A stretch of 64,000 nt of DNA from contig JAEUJM010000027.1 of NCBI GenBank assembly GCA_016794585.1, forward strand, positions 1-64,000, given 5' to 3'. Positions within the stretch are counted from its first letter, which is position 1. Every line of letters begins with the position of its first letter. Position numbers and translations under genes: made by a program. Below the pieces are notes generated by a model that was not told the origin of the DNA, ran no database searches, and worked only from the letters and a program-made list of their open reading frames with translations. The DNA comes from Acidimicrobiales bacterium. GTDB taxonomy: Bacteria > Actinomycetota > Acidimicrobiia > Acidimicrobiales > DATDAH01. Shown here piece after piece: positions 1 to 64,000 of the stretch.

Positions 1-26
1 CCGCCAGACCAGTACCGTCGCTCACC

Positions 27-87
27 GTCAGGGGTTCCTCTCTCGTCGCAGCCTTCAGACAGCCACGACGATGGCGGGACCCCTGAC
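27..87. repeat. Imperfect 12-bp inverted repeat at the window edge
   Basis: Bases 27-38 and 76-87 are complementary over 12 positions with one mismatch, separated by 37 nt. The pair sits just past the premature end of the helicase fragment, so it may mark a recombination scar or the end of a lost element. It has no terminator-like tail and nothing else supports a function. Only the complementarity is seen. Confidence 0.25.
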
Positions 88-102
88 CCGCGTGGTGGAC
101 CC

Positions 103-351
103 TCAGCTACCCCTCACTCCCCACTCCAACGCGGAGAGCCCCTTTACCAGGACAACCAGGAAGGTGATCGCCAGCGAGGGCCCATCTACCTGCTTGAGCA
201 ACTCCTTGAACGTGAAGGTCTTGCCCGTGCCGGGGCCCGCGACGATCAACTTCAGGTGCGCATTGCTCTCGAGGATCTCCGCCAGGCACCGACCGCGCTC
301 AGCATCGATCGCTGCATAGACCTCGTCGACACTCTCGTTCTGATTGCTCAT
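103..351 (-). pseudogene. N-terminal fragment of a UvrD-like (SF1) helicase
   Basis: The fragment encodes 82 aa starting at an ATG preceded by a good AGAGGG ribosome site. Residues around 42-49 are a clear Walker A motif (GPGTGKT followed by FTF), and the start resembles SF1 UvrD/PcrA-type ATPases, which unwind DNA with ATP. Family members run to several hundred residues. Here the similarity stops just after the AITF strand that follows the P-loop, and an unrelated tail ends at a stop near base 103. No other helicase motif appears in any nearby frame. It is therefore a decayed or interrupted gene. It is separated by 166 bp, with no gene seen in them, from the next gene on the same strand. Confidence 0.6.
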
Positions 352-517
352 CCAGCCCTCTTCCCGCCCCAGTGCCAATGCTGCCTTGTGCTCGTCCTAC
401 ATGGTGCGGTTGGTGCGTGCCATGAGCGGCAACTCTATCGGGGCCGAATCGGACGATGGTGGACGCTGGGGCGCTGAGCACATATTCCAGCGCATTCGAG
501 GGGCGCCAGCTTCGATT

Positions 518-1735
518 TCAGAGTGCGTTCACAAGGCTGTGCAGGCTCCGATGGGCCACACGCTCAATGTCCATCCGACGAAAGCTATTGTCAATGAAGG
601 CGGCGTGCTGGCGCTCACAGGCGATGTGGTCGCAATAGGTCGCGCCGGCCGTCAGGTACATCATGTCGACAAGGTCATTGCTGACCCATTGCAGCTTGGG
701 ATCGCAGAGACGCTCATGGAGCACCTCGCGGAACAGTCCAAGGGCTGGCATATCGCGTAGGTCGGACTCGCTCTGGTGCAGCGTCCAATCAGACATCTCT
801 TCCAGGCGGAGGCCGGCGGCGTGTGCTTCCTCCGCGATCTCGGTGCCGAGATCGACGATGAACTTGGCATGGGTTCGCCGACGACGCATCTCGCGCTCCG
901 TCGGATTGTCCTTTAGGAACGTGGCGAAGCGTTGTAGCTCAGCTGCCCACCCAGAAGCTTCAGGCATGGGCACCGACTCGGCGTCGAGCAGGGTGTCGAC
1001 CATGCCCCCCACGGCAGATATGGCGGTGACAACCCAGCGCGCGTCAGCGGGAAGGCTGGGATCGGGCTCAAACTCTGCTTCCCGTCTGGCCGAGTGCATG
1101 GCGTTCGGTTCGAGCGTGACGGCCGGCGGTTGCAGCAGGCAGACATCTTGGTAGCGCAGGGTAAGCACGCGGCGAAGTTCGAGCCTGCGAAGCGCAAGCG
1201 GGTCACGCAGCTGCCAGCCAGCGGAGAGCTGAGACATCGTGAGCGCCCGCTGGTAGCGCTCCTCGGGATCGACTTGCTTGCAGGTCTCCGAGACGTGTCC
1301 GGCCGACAGCGGCAGGATCAACTCATCGGCGAGCACCATGGCGATCAGGCGCTCGGCAGCGATCCGCTCGTCCTGGTTGGGTACCCGTTCCGGCGAGTGG
1401 ATGGTCTTGCTCAGAGTGCTCCAGTGGTTCTGATCAAGGTAGATAGCCGGTCGGCCACGACGCGGTGCGAGGTCGTCAGCCGCCGGAACCTCGAGAACGA
1501 TGTGATTGCCGTGAACGGTCTCCAGCCACAGACGCAGAAGGGCGGGAAAGTAGGTCGAGGACGCGATCGCACTCGACGCAAGGAACGGCGTACGACCCAT
1601 CGGGGCACTTGCGATGCGGCCATCGACCAGGGCAACCCGCATGGTTCCGTCGCCGTTGACCTGCATGGCGTGCACAGCGTCGAGGGCGCCGCTGTAGTCG
1701 ACCACATCGCCGCTCAATGCCGAGGCCGTCGTCAC
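518..1735 (-). CDS. PIN-like nuclease domain protein
   Basis: The gene encodes about 405 aa. Its GTG start overlaps the TGA of the upstream gene as GTGA, which is why this start is preferred over an ATG at 1759. A PIN-like fold is suggested by IYLDQNHWSTL around residues 100-110 (the first acidic position of the LDxN type) and by a C-terminal stretch with AxxxYLTAGATYCDHIACE, typical of the final strand and acidic residues of PIN ribonucleases. About 100 N-terminal residues precede the PIN part and are not recognised. PIN proteins cleave RNA and are common as toxins or as effectors of defence modules. Translational coupling to an AbiV/HEPN-like gene and an HTH gene supports a role in a regulated module. 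The substrate and any active role are inferred. Confidence 0.6.
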   Translation of the reverse strand: MTTASALSGDVVDYSGALDAVHAMQVNGDGTMRVALVDGRIASAPMGRTPFLASSAIASSTYFPALLRLWLETVHGNHIVLEVPAADDLAPRRGRPAIYLDQNHWSTLSKTIHSPERVPNQDERIAAERLIAMVLADELILPLSAGHVSETCKQVDPEERYQRALTMSQLSAGWQLRDPLALRRLELRRVLTLRYQDVCLLQPPAVTLEPNAMHSARREAEFEPDPSLPADARWVVTAISAVGGMVDTLLDAESVPMPEASGWAAELQRFATFLKDNPTEREMRRRRTHAKFIVDLGTEIAEEAHAAGLRLEEMSDWTLHQSESDLRDMPALGLFREVLHERLCDPKLQWVSNDLVDMMYLTAGATYCDHIACERQHAAFIDNSFRRMDIERVAHRSLHSLVNAL

Positions 1736-2589
1736 AGCTCGCCCAGCTCCTCTCGCCACCAGCGCTCCTCCTGTACCTGCCTGACGGCCATGAGGTCGGC
1801 GCGGCTGACCGGATCCTCCTTCACCTCAAGCCCCATCATCGGGAATGTCCAGAAGCTCCGCACGATCTCGATGTCGCGCGCATCGACAGGCGTCTCCACG
1901 AACTGCGCCGCCAGAACCAACGACTCGTCAATCCGGGGTAGCAGCTCCTGGTAGTGCGTGTCGTCCTTCAGCTCGAAGCCCGACCAGATGTCGGCCAGTG
2001 CGGCCAGCGTCTGCGGTGCCGTCAGCCCCGTCCGGTGCAGTGCACCGACCAACCGTGTCGAGGTGGGTGAGACGCTGAGGCTCAGACGGTCGTACACGTC
2101 AGGTGCCCACCACTCCAGGCCGTTCTCACCGTCCACCAGGTCGACGTACAGCAGGCTCTCACGACGGCTGATCAGCTCATTCCGGAAGATCCAGTCGAAG
2201 TCTCTCGGGCCGTCAAGGTAGTGGCTTGCCCGCATCGACTCCACGTAGCCAGCGACCTCGCCGAACGTAGCCGGACTGCCGCTGTGGGCCTCCGCGTAGA
2301 TGTGCTTGGCGAGATGAGAACCCGCCCGACGCAGCTGCTCACGAACGGTTTCACGATCCTGCTGATCGAGCCGGGCTGCGTCGAGCAGGATCAGAAACTT
2401 GCCAGCTTCCTCGGTGGCCGTGATGCCGAGTAACGACGCCGCTCTCCCAGGCACATGCTCGGCGAGGCTGTCATGCGCCGCCTCAAGCGCCACGACGTGT
2501 TCATGGATGATGCTCAGGCCCTCAGCGAGCTTGGCCAGCCGTTGCCCTACTGGAACGTCAGCAAGTCGGCCAAACTGGCGGGTCTTCAC
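1732..2589 (-). CDS. AbiV/HEPN-like abortive-infection family protein
   Basis: The protein is about 285 aa. The GTG start at 2589 shares a GTGA overlap with the stop of the HTH gene, favoured over an in-frame ATG 42 nt upstream. The first 120 residues are helical and contain GITATEEAGKFLILLDAARL-type sequence, which matches the EE.GK core of the AbiV family, followed by a GSHLAKHIYAEA segment like the family's conserved His/Lys helix. AbiV in Lactococcus blocks phage translation. The rest of the protein, rich in Trp and acidic residues, is not recognised. It sits in the middle of a three-gene coupled unit with a PIN-like nuclease directly downstream. Membership of AbiV is judged by eye only. 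A more general HEPN-type helical protein is the alternative. Confidence 0.5.
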   Translation of the reverse strand: MKTRQFGRLADVPVGQRLAKLAEGLSIIHEHVVALEAAHDSLAEHVPGRAASLLGITATEEAGKFLILLDAARLDQQDRETVREQLRRAGSHLAKHIYAEAHSGSPATFGEVAGYVESMRASHYLDGPRDFDWIFRNELISRRESLLYVDLVDGENGLEWWAPDVYDRLSLSVSPTSTRLVGALHRTGLTAPQTLAALADIWSGFELKDDTHYQELLPRIDESLVLAAQFVETPVDARDIEIVRSFWTFPMMGLEVKEDPVSRADLMAVRQVQEERWWREELGEL

Positions 2590-2822
2590 ACCACATAGGT
2601 AAGCCCACGAGCCACCGCGCCGGGATCGCAATACAGCCCGTAGCCCAGCCTAAGGATGTGCAGGCTGACGTTGCCCCGCCCGCGTTCGAGGTGCCCAACG
2701 AATGTCCCGTGGAGCGCGGCGAGCTCCGCCAGTCCTTCTCTCGGCCTGAGATCGAGCACCCACGGCGCTGGCGGCTTCGGACGGCCCGGAGCAACACCGG
2801 ACGGGCGGTCGTCATCGGGCAC
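2586..2822 (-). CDS. Small XRE-like HTH protein, degenerate first helix
   Basis: The protein has 78 aa. Residues from about 30 onward (GLAELAALHGTFVGHLERG, then RGNVSLHILRLGYGL) align with helices 2-5 of XRE/Cro repressors, including the ERG-NxSL signature. Compared with the usual motif, about four residues of the SQEELA stretch are missing in helix 2, so DNA binding may be altered or lost. The stop codon overlaps the start of the AbiV-like gene as GTGA, making this the first gene of a coupled operon and the likely autoregulator. The 213 bp upstream hold no gene and could contain its operator, but no clear palindrome was found. Confidence 0.5.
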   Translation of the reverse strand: MPDDDRPSGVAPGRPKPPAPWVLDLRPREGLAELAALHGTFVGHLERGRGNVSLHILRLGYGLYCDPGAVARGLTYVV

Positions 2823-3035
2823 CTACGACTTGGCCTGGAGGCCGACCACGATCACATCGGGCGCGAGTCGCAGCCCCCGGTCCAGGGGTGAAGGCGGCGG
2901 CCCGCTAGCGGCGGGCCATGATGGCGTGCCGCTGCGCAGGCCAGCGTTGCGTCCCAGAGTGTCAGTTCGAGAGAGTTCGATCAGTGGACCTAAGCGCGCT
3001 GTTCTCGAACCCAGTGGATCCGAACCCTCTCGGCG

Positions 3036-3437
3036 GTGAAAAGACCGCCACAGGACGCCGAGGCCGAGGTCGAGGGGCCCCGCACTAGACGTGTCAAGCA
3101 GGTGCAGCGTCGCTTGACGCCCGACGAGGTGGCTGACCTGCTGCGGCGCTACCAGGCCGGCGAGACCGCCGAGCTGCTGGCGGCTGCCTTCCAGATCCAC
3201 CGCACCACCGTGACCGGTCATCTGCAGCGGCATGGCATCCAGCGTCGTGGTGGCGGACGCCGTGTGCTCGCTGCCGACGATGTCCGGGTGGCCGCTGAGC
3301 TCTACGAAACCGGGCAGTCTCTCGCCGGCATCGCTGGGCAGTTCGATGTCCACCACACGACGGTGGCCAAGGAGCTACGCCAGGCCGGCGTTGAGATTCG
3401 ACCTCGACCGGGTTGGCTTGCTGGCCGGCCCGGCTAG
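3036..3437 (+). CDS. Double helix-turn-helix protein, serine-recombinase C-terminal type
   Basis: The protein is 133 aa from a GTG start. It contains two successive Hin/resolvase-type HTH units. The first is around residues 27-65 (LTPDEVADLLRRYQAG, then FQIHRTTVTGHL) and the second around residues 80-120 (VLAADDVRVAAELYETG, then FDVHHTTVAKEL). These resemble the DNA-binding tail of serine recombinases, where they read the recombination site. No catalytic Ser domain lies upstream in any frame, so this is either a stand-alone HTH protein or the surviving tail of a recombinase. A GTG at 3093 is an alternative start that would remove only a charged leader. Confidence 0.6.
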   Translation: MKRPPQDAEAEVEGPRTRRVKQVQRRLTPDEVADLLRRYQAGETAELLAAAFQIHRTTVTGHLQRHGIQRRGGGRRVLAADDVRVAAELYETGQSLAGIAGQFDVHHTTVAKELRQAGVEIRPRPGWLAGRPG

Positions 3438-3489
3438 AGCAGCTCGGAAGTATCCCACTCGCTGTCCCAGGACGGGGCGCGTGGGGTCC

Positions 3490-3723
3490 TCAGTCGTCTG
3501 CAGCCGCGTCTTCGCCGACGAGGCGCTGCGCTTCGTAGAACTTCGCGATCGCCTCGCTGCCTTCCCACCGCTCGTTCAGCCAGTTGTCGATCAGCGGTTC
3601 GACGAGGGCCTGGATGGAGGTGCCCGACACGCTGCTGGCTGCCTTGAGCAGGCGGTAGCGACTCGGCTCGAGCCGAATCATCACTTCCTTCTTCTTTGGG
3701 CCTTGGCGGCGGGGACGGACCAT
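3490..3723 (-). CDS. Ribbon-helix-helix (CopG/Arc-type) DNA-binding protein
   Basis: The protein is 77 aa. After a basic leader, residues 12-45 (KKEVMIRLEPSRYRLLKAASSV) have the strand-helix-helix pattern of ribbon-helix-helix repressors: a short beta strand with alternating residues, then two helices. The acidic C-terminus could contact a partner. Such small proteins are commonly antitoxins or plasmid copy regulators. Its gene diverges from the unknown gene at 3758, with only 34 bp between them, so it may control both. No toxin partner is recognised beside it. Confidence 0.6.
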   Translation of the reverse strand: MVRPRRQGPKKKEVMIRLEPSRYRLLKAASSVSGTSIQALVEPLIDNWLNERWEGSEAIAKFYEAQRLVGEDAAADD

Positions 3724-3757
3724 CGAGCCTCAATTGTGTTACACTTATCACTGATAT
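3724..3757. promoter_or_regulatory. AT-rich divergent promoter/operator region
   Basis: This 34-bp gap separates two divergent genes and is strikingly AT-rich for the region. It contains the 9-bp palindrome GTGTTACAC at 3736-3744, a plausible site for the ribbon-helix-helix protein encoded to its left. The plus-strand gene has no visible ribosome site and may be leaderless. Promoter boxes cannot be assigned with confidence. Confidence 0.35.
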
Positions 3758-4078
3758 ATGCAAGACAGTAACACTCCGAACGATGCGCGGCCTTGGCCGG
3801 CGAGCGAAGAGGACCGGCGCTGGTTCGCCCGCGTTGAGATCGAGTTCCCCGCCGGGGTCAGTCGGCACCCTCAGCTGCCGGTGCTCGTTCAAGACCGAAT
3901 CGAGCGGACATCGGTGATCGACCTACGCGCCGCGGGGGTAGTCGTCGGCTTCGTCATCGAGCACGCGACTGACGCTGAAGCCGCTGACGAAGTCGGTGCT
4001 GTCGCCAGCGATCTTGTCGGGTTCCTTCAGCTACCCGAAACCTCGATCGTCGTGCTCGAGGTCCATCCGGCTGCTTAG
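3758..4078 (+). CDS. Hypothetical protein
   Basis: The protein is 106 aa and acidic, with no signal peptide or membrane segment. It starts with a short polar leader, then FARVEIEFPAGVSRHPQLPVLV, and continues as an alternating alpha/beta-like sequence ending in EVHPAA. No family is recognised. It is divergently arranged with the ribbon-helix-helix gene and probably shares its regulation. The start ATG lies in an AT-rich region without a clear ribosome site. Confidence 0.5.
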   Translation: MQDSNTPNDARPWPASEEDRRWFARVEIEFPAGVSRHPQLPVLVQDRIERTSVIDLRAAGVVVGFVIEHATDAEAADEVGAVASDLVGFLQLPETSIVVLEVHPAA

Positions 4079-4144
4079 CGGGCCGAAGGTCCACCACTCG
4101 CGTCTGATGGTTCTCTACCATCGCTTGCGAGCGAGGTCTAGGAC

Positions 4145-4495
4145 ATGACACCTTCCCTGCCGGATCGCACTGCCGCTGACCGCTATGGCGCGCCCACGGT
4201 GGAGATTCTGGAGTCCGCCGGCGTTCGAGTCCGTGTCGTTGATGGCGGCGACCTCGTGCTCAGCGCACCAAGTGCCGAGGCCAGGCTTCTAGCCAACCGC
4301 CTGGTTGCGTGGTTCACGGACGAGGCCAACAGCCAAGACGGCATCGGATCGGATGGATCTGACGTCCTGTTACGTCAGCGCCTCGGGGTGAAGTCGCATC
4401 AGGTGCCTCCTCCGGGCCCCGGAGTGCCCGTCGTGTGTGCCAGCTGTGGGCAACGTTCGATGCACGTCGACGTCCGCGAACGTCGTAGCGCCTGA
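4145..4495 (+). CDS. Hypothetical protein with C-terminal CxxC
   Basis: The protein is 116 aa. The N-terminal half is mixed alpha/beta with no recognised motif. Near the end is CASCGQRSMHVDV, a single CxxC that could be half of a zinc site or a redox pair. No membrane segment is present. The gene is 137 bp upstream of the Panacea gene on the same strand. Its function is unknown. Confidence 0.45.
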   Translation: MTPSLPDRTAADRYGAPTVEILESAGVRVRVVDGGDLVLSAPSAEARLLANRLVAWFTDEANSQDGIGSDGSDVLLRQRLGVKSHQVPPPGPGVPVVCASCGQRSMHVDVRERRSA

Positions 4496-4631
4496 CCAAC
4501 CGGTTCTCCACTTCGGGGGCGCCGCGGCTCCCTCTCAGAGGCTGACGGGGAACAGCTGGTGGTCGACCAAGCTGACTAGGCGTGGGCCATTAGGTCTTGC
4601 AGCTGGACGCCGCGTCGGTGAAACTACATAC

Positions 4632-5180
4632 GTGTCATCTTGGGGAGAGCCAGTCTCGGCTCATGACGCCGCCGACTGTCTACACGACCTGCGACCGAAG
4701 ATGGGTCGTGTGAAGCTGCAGAAGCTGCTCTACTACGCGCAAGGCTGGCACTTGGCCTGGTACGGGCGACCGCTCTTTGCGGAGCGCATCGAGGCGTGGG
4801 AAATGGGACCGGTTGTCAGATCGTTCTGGGTAGACCATGAGCACGATCGACCCCGGCCCGAACCGCAGATCTTGAGTGACGAGGCTCGGGTCGTGCTGAC
4901 GTTCGTTTCCGAGCGATACGGCGGCATGACTGGCAATCAGCTGCGGGATCAGTCACACCGAGAGGCACCCTGGCGCGAGGCTTACGGAGTTGGTGATCGC
5001 TTGGTTCGGACCAACGCCGAGATCACGCCTGAAGCCCTGATGCAGTTCTTCAGAGCCCAACCGGACTACCTAGCTCATCTTCGTGAGGTCGACCGGGAAC
5101 GAGCGCGGCTCGGTAATCCCTTCGACGACCGACTGAGCGGTGCTATTGAAGCTGCAGTTGCAACTGCCCTATCGCATTGA
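4632..5180 (+). CDS. Panacea-domain (DUF4065/SocA-like) protein
   Basis: The protein is 182 aa from a GTG start at 4632; an in-frame upstream ATG at 4437 would add unrelated sequence and overlap the previous gene. The Panacea signature is clear: VKLQKLLYYAQGWHLAWYG around residues 24-43, then RPLFAERIEAWEMGPVVRSFW. This domain is known from SocA, a proteolytic adaptor/antitoxin, and from many toxin-antitoxin pairs in which it neutralises very different toxins encoded next door. Its stop codon overlaps the TTG start of the GNAT gene, which suggests that GNAT protein is its partner. The antitoxin role is inferred from family and context. Confidence 0.7.
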   Translation: MSSWGEPVSAHDAADCLHDLRPKMGRVKLQKLLYYAQGWHLAWYGRPLFAERIEAWEMGPVVRSFWVDHEHDRPRPEPQILSDEARVVLTFVSERYGGMTGNQLRDQSHREAPWREAYGVGDRLVRTNAEITPEALMQFFRAQPDYLAHLREVDRERARLGNPFDDRLSGAIEAAVATALSH

Positions 5181-5689
5181 GCTCATGGGTCAACGCGACA
5201 ATGGGTTTCACGTGCGCCCAGGAGCTGGAGCTTCGTTCGGTCGGAGCTGAGGATGCCGACCAACTCAGCGAGTTCCCGTGCCGGCGGTTCAAGCAACCCT
5301 GGACGGATGTCGTCGAGGAGCTCGTGCGGCTGCAGCTCGGCGACGCACTGGCAGCGGGCAACGCCAAGGCGCTCGGTTTGTGGGACGGCGCTCGGCTGGT
5401 CGCGGTGGCCGCCTGGCGTATGAAGGCCAGCGCCTCCGGCCTGGTTTGTAGCTCGATCCTTATAGCGGTTCGTAACGACGGGGCCAGCGGGAAGGGATGC
5501 GCCACCCGACTAAAGGACCATCTGGTCGACATCGCGATTGACGACGGCTGCGTCGCAGTCGCCTCCGAAGTCCATCGAGATAATGACGCCATGCTGCGCA
5601 TCAACGAGAAGCTGGGGGCACACATGGAATGGAGCACCCCAGACGGCAGCTACCTGGCATGCGTGGTTCCGCTTCGACGCTTGCTGTAG
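5177..5689 (+). CDS. GNAT-fold acetyltransferase, possible toxin partner
   Basis: The protein is 170 aa using the TTG at 5177 that overlaps the previous stop (TTGA). An ATG at 5201 is the alternative but lacks a ribosome site. The acetyl-CoA loop appears as GASGKGCATRLKDHLVDIA around residues 107-126, followed by EVHRDNDAMLRINEKLGA, the usual GNAT C-terminal strand and helix. GNAT enzymes transfer acetyl groups to amines, and some, such as TacT and AtaT, are toxins that acetylate aminoacyl-tRNA. Coupling to a Panacea-domain gene makes a toxin role plausible. A housekeeping N-acetyltransferase carried by the island cannot be excluded. Confidence 0.65.
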   Translation: MSSWVNATMGFTCAQELELRSVGAEDADQLSEFPCRRFKQPWTDVVEELVRLQLGDALAAGNAKALGLWDGARLVAVAAWRMKASASGLVCSSILIAVRNDGASGKGCATRLKDHLVDIAIDDGCVAVASEVHRDNDAMLRINEKLGAHMEWSTPDGSYLACVVPLRRLL

Positions 5690-5696
5690 CTGGCAG

Positions 5697-6365
5697 TTAC
5701 GGCGAGGCTGAGGCTGCACCGTCCTGAACGGCGCGGGTCAGGAGATCGACGAGCACGCTCAGCTCTCCGTCCTTGATCTCGAGCTGGTGCTCGGAGGATC
5801 CGTCCAGCGCCAATGCCGACAGGGCGTCGGCGCTGGCCATGAGCTGCTGAAGACTCAGGCCTCGTAGCCCTAGCCCCTGCTCGATCACCGTCGTGATCAA
5901 GAGCTCGGTCAGCTCGGCACAGCGGTCGGCTTGTTGCTCGAGTTCACGCAGGACAGATGCACCGTCACCCTGCATGATTCGGAAAGGCCCTTCGAATAGC
6001 CAGTCGTGGGCCAATCCGTTGCGATAGGTGCGCACGCCGTGCAACTGCCGTCCGAAGTCAGCATCCAGTTTGAGACCGGCGTGGGGCAAGAGGACCACAA
6101 GAAGCTTGATCGCATCAGCGAAGCTCTTGCCTAGGCTGGCCTGTACCTGCGCCTGCGCAGCCTCCTCGTCATCGACGGGTGAAGTCAGCGATGGTGCCGC
6201 CAGCTTGACCGTGAACTCGAGCAGCTGACTTGCAGTCATGGCGACGCCGTATGCCGCCATGCAGCGCTCATAGTCGCGTTGCCTTTCCTGGCCGAGATCG
6301 CTAGCGGCGATTCCCGCCAGAAGCGGAAACAGTCGATCGAAGGACTCGGACGTCTCAGCCACCAT
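5697..6365 (-). CDS. HEPN-like protein with RxxxxH motif
   Basis: The protein is 222 aa and almost entirely helical. At about residues 112-120 it has TYRNGLAHDW, which contains the R-x4-H motif of catalytic HEPN ribonucleases. HEPN proteins are RNA-cleaving toxins or defence effectors, often paired with a nucleotidyltransferase. None is visible here. The gene starts 13 bp after the stop of the WHQHILD-motif gene on the same strand and ends convergently 7 bp from the GNAT gene. It could be the last gene of the operon that begins with the sigma-like protein. Confidence 0.5.
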   Translation of the reverse strand: MVAETSESFDRLFPLLAGIAASDLGQERQRDYERCMAAYGVAMTASQLLEFTVKLAAPSLTSPVDDEEAAQAQVQASLGKSFADAIKLLVVLLPHAGLKLDADFGRQLHGVRTYRNGLAHDWLFEGPFRIMQGDGASVLRELEQQADRCAELTELLITTVIEQGLGLRGLSLQQLMASADALSALALDGSSEHQLEIKDGELSVLVDLLTRAVQDGAASASP

Positions 6366-6378
6366 CGGCGTGCCTGGC

Positions 6379-6864
6379 TTACACAGTGCCCGACTTACAC
6401 TTCACCGGCTTGCAGCCGGTACGGCACTTGGCAGCAGTCGTACCCTTGCCCCAGGCGCCCACGGGCGGCGGACCGAAGTTGAGCTCGTAGAGCTCCACGG
6501 TCACGTTGTAGGCCCGTTGCAGGTTCGCGGCATCCTCGGGTCCGTTAAGACCGAAGTAGGGGTAGTGGTCGAAGAAGAACCCGAAGAGGCGCTCGCAGTC
6601 ATCGCGGTAGGCGGCGGTGTCGAGGATGTGCTGGTGCCAGAGTTGGTCCACCAGCCGGCAGGGCACGATGGCCTCGTCCGGGTACGCAAGGTTGAGCGCA
6701 AGGAACTTCCGGTACTCGGCCTCGGCAACGTCGAGCTTGGCCTGTTCCCACGGCTCGCCTTCCTCCGGCGTGGCCAGCTTCATGCGCACCATCGACAAGT
6801 CGAGGTCAAGGCTGGCGAGGATGCCCGCGGCTGGCATGTTGGTGAGGGTTTCGGTGATGGTCAT
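6379..6864 (-). CDS. WHQHILD-motif protein with Cys-rich tail
   Basis: The protein is about 161 aa. The ATG at 6864 is preceded by GGAGAA at good spacing, so the longer upstream reading is rejected. The body carries VDQLWHQHILDTAAYRDDCERLFG followed by DHYPYFG, a conserved block of bacterial proteins often named glycine-rich domain-containing protein-like; the His and Cys residues could bind metal. No biochemical role is known to me. The last 25 residues switch to a basic, Cys-rich tail with the spacing C-x3-C-x4-C and no acidic residues, unlike the body. Upstream in the same direction are a 49-aa basic peptide, a DUF2188 gene and a sigma-like gene. Confidence 0.6.
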   Translation of the reverse strand: MTITETLTNMPAAGILASLDLDLSMVRMKLATPEEGEPWEQAKLDVAEAEYRKFLALNLAYPDEAIVPCRLVDQLWHQHILDTAAYRDDCERLFGFFFDHYPYFGLNGPEDAANLQRAYNVTVELYELNFGPPPVGAWGKGTTAAKCRTGCKPVKCKSGTV

Positions 6865-6923
6865 CGTTGGTTCTCCAATCAGGTCTGTGGACGGTGGACG
6901 GTGGGAGGTGGGATCGAGCGGGC

Positions 6924-7073
6924 TCAGCGGTTGCCGCCCTTGCCCGGCTTCCGGGGTTTGCCAGCGTCCGAACGCTGCTTGCGCCAGGTGCCGTCTTTGT
7001 TGCGCGCCCGCGGCTGCCAGCCGCCGCCCTCGTCGGGGACGTAGGGACCGTTGTCTGCTCGACGGTCCGCCAT
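6924..7073 (-). CDS. Small basic protein, 49 aa
   Basis: A 50-codon reading frame starts at ATG 7073, preceded by an AGAGAAG ribosome site, and stops at TGA 6924. The product is very basic and Gly-rich: it begins MADRRADNGPYVPDEGGGW, has a central WQPRARNKDGTWRKQRSD segment, and ends in a run of Lys, Gly and Pro. The pattern of repeated W and DG resembles the small DUF2188-type neighbours, but no family is certain. It lies between the DUF2188 gene and the WHQHILD gene in a same-strand series, and codon use looks genuine. Confidence 0.5.
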   Translation of the reverse strand: MADRRADNGPYVPDEGGGWQPRARNKDGTWRKQRSDAGKPRKPGKGGNR

Positions 7074-7117
7074 CGGTGGTTGCTTCTCTCTTGACTGTCT
7101 CGTTGACTCTGCTGTGG

Positions 7118-7363
7118 CTATCGCTTGTCCCGCGGCGGGAACGGGTCGTTGCCTGGAGCGACGGTGTCGCTGTCGCGGATCCGGCCATCAGTGCGGTGGA
7201 TGACGACTTCACCGCCCCCGCCGTTGCCTACGATGTCGCGGGCTCGGTCGATGGCTTCGGCTTGGGTGTCAAAGTGACCCGATGACCGCTGAGCGCCGGG
7301 AGCGCGGATATCCCAGCCGCCGTCGCTGTTCGGCACCACGTGCCGTTCATTACGTGGACTCAT
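7118..7363 (-). CDS. DUF2188 family protein
   Basis: The protein is 81 aa. The ATG at 7363 is preceded by GAGAGG at a suitable distance and begins right before the domain. The sequence HVVPNSDGGWDIR, then AQAEAIDRARDI-like and GGGEVVIHRTDGRIRDSD, ending in DPFPPRDKR, is a textbook DUF2188 domain, a short two-strand/helix unit of unknown function frequent in bacteria. The same frame is open upstream to a GTG at 7591 that touches the stop of the sigma-like gene (TAGTG), giving a possible 157-aa product with a 76-aa extension. The shorter form is preferred because of its ribosome site and the family's usual length. Confidence 0.7.
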   Translation of the reverse strand: MSPRNERHVVPNSDGGWDIRAPGAQRSSGHFDTQAEAIDRARDIVGNGGGGEVVIHRTDGRIRDSDTVAPGNDPFPPRDKR

Positions 7364-7590
7364 GGTACTACCTCTCGTGTTGTTGGATTGGGGTTGTGTC
7401 CTCGCATTGGGAATAGGTGCCCCTGGAGCGAATTCGTCGCGGGCTCCGGCAGAAACCTCGTGAAGCGGTGTACTGACCTGGCTGATGATCTCGGCCACCA
7501 CGTCGGGTGGCGTGCGACGGGCGAGCCGGCGGACGCCGACCCGGCCAAGCGACGAACGCGCGATGATCGACTCGATGGGTTCGTGTTTCA

Positions 7591-8373
7591 CTATCGATGC
7601 TCCTCACGCTGCAACCGATGCCAGCGCGACTTGGCCGCCGAGACGGACAGCCCGGTCAGGGTGGCGATCTCTTGCCAGCTGTAGTTCTGCGCCCGGCAGA
7701 ACACCACGGCGCTGGTCGTTGGGTCGAGGGAGTTCAACATCTCACGAGCGTGCAGACGGAGCAGCACAGTGGCCTCCGGAGACTGGCTGAGGTAGCTAGA
7801 CCGGACGAGTTCGTCGGACAACTCAGCCACGTCCTGGTCGAGGCGAAGAGCTGCGTCATCATGAAGACGCTTCGCTTCGGGCAGCCACCGGCGCCAGACG
7901 TTTGGGAAGCGCACTAGGCACTGCCCTATGAAGAAGGTCGACAAGCTGGCGCCTCGGCCCGGATCCCACCGGCCCGGGATCAGGACGGAATCGCGAAAGT
8001 GTCGCAGCGCGATCGTGACCGTCTCCTTCGCCAGGTAGTCAGCGTCAAGCTGTCGTTGCCGCCGGTCGAACCGCTCGAGACGGAAGCCCTTGGCCTGGCA
8101 GCGCTCGAAGATGACACCGGTGCTGATCCAGGCACCGATCACCCGCACCCCGTAGCCGACGAGGCGCTCCGCGATCTTGTCCCAGTCTCGGCCCTGGTAG
8201 TTCGCCCACATTGCACGCTCGACTAGGCGCTTGTCGGCCTCCAGCTCGGCCAGACGTCGAGTGGCCTCGCTATCCGAGAACTCGGCCAGCCAGGCTCCCG
8301 GCACCGCTCTCGGACCGCGGTTCTCCGTTGTAGTGTCCGCTTCTTCGGGCTGCTCCTGCGAGGCGGGCTGCAT
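7591..8373 (-). CDS. Sigma-70-like factor (region 2 and region 4 helices)
   Basis: The protein is 260 aa. Residues around 125-160 (WDPGRGASLSTFFIGQCLVRF) match the conserved region 2 helix that contacts core polymerase and the -10 element. The C-terminus (YSWQEIATLTGLSVSAAKSRWHR) is a region 4 HTH as in ECF-type sigma factors. The long N-terminal extension and loose region 2 make it an unusual member, possibly a sigma-like regulator rather than a working sigma. It heads a same-strand series with the DUF2188, 49-aa, WHQHILD and HEPN genes. No anti-sigma gene is seen. Confidence 0.6.
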   Translation of the reverse strand: MQPASQEQPEEADTTTENRGPRAVPGAWLAEFSDSEATRRLAELEADKRLVERAMWANYQGRDWDKIAERLVGYGVRVIGAWISTGVIFERCQAKGFRLERFDRRQRQLDADYLAKETVTIALRHFRDSVLIPGRWDPGRGASLSTFFIGQCLVRFPNVWRRWLPEAKRLHDDAALRLDQDVAELSDELVRSSYLSQSPEATVLLRLHAREMLNSLDPTTSAVVFCRAQNYSWQEIATLTGLSVSAAKSRWHRLQREEHR

Positions 8374-8703
8374 CAGGCCGGGATCCTTCGGGACTCAGTG
8401 CCGAACAAGTCGACACGGAGACCCTCATAGGTGCCCCCCTGACGAAAATGTCGCGCGGGTCGCGGAATTTCTTGGAATCTCTTCGCCGAGGCAGTCGGAG
8501 ACAGCCCAGCGAAGCCGACGAGCGCCCAGTCGTACCTACGGAGGAGGCCGAAGTTGAAGAGCGTCGAGGCAGGACGCGCGCGCATCGGAGCCGAACAACC
8601 TCCACGATGAGGATCGAACTCACACCGCAGCCTGGTCACTGCGACATCATGCAGAACAGGTGTGACAGGTACCCGTCTGCGGGACGCGGCCATACCAGGC
8701 CCC
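8374..8703. other. Intergenic stretch, no gene recognised
   Basis: About 330 bp separate the sigma-like gene from the transposase fragment. No reading frame here has convincing codon use or homology on either strand. It should hold the promoter of the sigma-like gene, which reads leftward, but no promoter boxes were identified with confidence. It may be decayed mobile-element sequence. Confidence 0.5.
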
Positions 8704-8848
8704 AGCCGCCACCACATCGGCCGGCACCGACGGTCGACCCCGCCCCGACGGGAGCAGCTCCGCGAACATCTCCTCAGGGAACAAGCCGGCGGCGATACTC
8801 AGCCAACAACGCGTGCACCGTGCCCTCACCAATCACGTGGCTGCCCAA
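8704..8848 (-). pseudogene. IS1182-type transposase N-terminal remnant, frameshifted
   Basis: Read on the minus strand from about 8848, one frame gives GSHVIGEGTVHALLAEYRRRL. A single extra base then shifts the frame, and the next frame continues PEEMFAELLPSGRGRPSVP followed by ADVVA. Joined, these form the recognisable N-terminus of IS1182-family transposases, including the GRPSVP signature. The match ends near 8704 and the catalytic DDE part is absent, so this is a dead fragment of about 48 residues against roughly 450-500 in intact members. It lies 50 bp from the 3' end of tRNA-Ala, consistent with an insertion hotspot. Confidence 0.65.
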
Positions 8849-8898
8849 CGCCGCCGCTGGGTTCGTCCTCGAACGTCGGTTCGGGAGAGAACGATCAG

Positions 8899-8972
8899 TG
8901 GAGCTGATGGGACTCGAACCCACGACCCCCTGCTTGCAAAGCAGGTGCTCTAGCCAGCTGAGCTACAGCCCC
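8899..8972 (-). tRNA. tRNA-Ala (anticodon TGC)
   Basis: The 74-nt gene folds as a full cloverleaf. The acceptor stem GGGGCTG pairs with CAGCTCC (one G-T), the D arm is GCTC...GAGC, the anticodon stem CCTGC/GCAGG encloses the loop TTTGCAA with anticodon TGC, and the T arm GTGGG-TTCGAGT-CCCAT is standard. The discriminator is A and CCA is not encoded. Its 3' end faces the low-GC accessory region at lower coordinates, the classic arrangement for island insertion at a tRNA gene. Confidence 0.97.
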
Positions 8973-9026
8973 GAAGGGGGGCCAGCCTAACGGGGGCGCC
9001 GGCGGGCGCCCGATCCATACTGGGGC

Positions 9027-10253
9027 GTGGACCTCCTGCGCCGGCCGACCCGACTGCTCGCCCTCCTGCTCCTCGGCGGGGTGCTGGCGGGTGCGGTCGC
9101 CGCCTGCGGCAGCGACGACGACGGCGCCGCCCCGGAGAGCGATACGGCCACAACGAGCTCGTCCACCAGCACGACCGCCGCCGCCGTCGTGCCCTTCGAG
9201 AACCCCTACGCCGGCTACACCTCCGACGTCTACGCCGACGACACGCACTGGCTGTGCCGGCCCGACCTGACCGACGACGCCTGCGACCAGGACCTCACCG
9301 CCACCGAGGTCGCCCCCGACGGGACGCTCACCGAGGTGCCCTTCGTGCCCGCAGAGGATCCGGCCTTCGACTGCTTCTACGTGTACCCGACCCTCGACTA
9401 CTCGGCCGAGCCGGGCAACCACCCCTTCGACGAGCCCAACCCGCTCGTGCCCTACACCACCCAGTTCCAGGCGGCTCGCTTCGGCTCGCTCTGCGATCTC
9501 TACGTGCCCCTCTACCGCCAGGCCACCATCGCCAGCTACCCCCGCCGGGGCGACGACGTGGACGACCTGTTCGACGTCGAGCCGTTCGCCGTCGCCTATG
9601 CCGATGTGCTCGACGCCTTCAAGACCTACATGGCCACCTGGAACGGGGACCGCCCCCTCGTCCTGCTCGGCCACTCCCAGGGCACCCACCACCTCATCCG
9701 CCTGCTCCAAGAGGAGTTCGACGACTCGCCGGCGATGCGCGGACAGCTCGTCTCGGCGCTGCTCGTCGGTCCCACCGGGCGCCTCCGTGTCCCCGAGGGC
9801 GAGGTGGTCGGCGGCACTTTCGAGAACATCCCGCTCTGCACCTCGGCCACCGAGACCGGCTGCGCCGTCGGCTTCGACTCCTACGCCGCCGACGAGCCGC
9901 CCGAGCGTGTCGATCCCGTCGAGGACGGCACCGTCCGCGCCTGCGTGAACCCCACGCAGCTGGTCGACGGCGACGATCGCCTCGAGGCGGGCTACTTCGG
10001 GGTGTCGGTGCCCGGCGTCACGACCGCGACCGAGGTGATCCCCGACCACTACACCGCGACGTGCGCCGAGACCGACGAGGGTCAGGTCTACCTCGCCATA
10101 GCGGCCGCCCCGGCGCCCGGCGACACCCGGGACATCGACCACATCGGGGCCACCGCCGAGGACGCCGACTCGCTCCACACCGCCGACTACAACTTCAGCC
10201 TCGGCGACCTGCTCCTCCTCGTCGAGTCCCAGGCGGCCGCCCACCAGGACTGA
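9027..10253 (+). CDS. DUF3089 alpha/beta-hydrolase lipoprotein
   Basis: The protein is 408 aa from a GTG start. The N-terminus is a lipoprotein signal (LLALLLLGGVLAGAVAACGSD) with lipobox Cys near residue 27, followed by a Ser/Thr/Ala linker, so it is exported and anchored on the outer face of the membrane. The body carries CFYVYPTLDY and the nucleophile elbow LLGHSQGTHHLIRLLQEE around residue 213, typical of the DUF3089 group of esterase-like hydrolases. A conserved DHY near residue 340 and IDHIGA near 372 are candidate acid and His positions. The substrate is unknown. It is the first chromosomal gene after the tRNA and stands alone. Confidence 0.8.
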   Translation: MDLLRRPTRLLALLLLGGVLAGAVAACGSDDDGAAPESDTATTSSSTSTTAAAVVPFENPYAGYTSDVYADDTHWLCRPDLTDDACDQDLTATEVAPDGTLTEVPFVPAEDPAFDCFYVYPTLDYSAEPGNHPFDEPNPLVPYTTQFQAARFGSLCDLYVPLYRQATIASYPRRGDDVDDLFDVEPFAVAYADVLDAFKTYMATWNGDRPLVLLGHSQGTHHLIRLLQEEFDDSPAMRGQLVSALLVGPTGRLRVPEGEVVGGTFENIPLCTSATETGCAVGFDSYAADEPPERVDPVEDGTVRACVNPTQLVDGDDRLEAGYFGVSVPGVTTATEVIPDHYTATCAETDEGQVYLAIAAAPAPGDTRDIDHIGATAEDADSLHTADYNFSLGDLLLLVESQAAAHQD

Positions 10254-10359
10254 CCGTGGGACCTCGGCCCCACGAGGTCGGGACCTGTGGCCCTGCTGCG
10301 AGGGGGAAGGCCTCGGTCAACCTCAGGGGACGCTGCCTGCGAGCCCGAGAGGATCCACG

Positions 10360-10515
10360 ATGACCGCCGCCGAGTTCTTCGACCACCTGGCCACCCGTCC
10401 CGAGAGCCGGGACCTCGCCGCCGAGCTGATGAGCGCCTGGGTCGGGGCGCGGCCCCTGCGCACGGCCGAGACCGCTGAGATCCAGCCGGTCTCGTGCGAA
10501 CGGCAGGCGTCGTGA
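10360..10515 (+). CDS. Small hypothetical protein, 51 aa
   Basis: An ATG at 10360 with a GAGAGGATCC ribosome site opens a 51-codon frame that stops at TGA 10513-10515. The product is helical and charged: EFFDHLATRPESRDLAAELM, then SAWVGARPLRTAETAEI. The stop overlaps a GTG start of the next frame as GTGA, supporting both as real coupled genes. No family is recognised. Confidence 0.45.
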   Translation: MTAAEFFDHLATRPESRDLAAELMSAWVGARPLRTAETAEIQPVSCERQAS

Positions 10516-10820
10516 TCGCGGGTCTGCGGCGACGGGCCGAGCGGGACCACGACGCCATCCTCGGTGCGGTGGACGCCTCCCTCCAGGACCTGCCGCCCCG
10601 CCGGCAGCTCACCGGCGACGAGGCCTACCGGGTGCTGTTCGACCTCGACACCTTCCTGGCCGAGCTCGCCGCCGGCAGCGAGGACGAGCGCACCTCTGAG
10701 GCCCGTGCGGTCGTCGCCGAGAGCCTGCGGTCGCTCGACGGGTGGACGGTCGTGGACCGCGGCCGGGTCGAGGACCCGCTCCTCGACGTCCGCAACCTGG
10801 TGGCGCCCGCCAACCGCTGA
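10512..10820 (+). CDS. Hypothetical helical protein
   Basis: The protein is about 102 aa when started at the GTG that overlaps the previous stop; a GTG at 10494 would add six residues. It is hydrophilic and helical, with AERDHDAILGAVDASLQDLP and DEAYRVLFDLDTFLAELAAG. It has no membrane segment, signal or catalytic motif. It forms a two-gene unit with the 51-aa protein, upstream of a convergent gene. Its function is unknown. Confidence 0.5.
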   Translation: MIAGLRRRAERDHDAILGAVDASLQDLPPRRQLTGDEAYRVLFDLDTFLAELAAGSEDERTSEARAVVAESLRSLDGWTVVDRGRVEDPLLDVRNLVAPANR

Positions 10821-10831
10821 GGCCGGCGGCG

Positions 10832-11488
10832 TCAGTCGCGGTTCTGCCACGTGCAGACGCAGGCCTCGTTGCCGTCGGCGTCGGCGAGGATCCACCACGA
10901 GGGCGCGAAGGCGTCGCTGACCAGCCGGCCGCCGGCGGCCAGCGCCGCGTCCCGGCGAGCCTCGGCCTCGTCGTGGGGGACGATCACGTCGAGGTGCATC
11001 CGGTCGCGTTCGGTGCGGGGCTCGTCCATCTGCTGGAACCACATCGTCGGCCCGGTGCCCCGGGGGTCGACCAGCTCGTCCTTGCGCCGGCGGTAGCCGA
11101 GGATGGCCTCCCAGAAGGGCCGGATGCGCTCGGCGTCCATCGTGTCGATGGCGATCTCGAGCACCTGCACCGCGTGGGGCTCGGGGGTGGCGCCCGCCTC
11201 CTCGGCCAGCTGGGAGATGGTGCGGGCCAGTGCGATGTCAGCGTCGGACAGGCCGCCGATGGCGTGGGTGGTGAGCGCGACGTGCACGCGCCCCGGGTAG
11301 CGCAGGTCGACGTCGGGGTGGTGGTCGGCGGCGTCGGCCGCCTCGGCGATGGCCTGCACGAGGGCGGCACCGGCCGAGAACCCGGGGGCCACGAAGTCCC
11401 CGTGGAGGGCGTAGACGAGCACCCGCCAGTCGCCCAGGGTCGGGTCGGCGGCGATCTCGGCCGGCGTCACGGGGGTGTAGGAGGCCAT
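10832..11488 (-). CDS. Pterin-4a-carbinolamine dehydratase fused to a glyoxalase-like domain
   Basis: The protein is 218 aa from ATG 11488; a longer reading adds a basic leader. Residues 20-100 resemble pterin-4a-carbinolamine dehydratase: the HHPDVDLRYPGRVHVALTTHAIGGL signature with its conserved His pair, followed by DADIALARTI. Residues 110-218 form a VOC/glyoxalase-like half (VLEIAIDTMDAERIRPFWEAILGY, then DVIVPHDEAEAR and SWWILADADGNEACVC). Fusions of these two small domains are common in actinobacteria. The dehydratase half would recycle the pterin cofactor of aromatic hydroxylases, but the true substrate here is unproven. It reads toward 10,820 and is separated from ctaF by a hairpin. 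Confidence 0.75.
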   Translation of the reverse strand: MASYTPVTPAEIAADPTLGDWRVLVYALHGDFVAPGFSAGAALVQAIAEAADAADHHPDVDLRYPGRVHVALTTHAIGGLSDADIALARTISQLAEEAGATPEPHAVQVLEIAIDTMDAERIRPFWEAILGYRRRKDELVDPRGTGPTMWFQQMDEPRTERDRMHLDVIVPHDEAEARRDAALAAGGRLVSDAFAPSWWILADADGNEACVCTWQNRD

Positions 11489-11554
11489 GGTTCCAGTCAA
11501 CCACCCACCCGGCCGGCGCCGCCGGGGCACCGTCGTCCGAGCCATGCCATACCC

Positions 11555-11591
11555 GAGGCAATAGCGCGCGCAGAGCGCGCGCTATTGCCTC
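11555..11591 (-). terminator. Perfect 17-bp hairpin after ctaF
   Basis: Two perfectly complementary 17-nt arms (11555-11571 and 11575-11591) enclose a 3-nt loop. It lies 20 bp past the ctaF stop on the minus strand and before the next gene. No T-run follows, as is usual for actinobacterial intrinsic terminators. The minus strand has CCGTTC just before the stem, a flank shared with the hairpins near 14657, 39745 and 59097. Confidence 0.6.
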
Positions 11592-11611
11592 GAGAACGGA
11601 GCTCGACCGGG

Positions 11612-12028
11612 TCAGCGCCGGCGGCCCTCGACCACGAAGCCGACGACGCTGCGCAGCAGGAGGATCACGCCGGCCACCAGCACCCAGCTGCCCACCGCGA
11701 AGCCGGCCAGCACCAGCACGCCGCCCGTGCCGATGCCCACCGGCCAGAGCGACTGCTCGGGAAGGTAGAGCTGGTTGGGGATCTCGCCCTCCTCCTGGGC
11801 CTCGATCGAGGCCTGGACCGGACGGGCGTGGCGCAGCAGGTAGACGGCGTAGGTGAACGACAGGATCGTCGACCCGAAGAGCAGGACGATGCCGGCCGCC
11901 TCGCCGCCGGTCGAGGCGTAGAGCGTGCCGATCACGAGAAAGACGAGGCCGATCCCACCGAAGACGTGGGTCTCGTGCGGCCAGGCCTTGATGCGGTCCA
12001 CGACGCTGGCAGACGAGGAGGTGGTCAC
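11612..12028 (-). CDS. ctaF: Cytochrome c oxidase subunit IV, actinobacterial type
   Basis: The protein is 138 aa. The GTG at 12028 overlaps the ctaD stop as GTGA, fixing the start. It has paired membrane helices near residues 20-63 ([20 protein letters not shown], then [19 protein letters not shown]) and a second pair near the C-terminus ([19 protein letters not shown], then ILLLRSV), the layout of the small actinobacterial subunit IV. It is a structural subunit of the aa3-type terminal oxidase and is not catalytic. It is the last gene of ctaC-ctaD-ctaF and is followed by a strong hairpin. Confidence 0.85.
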
Positions 12029-13824
12029 GTCGACGCTCCCGCGCCGCCGGGCGGATCTCCGGCATCGCCCGCCGCCCCACCGCCGCCCTGATCGGCGCTC
12101 GCCGCCGCGCCCACGGGCCGGCGCTCGTCGCGGTGGCCGACGGCCGGGTTGTCGGGGTGGTTGAGGTCCCACACCGGCCGCTCGGAGCGGATGGGCGGCA
12201 GGGCATCGAAGTTGTGGGGCGGCGGCGGCGACGTCGTCGCCCACTCGAGGGTGTGGGCGTCCCACGGGTTGGCCATCCCCTCGACCTCCGGGGCGGCCGG
12301 CCGGCGCAGGGTGCGCCACACGTTCCAGAGGAAGGGCAGGGTCGACAGGCCCAGCAGGGCCGAGCCCACCGACGACAGCTGGTTCATGAAGGTGAAGCCG
12401 GCGTCGGGGCTGTAGTCGGCCACCCGGCGGGGCATGCCGGCGAGGCCGAGCAGGTGCTGCACGAAGAAGGTGAGGTTGAAGCCGACGAACATCAGCCAGA
12501 ACTGCGCCTTGCCCAGCCTCTCGGAGAGGCGCCGGCCCGTGAACTTGGGGAACCAGTAGAAGATTGCCGCGTACACCGCGAACACCGAGCCGCCCATGAG
12601 CACGTAGTGGAAGTGGGCCACCACGAAGTACGAGTCGCTCAGGTGGAAGTCGATGGGCGGCGACGCCAGCATCGGGCCGGTCAGCCCGCCGATCAGGAAC
12701 AGCAGCAGGAAGCCGACGGCGAAGAGCATGGCGGTGTCGAACGTGATGGACCCGCCCCACATCGTCCCGATCCAGTTGAAGAACTTCACCCCGGTGGGCA
12801 CGGCGATGAGCATGGTGATGCCGGCGAAGAAGGGCAGCACCACCGCGCCGGTCACGAACATGTGGTGGGCCCAGACGCCCATCGACAGGCCGGCGATGGC
12901 GAGGGTGGCGAAGACGAGGCCCTTGTACCCGAACACGGGCCGGCGGCTGAACACCGCGATCACCTCGGTCACCACCCCGAAGTAGGGCAGGGCGAGGATG
13001 TACACCTCGGGGTGCCCGAAGAACCAGAACAGGTGCTGCCAGAGCAGGGCGTCGCCGCCGGCGTTCACGTCGAAGATGTGCCCGCCGTAGTGGCGGTCGG
13101 CGAAGAGCATCACCGCGGCGGCGGTCAGCACCGGGAAGGCCAGCAGCACGAGCAGGCTCGTCACCAGCATGTTCCAGGTGAAGATGGGCATCCGGAACAT
13201 GGTCATGCGGCGGGCCCGCAGGGTGATCACCGTGGTGATGATGTTGACCGAGGTGAGGATGCCCGACAGCCCGGTGAGGGCCACGCCGGCGATCCAGAGG
13301 TCGCCGCCGAGGCCGGGGGAGCGGACCGGGTCCGACAGCGGGGTGTAGGCGAACCAGCCGAACGACGCCGGACCGTTGGCGGTGAGGAAGCCCGAGCACA
13401 TGACGAGCCCGCCACCCAGGAAGAACCAGTACGAGACCAGGTTCAGGCGGGGGAAGGCCATGTCCTTCGCCCCGATCTGCAGCGGCACGATGTAGTTGGC
13501 CAGACCGAAGGCGAAGGGCCCCACGAACAGGAACAACATGATGCTGCCGTGCATCGTGAACAGCTCGTTGTAGTTGTCCGTGTTGACGACCTGCTGGCCC
13601 GGCTCGAAGAGCTCGGCCCGGATGATCAGGGCCATGAGCCCGCTCGCGAGGAAGAACAGGTAGGCCGTGACCATGTAGCTGAGGCCGATGGTCTTGTGGT
13701 CGGTGCTGGTCACCCACGCCAGCAGGCCGGTGGGGCGCCCCCGATGGGACGCGGGCGGCGGCGTCGGCACATCCCGGCCGGGGTCGGACGGCGGCGTCGT
13801 GGGTGGGTCGGCGGTGAGGGTCAC
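12025..13824 (-). CDS. ctaD: Cytochrome c oxidase subunit I
   Basis: The protein is 599 aa. The GTG at 13824 overlaps the ctaC stop. This subunit reduces O2 to water at the heme a3-CuB centre and pumps protons. Ligand motifs are all visible: [10 protein letters not shown] (low-spin heme), [10 protein letters not shown] (CuB His and the cross-linked Tyr), WAHHMFVTG (CuB His pair) and VVAHFHYVL (both heme irons). Twelve membrane helices are expected and the hydrophobic pattern agrees. The first 35 residues are a Pro/Asp-rich cytosolic leader and the C-terminus is also extended. It is coupled by 4-nt overlaps to both neighbours. Confidence 0.97.
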
Positions 13825-14597
13825 GAGCCGCCCCCCGGCCCATCTCCGGGCGCTGTGGCCTGCTGCTCGGCCACCCAGGCGTCGAACTCGTCGGCGGGCA
13901 CGGCCCGCACGGTGAAGTCCATCTTCCAGTGGTCGAGGCCGCAGTACTCGGCGCAGCGGCCCACCCATTCGCCCGGCTCGGTGATCTCCATGTCCACCTC
14001 GTTGTCGACGCCGGGGATGAGGTCGCGCTTCTGGAGGAACTCGGGCACCCAGAACGAGTGGTTCACGTCGTCGGCCACGAGGTCGAAGCGGATGGTGCGC
14101 CCCACCGGCAGGACCAGCTCGGGGGTCACCTCCGCGCTGCCGCCCACGTCGATCTGCTCGTCCACGTAGAGGAACTGCCATTGCCACTGGAACCCGACCA
14201 CCTGGACGGTGAGGTCGGGGTCGGGGTCGGTGCGGGTGATCCGGTTCTCGCCGATCACCGTGAAGGCGAACAGGAAGCCCACGATGATGATGGGGATCAC
14301 CGTGTACGCCACCTCGAGGGGCACCTGGTACTGGTACTGGCTGGGCACCTTGGTGGGGTCGTCGCCCTTGCGTCGGCGGTAGCGGAGGGCGGCGTAGATG
14401 ATCAGTCCGTAGACGAGCAGGCCGATCACCGCGGCGGTGATCAGGAAGCCCTTCCACAGCGTCGTGAACTCGGCGCCCTGCTCGGTGACGGCCTCGGGGG
14501 CGCCGAGGTTGCCCGAGCATCCGGCGAGCACGAGGGCCAGGACGGCGACGAGTGCCACCCGGGTCCCGCGGCGCCCGGAGCCCCCTCCCGTCCTCAC
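13821..14597 (-). CDS. ctaC: Cytochrome c oxidase subunit II
   Basis: The protein is 258 aa from a GTG start. A lipoprotein-type signal ends at LVLAGCSG (Cys about residue 27). Two membrane helices follow ([20 protein letters not shown] and [20 protein letters not shown]), then the outer CuA cupredoxin domain. The aromatic FQWQWQF electron entry site and the CuA ligands in [14 protein letters not shown] are intact, with the upstream His in [10 protein letters not shown]. It takes electrons from cytochrome c or the bc complex and passes them to CtaD. It is the first gene of ctaC-ctaD-ctaF. Confidence 0.97.
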
Positions 14598-14656
14598 CCC
14601 GCCGACCTTAGGTGCTGGCCGCGGCGCCGGGCGGGCCTTCCTCCCCCCAGATCCCC

Positions 14657-14706
14657 GTTCCGGGTACGCGTATGTGTTCTCCAGAACACATACGCGTACC
14701 CAGAAC
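14657..14706 (-). terminator. 24-bp-arm hairpin between the SecD-like gene and ctaC
   Basis: Arms 14657-14680 and 14683-14706 are complementary over 24 positions with one mismatch and a 2-nt loop, making an almost perfect palindrome. It lies 22 bp beyond the stop of the leftward SecD-like gene and 60 bp before ctaC. The outer ends (GTTCCGGGTAC and its partner) recur in degenerate form near 59097. It reads best as a U-less intrinsic terminator, though a protein-binding palindrome upstream of ctaC is possible. Confidence 0.6.
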
Positions 14707-14727
14707 GAGTGGAGCGGGCGGTCCGGG

Positions 14728-15621
14728 TCAGTCGGTGAACTCGAGGCCGCGGGGGAGGGGGGCGGTGGTGAGGGCGGCCACGAGGGAGTTGGCTTCCTCC
14801 TCGTCGATGTCGCCGCTGATCTGGATGTCGACGCGGGTGAACTCCTCGTCCTTGACCCGGGGTGCCATCAGCACCACCCGGTCCAAGGCGATGCCGGCGA
14901 GGCCGGAGTCGCACGGTGACTCGCGCCGCTTGCAGGCGCCGGCCATCTCGTTGAAGGCATCGATGCCATCGAAGGTGAGCACGAGGTCCACGGCGTAGTC
15001 GTCGTCGCGGTCCCCGTCCTGGTCGGGTGCGTTGACGGTGACCGTGGCGCGTTCGACGGCGGCGTTGGTGACGCCTCCCGGGGCGAGCGCGTAGCAGGCG
15101 ACGATCTCGCCTTCGTCCTCGCCCGTCGTGGCGAGCTCGGGGTAGAGCGCGTCGTCGTCGGCGCCCTGGGCGGTCGGCGGGTCCTCGCACTGGCGGACCC
15201 CGGGCTGGCGGCGCACCGGGCGGATCTCGAGGCGTCCGGGCTCGGCCAGCAACTCCTCGATGGCCGGTCGGGCCAAGGGGCCGTCGCCGGGGTCGACGCG
15301 CACACCGGCGCCCTCGGGCACCCCGAACGCGGCCGTGTGGCCGGCGGCCGCCAGCCGGAGCTCGATGGCGTCGGCCAGCTCGGTCAGGTCGACGCCGCTG
15401 TTCTCGCCGGCCGAGACCACGAACGTGCCGTCCGGCACTGGCTCCGGGGACTCCGGCTCGACCGGCGCCTCGAGCACCGGCTCCGCCGCCGCCACCGTGG
15501 TGGTGGTGGGTGGTGGGGTCGAGGCGTCGCCGCCACCCCGCAGCTCGACGAAGGCGGCGATCAGCACGATCACCGGGAAGGTGCCCACCATCACCTTCCA
15601 CGCCGGCCACTGCCGGTTCAT
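14728..15621 (-). CDS. SecD P1-head-like exported protein
   Basis: The protein is about 297 aa. ATG 15621 is chosen because the membrane anchor (WPAWKVMVGTFPVIVLIAAFVEL) follows directly. A Thr/Pro linker leads to an outer domain. Its second half (GRLEIRPV, ALYPELA, YALAPGG, then VDIQISGDIDEEEANSLVAAL and PLPRGLEF) resembles the P1 head region of the protein-export factor SecD. The six-helix membrane part of SecD is absent, so it cannot be a working SecD and may be a binding domain reused for another purpose. It stands alone between ctaC and a divergent cyclase fusion. Confidence 0.5.
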   Translation of the reverse strand: MNRQWPAWKVMVGTFPVIVLIAAFVELRGGGDASTPPPTTTTVAAAEPVLEAPVEPESPEPVPDGTFVVSAGENSGVDLTELADAIELRLAAAGHTAAFGVPEGAGVRVDPGDGPLARPAIEELLAEPGRLEIRPVRRQPGVRQCEDPPTAQGADDDALYPELATTGEDEGEIVACYALAPGGVTNAAVERATVTVNAPDQDGDRDDDYAVDLVLTFDGIDAFNEMAGACKRRESPCDSGLAGIALDRVVLMAPRVKDEEFTRVDIQISGDIDEEEANSLVAALTTAPLPRGLEFTD

Positions 15622-15689
15622 CGCCCGCCCGCCTGGCACCGCATGGCGCCACGGTACCTGCGCCGGCGGCCTGGCCTAGCGTGCGGCCC

Positions 15690-17009
15690 ATGGGGCGGAC
15701 CGGCACGGTGAGCGTGCTCTTCACCGACATCGTGGGCTCGACCGAGCTGCTGGGCCGGCTCGGCGAGCGGGACTACGACGAGGTCCGCCGCCGTCACTTC
15801 ACCGCGCTCCGCAAGGCGCTCGCCGACCACGACGGCACCGAGGTGAAGAACACCGGTGACGGCCTCATGGCGGTGTTCCGCAGCGCGGTCGACGCCGTGG
15901 AGTGCGCCGTGGCGATGCAGCGCGAAGCCCGCAACGTCATGACCGAGGGCCGGTCGGTGGCCATGCGGGTCGGGCTGTCGGCGGGCGAGGCCACCGAGGA
16001 GCAGGGCGACTGGTTCGGCGCGCCCGTGGTCGAAGCGGCCCGCCTCTGCGCCGCCGCCGGCACCGACGAGGCATGGGCCTCCCGGATCGTCGCCGTGCTG
16101 GTCGGCTCGCAGTCCGAGGTCCAGTTGGTCGAGGTCGGCCCCCAGACCCTGAAGGGGTTCGACCAGCCCGTCGACGTGGTGCGAGTCGAAGCGGCGGAGT
16201 TCGGGCGGGGCACGATGTACGCCGAGGTGGCCGCCCACGCCGGTGACCTCGGCCGGCGCCTGGTCGCCCAGCTCGACTACTGGGAGACCGTGCCCGGAAT
16301 CCAGCAGGTGCGAGCCGAGGTGCTCGCCCGGCTCGGACCGAAGCCGGGTGACGTGATCGCCGACATCGGCTGCGGGGCCGGCACCGAGCTGATCCGGCTG
16401 GCACACCTCGTGGGGGCCGATGGCACGGCCATCGGAGTGGACCCGAGCGAGCCCATCCTGGAGGAGGCGGGTCGCCGGGCCGCCGATCAGAGCGTGGCCG
16501 TCGAGCTGGTGGTCCGCGACGGGCGCGACACCGGCCTGGCGGACGGGCGGTGCGACGCCGTGCGCTGCGAGCGGGTCGTCCAGCACGTCGGTGACGTCGG
16601 CGCGCTGGTCGACGAGGCCCGCCGCATCACCCGCCCCGGGGGGACGGTGGTGCTCGCCGACACCGACTGGGGCAGCCTGATGATCCACCCGGGCGACCCC
16701 GACCTGGTGCGGCGCATCAAGGGTCGCATGGAGGGTGGCCCGATGGCGCAGCCGTGGGCGGGCCGGCTGCTCCCGAAGGCCCTGCACGACGCCGGCCTCG
16801 TCGACGTGTCCCATCGGTTCTTCGCGGTCGATGCCCAACCGGGGGTGATGCTCGCCGTCTCGCCGGTGCTGGGACGCATGGTCGAGAACCGCGTCGCCGA
16901 GCAGTCCGAGCTCGACGGGCTCATCGCCGAGCTGGCGGAGGCGTACGCCGCCGGCGTCGGCGTCTGGGCCTTCACCATGGTGGTGGCCTCGGGCCGCGTC
17001 CCCGACTGA
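15690..17009 (+). CDS. Class III nucleotide cyclase fused to a SAM methyltransferase
   Basis: The protein is 439 aa from ATG 15690. Residues 5-170 form a class III adenylate/guanylate cyclase domain: FTDIVGSTELL with metal Asp13, VKNTGDGLMAVF with Lys53 and metal Asp57, and AARLC with Arg118. At the usual transition-state Asn (VNxAAR) there is Val114, so activity may be weak or altered. Residues 185-439 are a class I methyltransferase with ADIGCGAGTELIRLA (motif I, about 223-237), GVDPSEPIL and VQHVGDVGALVDEARRITRPGG. No membrane segment is seen. Linking cyclic nucleotide synthesis with methyl transfer in one chain is unusual. The methyl acceptor is unknown. Confidence 0.8.
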   Translation: MGRTGTVSVLFTDIVGSTELLGRLGERDYDEVRRRHFTALRKALADHDGTEVKNTGDGLMAVFRSAVDAVECAVAMQREARNVMTEGRSVAMRVGLSAGEATEEQGDWFGAPVVEAARLCAAAGTDEAWASRIVAVLVGSQSEVQLVEVGPQTLKGFDQPVDVVRVEAAEFGRGTMYAEVAAHAGDLGRRLVAQLDYWETVPGIQQVRAEVLARLGPKPGDVIADIGCGAGTELIRLAHLVGADGTAIGVDPSEPILEEAGRRAADQSVAVELVVRDGRDTGLADGRCDAVRCERVVQHVGDVGALVDEARRITRPGGTVVLADTDWGSLMIHPGDPDLVRRIKGRMEGGPMAQPWAGRLLPKALHDAGLVDVSHRFFAVDAQPGVMLAVSPVLGRMVENRVAEQSELDGLIAELAEAYAAGVGVWAFTMVVASGRVPD

Positions 17010-17027
17010 GCTCGCCGAGCCGCCGCT

Positions 17028-17936
17028 TCAGCGGGCGCCGGCGGTCCGGCGGGCGTCGTCGGCGGCGTCCAGGCGACGGGCCTCGCGCTCGTCGGCGCGC
17101 ATCCACTGGTAGGCGACGATCCCCACGAGCACGACGCCGAGGAGGTCGCCGATCCCCCACATGAGGGCGGCCCCGGTGCGCTGGTCGGCCAGCGGTGACG
17201 CGCCCCAGTCGCGGCCGAGGCCCAGGTACCAGTCGGCGGCGACAGGCTCGCCGGCGCTGAGCAGGGCCAGGCCGAGCACGGCGTGGAAGGGCACGAGCAG
17301 CACCACCAGCAGCAGGCGCACGGGGTAGGCGAGCTGGCGCCCCGCCCGGGTGCGGCCCCACCCCGGGTCGAGGCCGATCACCGCCTCCGCGAACAGGCAG
17401 CCCACGACCAGCAGGTGCAGGTGCACCCAGCTGTGGACCACGCCGTTGCGCAGGGACAGCTCGTAGAGGTCGGTCAGGTACAGGCCGAGCATCGACGTCC
17501 CGAACAGCAGCCAGGCCGTCAGCGGGTGGGTGAGGAATCTCACGACCGGGTGCTGGAACACGCTGATCTGCCACCGTTGCGTGGGCCGGTGAGCGGCCTG
17601 GACGGCGAGGGTCATCGGCGCGCCGAGCACCAGGAGCAGGGGCGCCACCATGCTCAAGAGCAAGTGCTGCACGGCGTGCACGCTGAACAACGTGGTGTCG
17701 TAGCGGGCAAGGCCCGACTGGGTGGCGACCAGCACGACCGCGAGGCCGACCGCGAACGACACCGACCGGCCGGTGCGCCAGTGCCGACCGTGGTCGGCGA
17801 GGCGGCGCACCCCGACGACGTACCACCAGCCCGCGACGAGGGTGAGGACGAGCGGCACCGGGTCGAGGGTCCACCAGGTCGCGAGCCTCGCCGCGGACAG
17901 CGGGGGGACCACCGCCACCAGTGGACACCAGGGCAC
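17028..17936 (-). CDS. ctaG: Cytochrome c oxidase assembly protein, CtaG (caa3_CtaG) type
   Basis: The protein is 302 aa with about seven or more membrane helices. It carries the family hallmark FSVHAVQHLLLSMVAPLLLVLGAP near residues 85-108, and later VHSWVHLHLLVVGCLFAE and LVPFHAVLGLALL. These His-containing helices suggest a copper or heme role, and the family is needed for oxidase assembly or copper delivery in Bacillus and actinobacteria. It lies between ctaCDF and ctaE, which supports the assignment. The first 20 residues are uncertain because several GTG starts are possible. Confidence 0.85.
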   Translation of the reverse strand: MPWCPLVAVVPPLSAARLATWWTLDPVPLVLTLVAGWWYVVGVRRLADHGRHWRTGRSVSFAVGLAVVLVATQSGLARYDTTLFSVHAVQHLLLSMVAPLLLVLGAPMTLAVQAAHRPTQRWQISVFQHPVVRFLTHPLTAWLLFGTSMLGLYLTDLYELSLRNGVVHSWVHLHLLVVGCLFAEAVIGLDPGWGRTRAGRQLAYPVRLLLVVLLVPFHAVLGLALLSAGEPVAADWYLGLGRDWGASPLADQRTGAALMWGIGDLLGVVLVGIVAYQWMRADEREARRLDAADDARRTAGAR

Positions 17937-17998
17937 CCCTGCAACCTACTGCGGGACCGGGCCGCCCTCAGCGGGCAAGGGGGTGCTAGGAATGCGAT

Positions 17999-18631
17999 GT
18001 GGAGGGGACCGCCGCGGTGGCCGCCGCGACCGACACCGATCAGGGCGGTGGACCGGGCCGCGACGAGGCCTGGGACGGCGACTTCGCCACGTCGGCGTCG
18101 CCTCTCGGCGTCGGCGTCATCGTGTGGCTGGCCTCGGAGGTCATGTTCTTCGCCGGCCTCTTCGCCGCCTACTTCGTGCTGCGCTCCGACACCGACCCGT
18201 GGCCGCCGGCGGGCGTCGACCTCGACATCCCCCGCGCGGTGCTGTCCACCGTCCTGCTGCTCACCTCCAGCGCCACCATGCACCTGGCGGTCCGCGCCGC
18301 CGAGCGGGGGGACCACCGCAGGGTCGGCCGATGGCTGGCCGTCACCCTCACCTTGGGGACCCTCTTCCTGGTGAACCTCGGCCTCGAGTGGGCCGGCCTC
18401 GACTTCTCGCTGGACACCGACGCCTACGGCACCAGCTACTACCTCATCACCGGGTTCCACGGCCTCCACGTCCTCGGCGGCTTGATCCTCATGATCGCGG
18501 TGGCCGCCCTCGTGCTGGGCCGCGACAGCGGGGCACCCGTCGGCCCGTCGGTGGCGGTCACGGGCTACTACTGGCACTTCGTCGACGTGGTGTGGGTCTT
18601 CGTGTTCGCCACCCTCTACCTCCTGCAATGA
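17999..18631 (+). CDS. ctaE: Cytochrome c oxidase subunit III
   Basis: The protein is 210 aa from GTG 17999. It has five membrane helices, the usual number for the actinobacterial form. Typical motifs are GVIVWLASEVMFFAGLFAAYF near residues 38-58 (the conserved Glu), ITGFHGLHVLGGLILM and YYWHFVDVVWVFVF. Subunit III stabilises CtaD and its proton uptake. The stop overlaps the qcrC ATG as ATGA, so it starts a ctaE-qcrC-qcrA-qcrB operon, the standard actinobacterial order that joins the bc complex and the oxidase. Confidence 0.96.
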   Translation: MEGTAAVAAATDTDQGGGPGRDEAWDGDFATSASPLGVGVIVWLASEVMFFAGLFAAYFVLRSDTDPWPPAGVDLDIPRAVLSTVLLLTSSATMHLAVRAAERGDHRRVGRWLAVTLTLGTLFLVNLGLEWAGLDFSLDTDAYGTSYYLITGFHGLHVLGGLILMIAVAALVLGRDSGAPVGPSVAVTGYYWHFVDVVWVFVFATLYLLQ

Positions 18632-19464
18632 GCTCGCGGGCGACGAAGCCGTCGATCCGACGTCGCCCAGCGGTGGGGGCCGTCGCCTCCGTGGTGGCCG
18701 TCACCGCCCTCGGGCTGCTCCTCTGGCAACCCGCTCAGGCCCAGTCGCCCACCACCACGACCGCACCCTCGACGACCGCGCCCTCCACGACCGCCGCCCC
18801 GACCGGGCCCGACGACCTCGTCGCCATCGGCGAGCAGCTCTTCGACACGGGGTGCGTGAGCTGCCACGGCCAGGGCGGCGTGGGCACCGCCGACGGACCG
18901 AGCCTCCTCGGGGCGGGGGAGGCCGCCGCCGACTTCATGCTGCGCACCGGCCGCATGCCCCTCGCCGACCCCCAGGGTCAGTCGCCCAGCAAGCCCCCCG
19001 CCTACAGCGACCAGGAGATCCAGGCCCTCGTCGCCTACGTCGGGTCGCTGGGCCAGGGCACCCCGATCCCGCAGATCGACGTCGAGGCGGGAGACCTCGT
19101 CGAGGGTGGCGAGATCTTCCGCGCCAACTGCGCCGCGTGCCACGGCGCCGCCGGTGTGGGTGGTGCGCTCAGCTACGGCAACTACGCCCCCTCGCTGCAC
19201 GACGTGGGCGAGGTGCAGATCGCCGAGGCCGTGCGGGTGGGCCCCGGCCAGATGCCCGTGTTCGACGAGGACGTGTTCGACGAGCACCAACTGAACTCGC
19301 TGGTGGCCTACGTGGTCTACCTCCAGGACCCGGCCGACCCCGGCGGCTTCTCCCTCGGTCGGGTCGGCCCGGTCGCCGAGGGCTACCTCATCTGGGTGGT
19401 CGGCATCAGCGTGGTGCTCGTGTTCGTACGTTGGATCACCCGCCGGAGGACCAGTCATGACTGA
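18628..19464 (+). CDS. qcrC: Diheme cytochrome c subunit of the bc complex
   Basis: The protein is 278 aa. A signal or anchor helix (VASVVAVTALGLLLWQPAQA) is followed by a Thr/Ser/Pro linker and two cytochrome c domains with heme sites CVSCH (about residue 75) and CAACH (about residue 170), each with a downstream Met. A C-terminal membrane helix (LIWVVGISVVLVFVRWI) anchors it. In actinobacteria this diheme subunit replaces soluble cytochrome c and passes electrons directly to CtaC. The gene overlaps ctaE by 4 nt and qcrA by 8 nt. Confidence 0.96.
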   Translation: MSSRATKPSIRRRPAVGAVASVVAVTALGLLLWQPAQAQSPTTTTAPSTTAPSTTAAPTGPDDLVAIGEQLFDTGCVSCHGQGGVGTADGPSLLGAGEAAADFMLRTGRMPLADPQGQSPSKPPAYSDQEIQALVAYVGSLGQGTPIPQIDVEAGDLVEGGEIFRANCAACHGAAGVGGALSYGNYAPSLHDVGEVQIAEAVRVGPGQMPVFDEDVFDEHQLNSLVAYVVYLQDPADPGGFSLGRVGPVAEGYLIWVVGISVVLVFVRWITRRRTSHD

Positions 19465-20395
19465 CCACGCCGACGAGACGAGCGAGACCGGCGGGCAGGG
19501 CGTCCCGGCCGGCGAGCCCCTGGTGGTCGAGACCGACGATGACCGCCGCCGGGTCGAGCGCGACCGGGGCCAGCTCGCTCCGGCGGTCTGCTTCGGGGCC
19601 AGCATCCTGGCCGCGTTGGGCCTCGCCGTCGTCTACGCGGAGGGGGGCCAGAACCAGGCCGAGGGCGTGCTCTTGGCCATCGCCCTCGGAGGCATCGGCA
19701 TCGGCCTCGTGCTGTGGGCGCAGCGCTTCATGCCCGAAGGCCCCGACAGTGAGCCACGCGGCCGCATCGGGTCGACCCGCGAGGACCAAGAGGCCTTCGT
19801 GGCCGACTTCGCCACGGGCAGTCGCACCTTCGGCCGCCGTCACCTGCTCACCAAGATGCTGTTCGGCGCCGTCGCCGCACTCGGCGTCGCTGCCCTCTTT
19901 CCCATCCGTTCGCTGGGCCCCCGTCCCGGTCGCGGCCTCAAGTCGACGCCCTACGCCGACGGCGTCCGACTGGTCACCGAGGACGGCGAGCCCGTCCGCC
20001 CCGACGACCCGGGCGTCGGCGGGGTGATCACCGCGTTCCCCGAGGGCCACGTCGGCGACGAGACCGCGCAGACGCTGCTCATCCGTCTTCAACCCGGGGA
20101 GCTCGAGCCCGAGCCGGGGCGTGAGGACTGGACCGTCAACAACGTGGTCGCCTACTCGAAGGTGTGCACGCACGCCGGCTGCCCGGTAGGCCTCTTCGAG
20201 GCACAGCGGGGCGAACTGCTCTGCCCCTGCCACCAGTCGACGTTCGACGTGCTGCACGGCGCCACCCCGGTGTTCGGGCCGGCCACCCGCCCGCTCCCGC
20301 AGTTGCCCCTCGGCACCGACGACGACGGCAACCTCATCGCCACCGGCGACTTCAGCGGCCCCGTCGGGCCCGGCTTCTGGGACATCAACACGTGA
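19457..20395 (+). CDS. qcrA: Rieske iron-sulfur subunit of the bc complex
   Basis: The protein is 312 aa. It has three N-terminal membrane helices (FGASILAALGLAVVY, LLAIALGGIGIGLVLWA, LLTKMLFGAVAALGVAALF), as in actinobacterial Rieske proteins. The 2Fe-2S ligands lie in CTHAGCPVG (about residue 236) and CPCHQSTF (about residue 256). It oxidises menaquinol and passes one electron to QcrC. The stop overlaps the qcrB GTG start (GTGA). Confidence 0.97.
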   Translation: MTDHADETSETGGQGVPAGEPLVVETDDDRRRVERDRGQLAPAVCFGASILAALGLAVVYAEGGQNQAEGVLLAIALGGIGIGLVLWAQRFMPEGPDSEPRGRIGSTREDQEAFVADFATGSRTFGRRHLLTKMLFGAVAALGVAALFPIRSLGPRPGRGLKSTPYADGVRLVTEDGEPVRPDDPGVGGVITAFPEGHVGDETAQTLLIRLQPGELEPEPGREDWTVNNVVAYSKVCTHAGCPVGLFEAQRGELLCPCHQSTFDVLHGATPVFGPATRPLPQLPLGTDDDGNLIATGDFSGPVGPGFWDINT

Positions 20396-21801
20396 GCGCC
20401 GAGGCCGAGGTCGAACCCGGCGGCGCGGAACCCGACGACGCCGCCGGCCCGAAGGGGTCCCGCGCCGGCCGGACCATCCGCTGGTTCGACGATCGCCTCG
20501 GCGTCGCCCGCACCGGCCGCACCCTGCTCGACAAGATCTTCCCCAACCACTGGTCGTTCCTGCTGGGCGAGATCGCCCTCTACTCCTTCATCGTCCTGTT
20601 GGCCACGGGCGTCTACCTCACCTTCTTCTTCGACGCCTCCGCCGCACCGGTCACCTACGACGGCAGCTACGCCCCCCTCCAGGGCGTGCAGGTGAGCGCG
20701 GCCTACAACTCGGTGCTCGACCTCAGCTTCGACGTGCGCGCCGGCCTGATGATGCGCCAGGTCCACCACTGGGCGGCCCTGCTCTTCCTCGCCGCCATCG
20801 TCGTGCACATCTCCCGGGTGTTCTTCACCGGCGCCTTCCGCCGCCCCCGCGAGATCAACTGGGTGGTGGGCTGCACGCTGCTGGTGCTCGCCCTGGGCAA
20901 CGGCTTCGCCGGCTACTCGCTCCTCGACGACCAGCTCTCGGGCACGGGCATCCGCATCGCCGACTCGGTGATCCTGTCCATCCCGGTGGCCGGCACCTGG
21001 ATCTCGTCGCTGCTGTTCGGCGGCGACTTCCCGGGCACCGAGATCATCCCCCGCCTCTTCATCATCCACGTGCTTTTGCTGCCGGCGGCCATCGTCATCC
21101 TCCTGGCCGCGCACCTCGGCATCCTCGTGCGCCACAAGCACACGCACTTCGCCGGCGACGGCGCCACCGAGGACAACGTGGTGGGCGAGCGGGTCTGGCC
21201 CACCTACGCGGCCAAGGCCGGCGGCGTCTTCTTCCTCACCGCCGCGCTCCTGTGCCTGCTCGGGGGCCTGTTCCAGATCAATCCGGTCTGGCTCTTCGGG
21301 CCCTTCGAGGTCGAGAACGTCAGCTCGGCCAGCCAGCCGGACTGGTACATCGGCTGGCTCGAGGGGTCGCTGCGGCTCATGCCGCCGTGGGAGATCAGTC
21401 TCGGCGACTACCTCATCCCCAACCCGTTCTTCCCCGGCGTGCTCCTGCCGGGGGTCACGTTCCTGCTCCTCTACGCATGGCCCTGGATCGAGGCCCACTT
21501 CACGAAGGACCACGCGCCCCACCACATCCTCGACCGGCCCCGCGACCGGCCGCTGCGCACCGCCCTCGGCGTCGCCACCTTGACCTTCTACGTGGTGCTG
21601 TTCGCCGCCGGCGCCACCGACGTGCTGGCCGTGACCTTCGGCCTCTCGGTCAACCGCATCGTGTGGACCTTCCGGGCGCTGCTCCTCGTGGCCCCGGTGG
21701 CGGCCGCCTTCGTCGCCAACCGCCTGTGTCACGAGCTGCAACGCCGTGATGGCCCCGTCGTGGCATCGGTCGAAGCGGCGGCGGAGGCCGCCGCGCCCTA
21801 G
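20392..21801 (+). CDS. qcrB: Cytochrome b subunit of the bc complex
   Basis: The protein is 469 aa from GTG 20392. Eight or nine membrane helices are visible. Heme b ligands lie in VHHWAALLFLAAIVVHISRVF (a His pair 14 apart) and in FIIHVLLLPAAIVILLAAHLGILVRHKH. The quinol site has the actinobacterial form of the PEWY motif, PDWY (in SQPDWYIGW). It holds the menaquinol oxidation site and both b hemes. It is the last gene of the operon, and its TAG stop overlaps that of the convergent coiled-coil gene by the palindrome CTAG. Confidence 0.97.
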   Translation: MSAEAEVEPGGAEPDDAAGPKGSRAGRTIRWFDDRLGVARTGRTLLDKIFPNHWSFLLGEIALYSFIVLLATGVYLTFFFDASAAPVTYDGSYAPLQGVQVSAAYNSVLDLSFDVRAGLMMRQVHHWAALLFLAAIVVHISRVFFTGAFRRPREINWVVGCTLLVLALGNGFAGYSLLDDQLSGTGIRIADSVILSIPVAGTWISSLLFGGDFPGTEIIPRLFIIHVLLLPAAIVILLAAHLGILVRHKHTHFAGDGATEDNVVGERVWPTYAAKAGGVFFLTAALLCLLGGLFQINPVWLFGPFEVENVSSASQPDWYIGWLEGSLRLMPPWEISLGDYLIPNPFFPGVLLPGVTFLLLYAWPWIEAHFTKDHAPHHILDRPRDRPLRTALGVATLTFYVVLFAAGATDVLAVTFGLSVNRIVWTFRALLLVAPVAAAFVANRLCHELQRRDGPVVASVEAAAEAAAP

Positions 21802-22343
21802 CCCTGCCCGGCCTGGAAGGCGGTGTAGGCGAGGCCGGCGATCCCGATCAGCGTCGTGATGAACGCGAAGTAGAAGACCCGGACCTGGGCCCCGATCTCC
21901 CCTCGGAGCAGGCCGAGCTCGGAGAGCATCCGTCCTTCCATCTGGACGATCCGGTTCTCGAGTTGCCCGATCCTGTCCTCGAGTTGCCCGATCCTGTCCT
22001 CGAGTTGCCCGACCCGGTTCTCGAGTTGCCCGACGCGGTTCTCGAGTTGCCCGACCCGGTTCTCGAGTTGCCCGACCCTGCCCTCGAGGACGACAAAGCG
22101 CCCATCCAGCCCGGTGAAGTCAGAGCGCAGCTCGGCGAGCTGCTCGTGCACGTCGGCCCGCAGCTCGGTCATCTCGTTGCGGAGCTCGGCTCGGACCAGC
22201 TCGATGCGCAGTGTCAGCCGCTCCTCGAGGCCCTGGAGATCGACCGCGTCCAAGCCGGCCATCAGCAGGTCGGCTCCCCGGTTCCCGAGCGCATCGCGCG
22301 CCAGCTCTCGTAGTTCGTCACGTTCTGCAGCACTGATCGACAT
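21798..22343 (-). CDS. Coiled-coil membrane protein with heptad repeats
   Basis: The protein is 181 aa from ATG 22343, which follows a GGGAG ribosome site. Residues 40-150 are a long coiled coil whose core is a seven-residue repeat (RVGQLEN or RIGQLED) repeated about seven times in perfect register. A C-terminal helix (VFYFAFITTLIGIAGLAYTAF) anchors it, leaving a long rod in the cytosol. The pattern resembles small CCDC90/DUF1640-type proteins, but that is loose. The stop overlaps qcrB by 4 bp, so the two mRNAs are antisense at their ends. Its role is unknown. Confidence 0.7.
   Translation of the reverse strand: MSISAAERDELRELARDALGNRGADLLMAGLDAVDLQGLEERLTLRIELVRAELRNEMTELRADVHEQLAELRSDFTGLDGRFVVLEGRVGQLENRVGQLENRVGQLENRVGQLEDRIGQLEDRIGQLENRIVQMEGRMLSELGLLRGEIGAQVRVFYFAFITTLIGIAGLAYTAFQAGQG
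21957..22082. repeat. Six tandem 21-bp repeats encoding a heptad
   Basis: Six units of 21 bp begin at 21957, 21978, 21999, 22020, 22041 and 22062, each starting CTCGAGTTGCCCGA. They differ by one to three bases and a partial seventh follows at 22083. Each unit encodes one coiled-coil heptad, so copy-number change would lengthen or shorten the rod without breaking the frame. Confidence 0.9.
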
Positions 22344-22443
22344 GGGTTCGCTCCCGATGTTCGGTGGTTCCATCGGGGAGCGATGACGGTCGGCTCCCGA
22401 GCCGTGGCCGGAGGGTAACCCGGCGCCACGGCGAAGGGAAGGG

Positions 22444-24186
22444 TCAAGCAGGGCGGTCGACGAGGGCGATGAGGGTGTCGTCGGCGCCCACCTCGGAGGG
22501 CGCACGGCGCAGGTGGACGCCGCCGCTGGCGGTCACCGTGGCGAGCAGCACGGCACCGGCGGGCAGCGGCGCGGTGACCTCGCACACCACGGCACCGGCG
22601 GCGTGGCGTCGCCCGAGGTCGTCGCGCGATGCGTGCCCGCGGAACGCCGGCGCGGTGGCCCGCAAGGGGGTGAGGCCCTCGACCGCCTCGGGTGCCTCCC
22701 GAGGGACGGTGAGGACGTGGCGGCGGCCGAAGCGCTCGACGAGATCGGGCTCGAACAGGGTGAGGGGCACCCCGTGGTCGAGCGAGACGATCGCGCGCGC
22801 CGCCGGAGTGGTCTCGATGGCCTCGCGTACTCGGTGCACCCCGTCGGCCAAGGAGACCGTGACCACCGACTCGGGACGCTCGTCCGGCGCGAGAGGCGTG
22901 GTGGTCACCAGCAGCACGTCGACCCCTGCGCCACTGAGGCAGGCGGCGAACGCCCGCAGCCAGGGGTCGTCGCCCACGAGGGTGACCCCCGTGGGCGCAG
23001 GCTCGGCCACCCCGAGGCCTTTGGCCACGGCCTTCGCGGTGAGGCCGTAGATCAGCCCGCAGCCGAGGATCACCCCGAAGGTGACGGGAAGGAGGAAGTC
23101 GGCCTCGAAGCCGGCGGCGTTCAGCGACACGGTGAAGGTGGTGGCGGTGGCCGCGGCCACGACGCCGCGCGGGTCCATCCAGGCGATCATGGCCCGGTCC
23201 CGCCACGGCACCTGGGTCCGCGCCAGGGAGGCCGCGACCGTGATCGGCCGCACCACGAGCACCAGTGTGACGGTGATGCCGACGACGGGCCACAGGTAGC
23301 GGCCGAGGTCGTCGAGTTTCACCAGCGCACCGAGGGTGATGAACAGGGTGCCGATGATCAGCACCTCGAGGGTCTCGCCGAAGCCCTGGATGCGGTCGGT
23401 GGCGACGGTGCGTTGGTTGGCCACGAGCACCCCCATGGCCACGGTCGCGAACAGGCCCGCCTCCGAGGCCAGGAGCTCGGCGACCGCGTACGCGCCGGCG
23501 GCCAGCATCAGCGCCACCGCCGCCTCCATGTCGTCGGTCAGCCAGAACCGCGACATCAACGCGATGAGGACGAGCGCGGCGACGGTGCCGGCGGCGACCC
23601 CGATCACGAACCGGCCGCCCATCCCGACACCAGGGTGGATGCCTCCCCGGTCGGCGGCGAGCACGAGGTTGAGCACCATGACGCCGACGGTGGCGCCGAG
23701 GGGGTCGAGGGTGGTGCCCTCCCAGCGCAGGATGCTGGCGGTCGGGTGGCGGGGCCGGACGACGTCGAGCAGGGGGCCGACGACGGTGGGACCCGAGACG
23801 ACCAGCACCGCGCCGGCCACGATCGCCAACTGCGGGTCGACGTCGAGGAAGAGCAGGGCGGAGGCCACCGCGCCGGCCAAGGTCACGGCGAGGCCGATCG
23901 TCACCAGGCGGATGACCGCGCCGGTGGCTTCGGAGGGCAGGTCGGCGAGGCGGAGCTGGGTGGCGGCCTGGAACAGCAACAGGGCCACGAGCAGGGTGAC
24001 GAGCGGGCTGAGCAGGTCGCCGAAGAGCTCCTCCGGCTTCACCAGGCCGAGCACGTCCCCGGCCAGCAGCCCGGCGGGCAGCAGGAGCAGCAGGGACGGG
24101 ATGCCCACCCGCCGGGCGATCCACTGGGCCCCGACCCCGAACACGACGATGGTCGCGAGCCCGATGGTCGCCTCGTCGGCGCTCAC
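22444..24186 (-). CDS. CPA1-family Na+(K+)/H+ antiporter with C-terminal regulatory domain
   Basis: The protein is 580 aa from a GTG that overlaps the stop of the upstream gene (GTGA). Residues 5-390 contain about 12 membrane helices of the NhaP/CPA1 type, including FQAATQLRL, the unwound VSGPTVVGPLLDVV segment and the WMDPRGVVAAATATTF block. After residue 395 a soluble part (VTLVGDDPWLRAFAACLSGAGVDVLLVTT) resembles an RCK/TrkA-N-like nucleotide-binding fold, followed by a TrkA-C-like end. It would exchange monovalent cations for protons at the inner membrane. Ion preference cannot be read from the sequence. Confidence 0.85.
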   Translation of the reverse strand: MSADEATIGLATIVVFGVGAQWIARRVGIPSLLLLLPAGLLAGDVLGLVKPEELFGDLLSPLVTLLVALLLFQAATQLRLADLPSEATGAVIRLVTIGLAVTLAGAVASALLFLDVDPQLAIVAGAVLVVSGPTVVGPLLDVVRPRHPTASILRWEGTTLDPLGATVGVMVLNLVLAADRGGIHPGVGMGGRFVIGVAAGTVAALVLIALMSRFWLTDDMEAAVALMLAAGAYAVAELLASEAGLFATVAMGVLVANQRTVATDRIQGFGETLEVLIIGTLFITLGALVKLDDLGRYLWPVVGITVTLVLVVRPITVAASLARTQVPWRDRAMIAWMDPRGVVAAATATTFTVSLNAAGFEADFLLPVTFGVILGCGLIYGLTAKAVAKGLGVAEPAPTGVTLVGDDPWLRAFAACLSGAGVDVLLVTTTPLAPDERPESVVTVSLADGVHRVREAIETTPAARAIVSLDHGVPLTLFEPDLVERFGRRHVLTVPREAPEAVEGLTPLRATAPAFRGHASRDDLGRRHAAGAVVCEVTAPLPAGAVLLATVTASGGVHLRRAPSEVGADDTLIALVDRPA

Positions 24187-24545
24187 CCGCCGGTGCCTCC
24201 CTCGTCGACCGCCCGCACCTTCGGGTCCTTCGGCGTGCGGGTCCGGTCCCAGCGCATCCGCCCGTCCCGAGGGTGCACCTGCTCGGGGTGCCCCTCGGCG
24301 ACGTCCACCTTGAAGCGGGCGCCGTCGACCACCTTCGGGACCGTGCCGGCGTCCACCGTCCAGGCCGTGGTCACCTCGTAGGCGCCGGCGATCGTGCGGT
24401 CACCGGTGGGCTCGACGAGGAGCCGCAATCGCAGCGACGTCGCCGACTGCTGGGACTGCACGACCGACGAACCGACCTCCACCACCGTGGCCCTCGCCGG
24501 CCGGCGTACCTCCGGCGGGGTCGACCGGCGCTTCCAGAACCGCAC
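24183..24545 (-). CDS. Hypothetical protein coupled to the antiporter
   Basis: The protein is 120 aa. After a basic start (MRFWKRRSTPPEVRRPARA) it is mostly beta-strand-like: ATVVEVGSSVV, LRLRLLVEPTG, AYEVTTAWTVDAGTVPKVVDGARFKVDVAEG. No signal or membrane helix is clear. The pattern resembles small actinobacterial beta-barrel-like proteins of unknown function. The GTGA overlap with the antiporter gene suggests a shared role or at least shared expression. Confidence 0.55.
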   Translation of the reverse strand: MRFWKRRSTPPEVRRPARATVVEVGSSVVQSQQSATSLRLRLLVEPTGDRTIAGAYEVTTAWTVDAGTVPKVVDGARFKVDVAEGHPEQVHPRDGRMRWDRTRTPKDPKVRAVDEGGTGG

Positions 24546-24594
24546 CCGGCGATCGTAGGAGCACGGTGGCCGTCGACGGCCGATGGGGCGTCGG

Positions 24595-26100
24595 TCAGGC
24601 GTCGCCGATGGCGAAGAAGAGACCGGCGCGGGTGCCGACGTAGAGGCGGCCCTTCCAGACCGCCGGCGTGGATTCGATGCAGCCGCCGAGCTCGAGGGTC
24701 CACAGCTCGGGCGGGTCCGCCCGCGGGTTCGACACGTCGTAGGCGTGGAGGAAGCCGTTGCAGTCGCCCTGGATCAACACGTCGTCGACCACGACGGGGG
24801 ACTGCCAGGTGGGGCCGGGCAGCGACTTCTCCCAGAGGATCTGGCCGTTCGACCGGTCGATGCCGAGGAGTCGGCCCCCGTTGGTGGGCACGATCAGCGT
24901 GCCCCGGTGGATGGCCGGGGTGGCCCACACGCCGGCGGGGTTGGCGCCCATGTCGGGGATCGACCACACCAGCGGGTCGTCCGGCTTGGTGGGGTCGAGC
25001 TTCATGATCTGGCCCACCTCGGCCGAGCGGGCGGTGCTCCGCTCGTACTCCGAGGCGACGTAGAGCATCCCCTCGTCGTCGATCACGACGCTGGCGTCGG
25101 TGTCGTCGCCGGTCCAGAAGCGGAAGGTGCGGGTGACCGCCGACGGCCCGGCGCCGCCGGGGAGCAGGGGGCCGATGTCCCAGCCCTGCACGAGACCGCC
25201 CGAGTTGGCGAAATAGGCGGTGTTGCCCGAGATGGCCACCGAGTTCTCGATCGACACCGACGTGTCGCCGATGTCGGCCAGCAACTGGTCGTCCCAGCCC
25301 GGCGTGTTGAAGATCAGCTGCGGGGCGACCGTGACGGGGTCGGCCTCGCTGGTGCCGCCGGCCCGGTTCAGCTTCACGACGTGGAACTGGCTGTTCTCGC
25401 CGCCCTCGAAGAGGTGGTCGTCGATGACGAGGCCCGAACCGTCCCAGTCGTTGTTCCACATGGTGGGGCTGACGGCGTCTGCGCTCAGCGACCACAGCTC
25501 CTGCACCGGGTTCCGGTCGATGGCCAGCGCCCGGTAGTAGTTGTCGCGCGAGCCGGTGTAGACGATCGGGTAGCCGTCGGGGTCGACGGTCACCGAGCCC
25601 TTGATGATGTCGCCGGTGGGGAACGGCGGGCGCAGGTCGGCGCCGGTGGCGGCGTCGAGGAAGTGCACGGCCCGGTCGTAGGCCCCGAAGACCACCCAGG
25701 TCACCCCGTTGCGCTCGAACACCGCCGGCTGGCCGGTCCACCCCGAGCCGCACCACACCCGGGTCTCGTCGCCCTCGCTCGACTCGGAGCACATGGCCGA
25801 CCCCGGGTAGCTCCACAGCACCTGCGGGTTCGTGGGGACCGGGCCCTGCCCGTAGTAGGTGCGGGTGGGGTTCCCCCGGAAGGTGAGGAGCCCCGGCACG
25901 GTGTCGCCGTAGGGCTGGCCCGACGACGCCGGGTCGACCCACCCCTCGAACGGCGGCGCCGTGGTGGTGGTCGGCGCCGCCGTCGTGGCGGGCGCGGCGG
26001 CGCTGGTCGTCGTGGCGGCGTCCTCCCCGCCGGGCCGATCCGCCCCACCGCCGGCCCCGCACGCGGCGGCGATCAGCGCGATGCCGACGAGCGTTGCCAA
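24595..26100 (-). CDS. PQQ-like beta-propeller lipoprotein
   Basis: The protein is about 501 aa. The start is probably TTG 26100; a CTG 24 nt upstream would give a more typical basic leader. A lipobox (LIAAACG) precedes a long Thr/Ala linker. The body has repeated propeller blades with W and GxLYVG signatures, such as VWSIPDMG, RLLGIDRSNGQILWEKSL, LWTLELGG and GRLYVGTRAGLFFAI, typical of PQQ-like or BamB-like eight-blade proteins. It is anchored outside the cell. No PQQ-binding enzyme residues or metal site are obvious, so a binding or sensing role is more likely than a dehydrogenase. Confidence 0.75.
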   Translation of the reverse strand: MATLVGIALIAAACGAGGGADRPGGEDAATTTSAAAPATTAAPTTTTAPPFEGWVDPASSGQPYGDTVPGLLTFRGNPTRTYYGQGPVPTNPQVLWSYPGSAMCSESSEGDETRVWCGSGWTGQPAVFERNGVTWVVFGAYDRAVHFLDAATGADLRPPFPTGDIIKGSVTVDPDGYPIVYTGSRDNYYRALAIDRNPVQELWSLSADAVSPTMWNNDWDGSGLVIDDHLFEGGENSQFHVVKLNRAGGTSEADPVTVAPQLIFNTPGWDDQLLADIGDTSVSIENSVAISGNTAYFANSGGLVQGWDIGPLLPGGAGPSAVTRTFRFWTGDDTDASVVIDDEGMLYVASEYERSTARSAEVGQIMKLDPTKPDDPLVWSIPDMGANPAGVWATPAIHRGTLIVPTNGGRLLGIDRSNGQILWEKSLPGPTWQSPVVVDDVLIQGDCNGFLHAYDVSNPRADPPELWTLELGGCIESTPAVWKGRLYVGTRAGLFFAIGDA

Positions 26101-26181
26101 AGCACGGAAACGGAGGATGGACCGCAGGCTAACGCCCGGTCCCGGCCCGTCTTCTCCGGCCGCCCGGTAGGCCTCGGTGGG

Positions 26182-27786
26182 TCAGGCGCCGCCCTCGGCG
26201 ACGAGGCGGTCGAGCACCAACTCGGGCTGCTCGCGCTCGACGCGCTCGAGCCAGTACTGGCTCTCGAAGAGGGCGTAGCGGGTGCCGTCGGCGCGCTTGA
26301 GGACGTCGACGCCCTGCATGGCGGTGAGCACCGGCTCGCTGGCTTCGTCGGTGCGGCGGGCCACCCGGTAGCTGGTGCGGTTCAGCTCGACGGGGGCACC
26401 GAACTCGTTCTCGAGGCGGTGGGTGGCCACCTCGAACTGCATGGGGCCGACCGCGGCGAGCAGGGGCGCCTGGTCGCCGGTGTCGTCGGCGCGCAGCACC
26501 TGCACCACGCCCTCCTCGTCGAGCTGGGCGATGCCCCGGCGGAACTGCTTGAAGCGCCCGGTGTCGCGCACGCGGGCCACGGCGAAGTGCTCGGGGGCGA
26601 AGCTGGGGATGCGGGGGAACTCGACGGGCTCGTCGAGGTAGAGCGAATCGCCCACGCGCACGTCGGTGGCGTTGACGAGACCGACCACGTCGCCGGGGAA
26701 GGCCTCTTCGAGGGTCTCGCGCTCCTGGCCGAACACCTGGTGGGCGTACTTGGTGGCGAAGGGCTTGCCCGTGGGGCCGTGGGTGACGACCATGCCCCGC
26801 TCGAACCGGCCCGAGCACACCCGGAAGAAGGCGATGCGGTCGCGGTGGGACGGGTCCATGTTGGCCTGCACCTTGAACACGAAGCCCGAGAAGGGCGAGT
26901 CGAGGCCGCGGGGCACGCCGTCGGCGTCCTCCCGGGGGGAGGGGGACGGCACCAGGTCGACGATCGCGTCGAGCAGCTTGCGTACCCCGAAGTTGGTGAG
27001 GGCCGAGCCGAAGAACACCGGGCTGGTCTCGCCGGCGAGGAACGACTTGGCGTCGTGGTCGGCGCCCACCTCGGCGAGCAGGCCGAGCTCCTCCTCGGCG
27101 GCGGTCCACGCCAGTCCCTCGTCGATGCGGGCCTGCTCGGCGGACACCTCTTCCTCCGGCGCCTCGGTGCTGCCCCGGGCGGTGCGGGTGAAGCGGGTGA
27201 AGCCGATCTCGCCGGCGCCCTCGCCGCCGAGGGCCCGGTCGGCAACTCCTCGGAAATCGCCGGCGATGCCCACGGGCCAGGTCACGGGCGTCGGGACGAT
27301 GGAGAGCTTCGACTCGATCTCGTCGATCAGCTCGAGGGCGTCGCGCCCCGGTCGGTCCCACTTGTTGATGAAGCTGAGCAGCGGCAGGTTGCGCTGGCGG
27401 CACACCTCGAACAGCTTCAGGGTCTGGGGCTCGATGCCCTTGGCCGCGTCGAGCACCATCACCGCGGCGTCGGCGGCCGCCAGGACGCGGTACGTGTCCT
27501 CGGAGAAGTCGCGGTGACCGGGGGTGTCGAGCAGGTTGACCACGCAGTCCCGGTAGGGGAACTGCATCACCGTCGACGTGATGGAGATGCCCCGCTGCTG
27601 CTCGAGGGCCATCCAGTCCGACGTGGCCGAGCGCCGCTCACCTTTGGCCTTCACCGCGCCGGCCTCCTTGGCCAGGGCGCCACCGTAGAGGAGGAACTTC
27701 TCGGTGAGGGTGGTCTTGCCGGCGTCGGGGTGGGAGATGATGGCGAAGGTGCGCCGGCGCGCCGCCTCCGCGCTGGCCGCGGTCAC
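26182..27786 (-). CDS. prfC: Peptide chain release factor 3
   Basis: The protein is 534 aa from a GTG start, the normal length of RF3. The GTPase domain shows ISHPDAGKTTLTEKFL (G1), RGISITS (G2), LDTPGHRDF (G3) and NKWDRPGRD (G4). The RF3-specific segments WPVGIAGDFRGV and MQFEVATHRLENEFGAPVEL follow. RF3 is a GTPase that recycles RF1/RF2 from the ribosome after termination. It is divergent from the small membrane protein at 27810. Confidence 0.95.
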   Translation of the reverse strand: MTAASAEAARRRTFAIISHPDAGKTTLTEKFLLYGGALAKEAGAVKAKGERRSATSDWMALEQQRGISITSTVMQFPYRDCVVNLLDTPGHRDFSEDTYRVLAAADAAVMVLDAAKGIEPQTLKLFEVCRQRNLPLLSFINKWDRPGRDALELIDEIESKLSIVPTPVTWPVGIAGDFRGVADRALGGEGAGEIGFTRFTRTARGSTEAPEEEVSAEQARIDEGLAWTAAEEELGLLAEVGADHDAKSFLAGETSPVFFGSALTNFGVRKLLDAIVDLVPSPSPREDADGVPRGLDSPFSGFVFKVQANMDPSHRDRIAFFRVCSGRFERGMVVTHGPTGKPFATKYAHQVFGQERETLEEAFPGDVVGLVNATDVRVGDSLYLDEPVEFPRIPSFAPEHFAVARVRDTGRFKQFRRGIAQLDEEGVVQVLRADDTGDQAPLLAAVGPMQFEVATHRLENEFGAPVELNRTSYRVARRTDEASEPVLTAMQGVDVLKRADGTRYALFESQYWLERVEREQPELVLDRLVAEGGA

Positions 27787-27809
27787 CCGCTCAGGCTACC
27801 GGTACCCTG

Positions 27810-28178
27810 GTGAAGGTCATGCCGCTGCGACGCCTTCGCCTCGCACCGCTCGTGCTGGCCGTCGTCGCCCTTCTGGCGCTCGGCTGGGGTGTCGGTGCCG
27901 CCCCCGGGTGGACGACGCACGGCGTGGCGAGCGGCACCGAGCTGGTCGCCTCCGTGCACCTGGAGGCCCCCGCGATCACCGCCGGCGCGGAGGAACGGCT
28001 CGACAGCCGGGCCCAGCGCCTGGCGAAGTCACGATGGACCCCCTTGGCGGCGGTCGCCGCCGCCGCCCTGGTGGGTGTCGGCGCGCTCCGTCGTCGACAC
28101 CACGGCGACCTTCTCGTCCTCCTGGCACCCGCCGGGCACGGATCGACCGTCCGCGGTCGCGCGCCACCGCGCTCCTGA
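27810..28178 (+). CDS. Small membrane protein
   Basis: The protein is 122 aa (GTG 27810; ATG 27819 is an alternative three codons in). It has one N-terminal helix (LAPLVLAVVALLALGWGVGAA), an outer segment of about 45 residues and a second helix (WTPLAAVAAAALVGVGALRRR), with a basic tail inside. No family is recognised. It is followed at 137 bp by another small anchored protein and then the KhtT/KhtU-like pair, all on the plus strand. Confidence 0.5.
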   Translation: MKVMPLRRLRLAPLVLAVVALLALGWGVGAAPGWTTHGVASGTELVASVHLEAPAITAGAEERLDSRAQRLAKSRWTPLAAVAAAALVGVGALRRRHHGDLLVLLAPAGHGSTVRGRAPPRS

Positions 28179-28314
28179 CGCACGCGCCCTGATCCGCTGC
28201 CCCGACCGCCGGGGCGGCCGCTCGACCCGTGACCAGATCGACCCGTGACCAGGAGGTCCCGATGCCGCACCGCTGTGCTGCTCTTCACGTTCCCCGACCC
28301 GCCGGGCGGCGGCG

Positions 28315-28755
28315 ATGACCCGCGCACCCACCATCGACCGCGAGCTCGGCGCCCCACGGAGCTGGTCGCCGCGTCCCGTCCACCTCCTGTGGGTGCTCGC
28401 CGGCGCCGTGGTGCTCGCCGCAGGCCTGCTCCTCGCGCCGCTCCTGCGCATGCCCGCCCACGTGGACGCCATCGCGTTCACGAACCCCACGCCCTACGAC
28501 ATCACCATCGCCGCCAACGACGGCGACGACACGGACTGGACGCCGGTGGGCACCGTCGAGGCGGGCGAGTCCGTCACCTTCGAGCGCGTCTACGACCAGG
28601 GCGACCAGTGGGTCTTCCGCTTCTCGTCCCAGGGGCGCGATGCCGGAGAGCTGGCTCGGTCCCGGACACAGCTCGAAGAAGACGGTTGGCAGGTCCCCAT
28701 CCCGGCCTCGGTGGGAGCCACCCTCCGCGCCGACGGTGCGCCCGAGCCCCGCTGA
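28315..28755 (+). CDS. Membrane-anchored hypothetical protein
   Basis: The protein is 146 aa with one membrane helix (VHLLWVLAGAVVLAAGLLLAPLL) and an outer domain of about 95 residues. The outer part begins IAFTNPTPYDITIAANDGDD and goes on with WTPVGTVEAGESVTFERVYDQGDQWVFRFSSQGRDAGEL, a compact beta-sandwich-like pattern. The family is unknown. It lies 99 bp before the KhtT-like gene and may be transcribed with it. Confidence 0.55.
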   Translation: MTRAPTIDRELGAPRSWSPRPVHLLWVLAGAVVLAAGLLLAPLLRMPAHVDAIAFTNPTPYDITIAANDGDDTDWTPVGTVEAGESVTFERVYDQGDQWVFRFSSQGRDAGELARSRTQLEEDGWQVPIPASVGATLRADGAPEPR

Positions 28756-28853
28756 CCGCACCACTTCCCGAGCGTCCACGCGCGCCCCGCGCGTCGCCTC
28801 CCCCCGGTGGCTGCCGCCGCCGTCCCCCCCCACGACCTCCCGAGGAGGCCTCC

Positions 28854-29384
28854 GTGCCTGCACCTTCCGAGCCCAACCGTCCGATGCCACGCCCGCGTGC
28901 CGCCGGCGGCGAGATCACCGAGGTGGCCCTGCCCGGCATCGGCCACCGCTACGACCTGCCTGCGGACGAGGGCGGCGACGTGGCCGTGATCATCCACCAC
29001 TCGGGTCGTCGTGACCTCTACCTCCTCGACCAGGGGTCGCGTCGCGCCTCGGTGGCCCTGAGCGACGCCCAGGCCCGGACCCTCGGGGCGATCCTGGGCG
29101 GCGCGTACTTCACGCCCTCGGTGGTCGAGGAGATCGAGGCCGTGATCGACGACCTCCTCATCGACTGGGTGACGCTCGACGAGGCGTCGCCCGGCGCCGG
29201 CCGGTCGATCGCCGAGCTCGAGGTCCGCTCCGCCACCCGGATGACCATCGCCGCCATCCTCCGCGACCACCAGTCCCTGGTCGCGCCGGAGCCCAGCGAG
29301 GTGCTGCGTCCGGGTGACCGGCTCGTGGTCATCGGGCGCCCGGAGGATCTCGCCGGCTTCCGCCGGCACGTCGTCAGGAGCTGA
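28854..29384 (+). CDS. khtT: KhtT-like regulatory subunit of a K+/H+ antiporter
   Basis: The protein is 176 aa. GTG 28854 follows a strong GAGGAGG site. The N-terminal part (EITEVALPGIGHRYDLPADEGGDVAVIIHHSGRRDLYL) matches KhtT, and the C-terminal 80 residues are an RCK_C/TrkA-C domain (SIAELEVRSATRMTIAAI, then LRPGDRLVVIGRPEDLAGF). In Bacillus this subunit binds c-di-AMP and controls the KhtU antiporter. The antiporter gene follows after 2 bp. A di-adenylate response is inferred from the family only. Confidence 0.8.
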   Translation: MPAPSEPNRPMPRPRAAGGEITEVALPGIGHRYDLPADEGGDVAVIIHHSGRRDLYLLDQGSRRASVALSDAQARTLGAILGGAYFTPSVVEEIEAVIDDLLIDWVTLDEASPGAGRSIAELEVRSATRMTIAAILRDHQSLVAPEPSEVLRPGDRLVVIGRPEDLAGFRRHVVRS

Positions 29385-29386
29385 GC

Positions 29387-30568
29387 ATGGGCGACCTCCT
29401 CGTTGCCATCGGCGGGGCGCTGCTGGCCGCGGGTCTCCTCGCACGCGTCGGTCGGCGCATCGGTCTGCCGACCATTCCGTTCTTCATGGCCGCCGGCATC
29501 ATCTTCGGCCCCAACACCCCTGGGATCGCCCTGGTCGAGGATCCCCACGACCTCGAGCTGCTCGCCGCCCTCGGTCTGGTCCTCCTGCTGTTCCACCTCG
29601 GCCTCGAGTTCAGCCTCGACGACCTCGCCGCCGGAGGCCGCCGCCTTCTCGGTATCGGTGCGATCTACCTGCTGCTCAACGTGGGCGGAGGGCTGCTCTT
29701 CGGGCTCGCGCTCGGCTGGGGCACCAGCGAGGCGCTCGTCATCGCCGGTGCGGTCGGGATCTCCTCCTCGGCCATCGTCACCAAGCTGCTGGTCGAGCTG
29801 CACCGCCTGGCCAACCCCGAGAGCCGTCTGATCCTCGGGGTCATCGTGGTGGAGGACCTCTTCCTCGCCCTCTACCTGGCGCTGCTCGCCCCCGTGCTGG
29901 GCTCGGCGGACGGGCCCGCAGAGGCCGCCATCGAGTTCGCCACGGCCTTCGCCTTCCTCGTCGCGCTGGTGACCTTCGCCCGCTTCGGCAGCGGCCTCGC
30001 CGGCCGGTTGGTGGCCAGCCGGGACGACGAGCTCCTGACCATCTCGTTCCTCGGCTTCGCCGTGCTGGTGGCCGGCGTGGCCGCCGAGCTGGGGGTCTCC
30101 GACGCCATCGGTGCCTTCCTCGCCGGCCTGGTGCTGGCCGAGACGGTCGTGGCCGGCCGGATCGAGCGCCTCGTACTGCCCCTGCGGGACGCGTTCGCCG
30201 CCCTCTTCTTCTTCACCTTCGGCCTGACCATCGACCCCGCCGACGCCGGCGCGGTCGCGCTGCCCGTGGCCATCGCGGTGCTGCTGTCGGTGGTGCTGAA
30301 CCTGGCCGCGGGTCTGATCGCCGCCCGCATCGAGGGGCTCGACCGGCTGGCGGCCGCCAACGTGGGTTTCACCATCCTGGGGCGGGGCGAGTTCTCGCTG
30401 ATCCTGGCCACCCTCGGCGTGGCCGCCGGCCTCGACGAGCGCATCGGACCCTTCGTGGCGCTCTACGTGCTGGTGCTCGCCGTGCTCGGCCCCGTGCTCG
30501 CCGCCCGCTCGGAGGGCCTGGCCCGTCTCCTGCCGTCCCGCCTGTTGCCGTCGAAGGTCAGAGGATGA
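29387..30568 (+). CDS. khtU: KhtU-like CPA2 K+(Na+)/H+ antiporter
   Basis: The protein is 393 aa with about 12-13 membrane helices. CPA2 features include IPFFMAAGIIFGPNTPG near residue 30, LGLVLLLFHLGLEFSLDDL, and AGAVGISSSAIVTKLLVEL in the ion-binding region. The C-terminus ends right after the membrane part, so regulation must come from the separate KhtT-like protein upstream. It would expel K+ or another monovalent cation in exchange for protons. It converges with the serine hydrolase gene with an 11-bp overlap. Confidence 0.85.
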   Translation: MGDLLVAIGGALLAAGLLARVGRRIGLPTIPFFMAAGIIFGPNTPGIALVEDPHDLELLAALGLVLLLFHLGLEFSLDDLAAGGRRLLGIGAIYLLLNVGGGLLFGLALGWGTSEALVIAGAVGISSSAIVTKLLVELHRLANPESRLILGVIVVEDLFLALYLALLAPVLGSADGPAEAAIEFATAFAFLVALVTFARFGSGLAGRLVASRDDELLTISFLGFAVLVAGVAAELGVSDAIGAFLAGLVLAETVVAGRIERLVLPLRDAFAALFFFTFGLTIDPADAGAVALPVAIAVLLSVVLNLAAGLIAARIEGLDRLAAANVGFTILGRGEFSLILATLGVAAGLDERIGPFVALYVLVLAVLGPVLAARSEGLARLLPSRLLPSKVRG

Positions 30569-31760
30569 CGGGAGGGCGGCCGCCGATGGCCTCGTAGCAG
30601 GCCTCGGTGAGGCCGACGGTGCGGGCGTCGCCGATCATGTTCGGCATCAGGTGGTTCATCACGTAGCCGTATCCGATGCCGGCGTCGGGGTCGGCGAAGC
30701 CCATCGACCCGCCCGTGCCCGTGTGGCCGAACCCCCGAGGGCCGCCGTAGCTGCTGAACGCCGAGGACAGGAAGAAGCCCAGGCCGAGGGCGGTCTCGAA
30801 GAACATGACCGCGTCGGGCCCGGTGGTCTGGCGCTCGATGGCCTTGTCGACCTGTGCCTCGGAGAGCAGGCGGATGCCGTCGACCTCGCCGATGGTCGCG
30901 GCATAGACGCGGGCCAGCGCGCGTGCGTTGGTGACGCCGTTCGCCGCGGGGATCTCGGCCTGCAGGACCCGCGGGTCGTCGAACATCGACAGGTCGATCA
31001 TGCCCTCGGTGCCCCCGAACAGCTCGGGGCAGGGGGTGCGCAGCGCCTTGCCGGTGATGCTGTCGGGCCCGAGCACCTGCTCGATGATCATGCGCACGTT
31101 CTCGTTGTCGGGCAGGTCGATGGGCACCAGCGGCGCCACCTGGCCGAGGCGGTCCTCGGGAACGCCGATCCACAGATCGACGCCCAGCGGTCCGGCGATG
31201 TTCTCGGCCACGTAGGCGCCGACGCCCTGGCCGCTGACGCGGCGAATGAGCTCGCCCACCAACCAACCGAAGGTGGTGGCGTGGTAGCCGTGCTGGGTGC
31301 CCGGCTCCCAGATCGGGGCCTGGGCGGCGAGGGCCTCGACCACCGGATCCCAGCTCAAGGTCTCGTCGACGGTGAGGTTGACGTCGAGGACGGGCAGGCC
31401 GGCCTTGTGGCACAGCAGCCAGCGCACCGGAAGCTCGTCCTTGCCCGCCTGGGCGAACTCGGGCCAGTACGTGGCCACGGGCGCGTCGGGGTCGAGGCGG
31501 CCCGCGTCGATGAGCTGGTTGGCGGCGATGGCCACGATGCCCTTCGTGGTCGAGAACACCAGCTGGCAGGTGTCCTCCTCGTACCGGCGGCCGGTGGCGG
31601 GGTCGGCCACGCCGCCCCACAGGTCCACCACCTTCTCGCCGCGGTGGTAGAGGCAGAAGGAGGCGCCCACCTCGCCATGGCTGTCGAAGTTGGCCGCGAA
31701 GGCCTCCCGGACGCCGTCGAACCCCGCCGCCACGTACCCGTCGATGTCGGCCACGGCCAT
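30558..31760 (-). CDS. Serine hydrolase, beta-lactamase/EstB family
   Basis: The protein is about 400 aa from ATG 31760. The SxxK nucleophile is in VFSTTKGIVAIAANQLID near residue 70, and the third family motif is in GFGHTGTGGSMGFADP near residue 355. There is no signal peptide, so it is cytoplasmic. Family members include carboxylesterases such as EstB and LACTB-like enzymes; a true beta-lactamase is unlikely. It stands alone between convergent khtU and the divergent DUF2341 gene. The substrate is unknown. Confidence 0.85.
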   Translation of the reverse strand: MAVADIDGYVAAGFDGVREAFAANFDSHGEVGASFCLYHRGEKVVDLWGGVADPATGRRYEEDTCQLVFSTTKGIVAIAANQLIDAGRLDPDAPVATYWPEFAQAGKDELPVRWLLCHKAGLPVLDVNLTVDETLSWDPVVEALAAQAPIWEPGTQHGYHATTFGWLVGELIRRVSGQGVGAYVAENIAGPLGVDLWIGVPEDRLGQVAPLVPIDLPDNENVRMIIEQVLGPDSITGKALRTPCPELFGGTEGMIDLSMFDDPRVLQAEIPAANGVTNARALARVYAATIGEVDGIRLLSEAQVDKAIERQTTGPDAVMFFETALGLGFFLSSAFSSYGGPRGFGHTGTGGSMGFADPDAGIGYGYVMNHLMPNMIGDARTVGLTEACYEAIGGRPPVIL

Positions 31761-31869
31761 CTCCCTGCCTCGTCCGGCGCCGCCGCCGGTCCCGTCGAAT
31801 CCAGCGCCGACGGTAGGCGATGCGGGCGCGTCGCTCAGTCGCGGGGCGCGGACGCCCGAAAGGAAGACC

Positions 31870-34386
31870 GTGGGATCCCGCCCCCGCCCCCCTGCCGCGC
31901 GCCGCCAGCGTCGTCGCTGGCGTGTCGTCGCGGTGGCGTGCGCGCTCGTGGTGGTGTCCCGATCGGGCCCGGACACCATCGGAGGGGCCACGGCCGACGT
32001 CGGGGGCGACCACCTCACCGCCAGCGGCGTGGAGGTGGGCGACAGCCTCGACTTCTACGACTACGGCGATGCCACCGCGGTGAGCGCGCCCGGCGACACG
32101 GCCTGGGCGGACGGCGCCTTCGCCGGAGCCCGCTCGGACCTCGTCCCCGACACCCTCACCCTCGACCACTACGGCACGGTCCCGGCCGACCCGGCTGAGC
32201 CCTGGTGGGACGACGCCTGGCGCTCACGCCGGTGCTTCGACGTGGACCACACCGCGGCCGGGGCGACCACCGAGGACGGCTACCAGGTGCGGGTGCTGAT
32301 CGACACCCAGACCGCCATCGCCGCAGGTGAGCTCGACGTCGGCGCCGAGGACCTCCGGGCCGCCCGCCACGACGGGTCCGGGTTCGTCGACCTGGACCTC
32401 TGGGTCGAGCCCGGCACCCTCGACAGCCTGGCCACCGCGGTCTGGGTGCAGCTCGACCAGCTCACCGCCGGCGTCACCACGGATCTGTGCTTGTACTGGA
32501 ACAACCCCGATCCCGTCAGTCCGGCGAGCGACCAGGCCGCGGTGTTCTCGTACGACAGCGCGCAGACCCTCTACTACACGGTCAGCGACGCCTACGGGCC
32601 CGGCGCCGACCGCGTGGACGTGGCCCCCCTCCTCGCCGGTACCCAGATCAGCCTCGACGGGGCGCCGGCGCTCACCGCCGGCGCCGGCGAGGTCGTGAGC
32701 TTCACCGGGAACGGGCCCGACTCGTCGTACGCCACGACCGGCCCGATCTCCGGCGTCGGCGTGGACGACGGGCAGGACGGCCTGGTCCCCGCCGCCTTTG
32801 CAGGCACGACCTTCGTGGTGCCCACCGACCGGGACGCCCAGACCTTCTCGGTGCGCTCGCCGTGGGCGAGCAGCGACATCGAGATCCTCGATGGCAGCAC
32901 GCCGGCGGCGAGCCTCACGGTGGCTCCGGGCGAGGGCTCCGTCACCGTGGCCGCCGACGTCACGGCCCCGCATGCCGCGGTGGTGCGGTCGACCAACGGC
33001 GTGCCCTTCCTCCTCACCCACCGCTCGGACGTGGGGGGTGACGCCGTCGTCGGCGTGCCCGCCACCACCGACGACCTCGTCGGGGTGCAGAGCCAGCAGG
33101 CCCGTCTGGGGTATGGCGCCGCCGGCGGCGACGGAGACGTCCAGCGCTCGGACGGAACCGAGGAGCTGGTTTCGGGCACGCCGGATGCGTCCGACGTCTT
33201 CGGTCCCAGCCCCGCGGCCGGCGCCGGGCCGGGCGTGCGCATCACCGCCCTCGATGCTGCGAGCGGCGCCCTCCAGCAGGACGACGGCGACGGCGGCGAG
33301 TCGACCTCGTTCTGGCCCGTCGGCGAGCTGGGGGACCGGTACCTCCTGCCCTTCGACGCGGAACACGTCGTGGTGGTCTGCCCGGTCGCGGGCACCGAGA
33401 TCAGCATCGGCGGCGCGCCGGCGGTGGCCTGCGCCGGGGCCGACTTCGGCGGGGACTTCATCGGGCGCGCCGTCGACGCCACGGGCTGGACGGTCACCAC
33501 CGACGCCGTGTCGGTGGCCTCGACCGGTGGGGAGCCGTTCTGGCTGAGCTTCGACCGCGGCTCCGGCACCGGCGCCGAGGACGAGGTGCAGGTCGGCTCG
33601 TGGCGGCAAGCGCGGCAGGTGACGTTCCCCGCCCCTTCGCTGACGGCTCGCCCCGAGGAGGGGCGCTTCCGTCCTGCGGGGCGGTGGGACTCGGCGCCAG
33701 TCGACACCGGGGCCGACGGCGTGTTCGGCCTGCTGCGGTGGGCGGCCGCCGTTCCCGCCGACACCGCGGTGCGGTTCCAGTTGGCCTCGGGTGCGTCGCA
33801 ACTCGCCAGCGTCCTGTCCCCGTTCGTCGGACCCGACGGCACCGCCGGGACCTACTACACCGCCAGCGCGACACCGGCCGCCTACGACCACGACTTCGAC
33901 CGGTGGGTGCGCATCCGTGCCGACCTCATCAGCACCGATCCCACAGCCACGCCCGAGGTCGGCTCGATCACCCTCGACACCCGCCTCGCCGAGCTGGGGA
34001 GCACCCTCGACGATCCCACCATCCTCGCCGTCACCAGTCCCGCCGGCGTGCCCACCAGCACGTGGGTGGCCCGCGTCCACACGTCGGCTCCGACCTTCGC
34101 CGGCAGCACCACGACCCTGCGCAGTGCCAACGCGCCGGTGGTCCCCGGGGTCGACGCCGCCACCGTCGCGTTCGCCCGTCCGGACGCCACCGAGGTGATC
34201 GTGGCCGCCGAGACCGTGATCCAGCCGACCGGCCCGCCCATCGCGTTCGCCGCCGACGAACCGCACTCGATCGTCGTCGACAGCACCGTCAGTGCCCCGT
34301 CGACGTTCGACCTGACGTGGTCGACCCTCGTGGGCGGCTCGTCGCCGGTGGTCGAGCACCGGTTCCGCCTCGAGCTCTCCGGCTGA
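31870..34386 (+). CDS. Large exported protein with DUF2341-like domain
   Basis: The protein is 838 aa. GTG 31870 follows AAAGGAAG. A basic N-terminus and helix (RVVAVACALVVVS) direct export. Residues 112-220 (WWDDAWRSRRCFDVDH, then YQVRVLIDTQTAIAAGELDV and DLCLYWNNPDP) match the DUF2341 carbohydrate-binding-like fold found in surface proteins. The remaining 600 residues are long beta-rich repeats heavy in Ala, Gly, Asp and Thr with few Lys, as in adhesins or sheath proteins. It begins a three-gene plus-strand block with two membrane or exported proteins. No cell-wall sorting signal is seen at the C-terminus. Confidence 0.65.
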   Translation: MGSRPRPPAARRQRRRWRVVAVACALVVVSRSGPDTIGGATADVGGDHLTASGVEVGDSLDFYDYGDATAVSAPGDTAWADGAFAGARSDLVPDTLTLDHYGTVPADPAEPWWDDAWRSRRCFDVDHTAAGATTEDGYQVRVLIDTQTAIAAGELDVGAEDLRAARHDGSGFVDLDLWVEPGTLDSLATAVWVQLDQLTAGVTTDLCLYWNNPDPVSPASDQAAVFSYDSAQTLYYTVSDAYGPGADRVDVAPLLAGTQISLDGAPALTAGAGEVVSFTGNGPDSSYATTGPISGVGVDDGQDGLVPAAFAGTTFVVPTDRDAQTFSVRSPWASSDIEILDGSTPAASLTVAPGEGSVTVAADVTAPHAAVVRSTNGVPFLLTHRSDVGGDAVVGVPATTDDLVGVQSQQARLGYGAAGGDGDVQRSDGTEELVSGTPDASDVFGPSPAAGAGPGVRITALDAASGALQQDDGDGGESTSFWPVGELGDRYLLPFDAEHVVVVCPVAGTEISIGGAPAVACAGADFGGDFIGRAVDATGWTVTTDAVSVASTGGEPFWLSFDRGSGTGAEDEVQVGSWRQARQVTFPAPSLTARPEEGRFRPAGRWDSAPVDTGADGVFGLLRWAAAVPADTAVRFQLASGASQLASVLSPFVGPDGTAGTYYTASATPAAYDHDFDRWVRIRADLISTDPTATPEVGSITLDTRLAELGSTLDDPTILAVTSPAGVPTSTWVARVHTSAPTFAGSTTTLRSANAPVVPGVDAATVAFARPDATEVIVAAETVIQPTGPPIAFAADEPHSIVVDSTVSAPSTFDLTWSTLVGGSSPVVEHRFRLELSG

Positions 34387-34429
34387 GGCATTTGGACCCT
34401 CGACCTCAGGGGGCCGGTCCGAGGCACCG

Positions 34430-35413
34430 ATGGAGAGAGCAGTGTCGTTCTCGATGGAGCACCTCGACGACCGTCCCCGGTCGGCTCCCCCGGGTCGGAC
34501 CGCGCCCGAGGACATCAACTGGTTCCCCCTCGTCCGGGCCGCCTTCCTCGCTGCCCTCACGGCGTTCCTGGTGAAGCTGGTGTCGCTGGGGTTCTTCGCC
34601 AACCGGCGGGACATCAGCCTCGAGGTGCAGTTCTGGAAGGGCTTCATCCCCCACCTGAGCATGCAGACCCCGCCGGCGGACTTCGCCCAGATCGTCACGG
34701 CGTCGACCATGGTGATGGCGGTCGTCAGCACGGTGGTCTTCGCGGCGATGGTGCTGCGCCCGAACGCCGACAAGATGGTCGTCTGGGGCTGGTTCATGGG
34801 GGTGTTCGTCACCTTCGAGACCCTCTGTCTCGAGCTCCTGCGCCACGTCCTCGAGCCGCCGGTGGTCGACCCGACGACGGTTTGGCGCACCGCCATCCCC
34901 CTGACCGCAGGCGCAGCCATCGCGGTGGTCTACAGCGTGGTCAGCCGCGAACCGGTCGCCGCACCGGCGTCCGTCGTCGCCCGTCGGACCACGATGATCG
35001 ATGGTCCGGACGGCGCGCGGTCGGTCGACACCCGACCGGCGGCGTTCCAGGGCGCCCCGGCCGCCGCGGTCGAGGTCCCCCCCGCGCCGGTGGCCCCCGC
35101 TCCCGCCCCCGGCTGGACGCCACCTCCCATGCCTCCCCCCGCCGCTCCTGTGCCGGTCGGCGCCGGCGTCAGCGCCGCCCTGGCCGCCGCGGCGGTCCCC
35201 AACCGGGTGGTCGACACCCGCCGCCCCGCCGCCGGCGCCGAACTCGATCCCGCCGACCTGCCCCCGATCCGGAACCCGCAGCCCCGCCCCGCGGCCGACG
35301 TGGGACCGGCGCCCATCGTCGACACGCGTCCGGCCGCGCAACGGGCAGCCGACCCCGAGACCGCTGGGTCAAACGGCCTATCAACCCGCTCTCCCCTCAC
35401 GTCGAAGGACTGA
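34430..35413 (+). CDS. Multi-helix membrane protein with Pro/Ala-rich tail
   Basis: The protein is 327 aa. The first 170 residues contain four membrane helices (FPLVRAAFLAALTAFLVKLV, ASTMVMAVVSTVVFAAMVL, VWGWFMGVFVTFETLCL, AIPLTAGAAIAVVYSVV). The last 150 residues are a disordered cytoplasmic tail rich in Pro, Ala and Val, with a repeated V-D-TRPA element (SVDTRPAAF, VVDTRRPAA, IVDTRPAAQ). Such tails often carry partner or localisation signals. It lies 44 bp after the DUF2341 gene and 30 bp before the next gene. The family is unknown. Confidence 0.6.
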   Translation: MERAVSFSMEHLDDRPRSAPPGRTAPEDINWFPLVRAAFLAALTAFLVKLVSLGFFANRRDISLEVQFWKGFIPHLSMQTPPADFAQIVTASTMVMAVVSTVVFAAMVLRPNADKMVVWGWFMGVFVTFETLCLELLRHVLEPPVVDPTTVWRTAIPLTAGAAIAVVYSVVSREPVAAPASVVARRTTMIDGPDGARSVDTRPAAFQGAPAAAVEVPPAPVAPAPAPGWTPPPMPPPAAPVPVGAGVSAALAAAAVPNRVVDTRRPAAGAELDPADLPPIRNPQPRPAADVGPAPIVDTRPAAQRAADPETAGSNGLSTRSPLTSKD

Positions 35414-35442
35414 GGGCAGATCCCAATCTCGGAGGAACCATC

Positions 35443-36114
35443 GTGAGCACCAGCGACCAGAAGCGGCGGATGACATTGCGAGGCGCCGTGGCCGCGATCC
35501 TCGCGATCGCAGTGGCCACACCGGTCCTCGCCGCCGTGTTGATCCAGAACTTCATGGCGGCCGACATCGAGGCCGTGGCGGCCTGCTTCACCAAGGTCGA
35601 GGGGTCGGACGCCACGACCTACGCCGCCCCCGCCGCCGACCCGTACGCCAACGTCGACACCACCAGTACGGTCTCGGCCAACGGCATCGACTTCCTGCAG
35701 GAGCAGGTGACGGTGAAGGGCTACGACGGTGACCGCACGATCTACACCGACGTCGTCCGCTACCAGAACAACTGCGACAACCCGCTGTCGGTGCAGCTCA
35801 TCCTCGAAGACGACGTCGCCGGCAACCCGCGGGTCGAGAACTGGGGCGCCGGCGACCTCGCCACCGCCATCTACCTGAGCGACGTGCCCGTCACCATCGG
35901 CGGCCCGGCCAACGGCGGCACCGACCTGGTGACCAACTGGGACGGCTCGCCCATCTTCGTCGACGGCAACGCCAACGTGGTCAACGCCCAGACCGGCTCG
36001 GTGGTCATCGACCCGGGCGAAGAGGTCATCAGCGCCTTCCGCATCGACGTGAGCGACGGCAGCCAGGGCACCACCGGCACCCTCCGCTACACGGCGGTCG
36101 CCACCGTCCAGTAG
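35443..36114 (+). CDS. Exported protein of unknown function, pilin- or TasA-like size
   Basis: The protein is 223 aa. GTG 35443 follows an excellent GGAGG site. A single N-terminal helix (LRGAVAAILAIAVATPVLAAVL) is followed by an outer beta-rich domain containing a Cys near residue 47 and another near 110 that could form a disulfide. The composition, high in Asp, Asn, Val and Thr with few Lys, suits a secreted structural protein. Its size and layout resemble SipW-dependent matrix proteins such as TasA, but no signature is certain. The gene ends 37 bp before a strong terminator. Confidence 0.55.
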   Translation: MSTSDQKRRMTLRGAVAAILAIAVATPVLAAVLIQNFMAADIEAVAACFTKVEGSDATTYAAPAADPYANVDTTSTVSANGIDFLQEQVTVKGYDGDRTIYTDVVRYQNNCDNPLSVQLILEDDVAGNPRVENWGAGDLATAIYLSDVPVTIGGPANGGTDLVTNWDGSPIFVDGNANVVNAQTGSVVIDPGEEVISAFRIDVSDGSQGTTGTLRYTAVATVQ

Positions 36115-36150
36115 CGACCGGCTTCACCAAGCCCGCCACGGGCAACGAGC

Positions 36151-36194
36151 ACGAACGATGGGGCCGCCCTCCGGGGCGGCCCCTCGTCGTTCGT
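36151..36194. terminator. Bidirectional terminator hairpin
   Basis: The outer arms ACGAACGA (36151-36158) and TCGTTCGT (36187-36194) flank an inner stem of GGGGCCGCCC and GGGCGGCCCC around a TCCG loop. The hairpin lies between the convergent genes ending at 36114 and 36254, so it can stop transcription from both sides. It has no long T-run. Confidence 0.85.
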
Positions 36195-36253
36195 GTCGTC
36201 TGCTGGTCGTGACGGTCAGGGCGTTCGGCGCCGGCACGTTCCTCGCAGTGGCG

Positions 36254-37204
36254 TCAGGTCGTCGCGCACCTGCCGCGCTGCTGGTAGTCGGCGAAGACGC
36301 TGGCGAGCTCGTCGCGCCCGCTCTCGAGGTTCTGCTGGAGGGAGAGGGCGGCCTGGTAGCCGGTCGGGTCGTCCGTCCCTGCAGCCAGGTCGGCCTGCAT
36401 CGCCCTCACTTTGGGCGCCATGACCGTGACCGCTTGCTGGTAGGCCTGGGAAGCGTCCCCCATCATCGCCTGGAGGCACGTCGCCTGGGGATCAGAGTCG
36501 AACGCGGAGCGGATCTGGTCCATGAGGTTCTCGAGGCCCGTGACGGTCGACTGGTAGCTCGATTCGAGCTGGGCGACCTCGGCACCGGTGGGCTGGACCG
36601 CAACGGGCGTGACCGGGTGGCTCTTGCCCGAGTCGATGAAGAGAGCGGCGGCATCGAAGGTGGCCGGCACCTCCCCGTCGTTGCGGGCCAGGTAGGTGCC
36701 GAGGCCGGCGTGGTCGGCGAGGCGCTCGGGCTCGACCTCGGGGATGACGGTCGCGGTGAAGGTGAGCTCGTCGGTGCTGTCGTCCCACACCGGGTCGGTC
36801 AGCTCGACGATGGCCAGGTCGCCGTCCTCGTCGGCGTCGGCGATCTCGAGGGCGGCGTTGGGCGGGTCGTCCCGATCGAAGAACAGGGGGAGGAAGTCCT
36901 CCATGGCGCTGGTGCCCGCCTCTCGGTGGGGGCGGTCGGTGAACCAGATGCCCGAGGGCTGCACCCCGGTCAGGGTGAGGGTGTCGTCCTCGAACGTGCC
37001 GCCGCTGCCGTTGACGACCCCGAGCAGTGGCACGTTCGGAGGCGGGGTGCCGGCGCTGGTGAGAGTCGCCGTCTCGCCAGGTGCGCCGGTCGCGGCGGCG
37101 CCGCCCTCGTCGGGGTCGTCGGAGCTGCACGAGACCAGCCCCGCGGCCACCGTCGCGAGCAAGCAGGCTGCCGCCGCCAGACGCGTCCTGGTTCCCATCG
37201 CCAT
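36254..37204 (-). CDS. Lipoprotein of unknown function
   Basis: The protein is 316 aa from ATG 37204; an internal ATG two codons on is also possible. The lipobox GLVSCSS (Cys about residue 26) anchors it outside. After a Gly/Ala linker comes a domain with LGVVNGSGGTFEDDTLTLTGVQPSGIWFTDRPHREAG and a later DPPNAALEIADADEDGDLAIVEL, a block I recognise from small exported actinobacterial and cyanobacterial proteins without a known role. The last 120 residues are helical with two Cys. It stands alone and converges with the previous cluster. Confidence 0.6.
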   Translation of the reverse strand: MAMGTRTRLAAAACLLATVAAGLVSCSSDDPDEGGAAATGAPGETATLTSAGTPPPNVPLLGVVNGSGGTFEDDTLTLTGVQPSGIWFTDRPHREAGTSAMEDFLPLFFDRDDPPNAALEIADADEDGDLAIVELTDPVWDDSTDELTFTATVIPEVEPERLADHAGLGTYLARNDGEVPATFDAAALFIDSGKSHPVTPVAVQPTGAEVAQLESSYQSTVTGLENLMDQIRSAFDSDPQATCLQAMMGDASQAYQQAVTVMAPKVRAMQADLAAGTDDPTGYQAALSLQQNLESGRDELASVFADYQQRGRCATT

Positions 37205-37291
37205 GCCCCTCCGTCGCCGTGCCAGGGCGCCGGGTGCCCGGGTCGGAGGCGACTCTATCCCTGGCGCGATCGACGCAGGCGGCGGGTGTAA

Positions 37292-37567
37292 GCGCCCGAC
37301 GACGCCGAACTGGCCTTCTACGACGCGGACTGCCAGAACGACTCGGCCATAGAGGTGATGGGCAACGACGTCCTTGCCGCCATCGCCCGCGATCTCGTCA
37401 AGGCCATCAAGGAGTCCGCCACCATCGACTGGAACCTCAAGGAGTCAGTCCGGGCGGCGATGCGGGCCAAGGTCCGCCGCCTCGCCAAGTACGAGTACCC
37501 GCCGGACAAGGAAGAGCGAGCCATCGAGCTCGCCCTCGAGCAGGCCGAGGTCCTGGCGGCGGCGTAG
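37292..37567 (+). pseudogene. hsdR: C-terminal remnant of type I restriction subunit HsdR
   Basis: Reading from just after an in-frame TAA at 37289, the frame gives PDDAELAFYDA, then VMGNDVLAAIARDLVKAIK, TIDWNLKESVRAAMRAKVRR and YEYPPDKEERAIELALEQAE, the characteristic last 90 residues of HsdR (DUF3387 region). The 900-residue helicase and nuclease part is absent, and no hsdM or hsdS is near. An ATG at 37355 allows a 70-aa product, but it would be only the helical tail. It is a relic of a lost restriction system, next to a toxin-antitoxin-like pair. Confidence 0.8.
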
Positions 37568-37572
37568 GCGAC

Positions 37573-37845
37573 TCAGGCGTCGGTGCGCTCGCCGAACCGC
37601 TCACGGGCGGCCTGCTTGGTGACGCCCAGGGCCATCGAGATTCGTCCCCAGCTCCGGCCGTTGGAGCGCGCTTCTGCCACGGCCTCGCGCAGGCGGCGCT
37701 CACCATCGGCGATGTCACCGACCGCCACGGCGATCGCCCGCAGATCGGTGGTGTCCTCTGCCGGGTGATCGACCGGGTTGAGTGTCTCCAGCCAGGCTTC
37801 CACCTCGGCCGCAGCACGTTCCAACTGCTCAGGTGTTCGTGGCAT
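37573..37845 (-). CDS. HTH antitoxin-like protein
   Basis: The protein is 90 aa. The C-terminus has a helix-turn-helix (SWGRISMALGVTKQAARERFG), and the first 45 residues are acidic and helical (EQLERAAAEVEAWLETL). This pattern is common in small antitoxins that pair with an upstream toxin. It starts 5 bp after the stop of the toxin-like gene and so is probably co-transcribed with it. It ends 6 bp from the HsdR remnant. Confidence 0.6.
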   Translation of the reverse strand: MPRTPEQLERAAAEVEAWLETLNPVDHPAEDTTDLRAIAVAVGDIADGERRLREAVAEARSNGRSWGRISMALGVTKQAARERFGERTDA

Positions 37846-37850
37846 CGCTG

Positions 37851-38075
37851 CTACTCCAGGTAGACGTAGAGCTTCGGCCGCAGCTCCATCGCGTGGATCG
37901 CCACCGGGTCGCCGTCGGGGTCGAGCACGACGACCTCGAGGAGGCGGCCGTCCCGATCGGCACCGATGATGAGCAGGCGATCATCGGATGCGACGCAACG
38001 GAACTCGACTCGAACTGCATGGCGGATGTCCTCGTCAGCGATCCCGTGTTTGCGGGCACTCTCGGCGATCTCCAA
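37851..38075 (-). CDS. Small toxin-like protein of a TA pair
   Basis: The protein is 74 aa from a TTG at 38075, preceded by AAGG at 9 nt; a longer reading lacks sensible sequence. The body (IAESARKHGIADEDIRHAV, then LLIIGADRDGRLLEVVVLD and VAIHAMELRPKLYVYL) matches a widespread small family: the order ARKHGI, IGxDxxGxLLE, IHAMxxR is diagnostic to me, and members are annotated as toxins related to BrnT/RelE-like folds. The HTH antitoxin-like gene follows directly. Toxicity is inferred, and the AT-rich DNA just upstream (38131-38180) may hold the promoter. Confidence 0.6.
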   Translation of the reverse strand: MEIAESARKHGIADEDIRHAVRVEFRCVASDDRLLIIGADRDGRLLEVVVLDPDGDPVAIHAMELRPKLYVYLE

Positions 38076-38224
38076 GACAGGGTACCTTGTCTTCCCTTGT
38101 GGTGGAAGGGGCGGCGTGCTCGCCGGGACACGATACTCGTAAAGTGCACGAAAAATAGTGAAAGAGTCTAAAGACTGACGGCGCGCACGGAGGCTGGTCC
38201 ATCGTCTAGGCACCCCCGCCGCCG

Positions 38225-38725
38225 CTACTCCTTGCGGTCGGGGTGCGGGCGGTGGCGCCGCCGGCCGAGGATGCGCAGGACGCGGGCCCGGTTGTAGCGC
38301 TGGATCAACAGGCAGGGCAGGTTGGCGATCAGCGCGTAGGCCACCATGGCCCACCACACGACGAAGGGGTTCCAGAGGAGGAACGCCGGCGTCGCCGCCA
38401 TGATCGCCCAGTGGGTGTACTCGGCCCGGCGGGTCTCGATCACGTAACGAGGCAGGTCGGCCCGGGTCACGACCCGCTTGTCGTAGCCGTCGGCGAAGAG
38501 GTCGCCGGCCTCGGGCAGGCGGTCCTTCCAGCGGACGATGCGGAGGCGCCGCTCGTAGACGCGTCCTCCGTGCTCGAACGGGCGGAGGCGGGTGAGCGCC
38601 GTGTCGTGGTCGAGGCGGGTGTCGGGCAGTCGGTGGCAGACGTAGCCCGCCACGAGGCTGACCGCGAACCAGGCGACGGCGTCGCTCAGGACGAGGACCG
38701 CGGGAGAGAGCTCGACGAGCGGCAC
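38225..38725 (-). CDS. CrtO-like glycosyl-diaponeurosporenoate acyltransferase family protein
   Basis: The protein is 166 aa with an N-terminal helix (AVAWFAVSLVAGYVCH) and two more near the C-terminus (HWAIMAATPAFLLWNP, WAMVAYALIANLPCLL). The conserved elements RLRIVRWKDRLPEAG, EYTHW and NLPCLLIQRYNRAR are those of the CrtO acyltransferase family, which attaches a fatty acid to a carotenoid sugar in Staphylococcus. Actinobacterial relatives have no proven substrate and no other carotenoid gene is here. It lies downstream of the TetR gene by 13 bp, so they may be co-transcribed. Confidence 0.75.
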   Translation of the reverse strand: MPLVELSPAVLVLSDAVAWFAVSLVAGYVCHRLPDTRLDHDTALTRLRPFEHGGRVYERRLRIVRWKDRLPEAGDLFADGYDKRVVTRADLPRYVIETRRAEYTHWAIMAATPAFLLWNPFVVWWAMVAYALIANLPCLLIQRYNRARVLRILGRRRHRPHPDRKE

Positions 38726-38738
38726 GCGCCCGGTCCCG

Positions 38739-39320
38739 TCAGCGGGGCTGGAGGCCCGAGAGGACGGTCTCGACGGTCGCGTCGATGAGCGCGTCCTCGG
38801 TCGCGCGGTCGAAGCCGAAGGGCATGAGCAGCACCGTGGCGGCGCCGTGGGCCGCGGTGAAGAGCACGAGGCTGGCTTGGAGCGGGTCGAGCGGGCGGAA
38901 GGCGCCGGTCTCGATGGCCTCGGCCACCGCCGCGGCGGACACGGCGAAGGCCTGGCTGGCCATCGGGAACTCGGCCCCCTCCGGGGCGCCGGGTGCGAAG
39001 TCCGGCGGGAAGATGAACATCACCGGGTAGAGCTCGGGGTTGGCCCGGGCGTGGTCGATGTACGCCCGGCAGTAGGCCTCCACCCGGGCCACCGGGTCGC
39101 CCTCGTCGACCCGCTCGAAGCGCTCGATCAGGCCGGCCAGCTCACCCTCGGCCACGGCGCGGAGCAGGTCGCCCTTGTCGGTGACGTATGCGTAGAGCGC
39201 CGGGGCGGTGACGTCGAGGGCCGAGGCGATGCGCCGCAGGGAGAGCGCCTCGAGCCCGTCGGCGATGATCGACCGCCGGGCCTCCTCCACGATGGCCGCA
39301 CGGGTGAGGGCGGGGCGCAT
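38739..39320 (-). CDS. TetR/AcrR family regulator
   Basis: The protein is 193 aa. Residues 5-55 form the TetR HTH (TRAAIVEEARRSIIADGLEALSLRRIASALDVTAPALYAYVTDK). The C-terminal ligand domain is of the WHG type (ANPELYPVMFIF, then LVLFTAAHGAATVLLMPFGF). It likely controls the CrtO-like gene that follows and itself. The ligand is unknown. Confidence 0.88.
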   Translation of the reverse strand: MRPALTRAAIVEEARRSIIADGLEALSLRRIASALDVTAPALYAYVTDKGDLLRAVAEGELAGLIERFERVDEGDPVARVEAYCRAYIDHARANPELYPVMFIFPPDFAPGAPEGAEFPMASQAFAVSAAAVAEAIETGAFRPLDPLQASLVLFTAAHGAATVLLMPFGFDRATEDALIDATVETVLSGLQPR

Positions 39321-39407
39321 GCCGCCAGCTTCGCACCCCGCTCGTCGGCCGGTCCTATACAGCGGCGTACAGGTCCGACCCGGGTCGATCGCCGCGGCCC
39401 GGCGGCC

Positions 39408-39704
39408 TCAGTCCTCGGGGCGCAGGAGCTCGATGAGCTCGCCGACCGTGTGGGCGGATTCGAGGGGGTGGCGCAGGGGACGGTCGAGGTCGAGCACGTA
39501 GCGGTTGCGCCGGCCGACCCGCTCACGCTGGAGGTAGCCGCTCCGCTCGAGGTCGCCGAGGATCACCTGGGTGGCGCGCTCGGTGATCCCCACCCGGTCA
39601 CTCAGGTCGCGCTGGCGCTGCTCGGGGTCACGGGCCAGGCAGAGCAGCACGTGGGCGTGGTTGGTGAGAAAGGTCCACCGGGGGCGCTCGAAGCTGTCGA
39701 CCAT
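39408..39704 (-). CDS. MarR-like winged-helix regulator
   Basis: The protein is 98 aa from ATG 39704. The winged helix covers FLTNHAHVLLCLARDPEQRQRDLSDRVGITERATQVILGDLERSGYLQRERVGRRNRYVLD, so nearly the whole protein is DNA-binding. It has no sensor or dimerisation extension, unlike full MarR proteins, and fits the short HTH family found near transporters. It lies downstream of the P-type ATPase gene but is separated from it by a hairpin. Its target is unknown. Confidence 0.75.
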   Translation of the reverse strand: MVDSFERPRWTFLTNHAHVLLCLARDPEQRQRDLSDRVGITERATQVILGDLERSGYLQRERVGRRNRYVLDLDRPLRHPLESAHTVGELIELLRPED

Positions 39705-39744
39705 TGCCGGGAAGCGTAACGGACAGCCACGGACCGTTCGGGAA

Positions 39745-39778
39745 ATGGCAGGGGCGAAACGAGATTCGCCCCTGCCAT
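39745..39778 (-). terminator. 14-bp hairpin after the P-type ATPase gene
   Basis: Perfect 14-nt arms at 39745-39758 and 39765-39778 enclose a 6-nt loop. The hairpin lies about 50 bp past the ATPase stop on the minus strand and before the winged-helix gene. The plus strand has CCGTTC just before it, as in the other hairpins of this window. Confidence 0.6.
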
Positions 39779-39829
39779 ACCCGGTGGTGGAACCACTCGC
39801 CGCGGGCCGTGGTGCCCGGCGGGCTTCGA

Positions 39830-42556
39830 TCAGGCCGCGGTCGCGGCCGCGGCCGCGCGGCGTCGCACGACCAGTTTGCGGAGCTCGTCGAACCAGAGGA
39901 TGGACGACGCCACCCCGATGGCCACGGCCCAGTCGGCGAGGGCGAGGTCGGCGGTGCCGAAGACGTCCTGGACCGGGTCGAAGTGCACGGCCGCGATCTG
40001 GAGGGCGACGACGCCCCCGACCGCCAGCCAGAGCTTGCTGTTGCTGAAGGTCTCCCGGTGGAACACCGAGGACCGCTCGACCCGGGCGTTGAACACGTTG
40101 AACACCTGGAACAGGACGAAGGTGGTGAACGCGAGGGCCAGGGCGTGCTCCTCGCTGCTGTTGGACTTCGACCAGGCCAGGACGCCGAGCGTTCCGGCGG
40201 CCATCACCGCGCCGTAGGCGATCAGCACGCTCAGGCGGCGACCGCTGAGGATGGTGGCCTTGGGGTTGCGGGGCTTGCGCTCCATCGTGTCGTGCGCCGG
40301 CGGATCGACGCCGAGGGCCATGGCCGGGGGACCGTCCATGATCAGGTTGATCCACAGCACCTGGATGGCGGTGAAGGGCGTGGGCAGCCCCGCCAGCTGC
40401 GCGCCCACCAGGCTCATGATGGCGCCGAGGTTCGTGGAGAGCTGGAAGCGCACGAACTTGACGATGTTGTCGTAGATCGTCCGGCCCTCGCGGACCGCCT
40501 TGACGATCGTGGCGAAGTTGTCGTCGGTGAGCACCATGTCGGCGGCTTCCTTGGTCACCTCGGTGCCGGTGATCCCCATGGCCACGCCGATGTCGGCCGT
40601 GCGCAGGGCCGGGGCGTCGTTCACGCCGTCGCCCGTCATGGCGACCACGTGACCGTCGTCGCGCAGGGCCCGCACGATGCGCACCTTGTGCTCGGGCGAC
40701 ACGCGGGCCACGACCCCGATGCCATCGAGGCGGCGGCGCAGCTCCTCGTCGTCCATCCGGTCGAGGTCGGCGCCGGTGACGGCCTCGCCCCGGATGCCGA
40801 GATCGGCGGCGATGGCCCCTGCGGTGACGACGTGGTCGCCGGTGATCATCTTCACGGTGACGCCGGCCTTGCGGCAGAGGGCGATGGCGTCGCGGGCCTC
40901 GGGCCGCGGCGGGTCGAGCAGGCCGACGAGGCCGACGACATCGAGGTCGGTGAGCAGGTCGACGGGTTCGCTCACCTCGAGGGCCGAGGCGGGGATCGTG
41001 CGCTCGGCGACCATGAGGACGCGGAGGCCGCGCCCGGCCATCTCGACCATGGCGGCCTCGACCTGCGTACGCGTGTCGGCGTCGATCATCGACCGGTCGA
41101 GCAACACGTCGGCGGCGCCCTTCACGTGGACGCGGACGAGGTCGCCCCATTGGTCGGGATCGGCGGCGTGGAAGGTCGCCATGAGCTTCAGGCTCGAGTC
41201 GAAGGGCACCTCGGCCACGCGGGGCGCGGCCTCGCGGGTGGGCTCGGGGTCGACCCCGCCCTTCGCGGCCAGGACCAGCAGCGCGCCCTCCATGGGGTCA
41301 CCGAGCACCCGGCCCTCGGCGTCGAGGTGGCTGTCGTTGCAGCGGGCGATGGCGACCAGCTCGTCCTGCACCTCGGCCGTGGCCTCGGCGTCCGACGCGC
41401 CCGGCCGGGAGATGGTGCCCTCCGTCGAGTAGCCCTCGCCGCTGACGGCATAGGTGCGGCCGCCCACCCACAGCTCGCGGACGGTCATCTCGTTCATGGT
41501 CAGCGTGCCGGTCTTGTCCGAGCAGATGACCGAGGTGGCGCCCAGGGTCTCGACCGAGGCGAGGCGTTTGACGATGGCCCCGCGCTTGGCCATCTGGGAG
41601 GTGCCGACCGCCAGGGTGACCGTGACGACCGCGGGCAGGCCTTCGGGGATGGCGGCGACGGCCAGCGCCACCGACGACAAAAGGGTGTCGGTCACGGTCT
41701 CGCCGCGCAGGAGGCTGAGGGTGGCGTAGATGGCCACCGCCGCGAGGGCGACGAGGCCCAGCCGCTGGCCGAGGGTGTGGAGCTGGCGCTGGAGCGGCGT
41801 CGGCCCGACCTCGGCGGCGTCGAGCATGTCGGACACCCGCCCGAGCTCGGTGTCCATGCCGGTGGCGACCACGATCGCCTCCGCCCGCCCTCGGGTCACG
41901 ACCGTGTTCATGTAGAGGGCGTTGGTGCGGTCGGCCAGTGGGCTCTCGGCGTCGACCGGGTCGGCATTCTTCGACACGGGGGTGGACTCGCCGGTCAGGG
42001 TGGACTCGTCCACCTCGACGCCGACGGCCTCGAGCAGGATCGCATCGGCGGGGGCCCGGTCGCCCGCCTCGACGAGCACGACGTCGCCCGGCACGAGCTC
42101 GGCGGCCGGCAGCTCGACCACGGCGCCGTCGCGCCGGGCGCGGGCCGTGGCCACGAGCATCGACTTCAGCGCGGTGAGGCTGCGCTGCGCCTTCATTTCC
42201 TGGGCGAAGCCGAGGAGGGCGTTGAGCAGCAGGACCACGGCGATGACGATGAGGTCCTTCACGTCGCCCACGAGCCCGGCGAGCACGGCGGCGCCGGCAA
42301 GGATGAGCACGAGCGGGTTGCGGAATTGGTCGATGAACAGGACGATCGGTCGGGGTGGTGGCGCTTCGGCCAACTCGTTGCGGCCGTGGGCCGTGAGGCG
42401 GTCGGCCGCTGCCTCTGCGCTCAGTCCGGCGGTCGGCGAGACCTCGAGGGTGCCGACGAGCTCGTCGGTGGGGACCGCCCAAGGGGCGGACGGAGTGCGC
42501 GGCATGAGGGAAGTCTCGTCGACGGTGTCGACGGAAGGCGCAACGGGGGCGGGCAC
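39830..42556 (-). CDS. Type II cation-transporting P-type ATPase
   Basis: The protein is 908 aa, normal for PacL/SERCA-like pumps. Visible parts are the actuator TGES (ESTLTGESTPV), membrane helix 4 with AAIPEGLPAVVTVTLA (the PEGL ion-site motif), the phosphorylation site CSDKTGTLTMNEM, the nucleotide-binding loop with VKGAADVLL, and the hinge MTGDGVNDAPALRTADIGVAMG. The PEGL and C-terminal helices suggest Ca2+ or other alkali/alkaline-earth transport. No heavy-metal CPx motif or N-terminal metal domain is present. The start is GTG 42556; ATG 42505 is possible. Confidence 0.92.
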   Translation of the reverse strand: MPAPVAPSVDTVDETSLMPRTPSAPWAVPTDELVGTLEVSPTAGLSAEAAADRLTAHGRNELAEAPPPRPIVLFIDQFRNPLVLILAGAAVLAGLVGDVKDLIVIAVVLLLNALLGFAQEMKAQRSLTALKSMLVATARARRDGAVVELPAAELVPGDVVLVEAGDRAPADAILLEAVGVEVDESTLTGESTPVSKNADPVDAESPLADRTNALYMNTVVTRGRAEAIVVATGMDTELGRVSDMLDAAEVGPTPLQRQLHTLGQRLGLVALAAVAIYATLSLLRGETVTDTLLSSVALAVAAIPEGLPAVVTVTLAVGTSQMAKRGAIVKRLASVETLGATSVICSDKTGTLTMNEMTVRELWVGGRTYAVSGEGYSTEGTISRPGASDAEATAEVQDELVAIARCNDSHLDAEGRVLGDPMEGALLVLAAKGGVDPEPTREAAPRVAEVPFDSSLKLMATFHAADPDQWGDLVRVHVKGAADVLLDRSMIDADTRTQVEAAMVEMAGRGLRVLMVAERTIPASALEVSEPVDLLTDLDVVGLVGLLDPPRPEARDAIALCRKAGVTVKMITGDHVVTAGAIAADLGIRGEAVTGADLDRMDDEELRRRLDGIGVVARVSPEHKVRIVRALRDDGHVVAMTGDGVNDAPALRTADIGVAMGITGTEVTKEAADMVLTDDNFATIVKAVREGRTIYDNIVKFVRFQLSTNLGAIMSLVGAQLAGLPTPFTAIQVLWINLIMDGPPAMALGVDPPAHDTMERKPRNPKATILSGRRLSVLIAYGAVMAAGTLGVLAWSKSNSSEEHALALAFTTFVLFQVFNVFNARVERSSVFHRETFSNSKLWLAVGGVVALQIAAVHFDPVQDVFGTADLALADWAVAIGVASSILWFDELRKLVVRRRAAAAATAA

Positions 42557-42711
42557 GGGGGCTCCTCGGCTCGGTGGTCGGGCCGAAGGTCTTCCCCACC
42601 TGAGCTTCCAGGTGCCGAGGCCGGGTGCGGGCCTTCAGGCACGCACCGTGATGACGACGCTCGTCGTTGCGGGGTACTCCCCTTCGCTATGTACGAATTC
42701 AGATTAGTTCG

Positions 42712-42741
42712 TTGACACGGGGGTCACAACCAGCGTACAAC
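42712..42741 (+). promoter_or_regulatory. Sigma-70-type promoter for the purK operon
   Basis: TTGACA at 42712-42717 and TACAAC at 42736-42741 are separated by 18 bp, close to the housekeeping consensus. They lie 43 bp before the first gene of the 42784-44800 operon in a locally AT-rich stretch. The gene itself has an AAGGAGG ribosome site. The rest of the 227-bp gap holds no gene. Confidence 0.6.
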
Positions 42742-42783
42742 GACTCACGAAACATACTTCGCTAGAATGCAGAAGGAGGCACC

Positions 42784-43049
<266 letters not shown>

Positions 43050-43053
<4 letters not shown>

Positions 43054-44264
43054 GCGCCGTCGCCCCACCCTCCCCCGCTCCGGGCCGACTCCGGGTCGGC
43101 ATCGTGGGTGGCGGCCAACTGGCTCGCATGACCTACGACGCGGCGGTGGACCTCGGCCTCGACGTGGCCGTCCTCGCCCAGCCCGGTGACGAGGCCGTCC
43201 GCGGCCACGTCCCCGACGTCACCGTCGTCGACGACCTCCACCTCGAGGTGCTCCGCCGGCTGTCCGCCCGGTGCGACGTGCTCACCTTCGACCACGAGAA
43301 GGTCGCACCTCGGCACCTTTCGGCGCTCGAGGCGGAAGGGCACGTCGTGCGACCCGGTGCGGGCGCCCTCACCCTGGCCGTGGACAAGGCGGCCCAGCGT
43401 CGCGACCTCCTCGCGCTGGGGTTCCCGGTTCCACCCTTCGCCATCGCCGACGACATCGCCACGGTCCGACGCTTCGCCCTGCGCCACGGCTGGCCGGTCG
43501 TCGTCAAGGCCGCCCGCGGCGGCTACGACGGACGGGGCGTCGCCCGCGTGGAGGGGCCCGGCGACCTGGAGGCTCGCACCTTGCCCTTCCTCGGGCGCCC
43601 CGGCGACCGGGTGGTGGTCGAGCCCCACCTCGCCATCGAGCGCGAGCTCGCGGTCCTCGTGGCCCGCCGGTCCGACGGATCCCACGTGGTCTACCCGGTG
43701 GTCGAGACCCACCAGGACGCTTCGGCCATCTGTCGGGAGGTGTGGGCGCCGGCGCCGATCGACCCGCGCGTGGCACGGGACGCGACGGAGCTAGCGGTCG
43801 GCATCGCCGACGCCATCGGCGCCGTGGGCATCCTCGCCGTCGAGCTCTTCGTCGTCGGCGGTGAGCTGATCGTCAACGAGCTGGCCGCCCGGCCGCATAA
43901 CACGGGCCACCTGACCATCGACGCCGCGGTCACCTCCCAGTTCACCAACCACCTCCGCGCGGTACTGGACCTGCCTCTGGGAGCGACGTCGCTCCTGGCG
44001 CCGGCCTCGGCGATGGCCAATGTCATCGCGGAGGGGACCATCGACCTCGGCGCTCAGGACGTGCGGGAGGTGAGCGATCTCGTCGCGGGCCGGGTCGCCG
44101 TCCACCTCTACGGCAAACGCTCCCGCCCGGGTCGGAAGGTCGGTCACGTCACGGCCCTTGCGGACGACCTCGCCACCGCCCGGGCGCGAGCCCTGGAGGC
44201 GGCTCGCCACCTTTCGTCGCGCAGCGGGGGCGCGGCGCCCGACCGCCTGCCGGTGGCGTCGTGA
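43050..44264 (+). CDS. purK: N5-carboxyaminoimidazole ribonucleotide synthase
   Basis: The protein is 404 aa from a GTG overlapping the previous stop. It has the ATP-grasp layout with [12 protein letters not shown] near residue 15, [15 protein letters not shown] near residue 155, [28 protein letters not shown] near residue 270, and the [16 protein letters not shown] segment. PurK uses ATP and bicarbonate to carboxylate AIR in de novo purine synthesis. It is coupled by GTGA to purE, the next enzyme. Confidence 0.95.
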
Positions 44265-44800
44265 GCGGCACCGCCTCCTGGGACCGGACCGCCCCGGTCG
44301 TGGGTGTGATCATGGGCAGCGACTCGGACCTGCGGGTGCTCAGCGGTGCCGCCGACGTCCTCGACCGCTTCGGGGTCCCGCACGAGGTGCGGGTGGTCTC
44401 CGCCCACCGCGCCCCCCACGCGATGCTCCAGTACGCCTCCACCGCCAGGGAGCGGGGGCTACGGGTCCTCATCGCGGGTGCAGGCGGCGCGGCCCACCTA
44501 CCGGGGATGGTGGCGTCGGCGACGGTCCTGCCGGTGATCGGCGTCCCCGTCGGCCTCGCGCACCTCGACGGGCTCGACTCGCTCCTGTCGATCGTGTCGA
44601 TGCCCTCCGGGGTGCCCGTCGCCACCGTCGGGGTCGACAACGCCGCGAACGCCGGGCTCCTCGCCGTCCGTCTGCTGGCGCTCGCGGACCCCACGCTCAC
44701 CGAGCGGCTGGAGGCGCACGCGGCCGAGCTCGAGCACCTCGTCGAGACCAAGGACGCCCGGGTCCGATCGCTGGAGGCTCAGGCGAGCAGGTCGGGGTGA
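44261..44800 (+). CDS. purE: 5-(carboxyamino)imidazole ribonucleotide mutase
   Basis: The protein is 179 aa. The class I PurE signature is complete: [21 protein letters not shown] near residue 15, [12 protein letters not shown] near residue 45, and [16 protein letters not shown] near residue 70. It moves the carboxylate from N5-CAIR to C4 and works after PurK. Its stop runs 22 bp into the convergent response-regulator gene. Confidence 0.96.
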
Positions 44801-45408
44801 CGCTCGGCCCACAGCGCGGCCTGGGTGCGGTCGGTCACCCCGAGGGCCGAAAAGACACTCGTCAGGTGGGCCTTGACCGTCTTCTCGCTGATGCCGAGGC
44901 GACGGGCGATGTTCTTGTTGGCCAGGCCCTCGACCACGAGCGCCAGCACCTCGCGCTCACGGGCGGTCAGCGACACGTCGGGCTCGGGCGCGCGTCGGCG
45001 CGACGCCATCAGCGCCCCCGCCACCTTGGGGTCCAACGGGGACTCGCCGCGCGCTGCGGCCTCGACGCCGGCGAGGAGCTGGTCGGGGCCGCTGTCCTTG
45101 AGGAGGTAGCCCACGGCGCCCGCGTCGATGGCCGCCATCACGTGGCGGTCGTCGGCGAACGTGGTGAGCACGAGCACCGCGGTGTCGGGCCGGGTCTCGG
45201 TGATGCGCCGGGTGGCCTCGACCCCGTCCATGACCGGCATGGAGAGGTCCATCAGGACCACGTCAGGCGTGAGCTCGGCGGCCTTGGCCACGGCCTCGGC
45301 GCCATCGGCGGCGGTGCCGACGCAGGTGACCGGCTCGAAGCGCTCGAGGAGGAGCTCGAGGCCGTCCCGCACGACGGCGTGGTCGTCGACCACCAGGACG
45401 CGGATCAC
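44779..45408 (-). CDS. NarL/LuxR-family response regulator
   Basis: The protein is 209 aa from a GTG that overlaps the stop of the kinase gene. The receiver domain has [17 protein letters not shown], the phosphorylated Asp in [16 protein letters not shown] and VLVLTTF, plus the conserved Lys in GYLLKDSG. The HTH ([40 protein letters not shown]) is of the LuxR type. It is the partner of the kinase encoded upstream. The target genes are unknown. Confidence 0.93.
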
Positions 45409-46730
45409 GAGCGGGGAACCTCGAGGCGCACGGTGGTCCCCTCGCCAGGGGCCGACGTCACGGTGAGGTCCCCGCCGGCCTGCCGTGCGGCGTCGGTCAT
45501 CAGCCGCAGCCCCACGTGGCCGTCGGGGGAGGCGGGGGTCCCGTCGGGGCCGAGCGTCGGCGCGAACCCGGCGCCATCGTCGGTCACGGTCAGCACGGCG
45601 GTCCGGCCATCCCCCTCGAGCTCGATGCCCACGCTCGAGGCCCGAGCGTGCTTGCGCACGTTCTGGAGCGCCTCGCGGGCCACCCGGTACACGACCGTCG
45701 TCTGCTCGTCGGAGAGGTCGAGGTCGGGAGCGACCTCGACGGACACCTCCGTCCAGCCGTTGCTGGACGCGACGAGGTCGCCGAGGGCGCGCTCGAGGCC
45801 GGCATCGGCCAGGTTGGGCGGGTAGATCTCGACGAGCAGCGAGCGCAGGGCGCGGACGCTGCGCCGGACGGTCCCGGCGCTGGCGGTGAGGCGACGCGCC
45901 TGCGTCTCGTCGTGATCCTCGTTCTCGGCTCGGTCGGCCAGGGCGGCCAGGGTGAAGCCGACGCCGGCGAGGTCCTGGACGACCCCGTCGTGCAGGTCGG
46001 CGGCGATGCGGCGGCGCTCGACGTCGGAGGCGTCGAGCGCCTGCTGGTAGAGGCGCTCACGCTCCTTCTGGCCCTGCTCGAGTCGTCGGGCCATACGCCA
46101 CGCCAAGGTCAGCTGGATGGCCATGAGCACCACCAGGGAACCCACCATCACCGGGATCATCGACCGGAAGATCCGGGTGGCGTCGGAGTCGATCGACGCC
46201 TGGCGCTGGTAGATCTCGAACAGGTAGGGCTCGCCGTCGTCGGCCTGCACGCCCGTGTACACCTCGAGCAGCTCGCCGTACCCCCGCTCGTAGCGGTTCT
46301 CGGGCTTGGACAGGTCGCTCACGCCGGCGTCGGTCTCTCCCGAGCGCAGGTCGGCGAGGTCGTCCTCGTCGAGCTCGTAGCGGTCGCCGATCAGCTCGGG
46401 CTTGTCGGAGTAGACGATGCGGCCGTCGGCGGCCCAAACCCGGGCCGTGACGGTGGGGTCGACCAGCACCCCCGCGCGGACCAGCTGGTCGAAGCGGGCG
46501 AGTGCTTCGGGGTCGCCGGCGACGACGTCCTCGTTGAGGTTCGGTTCGATGACGGTGCGGGCCACCAGCTCGGCGGTGGCCTCGGCGTCGCGCCGGGCCT
46601 CCTCGGTGGCGATGCTGCGGGCGAGCCAGAGGCTGGCGGCCACCACCACGACGAGAGCGACCACGCCCGGGATGGCGAAGCGGAGCACCTCCCGCCGCAC
46701 GGAGGTCGGGCGTCCGGTCACACGGGACAT
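45405..46730 (-). CDS. NarX-type membrane sensor histidine kinase
   Basis: The protein is 441 aa from ATG 46730. Two membrane helices (FAIPGVVALVVVVAASLWLA and IPVMVGSLVVLMAIQLTLAW) bracket an outer sensor of about 150 residues. The HisKA_3 phosphoacceptor is in RRRIAADLHDGVVQDLAGVG, and the ATPase has VYRVAREALQNVRKHA and VTDDGAGFAP plus GHVGLRLM. It transfers phosphate to the response regulator encoded next. The outer stimulus cannot be read from the sequence. Confidence 0.93.
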   Translation of the reverse strand: MSRVTGRPTSVRREVLRFAIPGVVALVVVVAASLWLARSIATEEARRDAEATAELVARTVIEPNLNEDVVAGDPEALARFDQLVRAGVLVDPTVTARVWAADGRIVYSDKPELIGDRYELDEDDLADLRSGETDAGVSDLSKPENRYERGYGELLEVYTGVQADDGEPYLFEIYQRQASIDSDATRIFRSMIPVMVGSLVVLMAIQLTLAWRMARRLEQGQKERERLYQQALDASDVERRRIAADLHDGVVQDLAGVGFTLAALADRAENEDHDETQARRLTASAGTVRRSVRALRSLLVEIYPPNLADAGLERALGDLVASSNGWTEVSVEVAPDLDLSDEQTTVVYRVAREALQNVRKHARASSVGIELEGDGRTAVLTVTDDGAGFAPTLGPDGTPASPDGHVGLRLMTDAARQAGGDLTVTSAPGEGTTVRLEVPRS

Positions 46731-46740
46731 TGTGCGCGCG

Positions 46741-46771
46741 TGGACCCCGCCCGGCGGGTGGGCGGGGTCCA
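46741..46771 (-). terminator. 12-bp hairpin between the secreted protein and the kinase
   Basis: TGGACCCCGCCC (46741-46752) pairs perfectly with 46760-46771 around a 7-nt loop. It lies 26 bp past the stop of the leftward gene at 46798 and just before the kinase start. No T-run follows. Confidence 0.65.
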
Positions 46772-46797
46772 CGAGGAGGTCGTCGGTGCGCAGGTGA

Positions 46798-47184
46798 TCA
46801 GACGCTGAGCGTGCCCCGGCAGCGCTCTCCCGAGCGGGGGTTGACCGCGACGGCCACGAAGGTGTCGGTGCCGGCGTTGTCGGCGAACACCCGCTCGACG
46901 CCGAACGAGCCGCTGGGGGCGACGGTGGTGCGGGCCCCGCTGAAGACCGTGGCGCCGTTCTGGTCGATGCGGACGTTCCAGACCTGGCCGTTCTTGTTCG
47001 AGTCCACCTCGAACTCAGTCTCGAGGTTGCCGTCGCGGGCCTTGGCCTTGAGCTTCCAGACGGTACGGCCCGAGCAGGTGCCGTTGACCCGGGTGGCGCC
47101 GCCGCCGGAAGCCGAGACGGGAGCGGCGAGGCCGAACAGGAGGCCGGCGGCGAGGATGAGGGCGAGGAGGTTGCGCTTGTTCAT
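46798..47184 (-). CDS. Small secreted protein
   Basis: The protein is 128 aa with a clear Sec signal (RNLLALILAAGLLFGLAAPVSAS, cleavage near residue 26). The mature part is a single beta-rich domain with Cys near residues 37 and 122, likely a disulfide: GTCSGRTVWKLKAKARDGNLETEFEVDSNKNGQVWNVRI, then SGSFGVERVFADNAG and GERCRGTLSV. It looks like a small Ig-like secreted domain seen in actinobacteria. Its function is unknown, and no membrane or wall anchor is present. Confidence 0.7.
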   Translation of the reverse strand: MNKRNLLALILAAGLLFGLAAPVSASGGGATRVNGTCSGRTVWKLKAKARDGNLETEFEVDSNKNGQVWNVRIDQNGATVFSGARTTVAPSGSFGVERVFADNAGTDTFVAVAVNPRSGERCRGTLSV

Positions 47185-47243
47185 GCCCTGACTATCGGGC
47201 CACCTCGGTCCGCGTCACCATCGGACCTTGGTCCTAGGACCCG

Positions 47244-49700
47244 TCAGAACCGCCGGTCCTGGGTGAGGAGGTCGGCCACGGCTTGCGCCGGTTGGGGGCG
47301 GGCCAGGTAGAAGCCCTGGGCCATGTCGCAGCCGAGGCGGCGCAGCTCGGCGAGCTGCTCGGCGGTCTCGACCCCCTCGGCGATCGCGGCCATGCCGAGG
47401 GCGTGGGCGAGGCTCAGGACCGCGGTGACGATCGCGGTGTCGCCCTTGTTGACCCCGAGGCCGGCCACGAAGGAGCGATCGATCTTCAACAGGTCGACCG
47501 GGAAGCGCTGGAGGTAGCTGAGCGACGAGTAGCCCGTCCCGAAGTCGTCGACCACGAGCTTCACCCCCAGTTCGTGGAGGCTGGTCAGCGCGCGGTGGGC
47601 GAGCTCGACGTCGTCCATCAGGACGCTCTCGGTGATCTCGAGGTCCACGAGGCCGGGATCGATGCCGGTGTCGGCCAGCACCGCGGCGACGTCGTCCACC
47701 AGGTGGGGGTCGCCGAGCTGTCGGCGGGAGAGGTTGACGCAGATGTACAGGGGCCCGAGACCGGGCACCTCGGCCTGCCACCGCTGGGCCTGGCGGACGG
47801 CCTGGTCGAGCACCCACCGGCCGATCGGGACGATGAGCCCCGACTCCTCGGCCACCCGGATGAACTCGCCGGGCAGGAGCAGGCCTCGATCGGGGTGCTC
47901 CCACCGCAGGAGGGCCTCGGCGCCGATGATGGCGCCGGTGCGGAGGTCGATCTTCGGCTGGTAGTGGATGCGCAGCTCACGGCGCTCGATGGCCTTCCGC
48001 AGCGAATTCTCGATGCTCAGGCGGTCGACGGCCTCGGCGCGCATCTTGCGGTCGAACACCTCGTAGCGGTCACGACCGTGCTCCTTGGCCTGGTACATCG
48101 CCGCGTCCGCGTCGCGGAGGAGGTCGCCGGCGTCGGCCGGCGCGACCGTGAAGGCGATGCCGGTGCTGGCCGTGACGAACACCTCGTCGTCACCGAGGTG
48201 GAAGGGCTCGGACAGCAACTGGCCCACCCGCTGGGCGATGCGCTCGGCGTCGGTGACCGCGGTGAGGTCCTCGGAGAGGATGACGAACTCGTCGCCCCCG
48301 AAGCGCGCCACGGTGTCGCCACCTTGGCGGAGCGCGTCCTTGAGGCGATCGGCGGCGGCGATCAGGAGCTCGTCACCACGGGTGTGGCCGAGGCTGTCGT
48401 TCACCACCTTGAAGTGGTCGAGGTCGAGGAAGAGCACGGCGACGCCCGTGCCGAAGCGCTGCGCACGGGCGAGTGACACCTCGAGGCGATCGAGCAGCAG
48501 CGCCCGGTTGGGAAGGCCGGTGAGAGGGTCGTGGGTGGCCTGGTGCTCGAGGGTGGCCTCGAACTCCTTGCGCTCGCTGATGTCGCGACCGACGCTGGAG
48601 ATGTACTCCAGGTGGCCCTGGTCGTCGCGGTGGGCCAGGAACACGAGGGAGACGGGGACCTCTTCGCCGTCGCGCAGGAAGGCGGCTTCGCCGTTCCAGA
48701 TGCCCTTCTCTTTGAGCGACGGGACGACCTCCTGGAGGTACCGCTGCCGGGCCCACGGCGGCACGAACGGGGCGAACTGGAAGGCATCGGGGTGCTCGTC
48801 GATGCCGAAGAACCGGCGGCAGGCCTCGTTGGCGTACACGAGTGCACCCGACCGGTCGGTGATGGCGACGAGGTCGGTGGTGGCCGAGATGATGTCGAGC
48901 AGCCGGCCGTTGCGCTGCTCCTCTTCGATGCGGGGGGTGACGTCCCAGAGGTTGACCACGATCCCGCCCACCGCGGCGTCGGCGAGCAGGTTGGTGAGCA
49001 TGATCTCGACCCAGCGCCAGGTGCCGTCCTGGTGGCGGATGCGGCCGAGGACGTCGACGCTCGACCGGTCGTCGCGGAGCAGGCGGCGCCACACCCGCGC
49101 GGTGGCCGCGACCGTGCGATCGTCGGCGTACTCGTGGGGCCGACGACCCAGGAGCTCGTCGGCGGCGTACCCGAACACGTGCTCGACCGCGGGGCTGGCG
49201 TAGGTGATCAGACCGTCGGCGGTGGTGAGGAACACGGAGTCCGAGCTGTGCTGGGCGAGCGCCCGGAAGCGTTCCTCGCTGAGGGCGAGTGCCTCCTGGG
49301 CCTCGATCTGCAGGGTGACGTCGCGCAGGTTCACGAGCAAGGCGCGCACCTGCGGGTCGTGCAGCAGGTTCACGCCGGTGATGTCGATGTCGCGCCAGCC
49401 GCCGTCCTTGTGGCGGATGCGCACGATGAGGGTGTCGATCTCCTCGGGGTCCGTGAAGTCGAGGACCTGGCCGAGGTTGTGCGCCACCCGGCCGAGATCG
49501 TCGGGGTGGATGAGCTCGGACGCGTCGGTGTCGAGCACGTCGTCGGGCAGCCACCCCAAGAGGGGGGTGACCGCGGGGCTGACCCACCGGATGGCGAGGT
49601 CGCGGTCGGTGAGGACGATGGCGACGGGGCTGTGGGCGACGAGGGTCTCGAAGCGCACGTCGGCGCCGGCGGTGTCATCTCCCTCGGATTCAGCGGCCAC
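47244..49700 (-). CDS. Triple-PAS GGDEF-EAL protein (c-di-GMP turnover)
   Basis: The protein is 818 aa, soluble. Three PAS domains cover about residues 15-385, then GGDEF about 395-550 (RFGGDEFVIL) and EAL about 565-810 (GAEALLRWEH). The GGDEF site is intact, but the usual RxxD inhibitory site just upstream is QGGD. All EAL catalytic parts are present: NLSRRQL, LEITESVLMDD, DDFGTGYSSLSYL, LKIDRSF and EGVET. It can therefore in principle make and degrade c-di-GMP in response to a PAS signal. It is a single gene. Confidence 0.93.
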   Translation of the reverse strand: MAAESEGDDTAGADVRFETLVAHSPVAIVLTDRDLAIRWVSPAVTPLLGWLPDDVLDTDASELIHPDDLGRVAHNLGQVLDFTDPEEIDTLIVRIRHKDGGWRDIDITGVNLLHDPQVRALLVNLRDVTLQIEAQEALALSEERFRALAQHSSDSVFLTTADGLITYASPAVEHVFGYAADELLGRRPHEYADDRTVAATARVWRRLLRDDRSSVDVLGRIRHQDGTWRWVEIMLTNLLADAAVGGIVVNLWDVTPRIEEEQRNGRLLDIISATTDLVAITDRSGALVYANEACRRFFGIDEHPDAFQFAPFVPPWARQRYLQEVVPSLKEKGIWNGEAAFLRDGEEVPVSLVFLAHRDDQGHLEYISSVGRDISERKEFEATLEHQATHDPLTGLPNRALLLDRLEVSLARAQRFGTGVAVLFLDLDHFKVVNDSLGHTRGDELLIAAADRLKDALRQGGDTVARFGGDEFVILSEDLTAVTDAERIAQRVGQLLSEPFHLGDDEVFVTASTGIAFTVAPADAGDLLRDADAAMYQAKEHGRDRYEVFDRKMRAEAVDRLSIENSLRKAIERRELRIHYQPKIDLRTGAIIGAEALLRWEHPDRGLLLPGEFIRVAEESGLIVPIGRWVLDQAVRQAQRWQAEVPGLGPLYICVNLSRRQLGDPHLVDDVAAVLADTGIDPGLVDLEITESVLMDDVELAHRALTSLHELGVKLVVDDFGTGYSSLSYLQRFPVDLLKIDRSFVAGLGVNKGDTAIVTAVLSLAHALGMAAIAEGVETAEQLAELRRLGCDMAQGFYLARPQPAQAVADLLTQDRRF

Positions 49701-49778
49701 CGCGTCGACCTCCGACTCTGACCCGGAAGTCAGGGTAATCGGCGTTCACCTGGGGGGTGGTGTGCAGGTGCGACGGAC

Positions 49779-50831
49779 TCAGCGCTCGCGCTCGGCCACG
49801 TAATGGGCGAGGTCGACCAACGCCCGTCGAGCCTCGTGGGTGAGGGGGGCCTGTTCGACCGCGGCGATCGCGGTGGCGGTCAGGCGCTCGATGCTGGCTT
49901 CGATCTCCTCCCGGGCGCCGGTGTCCACGAGCACCGCCTGGAGGGTCGCCACGTCCCGTTCGCTCAGCTCGGCCCGGCCCACCTGGTCGAGGGCGGCGCG
50001 CTGGGAGGCGTCGGCCCGCTCGACCGCGACCGCCAGCATCGGCGTGGGCTTTCCCTCGAGGAGGTCCCCGCCGACGGGCTTGCCGGTGAGGCTGGTGTCG
50101 CCGAACACCCCGAGCACGTCGTCCCGCAGCTGGAAGGCTTCGCCGAGGGGGTCCCCGTAGGCCGAGAGGGGCGCGGCCAGGTCGGCGTGGCGGCCGGCCA
50201 GGGCGGCCCCCACGTGCAGGGGGCGCTCGATGGTGTACTTGCCCGACTTGTACCGGGCGATGCGGCGGGCGCCGGCCTCGTCGCGGTCGGCTCGGGCGGT
50301 GCCGAGGACGTCGAGGTACTGACCGATGTTGAGCTCGATGCGCAGCTCGTCCCACACGGCGGCCAGCTCGGGGGCGTCGGTCGGCAGCACCCGGTCGGCG
50401 AACACGTGGGCGAGGTCGCCGACGAGGATGGCCACGCCCTCGCCGAAGCGTCGGCTCTCGCCGCCCCAGCCGGCGTCGGCGTGGTGCGCGGCGAACTCGG
50501 CGTGGATGGTCTCGAGCCCGCGTCGGGTGTCCGAGTCGTCCATCACGTCGTCGTGCATGAGGGCGAAGGCGTGCAGCAGCTCGAAGGCCGCGCCGGCGTC
50601 GACCACGCGGTGGTCGTCGGGGTCGCCCCCGGCGCCGACGAAGGCCCAGTAGCAGAACGAGGGCCGCAGCCGCTTTCCCCCCGCGAGCACGAGGCGGCGC
50701 AGGGCATCGAGGGGCCAGGCCAGATCCGGCGTCAGGGCGGCCCACCGGGCGGTCTCGGCGTCGAGCAGCGCGGCGAGCCGGTCCTCGACGGCATCCGCCA
50801 CCGCCTTCACGCTCGCCGGTGCGGACGCCAC
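49779..50831 (-). CDS. Polyprenyl diphosphate synthase (GGPP-synthase-like)
   Basis: The protein is 350 aa from a GTG start. The first Asp-rich motif is in LLHAFALMHDDVMDDSDTRRG near residue 92 and the second in FQLRDDVLGVFGD near residue 240. KRLRPSFCYW near residue 55 is the usual Lys/Arg site. It joins isopentenyl diphosphate units to an allylic primer to make C20 or longer chains for quinones, carotenoids or lipids. The chain length cannot be decided from the sequence. Confidence 0.9.
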   Translation of the reverse strand: MASAPASVKAVADAVEDRLAALLDAETARWAALTPDLAWPLDALRRLVLAGGKRLRPSFCYWAFVGAGGDPDDHRVVDAGAAFELLHAFALMHDDVMDDSDTRRGLETIHAEFAAHHADAGWGGESRRFGEGVAILVGDLAHVFADRVLPTDAPELAAVWDELRIELNIGQYLDVLGTARADRDEAGARRIARYKSGKYTIERPLHVGAALAGRHADLAAPLSAYGDPLGEAFQLRDDVLGVFGDTSLTGKPVGGDLLEGKPTPMLAVAVERADASQRAALDQVGRAELSERDVATLQAVLVDTGAREEIEASIERLTATAIAAVEQAPLTHEARRALVDLAHYVAERER

Positions 50832-50912
50832 GGGTGCAGCCTACGGGCCGGACCCGCCGCACCCCGCACCGTGCCGGCTCACCCGGCGGGCGCGTCGCCT
50901 ACGGTCGCGGCC

Positions 50913-51626
50913 ATGGCCGCTGCCGGGATCGACGCCGTCATCTTCGACTGGGGCGGCACCCTCTCGGACTTCGTGGCCCTCGAGCTGCTCGACGTCTGGC
51001 GCACGGCGGCCCACCACCTGGACCCCGCACGCGAGGACGAGCTCACCGCCGCCCTGCTGGCGGTGGAGGAGCGCTTCTGGGCCCGCACCACCACGACCCA
51101 GGAGAGCGCGACCCTCGCCGACCTCTTGGGCGAGGCGTCCCGCGACCTCGGCCTCGACGTGGCCGAGGCGGTCCTGGAGGAGGCCGCGGTGCACCACCTC
51201 GATTCCTGGACGCCCCACATCGCCCACGACCCCGACGCCGTCCCGGTCCTGACCGCCCTCCGCGAACGGGGGCTGGCCATCGGGCTGCTCTCCAACACGC
51301 ACTGGCCGCGGGCGTTCCACGAGGAGTTCCTGGCGCGGGACGGCCTCGACGGCCTCATCGACGCCCGCCTGTACTCCAGCGAGCTGAGTCACCTGAAGCC
51401 CCATCCGTCGGTGTTCCGGGCGGCGCTCGACGCGGTCGGCGTCGACGACCCGGCGCGGGCGGTGTTCGTGGGCGACCGCCCACTCGACGACATCCACGGG
51501 GCCCAGCAGGTCGGCATGCGCGCCGTGCTGCGCCCGAACCCCGACGTCCCCTCCTACGACGTGGTGCCCGACGCGGAGATCACCTCCCTCACCGAGCTCG
51601 TTCCCCTCGTCGACGGCTGGCGCTGA
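50913..51626 (+). CDS. HAD-superfamily hydrolase
   Basis: The protein is 237 aa from ATG 50913. It has IDAVIFDWGGTLSDF (nucleophile and second Asp position: here W-G-G, so the +2 Asp is Gly, which is unusual), LLSNTHWPRAF (motif II Ser), LKPHPSVF (motif III Lys) and VFVGDRPLDDIHGAQQVG (motif IV). The helical cap lies between residues 20 and 100. It probably acts on a small phosphorylated substrate, but the DWGGT form can mean a weak or different activity. Confidence 0.85.
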   Translation: MAAAGIDAVIFDWGGTLSDFVALELLDVWRTAAHHLDPAREDELTAALLAVEERFWARTTTTQESATLADLLGEASRDLGLDVAEAVLEEAAVHHLDSWTPHIAHDPDAVPVLTALRERGLAIGLLSNTHWPRAFHEEFLARDGLDGLIDARLYSSELSHLKPHPSVFRAALDAVGVDDPARAVFVGDRPLDDIHGAQQVGMRAVLRPNPDVPSYDVVPDAEITSLTELVPLVDGWR

Positions 51627-51640
51627 GTAGCGTCGGGCCC

Positions 51641-52528
51641 GTGACCGGGGGGTTCGCGAGGAGGGGTGCGCGTGCGTCGGCGGCGATTGCGGCCGCCGTC
51701 GTGCTGGTGCTGGGCCTGACCGCCTGCAGCAGCGACGGGGATGGGGGCGACGGCGGTGGCAGCGGCGGGCCGCCGGACGAGACCACCACCACGACGGCCG
51801 CGCCGCAGGTCGAGGCCACGAGCACCGGGGAGCAGACCATCAACCCGGGCTACCGCCAGGGGCTGGCCAGCCTGCCCGACGGCGGCTGGATCTTCTCGGG
51901 GACCACCGTGCTCGCCCGCACCGACGAGGCCCTCGAGCAGCAGGTGGCCGACACCACCGCGGTGCCCGACCAGTTCCTCCCTGACGGCTACAACCACGTG
52001 GGCGACGTCGACGTCGCCGACGGGGTGCTCTACGTGCCTCTCGAGCAGCCCGAGTACCAACGCGACGAGCAGGTCATGGCGTGCTTCGACCCGGAGACCT
52101 TGACCTACGTGGACTCCCAGACCGTGGCGCAGCGTCACAACTCCTTCATCGCCGTGGAGGGCGAGCTCGCCTATTCGATGAAAGGGTTCAGCGGCGATCA
52201 GATCCTGATCTACCGGGTGGGCGAGAGCTGCACCTTCGAGCCGCTCGAACCCCTCCAGATGAGCGCTCGGGTCGACCGCGTGCAGGGAGCGGACGTCGCC
52301 GACGGAGCGCTTTGGCTCGCCACCGACGACGCCGAGCGGGCGCTCTACCGGGTCGACCTCGACACCGGCACCGTGGCGCCCATCGGGGCGATGAGCGACG
52401 TGGCCGACGAGGGCGAGGGGGAGGGGATCGACGCCACCGTCCGGCCGTCGGGCCTCCTACACGTGGTGAACATCGTCGACACCCTCGACGTCCGCCTCGA
52501 GCACTTCGAGGTCGCCGAGGTCGGTTGA
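51641..52528 (+). CDS. Lipoprotein of unknown function
   Basis: The protein is 295 aa from GTG 51641. The lipobox LGLTACSSD (Cys about residue 28) is followed by a Gly/Asp and Thr linker. The body has repeated blade-like units (YNHVGDVDVADGVLYVPLEQ, VAQRHNSFIAVEGELAYSMKGFSGDQ, VQGADVADGALWLATDDAERALYRVDLDTG), suggesting a small beta-propeller. It is anchored outside the cell. It overlaps the convergent SulP gene by 72 bp. Confidence 0.7.
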   Translation: MTGGFARRGARASAAIAAAVVLVLGLTACSSDGDGGDGGGSGGPPDETTTTTAAPQVEATSTGEQTINPGYRQGLASLPDGGWIFSGTTVLARTDEALEQQVADTTAVPDQFLPDGYNHVGDVDVADGVLYVPLEQPEYQRDEQVMACFDPETLTYVDSQTVAQRHNSFIAVEGELAYSMKGFSGDQILIYRVGESCTFEPLEPLQMSARVDRVQGADVADGALWLATDDAERALYRVDLDTGTVAPIGAMSDVADEGEGEGIDATVRPSGLLHVVNIVDTLDVRLEHFEVAEVG

Positions 52529-54172
52529 CCTCCGACCCACGTGCAGACGGGCGTGGGCCACGGCGGCATCGAGGTCGTCGAACAGGTGACGTTCGTGGGC
52601 GAGCCGGTCCAGCGCGCCGACGGCCTCGAGCACCTTCAGGTGCTCCGGGCGCGGCCCTTTCAGCAGCACGGTGATGCCACGGTGCTCGAGCTCGTCGACG
52701 ATCTCGCCGAGGGCCTGGGCCCCGGTCGCGTCGAGCACCTGGAGGCCGGGGAGCCGCAGGATGACCACCTCGACGTCGGCGACGGCGGCCAGTTCGGTGA
52801 GGAAGCGCTGGGCGGCGCCGAAGAAGAGGGCCCCGTCGAGGCGGTAGGCGACGATGTGCTCGGCGAGGAGGTCGCGCTCGGCGTCCGGATCGACCTCGGG
52901 GTCGACGGTGACCGGCACGGCCTCGGCGGTGCGGGCGACGTGGCGCAGGGCGAGGACGGCGGCGGCGGCGACCCCGATCTCGACCGCGACGATGAGGTCG
53001 AACACCACGGTCGCCACGGCCGTGAGCACGAGCACGATGGCGTCGGAGCGAGTCGAGCGCAGGACGGCGCGGATGTTGTGCACGTCGACCATCCGCACCG
53101 CGGTGACGATGAGCACACCGGCCAGTGCGGCGAGCGGGATGCGGGCCACGAGCGAGGCGGCGAAGAGGACGACGGCGACGAGGGTGACCGAGTGCACGAG
53201 CGCCGCCACCCGGGTGCGGGCACCCGCCCGGACGTTCACCGCGGTGCGGGCGATGGCGCCGGTGGCGGGCATGCCCCCGAGGAGCGGGCTGACCACGTTG
53301 GCCAGCCCTTGGCCGAACAGCTCGCGGTCGGGGTCGTGGCGGGGGCCGTCGGCCATGCCGTCGGCGACCTTGGCCGACAGGAGGCTCTCGATCGCGGCCA
53401 GGGCGGCGATGGCGAATGCCGCGCTGAGGTAGCGGTCGAGGTCACCCACGGCGACGTGGGGCAGGTGGAGGGTGGGCAGGGCCTGGGGCAGGGTGCCGAT
53501 GGTGGTGACGTCGAGGTCGGCGACCGCCGCGACGACCGTGGCGGCGAGGACCGCGAGGAGCGACGCCGGCAGGGACCGGTGGAGGCGCGGCGCCACCACC
53601 ATGATCACGGCCACCAGCGCGACCAGGCCGACTGCGGCGAGGTTGACGTCGCCGATCGCGTCGGCGACGGCGCGCCCGGCCACGACCGCTGTGTTCTCCC
53701 CCTCGGGCTTGGGGACACCCAGGGCGTTGGGCACCTGCTGGAGGGCGATGATGACCGCGATGCCGAGGGTGAAGCCCTCGACCACCGGCCAGGGGATGTA
53801 GGCGAGGTAGCGCCCGAGCCGCAGCAGCGCGCCGGCGATGACCAGGAGCCCGGCGAGGACGCCGGCGATGATCACGCCGTCGGCGCCGTGGCGGGCCACG
53901 AGGGGCACCAGCACCACGGTCATCGCGCCGGTCGGGCCGGACACCTGGAGGTTCGAGCCCCCGAACACCGCGGCGACGACGCCGGCCACGATGGCGGTGG
54001 TCAGACCGGCGGCGGCGCCGAGACCCGTGGTGATGCCGAAGGCGAGGGCGAGGGGGAGGGCCACGACGGCGACGGTGAGACCGGCCACCAGGTCGTTGCG
54101 CCAGCGCCGGCGCAGGCCGTCGTAGTCGGATCGTCGGGGGAGCAGCGCGGTGACGCGGGCGGGTGCGTTCAT
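52457..54172 (-). CDS. SulP-family anion transporter with STAS domain
   Basis: The protein is 571 aa. The membrane part has SulP motifs (LVAGLTVAVVALPLALAFGITTG, FGGSNLQVSGPTGAMTVVLVPLV), and the STAS domain begins near residue 440 (GALFFGAAQRFLTELA, then LRLPGLQVLDATGAQALGEI). It moves inorganic anions such as sulfate or bicarbonate. The gene starts in a 4-nt ATGA overlap with the ArsR gene, which probably regulates it. Confidence 0.9.
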   Translation of the reverse strand: MNAPARVTALLPRRSDYDGLRRRWRNDLVAGLTVAVVALPLALAFGITTGLGAAAGLTTAIVAGVVAAVFGGSNLQVSGPTGAMTVVLVPLVARHGADGVIIAGVLAGLLVIAGALLRLGRYLAYIPWPVVEGFTLGIAVIIALQQVPNALGVPKPEGENTAVVAGRAVADAIGDVNLAAVGLVALVAVIMVVAPRLHRSLPASLLAVLAATVVAAVADLDVTTIGTLPQALPTLHLPHVAVGDLDRYLSAAFAIAALAAIESLLSAKVADGMADGPRHDPDRELFGQGLANVVSPLLGGMPATGAIARTAVNVRAGARTRVAALVHSVTLVAVVLFAASLVARIPLAALAGVLIVTAVRMVDVHNIRAVLRSTRSDAIVLVLTAVATVVFDLIVAVEIGVAAAAVLALRHVARTAEAVPVTVDPEVDPDAERDLLAEHIVAYRLDGALFFGAAQRFLTELAAVADVEVVILRLPGLQVLDATGAQALGEIVDELEHRGITVLLKGPRPEHLKVLEAVGALDRLAHERHLFDDLDAAVAHARLHVGRRSTDLGDLEVLEADVEGVDDVHHV

Positions 54173-54507
54173 CCGGGCACCTCGGCGGCGAGGTCGGCGA
54201 TCAGGTCCCGGGTCTCGGTGAGGTTGTTGAGGAGCAGCTGCTTCGCCACGGCGAGCAGGTCGGCCACGAGCGGGTCCCGCAGCGCGTAGTGCACGGACGA
54301 CCCCTCCCGGCGGGAGGTCACGAGGCCGGCGCGGCGCAGGACGCCGAGCTGCTGGCTGAGGTGGGAGGACTCGATCCCCACCAGGGGCTGGAGGTCGCCG
54401 ACCGTGCGCTCGCCCTCCACGAGGACCTCGAGGATGCGCACGCGTGCCGGGTGGCCGAGGGCCTTGAACAGGTCGGCCTTCACCTCGGCCAGTGGACGGT
54501 TCTCCAT
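54169..54507 (-). CDS. ArsR-family regulator without Cys ligands
   Basis: The protein is 112 aa and has the ArsR winged HTH: FKALGHPARVRILEVLVEGERTVGDLQPLVGIESSHLSQQLGVLRRAGLVTSRREGSSVHYAL. There is no Cys anywhere in the protein, so the usual arsenic or CadC-type metal site is missing and the signal must be something else. It is coupled to the SulP transporter (ATGA), and a palindromic site lies just upstream. Autorepression is likely. Confidence 0.85.
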   Translation of the reverse strand: MENRPLAEVKADLFKALGHPARVRILEVLVEGERTVGDLQPLVGIESSHLSQQLGVLRRAGLVTSRREGSSVHYALRDPLVADLLAVAKQLLLNNLTETRDLIADLAAEVPG

Positions 54508-54516
54508 GGTTTGATC

Positions 54517-54536
54517 ATATGACGTATTCGTCAGAT
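54517..54536. promoter_or_regulatory. Palindromic operator upstream of the ArsR-SulP operon
   Basis: ATATGACG and CGTCAGAT are inverted around TATT, with one mismatch in 8. The site is 10 bp before the regulator's start codon and stands out as AT-rich. It fits the size and form of ArsR-family operators. Confidence 0.6.
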
Positions 54537-54578
54537 AGTCAGATCAGTGCCGTCGCCCGTCCCTCGGCCACCCGTGCC

Positions 54579-54830
54579 TCAGGTCGGGTCGGGGTCGTCG
54601 AAGCCGGCCACGATGCGCTCGACCTCCATGCGGGCGCCGTCGATGCGGCCCCGGCAGTGGGCGATGAGCGCCGCCGCCCGCGCCACCCGCTCGGCCAGCA
54701 GGTCGACGTCGAGGGTGTCGTCCTCGAGCTCGGCGAGGATGGTCTCGAGCTCGGCGAGGGCCTCGCCATAGCCCAGCTCGGCGACGTCGGCGACGTCGAT
54801 GGCTGGGTCGGAATCGTCGGGGTCAGGCAT
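54579..54830 (-). CDS. xseB: Exodeoxyribonuclease VII small subunit
   Basis: The protein is 83 aa from ATG 54830. It is helical, with the family core LGYGEALAELETILAELEDDTLDVDLLAERVARAAALIAHCRGRI. XseB binds XseA to form exonuclease VII, which degrades single-stranded DNA. It overlaps the xseA stop by 8 bp. The acidic N-terminus (MPDPDDSDPAI) is extra. Confidence 0.93.
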   Translation of the reverse strand: MPDPDDSDPAIDVADVAELGYGEALAELETILAELEDDTLDVDLLAERVARAAALIAHCRGRIDGARMEVERIVAGFDDPDPT

Positions 54831-56100
54831 CCACGGTGCTCCGGATCTCGCCGCCGCCCACCCGCGTGTGCAGGTGGTCGCCGGGGGTGACGTCGTCGGG
54901 GGACCGCACGAGGCGGCCGTCGGCGGTACGGGTGAGCGACCAGCCGCGGGCCAGGGTGCGGGCGGGATCGAGGGCCAGGACCCGCGCTTCGAGCGCGTCG
55001 AGGTGGCGCGCCGCCTGGCGCACCGTCCGGGGCGGGTCCGTCGCGAGCCGGTGGCCGGCACGGTCGAGGGTGGCCTCGGCACCACGCAGGCCGGTGCGGC
55101 TGGCGTGCACCACGGCGCCGGCGGCGCCGTCGAGGGTGCGCTGGTGCTGGTCGAGCTGCGCCTCGCTGCGCTGCACCACGCGGCCCCACACCTCGTCGCG
55201 TCGGGCGCACCAGCGCAGCACGCGGTCGACCAGGCCGGCGGCGCACGCCGTCGGCGTCTTGTAGCGGGTGTGGGCCACGGCGTCGGCGACGCTGTCGTCG
55301 GTCTCGTGGCCGATGCCGGTGAGGACGGGGACGGGCAGCAGGGCGATGGCGCGGGCGATGAACTCGCTGTCGAAGGCGGCCAGGTCGGACCGGGCGCCGC
55401 CGCCCCGCACGAGGGCGACGACGTCCACGTCGAGGCCGGCGGCGGCGCGCAGGGCGTGGGCGACCGTGGCACCGGCGAGGTGGCCCTGCACCCGGGCGTG
55501 CACGACGGTCACCTGCCAGCCGAGGCCGCTGGACTCCAGCTCGTGGAGGAAGTCGTGGCAGGCGGCGCTGCCGTCGCTGGTGACCAGGGCCACCCGGAGC
55601 GGGACCGCGGGGAGGGCACGGCGCCCGTTGGCGTCGAGCAGGCCTTCGGCGGCCAGCGCCTGGAGCAGTCGGTCGCGCTCGGCGGCCATCCGCCCGAGCG
55701 TGTAGGCCGGGTCGATGGCCGACATCTGGAGCTGCACCCGGCTCTGGGCGTTGTAGAAGCTGACCGTGCCCCGGATGCGCACGGCCAGGCCGTCGGTCAT
55801 GCGCAGGCCCGCGCCGGACTCCTTGAGCGTCTGGTTCACGCCGTGCTTGTCCGACTCCCAGAGCACGACGGGGATGGACGCCGCCTGGCGCCGGCCTGTG
55901 GCCGAGGGTTCGACCAGGTCGAAGTAGACGTGCCCGCTGGCCGGCCGGCTCAGGCTGTGGATCTCACCCTCCACCCACACGGGCGCGGTGAAACCCTTGC
56001 GCAGCACGGCGGCGATGCGCTGGCTCAGCTCGCTGACCGTCAGCGTGCTGAGCGCCTCGGTGTCGAACAGCTGGTCCACGGCGCCGACGCTAGCCAGCAT
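54823..56100 (-). CDS. xseA: Exodeoxyribonuclease VII large subunit
   Basis: The protein is 425 aa. An N-terminal OB fold (LTVSELSQRIAAVLRKGFTAPVWVEGEIHSL, then SGHVYFDL) precedes the catalytic part (VALVTSDGSAACHDFLHEL, LVRGGGARSDLAAFDSEFIARAIALLPVPVLTGIGHETDDSVADAVAHTRYKTPTA). These are the standard XseA signatures. It starts divergently 14 bp from the Fur-family gene. Confidence 0.95.
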   Translation of the reverse strand: MLASVGAVDQLFDTEALSTLTVSELSQRIAAVLRKGFTAPVWVEGEIHSLSRPASGHVYFDLVEPSATGRRQAASIPVVLWESDKHGVNQTLKESGAGLRMTDGLAVRIRGTVSFYNAQSRVQLQMSAIDPAYTLGRMAAERDRLLQALAAEGLLDANGRRALPAVPLRVALVTSDGSAACHDFLHELESSGLGWQVTVVHARVQGHLAGATVAHALRAAAGLDVDVVALVRGGGARSDLAAFDSEFIARAIALLPVPVLTGIGHETDDSVADAVAHTRYKTPTACAAGLVDRVLRWCARRDEVWGRVVQRSEAQLDQHQRTLDGAAGAVVHASRTGLRGAEATLDRAGHRLATDPPRTVRQAARHLDALEARVLALDPARTLARGWSLTRTADGRLVRSPDDVTPGDHLHTRVGGGEIRSTVDA

Positions 56101-56114
56101 GCGATGATCGGGCG

Positions 56115-56558
56115 ATGGCCTGTGAGGGGGCGGCGCACGAACCCGAGGTGGACCGCCTGCTCGCGCTGTTGGCTGCGGACGGTGGACGGCGCACGCCGGC
56201 GCGGCGGACCATCGTCGCCGCCTTCGTCGCCGCCGGCAGTGCCCTCACGGCCGACGAGCTGACCGTCCGGGTGCAGGACGCCGCCCCCGAGATCAACCAG
56301 TCCACGGTCTACCGGGTGCTCGAAGCGCTCGAAGCGGTGGGGGCCGCCGACCGGGCCGAGACCGGGCGCGAAGCGGCGTCGTGGCACCTGGTGGCCGGCG
56401 CCCACCATCACCTGCGCTGCTCGTCGTGCGGCCGCGTCGAGGAGCTGGCTACCGAGCACGTGGATCCCTTGGCGGCGGCGGTCGACCGCGCGACCGGTTT
56501 CGCCCTGTCCGATCACCTCGTGCTCGCCGGACTCTGCGAGGCCTGCCGGGCCGGCTGA
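56115..56558 (+). CDS. Fur-family metalloregulator, possible nickel regulator
   Basis: The protein is 147 aa. The HTH region is LTADELTVRVQDAAPEINQSTVYRVLEALEAVGAADR. A His-rich sensor (WHLVAGAHHHLRCSSCGRVEEL) and a final CEAC form the structural zinc site with CSSC. It binds DNA when loaded with metal. The next operon is an ECF nickel/cobalt transporter, and a Nur-like box lies between them, so Nur is the best guess; Zur is the main alternative. Confidence 0.85.
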   Translation: MACEGAAHEPEVDRLLALLAADGGRRTPARRTIVAAFVAAGSALTADELTVRVQDAAPEINQSTVYRVLEALEAVGAADRAETGREAASWHLVAGAHHHLRCSSCGRVEELATEHVDPLAAAVDRATGFALSDHLVLAGLCEACRAG

Positions 56559-56578
56559 CCCGCTCCCCGAACCCCCTA

Positions 56579-56595
56579 CTGCGAACTGCTTGCAA
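56579..56595 (+). promoter_or_regulatory. Nur-box-like site before cbiM
   Basis: The sequence CTGCGA, five bases, then TTGCAA matches the Streptomyces Nur-box form tTGCaa-N5-ttGCAA: the right half is exact and the left half matches 4 of 6. It is 30 bp before the cbiM start. It would let nickel repress the transporter. The match is by eye. Confidence 0.45.
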
Positions 56596-56624
56596 CAGCA
56601 GGAGGTCTGCGGTAGGACGGGGCG

Positions 56625-57326
56625 GTGCACATCCCCGACGGGTTCTTCGACGCCCCGACCTCCGTCGCGGCGGGGGCGGTCGCCGTCGGCGGTGTGGCCG
56701 TGGCCATCCGCCGCACCCGCGAGCAGATGGCCGAGAAGGAGGTGGCGCTCGCGGGACTGACCTCCGCGTTCCTCTTCGCGGTGCAGATGATGAACTTCCC
56801 GGTGGCCGCGGGGACGAGCGGCCACCTGCTCGGCGGGGTGCTCGCCGCGGTCCTGGTCGGCCCCTGGCTGGGGGTCCTCTGCCTGACCGTCGTCGTCGTG
56901 GTGCAGTGCCTCCTCTTCGCCGACGGCGGCCTCAGTGCCCTCGGCCTCAACGTCGTGAACATGGCCCTCGTCCCCTGCCTCGGGGGCTGGGTGGTCTTCC
57001 GCGGCCTGCGCCTCGTGCTGCCCCGCTCGCACGCCGGCGTGGTGGTCGCCGCCGGCGTGGCCGCCGGCCTCTCGGTGGTGCTCGCCGCCGTGGCCTTCAC
57101 GGTCGAGTACGCCGTCGGGGGCACGGCCGATGTCTCGGTGCGAGCCGTGCTCGGCGCCATGGTGGGGGTGCACACCCTGATCGGCGTCGGCGAGGGTGTG
57201 ATCACCGGAGCGGTCGTGGCGGCCGTGCTCGCCGCCCGTCCCGACCTCGTGGTCGGAGCGAGGGACCTCCTGGGCGCCGTCCCCGTCCCCTCCGCCGCAG
57301 CTCCGGCGGGCGAGGCACGCTCGTGA
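56625..57326 (+). CDS. cbiM: ECF cobalt/nickel transporter substrate-binding protein
   Basis: The protein is 233 aa from GTG 56625. It begins MHIPDGFF, the conserved CbiM/NikM N-terminus whose free amine and His2 bind the metal. Seven helices follow, with FAVQMMNFPVAAGTSGHLLGGVLAAVLVGPW and GLNVVNMALVPCLGGW as family signatures. It selects Co2+ or Ni2+. Which one cannot be told from the sequence. It is first in an operon with 4-nt overlaps. Confidence 0.93.
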   Translation: MHIPDGFFDAPTSVAAGAVAVGGVAVAIRRTREQMAEKEVALAGLTSAFLFAVQMMNFPVAAGTSGHLLGGVLAAVLVGPWLGVLCLTVVVVVQCLLFADGGLSALGLNVVNMALVPCLGGWVVFRGLRLVLPRSHAGVVVAAGVAAGLSVVLAAVAFTVEYAVGGTADVSVRAVLGAMVGVHTLIGVGEGVITGAVVAAVLAARPDLVVGARDLLGAVPVPSAAAPAGEARS

Positions 57327-57613
57327 GTCGACGGGTCCTGGCCCTGCTCGTGGCCGGAGGGTTGGCGGTGGCGCTCGCCGTCGCGGTGCTCGCGGCCCCT
57401 TGGGCCAGCAGCGAGCCCGACGGTCTCGAGCGCGTGGCCACCGACGAGGGCATCGCCGCCGAGCAGGACGACCACACGTTCGCCGCCAGTCCCGCTGCGG
57501 ACTACGCCACCGCTCCTTGGCGGGCGGCCGGCGTGGTGCTGGTGTTCGCCCTCGGAGCCGGCCTCGCGGCGATCGTGCGCACCCGGCGGCGCGGCGACCC
57601 CGCCGTCGGGTGA
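57323..57613 (+). CDS. PDGLE-domain subunit of the ECF transporter
   Basis: The protein is 96 aa from GTG 57323, overlapping the cbiM stop. It has two membrane helices (LALLVAGGLAVALAVAVLAAPW and APWRAAGVVLVFALGAGLAAIV), and between them SSEPDGLERVA, the PDGLE signature of CbiN/NikN-type subunits. It assists metal entry in the core complex. It overlaps cbiQ as GTGA. Confidence 0.88.
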   Translation: MSRRVLALLVAGGLAVALAVAVLAAPWASSEPDGLERVATDEGIAAEQDDHTFAASPAADYATAPWRAAGVVLVFALGAGLAAIVRTRRRGDPAVG

Positions 57614-58347
57614 CCAGGGCAGAGCGCCTGCCCGCCCACGTCAAGGTGGTCGGCGCGCTCGTCTTCGTCTTCGGCGTGGTGGCCACCCCTCGCACCGCGG
57701 TCCCCGCGCTGCTCGTCGACGCCGTCGCCGTGGCCGTCGTCGCGGGCCTGGCCCGCGTCCGGGCCTCGACGGTGCTGCGCCGCCTCGTCATCGAAGTGCC
57801 GTTCCTCGCCTTCGCCCTGCTGCTCCCCTTCGTGGCCAGGGGGGAGCAGGTCGTCGTCGCCGGGGTCGCCGTGTCCGAGGAGGGGCTCTGGGCGGCGTGG
57901 AACATCCTCGCGAAGGGCACCATCGGCGTGGCGGTGGCGGTGGTGCTGTCCGCCACGACCCCGGCGGCGGACCTGTTGGCCGGCCTGGACCGATTGCGGG
58001 TCCCCGTCGCCTTCACCGCCATCGGCGGCTTCATGGTCCGCTTCGGCGCCGTGCTCGGCGGCGAGGTGGAGCGCCTGCGCATCGCCCGGATCTCGCGGGG
58101 GGACGATCCCCGCTGGCTCTGGCAGGCCCGCTCGGTGGCCACCACCGCGGGGGCGCTGTTCGTCCGCTCGTTCGAGCGTGGCGAGCGGGTCCACGTGGCC
58201 ATGGTCTCGCGTGGCTTCGACGGCACCTGGCCCCGTGGCGACGACGTCCCGGCACCCCCGTCGGCGTGGCTCGCGGCCGGAGCGTTCGCCGCGGTGTCCG
58301 TCGTCGGCGCCACCGTGGCGCTCGTCGCGGTGTCGGGGGTGGGCTGA
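57610..58347 (+). CDS. cbiQ: ECF transporter transmembrane protein
   Basis: The protein is 245 aa from GTG 57610. It has membrane helices and the two Ala-Arg-Gly-type coupling helices of the T component (RLRIARISRGDDPRW, then GERVHVAMVSRGFDGTW). It links the metal-binding subunit to the ATPase. It overlaps the PDGLE gene by 4 nt and precedes cbiO by 1 bp. Confidence 0.9.
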   Translation: MTRAERLPAHVKVVGALVFVFGVVATPRTAVPALLVDAVAVAVVAGLARVRASTVLRRLVIEVPFLAFALLLPFVARGEQVVVAGVAVSEEGLWAAWNILAKGTIGVAVAVVLSATTPAADLLAGLDRLRVPVAFTAIGGFMVRFGAVLGGEVERLRIARISRGDDPRWLWQARSVATTAGALFVRSFERGERVHVAMVSRGFDGTWPRGDDVPAPPSAWLAAGAFAAVSVVGATVALVAVSGVG

Positions 58348-58348
58348 C

Positions 58349-59080
58349 GTGGGTGTCCTGGTCGAGGCCGTGCACCACGCCTATCCGGACGGACGGGTGG
58401 CGCTCCGCGGCGTCGACCTCGAGGTGGCGACGGGGGAGCGGGTCGCGGTGCTCGGTCCCAACGGCGCCGGCAAGACCACCCTGGTGCTCCACCTCAACGG
58501 GGTCCTCCTCCCACAGGCGGGCCGCGTCCTGGTGGACGGCCTCGACACCACGGCGAAGGCAGACGTGCGCGAGGTCCGCCGCCGCGTGGGCATCGCCTTC
58601 CAGGACCCCGACGACCAGCTCTTCTGCCCCACCGTCCGCCAGGACGTGGCCTTCGGCCCGGCCAACCTCGGCCTCGACGGCGACCAGGTCGAGGCCCGCG
58701 TGGTCGAGGCCCTCGAGGCGGTGGGCATGGCCGACGCCGCCGACCGGGCGCCGCACCACCTCAGCCTCGGGGAGCGCCGGCGGGTGGCCGTCGCCACGGT
58801 GCTCGCGATGCGCCCCACCACCCTCGTGCTGGACGAGCCGTCGGCCAATCTCGACCCGGCCGCCCGCAGCGAGCTGGCCGCGGTGCTCCGCTCGCTGCCC
58901 GAGCTCACCCTCGTGGTCGTCACCCACGACCTGCCCTACGCCCTCGAGCTGTGCCCCCGCTCGGTGGTGCTCGACGAGGGCCGGATCGTCGAGGACGACG
59001 CCACCGCCGTGCTGCTGGCCGATTCCGACCGCCTCGCTGTCCACCGCCTCGCCCTGCCGCACGGCCTCCGTCTCGCCTGA
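58349..59080 (+). CDS. cbiO: ECF transporter ATP-binding protein
   Basis: The protein is 243 aa from GTG 58349. Walker A is LGPNGAGKTTLVLHL near residue 36, the Q-loop is AFQDPDDQLF, the signature is LSLGERRRVAVA, Walker B is TLVLDEPSANLD, and the switch His is VVTHDLPYAL. It hydrolyses ATP to drive metal uptake. It is the last gene of the operon, before a degenerate hairpin. Confidence 0.95.
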   Translation: MGVLVEAVHHAYPDGRVALRGVDLEVATGERVAVLGPNGAGKTTLVLHLNGVLLPQAGRVLVDGLDTTAKADVREVRRRVGIAFQDPDDQLFCPTVRQDVAFGPANLGLDGDQVEARVVEALEAVGMADAADRAPHHLSLGERRRVAVATVLAMRPTTLVLDEPSANLDPAARSELAAVLRSLPELTLVVVTHDLPYALELCPRSVVLDEGRIVEDDATAVLLADSDRLAVHRLALPHGLRLA

Positions 59081-59096
59081 AGGCCTCCTTCCTCCC

Positions 59097-59146
59097 GTTC
59101 CGGGTACGCCGGAGGGGCCGTCCACGACACGGGGGAGTACCCAGAA
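59097..59146 (+). terminator. Degenerate hairpin after cbiO
   Basis: GTTCCGGGTAC (59097-59107) and GTACCCAGAA (59137-59146) are inverted, with a poorly paired middle. The ends are the same as those of the near-perfect hairpin at 14657-14706. It lies 16 bp after the cbiO stop. Confidence 0.45.
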
Positions 59147-59193
59147 GGGCTGGGACGGGGTTCTCGGGGCGGTCGGGGTGCGAGAATGGCGGC

Positions 59194-60219
59194 GTGGGGG
59201 ACACGTTGATCGGGCCGGGGGTCCGCCAGATCGACACACTGCTCGGTGGGTGGGAGCGGGTCACCGCCGGCTACCTGATCGAAGGGCCGGCGCCCGTACT
59301 GGTCGAGACGGGCAGCCAGAGCTCGGTGGCCGAGCTGCTCGCCGCCCTCGACGCGCTGGGGGTCGCCCCCGACGAGCTCGCCGGCATCGCCGTCACCCAC
59401 ATCCACCTGGACCACGCCGGCGGGGTGGGCGACGTGGCCAAGGCCTTCCCCAAGGCCACGGTGTACGTGCACGAGCGGGGGGCCCGCCACCTCGTCGACC
59501 CGAGCCGCCTCGTGGCCTCGGCGGCCACGGTCTACGGCGACCTGCTCGACACGCTCTACGGCCGCCTGGAGCCCACCGCGGCCGAGCGGGTGCACGTGCT
59601 CGCCGACGGGGAGGACATCCGCATCGGCCCCACCCGCACCCTCACCACGGTCGACTCGCCCGGTCACGCCAAGCACCACCTCGCCCTGCACGACTCGGAG
59701 AGCGGACTGCTGTTCGCCGGCGACGCCGTGGGGGTGCGGTTGCCCGACGCCGGCATCCTGCGCCCGGCCACCCCTCCGCCGGACTTCGACCTCGACCAGG
59801 CGCTCCACTCGCTCGACCGCTTCGCCGAGCGGCGGCCGGCAGGCATCGCCCTGGCCCACTTCGGCCTCGTCCCCGACCCGGGCGAGATCCTGGCCGAGGC
59901 CCACGACACCCTGCGGCGCTGGGCCGAGGTGGCCGAGGCCGCGTGGCGGGAGGACCGTGACATCGCCGCCGCGCTCGACGAGGCCTTCGGGGCCGACCTC
60001 GCGGGTGTGGACCCTGCCCTGCGTGAGAAGCTGGAGACGCTGAACGGCATTCACTCCAACGCCGCCGGGTTCCGCCGATGGCTTGATCAACGGGCCGGCG
60101 CCGGCCCGGCGACCCACCCGCACCCGCATCGCCATCCCCACTCCCATGGCCACCCGCACCCCCACGCCGAGCCCCCTGCGGGCGACGACGCCCTCGGAGC
60201 CTCACCCCCGGAGGGCTGA
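59194..60219 (+). CDS. Metallo-beta-lactamase-fold hydrolase with His-rich tail
   Basis: The protein is 341 aa from GTG 59194. The metal site is in VTHIHLDHAGG near residue 66, with a later Asp in LLFAGDAVGV and His in ALAHFGLV. It resembles glyoxalase-II-like hydrolases. The last 35 residues are an extra tail with about ten His in HPHPHRHPHSHGHPHPH, which should bind Ni, Co or Zn. The tail and the position just after the Ni/Co transporter operon suggest a link to metal supply. The gene ends in TGATG, coupling it to the next. Confidence 0.85.
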   Translation: MGDTLIGPGVRQIDTLLGGWERVTAGYLIEGPAPVLVETGSQSSVAELLAALDALGVAPDELAGIAVTHIHLDHAGGVGDVAKAFPKATVYVHERGARHLVDPSRLVASAATVYGDLLDTLYGRLEPTAAERVHVLADGEDIRIGPTRTLTTVDSPGHAKHHLALHDSESGLLFAGDAVGVRLPDAGILRPATPPPDFDLDQALHSLDRFAERRPAGIALAHFGLVPDPGEILAEAHDTLRRWAEVAEAAWREDRDIAAALDEAFGADLAGVDPALREKLETLNGIHSNAAGFRRWLDQRAGAGPATHPHPHRHPHSHGHPHPHAEPPAGDDALGASPPEG

Positions 60220-62861
60220 TGGCTGACACCCCGGTGTCGGGCTCCGACGACCGCACCCGGGCGGCGCTCGCCGCGGTGCGGGCCGAGGCCTTCCACGTCG
60301 CCGCCGCACAGGTCAGTGACGCGCTCCTCGTGACCGTCCAGGAGCGGCCCGGCGAGCACACCGTCGCGTGGGTGAACGACGCTTTCGAGCGCCTGACCGG
60401 GTGGCCGGCCGACGACATCCTCGGGCGCTCACCCGGGTGCCTCATCGGCGAGCGGACCGACCCGGCGGTCGTGGCGCACCTCGTCGGGGCCATGGCCGAC
60501 GACCGCCCGGCCCACGAGCGCCTGGTGCTGCACCGACGGGACGGCACCTCGTTCGTGGTCGAGGCGAAGTACGTGGCGCTCTGGAGCGAGCCCGTGAGCC
60601 ACCTCTGGCTGCTCCGGGACGTCTCCGACGTCGCCGCCACCGAACAGGCGCTGCGCCGCACCGAGGCCTGGGCGAGGGCCATCATCGAGCACTCCGACGA
60701 CGTGCTCATCGTCACCGACGACCAGGGGCGCATGACCTACGTCGGTCAGGCCGTCGGCCACGTGCTCGGATATGACGCCGACGAGCTGACCGGCCGGGAC
60801 TGCTTCGAGCTGGTGCACCCCGAGGATCTCAACCGGGTGTTCGGGGACTTCGGTGACGAGGTACGAGGCGTGGCGAAGCGCACGCCCACCGAGCTGCGGG
60901 GGCGTCACGCCGACGGCACCTGGCGACACCTCAGCGTGCTGGCCACCAACCTGCTCGACCTGCCGGCGGTGCAGGGCATCGTTTTGAACTGCCGCGACAT
61001 CTCGCGGCACCGTGCCGTCTCCACCCTGCTCTCCGAGCAGAGCCAGGTGCTCGAGCGGGTGGCGCGGGGCATGGCGCTCGATGACACCCTGGCCTCGATC
61101 ATCGAGCTGGTCGAGGGGCGCATCCCCGGCGCACAGTGCTCGATCGGTCAGCTCGACGACGCCGGCCGCGTGCGGGTGACCGTGGCGCCCACCCTGCCGG
61201 ACGAGGTCGTCGCCGCGCTCGACGCGGTCCCGGGCACCTCGACGCTCGGGCGCTCGTTGCGGGCACCGGGGCCTCCTGCGGTGATCTACGACGACGTGGC
61301 CACCGACTTCCGGTGGGCGGGCGCCCGCGACGTCCTGCTCGAGCACGGCCTCCGGGCCTGTTGGGCTCTGCGCCTCGACGCTCCCGGCACGGGTGGGCTG
61401 TTGGGAGCGATCGCGGTGTACGTGCCCGAGGCGCGGGTACCGGACCCCGACGAGTTGCTCCTGCTGGAGCGGGTCACCCACCTGGCGGCGATCGCCGTCG
61501 AGCGCGCCGAGTTCGAGGCCACCCTCGAGCACGAGGCGCTGCACGACAAGCTGACCGGTCTCCCCAACCGCTCGCTGCTACTCGACCGCATCGAGCAGGC
61601 GCTGGCGCGGTCCCGTCGTCTCGGCACCGCGGTGGCGGTGCTGTTCATCGACCTCGACGACTTCAAGGTCATCAACGACAGCCTCGGCCACGCAGCCGGC
61701 GATCGCCTGCTCCAGCAGGTGGCCACCCGCTTCCACCGGCCGCTCCGGGCGGGTGACACCGTCGGGCGCTTCGGTGGCGACGAGTTCCTGCTCGTGTGCG
61801 AGGACGTGGAGGACGAGGCGGGGGCCGTCGCAGTCGCCACCCGTCTCGCGATGGAGCTGGAGCCGCCGTTCGAGCTCGACGACACCACCGTGTTCGTGCG
61901 GGCGAGCGTTGGCATCGCCCTCGCCGCCGGCGGGTCCCAGCTCGATCCGACCACGGCTGCCGACCTGGCCCACGAGGCCGAGTCCCTGGTCCGCAACGCC
62001 GACGCCGCGATGTACCGCGCCAAGGAGCGCGGTCGGTCCCGCTACGAGGTGTTCGAGGAGGATCTCCACCGCCAGGTGGTCCGTCGCCTCGACCTGGAGC
62101 GTGAGCTCCACCAGGCCGTCGCCGAGGACCAACTCGTCGTGCACTACCAACCGCTCATCGACGTGCGCACCGGGGTCATCACCGCGGTCGAGGCACTCGT
62201 GCGCTGGGAGCGGCCGGGCCACGGGCTCGTGGCCCCCGCCGAGTTCATCCCCGCCGCCGAGGACATCGGCCTCATCGTCCCGCTGGGCGAGGCCGTCCTC
62301 GAACGGGCCGCGCACCAGGCCGTCGAATGGACCACCATCGCGCCCGAGCTGACGGTGATGGTCAACCTCTCCGTGCGCCAACTGGCCGACGAGCGCTTCC
62401 TCGAGCGGGTGGCGCGCGTGCTCGACGAGTCCGGGCTGCCGGCCAGTCGCCTCTGCTTCGAGGTCACCGAGTCGGCGCTCGCGGCCGGCCTCGGCCTGGT
62501 GGACACGCTGCGACAACTCTGCGACATGAGCGTCGGGTTCGCCATCGACGACTTCGGCACGGGGTACGCCACCCTCGACTACGTGCGCCGCTTCCCCATG
62601 GCCAACCATCTGAAGATCGACCAGTCCTTCGTCGCCGGGCTCGACGCGGCGGACTCGCCCGACCGGGCCATCATCTCGGCCGCCATCGTGCTCGGACAGT
62701 CGCTCGGGTTCACCGTGGTGGCCGAGGGGGTCGAGACGGAGTCACAGCTGGCGATCCTGCGCGAGCTCGACTGCGACGTCGTGCAGGGCTACCTGTTCAG
62801 CCGGCCGGTGCCCGCCGACGAGATCGCCGCCCTGCTGGTCGACCCCCGTCCGTGGCTCTAG
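60219..62861 (+). CDS. PAS-PAS-GAF-GGDEF-EAL protein (c-di-GMP turnover)
   Basis: The protein is 880 aa, soluble. Two PAS domains (about residues 20-265), a GAF domain (about 285-430), GGDEF (about 440-600; RFGGDEFLLV) and EAL (about 615-870; VEALVRWERP) follow. The inhibitory RxxD site is present just before GGDEF (RAGD), unlike in the other such protein of this window. EAL catalytic residues look complete (NLSVRQL, FEVTESAL, DDFGTGYATLDYV, LKIDQSF, EGVET). It is coupled to the His-tailed hydrolase gene. Confidence 0.93.
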   Translation: MADTPVSGSDDRTRAALAAVRAEAFHVAAAQVSDALLVTVQERPGEHTVAWVNDAFERLTGWPADDILGRSPGCLIGERTDPAVVAHLVGAMADDRPAHERLVLHRRDGTSFVVEAKYVALWSEPVSHLWLLRDVSDVAATEQALRRTEAWARAIIEHSDDVLIVTDDQGRMTYVGQAVGHVLGYDADELTGRDCFELVHPEDLNRVFGDFGDEVRGVAKRTPTELRGRHADGTWRHLSVLATNLLDLPAVQGIVLNCRDISRHRAVSTLLSEQSQVLERVARGMALDDTLASIIELVEGRIPGAQCSIGQLDDAGRVRVTVAPTLPDEVVAALDAVPGTSTLGRSLRAPGPPAVIYDDVATDFRWAGARDVLLEHGLRACWALRLDAPGTGGLLGAIAVYVPEARVPDPDELLLLERVTHLAAIAVERAEFEATLEHEALHDKLTGLPNRSLLLDRIEQALARSRRLGTAVAVLFIDLDDFKVINDSLGHAAGDRLLQQVATRFHRPLRAGDTVGRFGGDEFLLVCEDVEDEAGAVAVATRLAMELEPPFELDDTTVFVRASVGIALAAGGSQLDPTTAADLAHEAESLVRNADAAMYRAKERGRSRYEVFEEDLHRQVVRRLDLERELHQAVAEDQLVVHYQPLIDVRTGVITAVEALVRWERPGHGLVAPAEFIPAAEDIGLIVPLGEAVLERAAHQAVEWTTIAPELTVMVNLSVRQLADERFLERVARVLDESGLPASRLCFEVTESALAAGLGLVDTLRQLCDMSVGFAIDDFGTGYATLDYVRRFPMANHLKIDQSFVAGLDAADSPDRAIISAAIVLGQSLGFTVVAEGVETESQLAILRELDCDVVQGYLFSRPVPADEIAALLVDPRPWL

Positions 62862-62873
62862 GTCTCGCCGCTC

Positions 62874-62900
62874 GAGAACGCTCGCTGCGCTCGCGTTCTC
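62874..62900 (+). terminator. 8-bp hairpin after the GGDEF-EAL gene
   Basis: GAGAACGC and GCGTTCTC enclose a partly self-pairing 11-nt loop. The hairpin lies 13 bp after the stop at 62861. It is a U-less terminator candidate. Confidence 0.5.
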
Positions 62901-62982
62901 AACCGACGAACTCTGCCTCGAGGGTCGGTGCCGGCGTCGGGCGTCGCCCGACTGCACCTCCCGGGGCGGGTAGAACGGTCGC

Positions 62983-64000
62983 ATGACGTTGTCGCTGGTG
63001 GAGAGCCAGGTCGAACCCGCTGGTCCTGCGCTCGAGGTGAGCGTCCGCGAGGTGGTGGCCGGCCGGCGGTGGGCGTGGTCGGTCGCCAACGCCGGCGACG
63101 CCGCCGTGGCGGTCCACTCGGTCCGGTTGCGGTTCCGGGTCGACGGCCTGGGTGGTGGGTCGGCCGGCGCCGGCCCGGTGCGGGTGTTCCAGAACGGCTA
63201 CCAGTCCTGGTCGCCGACGGGGGCGGTGACCCTCGGCGAGCACGTCGACCCGTCTCGCACGCAGACCGGTGATCCGATGTTGGACGACGTGGTCGGCTTC
63301 GCCCGGCGGGTGCACCACGCCGACCCCGCCGTCGCCCCCGAGGGCGAGGTGCGTTCCGAGCAGGTCACGGTGTTCCAGGCGCGGGGCGGGCCGGCCGGTG
63401 GCGCCGATGCCCCGGTGCACCTGGTCGGCTTCCTCGGTGGCGCCACCCACGACGGGACGTTGCGCCTGAGCCTCCTCCCGGACGGTGCCGTCGAGGTCGT
63501 GGCCCAGGCCTACCTCGGAGGGGCGCTGCTGGAAGCGGGCACGTCACGCGTGCTGCACGACGTCGTGGCCGACGAGGGGCCGGCGGCGGCGCCGCTGCTC
63601 GAGGCGTGGGCGGGAGCGGTCGGCGCCGCCGAGCAGGCCCGGGTCACCGCCCCGTTCCAGGCGGGCTGGTGCAGCTGGTACCACTACTTCCACTCGCTGA
63701 CCGAGGAGCACGTCCGCTCCAACCTGGCCCTCGCCGGCGACTGGCCCTTCGAGGTCTTCCAGGTGGACGACGGCTACCAGGCCGCCATCGGCGACTGGCT
63801 GGTGACCAACGACAAGTTCTCGTCCGGGGTCGACCGCCTGGCCGCCGACATCGCCGGCGCCGGCTACGTGCCCGGCATCTGGATGGCCCCCTTCATCGCC
63901 CACCCCGAGTCAGCCGTCCTCACCGCCCACCCCGAGTGGGCCACCCCCGACGCCGCCACGGGCGACCAGCTCATGGGCTGGTGGAACCCCGACTGGAACG
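62983..64000 (+). CDS. Alpha-galactosidase-like GH36 enzyme, cut by the window end
   Basis: The first 339 residues are visible from ATG 62983; the frame is still open at 64000. After an N-terminal beta-sandwich (YQSWSPTGAVTLGEHVDP) the catalytic barrel begins with AGWCSWYHYFHSLTEEHV, FEVFQVDDGYQAAIGDW and VPGIWMAPFIAHPES. These are GH36/melibiase signatures. The catalytic Asp would be in the missing part (normally KxDF/Y). It probably cleaves alpha-galactosides in the cytoplasm. No signal peptide is seen. Confidence 0.85.
   Translation, partial: MTLSLVESQVEPAGPALEVSVREVVAGRRWAWSVANAGDAAVAVHSVRLRFRVDGLGGGSAGAGPVRVFQNGYQSWSPTGAVTLGEHVDPSRTQTGDPMLDDVVGFARRVHHADPAVAPEGEVRSEQVTVFQARGGPAGGADAPVHLVGFLGGATHDGTLRLSLLPDGAVEVVAQAYLGGALLEAGTSRVLHDVVADEGPAAAPLLEAWAGAVGAAEQARVTAPFQAGWCSWYHYFHSLTEEHVRSNLALAGDWPFEVFQVDDGYQAAIGDWLVTNDKFSSGVDRLAADIAGAGYVPGIWMAPFIAHPESAVLTAHPEWATPDAATGDQLMGWWNPDWN

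Follow-up and report, generated by a model that had tools for sequence, protein, structure and literature searches.

A rare, conserved fusion of a class III nucleotide cyclase and a SAM-dependent methyltransferase in an Acidimicrobiales bacterium

The window analysed here, the whole stretch of 64,000 nucleotides from an Acidimicrobiales bacterium, encodes a real, rare and conserved two-enzyme protein, in which a class III nucleotide cyclase domain is followed by a class I SAM-dependent methyltransferase and active-site residues are present in both halves. As shown in Table 1, the gene is a single frame of 439 codons plus stop, with the ATG at 15690, the stop codon at 17007-17009 and no internal stops. 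The initial annotation had read it as a cyclase followed by a complete class I methyltransferase, and this order was borne out by the single frame, by the families PF00211 and PF08241 and by the fold models. Both component families were already known, and what appears to be new is their order. Class III cyclases are joined to many known partners, other enzymes among them. A methyltransferase as such a partner was not found in the open-licence literature, and none is named in the available parts of an actinobacterial cyclase survey (PMC2447327).

Table 1. Features of the fusion gene, in window coordinates
Feature	Position	Strand	Basis
Cyclase-methyltransferase fusion gene, 439 aa	15690..17009	+	Single ORF; full-length relative L048/L077 53% identical
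Class III nucleotide cyclase domain, residues ~3-168	15696..16193	+	PF00211; model and PDB matches Ma1120, Rv1900c
Metal Asp13 (FTDIVGST)	15726..15728	+	Conserved in L048
Specificity Lys53	15846..15848	+	Alignment including L048
Metal Asp57 (GDG)	15858..15860	+	Alignment including L048
Second specificity residue Asp107	16008..16010	+	Alignment including L048
Val114 replacing transition-state Asn; Ile in L048	16029..16031	+	Alignment
Transition-state Arg118	16041..16043	+	Alignment including L048
Short variable linker	16194..16217	+	4/17 aligned residues (169-186) identical between the two fusions; pLDDT <50 at 171-202
Class I SAM-dependent methyltransferase, residues ~177-439	16218..17006	+	PF08241 and others; model pLDDT 91.8; stand-alone relatives align over whole length
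SAM-binding motif I, IADIGCGAG region, residues 223-231	16356..16382	+	Invariant positions in 30-row alignment

Chance, an assembly artefact and a frameshift are ruled out as the origin of the frame by the second full-length fusion, which lies in another genome. When the methyltransferase half was searched against 296 genomes of the class, the best non-self match by far (G105:C10, E 8.3e-79, 52% identical) fell in a frame in which the cyclase half is present too, at 59% identity. The contig of this second fusion (JAIOPC010000009.1, from a MAG) was the only one among the 80 loci of a pattern scan to match both halves in one frame. The cyclase domains of the two fusions were sisters in a 78-row tree (support 100/96) built with complete rows and, from the pattern scan, with Val/Ile rows only (see below), and so were their methyltransferase domains in a 30-row tree (support 100/99); the sister placement of both halves fits a single fusion event.

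A survey of the domain order, as proposed in the initial annotation, recovered the fusion at full length in 2 of 397 genomes of the order, 2 of 396 of the phylum and 2 of 395 of the class, always the same two with the source genome included; in the family to which the second copy belongs, 1 of 221 genomes has it. Likewise, among 174 cyclase-bearing frames in the loci cut for the domain alignment described below, the two fusions were the only ones that also match a methyltransferase profile; the genome surveys scored four candidates in the genomes listed and the contig scan used two cyclase-half peptide patterns, in such a way that fusions of other cyclase or methyltransferase subfamilies could be missed. 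Identity between the two proteins is concentrated around the motifs, with 44/53 residues identical in the cyclase motif windows against 52/111 elsewhere (as high in 1 of 164 circular shifts, true register included) and 47/70 against 89/192 in the methyltransferase (3 of 262 shifts, again with the true register), a comparison weakened as a test of conservation by the windows having been picked after inspection of the alignment.

The N-terminal half matched Guanylate_cyc (PF00211) at residues 3-156 with 41.7 bits (cut-off 21.9), and the score above the family cut-off, the right fold and the two metal Asp place it among the class III cyclases. Five of the six canonical cyclase residues (Asp13, Lys53, Asp57, Asp107 and Arg118) are present in both fusions, presumably with the metal, specificity and transition-state roles usually assigned to them. 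The available passages of PMC4215837 agree with these roles. Asp13, Lys53, Asp57 and a Val at the place of the transition-state Asn are all as first described; Asp107 and Arg118, absent from that earlier list, are also present, so the specificity pair Lys53/Asp107, of the ATP type, is complete.

The cyclase part of the full-length model has pLDDT values mostly of 90-98, and its top fold matches were Rv1900c, CyaC and Ma1120 (5d0e_A, TM(target) 0.94, rmsd 1.3), with a TM(target) of 0.94 also against the ATP-bound Ma1120 (5d15_A). Ma1120 from Mycobacterium avium (PDB 4wp3, 4wp8, 4wp9, 5d15, 5d0e) is the nearest solved cyclase by sequence too; as far as the passages available on it go, it keeps the Lys, Asp and Arg and has the Asn replaced, by Ala and not Val, and its solved constructs, of 171 to 210 residues, have no methyltransferase. 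LipJ (Rv1900c), a bifunctional lipase/adenylate cyclase, also joins a class III cyclase to an unrelated enzyme in one chain, whereas its partner is an N-terminal alpha/beta hydrolase instead of a C-terminal methyltransferase. Among NCBIfam models the cyclase half scored highest with LipJ, at 68.2 bits against a cut-off of 800 and with no match beyond the cyclase part, which leaves the fusion outside the LipJ family.

The residue at position 114 bears on whether this half makes cyclic nucleotides or only senses nucleotides. In 177 distinct cyclase domains, a set biased by the 80 loci from a scan whose patterns included Asp13 and Lys53, the residue at the Asn position is Val in 41, Asn in 38, His in 36, Gln in 29, Ile in 20, Asp in 4 and Thr in 2, with a gap in 7. 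Without the pattern-scan loci there are 64 domains, the window's own and its relative L048 counted among them, and the other five residues are all kept in 44/46 domains with Val or Ile, 11/14 with Asn and 2/4 with other residues (58/61 of the Val/Ile domains in the whole, pattern-biased set). Judging from these alignments, Val or Ile is normal at the Asn position within this subfamily. Drift after a loss of function would hardly spare the metal, base and Arg residues, which makes an inactive cyclase less likely. According to the available passages of PMC4215837, Ma1120 has adenylyl cyclase activity with Ala in place of Asn, and its A164N mutant shows a drastically lowered, nearly abolished activity; those of PMC4886424 report His at this place in Rv1900c and conclude that the Asn is unnecessary for the cyclase.

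The reading of a cyclase dead owing to Val114 is rejected on the subfamily conservation and on Ma1120, and these data are a further reason not to infer a dead cyclase from a missing transition-state Asn by itself. The initial annotation had proposed production of a cyclic nucleotide coupled to, or replaced by, nucleotide sensing that controls methylation; production is the more likely reading, since domains with Val/Ile as a rule keep all five other residues and Ma1120 is active with Ala, and the argument from Val114 for lost catalysis fails on the same grounds. A member of the Val/Ile subfamily with measured activity was not found in the literature searched. The N-terminal half is probably, on its residues and predicted fold, a homodimeric adenylyl cyclase.

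The likeliest alternative is a methyltransferase gated by nucleotides, with a cyclase domain that binds ATP or GTP and dimerises with negligible turnover, in such a way that the nucleotide or its product switches methylation. In its favour, the residue lost with Val114 is one on which most cyclases rely, the metal and base-recognition residues, which a sensor would also require, are kept, and an effector follows the domain on its C-terminal side, as it does in the cyclase-AAA_16 protein. Against it, the Arg118 equivalent is kept in 46/46 Val/Ile domains of the 64-domain set, and the transition-state Arg is needed for turnover and not for binding. As the Asn is moreover dispensable in Ma1120 (in the passages cited above), we consider such gating unlikely.

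The C-terminal half matched Methyltransf_11 (PF08241) at residues 225-321 with 64.3 bits (cut-off 21.2), and four further Methyltransf families, PF01209 and PF01135 were also above their cut-offs; in NCBIfam, no model reached its cut-off for this half among the 25 matches listed. Its Rossmann-like fold, a motif I with D225, G227, G229 and G231 (D51, G53, G55 and G57 of alignment A3) invariant in 30/30 rows and an acidic post-motif I residue, D251 (Glu in L048), identify it as a class I SAM methyltransferase. The domain is complete with helices at its N-terminus and a C-terminal part, as in stand-alone relatives, which align over the whole length, and modelled separately it reached a pTM of 0.89 with the pLDDT given in Table 1. 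Nearest by sequence and fold are Methyltransf_11/UbiE-like small-molecule methyltransferases (RebM, MitM, PMT), which share the class I fold and the SAM motifs; most of the PDB matches act on small molecules (phosphoethanolamine N-methyltransferase, RebM, MitM, OxaG, GtmA), and every solved chain among the 50 matches listed is less than 25% identical to this half. By analogy with these, the C-terminal half may be of the small-molecule type, the acceptor class being a guess. Among the nearest stand-alone relatives is the first of two different class I methyltransferase genes (893-1696 and 2102-2944, reverse strand) that lie near each other at locus L049, in a genome of the class.

We give a probability of about one half to the reading of the fusion as a bifunctional protein, with an active adenylyl cyclase and a small-molecule methyltransferase in one chain. 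The Val/Ile-subfamily domain, otherwise N-terminal in cyclase-AAA_16 (STAND-like) regulators, would form the usual head-to-tail homodimer, Asp13 and Asp57 would hold the metals, Lys53 and Asp107 would choose ATP, and Arg118 would stabilise the transition state without the Asn, with cAMP as the expected product. The methyltransferase half would occupy the position of the relatives' AAA module, so that the cyclase dimer would bring two methyltransferases together and, as a guess, either half could determine what state its partner is in. A further step, in which the nucleotide state of the dimer sets the methyltransferase, or the cyclase reads the state of SAM or of a metabolite, is tentative and has odds well against it; if the halves do communicate, the cAMP or ATP state would be tied to methylation within one chain. 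The 15 cyclase and 8 cNMP-binding matches in the source genome make cAMP signalling plausible. Among the points against the bifunctional reading is the extreme rarity of the fusion, for which a joining that is dispensable or neutral would account as well.

The full-length model (pTM 0.49, residues 171-202 with pLDDT <50) did not place the halves and supports no interface between them. It was built from alignment A6, without methyltransferase fragments, which explains the poor methyltransferase half in it; alignments A2 and A5, with methyltransferase rows misplaced onto the cyclase half, were dropped.

A methyltransferase acting as the input, with SAM, SAH or the acceptor setting the cyclase activity and the methyl-donor or metabolite state reported as cAMP, would agree with the conservation of both active sites and with the control of most class III cyclases by a partner domain. 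By contrast, the partner here is C-terminal and the input domain of known cyclases is mostly N-terminal, and we regard this alternative as distinctly improbable. A neutral gene fusion, with two unconnected enzymes each working as if alone, would suit the short variable linker, the missing predicted interface and the rarity and yet is very improbable, since two lineages have kept the halves joined and the active sites of both intact over ~47% divergence.

The bifunctional reading also has a possible history. The closest cyclase domains, with identities of up to 52% and mostly in long open frames, are N-terminal, belong to the Val/Ile subfamily and are assigned to actinobacterial cyclase-AAA_16 regulators. 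The one scanned for families, the closest relative in the source genome (49% identical), carries AAA_16 C-terminally, compared with a methyltransferase here, and the Pfam search found no AAA family in the fusion protein. The simplest reading of these sequences is that, downstream of a cyclase of this type, the AAA module was replaced by a methyltransferase.

Independent fusions suggested by tblastn ranges to residues 330 and 323 at two loci (L128 and L137) were discarded, as at both the methyltransferase is encoded by a gene of its own after the cyclase gene. At L137 a LipJ-like hydrolase-cyclase gene (1670-3274) is followed 3 bases on by the methyltransferase gene (3278-4069) on the same strand, and L128, from Modestobacter excelsi, has an order similar to that of L137, with the methyltransferase at 7136-7981. 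Adjacent methyltransferase genes as a general link were also rejected, with two same-strand cases among 110 cyclase frames having 1 kb downstream, judged at or below chance without a measured background.

The fusion gene is flanked by two genes on the reverse strand, ctaG (17028-17936), convergent with it, and a divergent, lone SecDF-P1-like gene (14728-15639; SecDF P1-head, 25.4 bits with a Pfam cut-off of 27), which has ctaC on its other side. Of the four regions taken from relatives, three have ctaG, ctaE and qcrCAB together and the fourth has only a ctaG match, and the fusion gene had no match in any of these regions (0/4); an operon with the cytochrome oxidase cluster was rejected on this ground. 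The neighbours of the second fusion differ from those in the window, and as the oxidase genes also cohere alone, the neighbourhood names no pathway or substrate. Elsewhere in the window, a reverse-strand gene (21798-22505) encodes a 235 aa protein that contains a series of almost identical repeats of seven residues (GQLENRV) and is probably a coiled coil, with no Pfam family at cut-off, and another (10832-11545, reverse strand) combines a pterin-4a-carbinolamine dehydratase domain with a glyoxalase-like one in a single protein.
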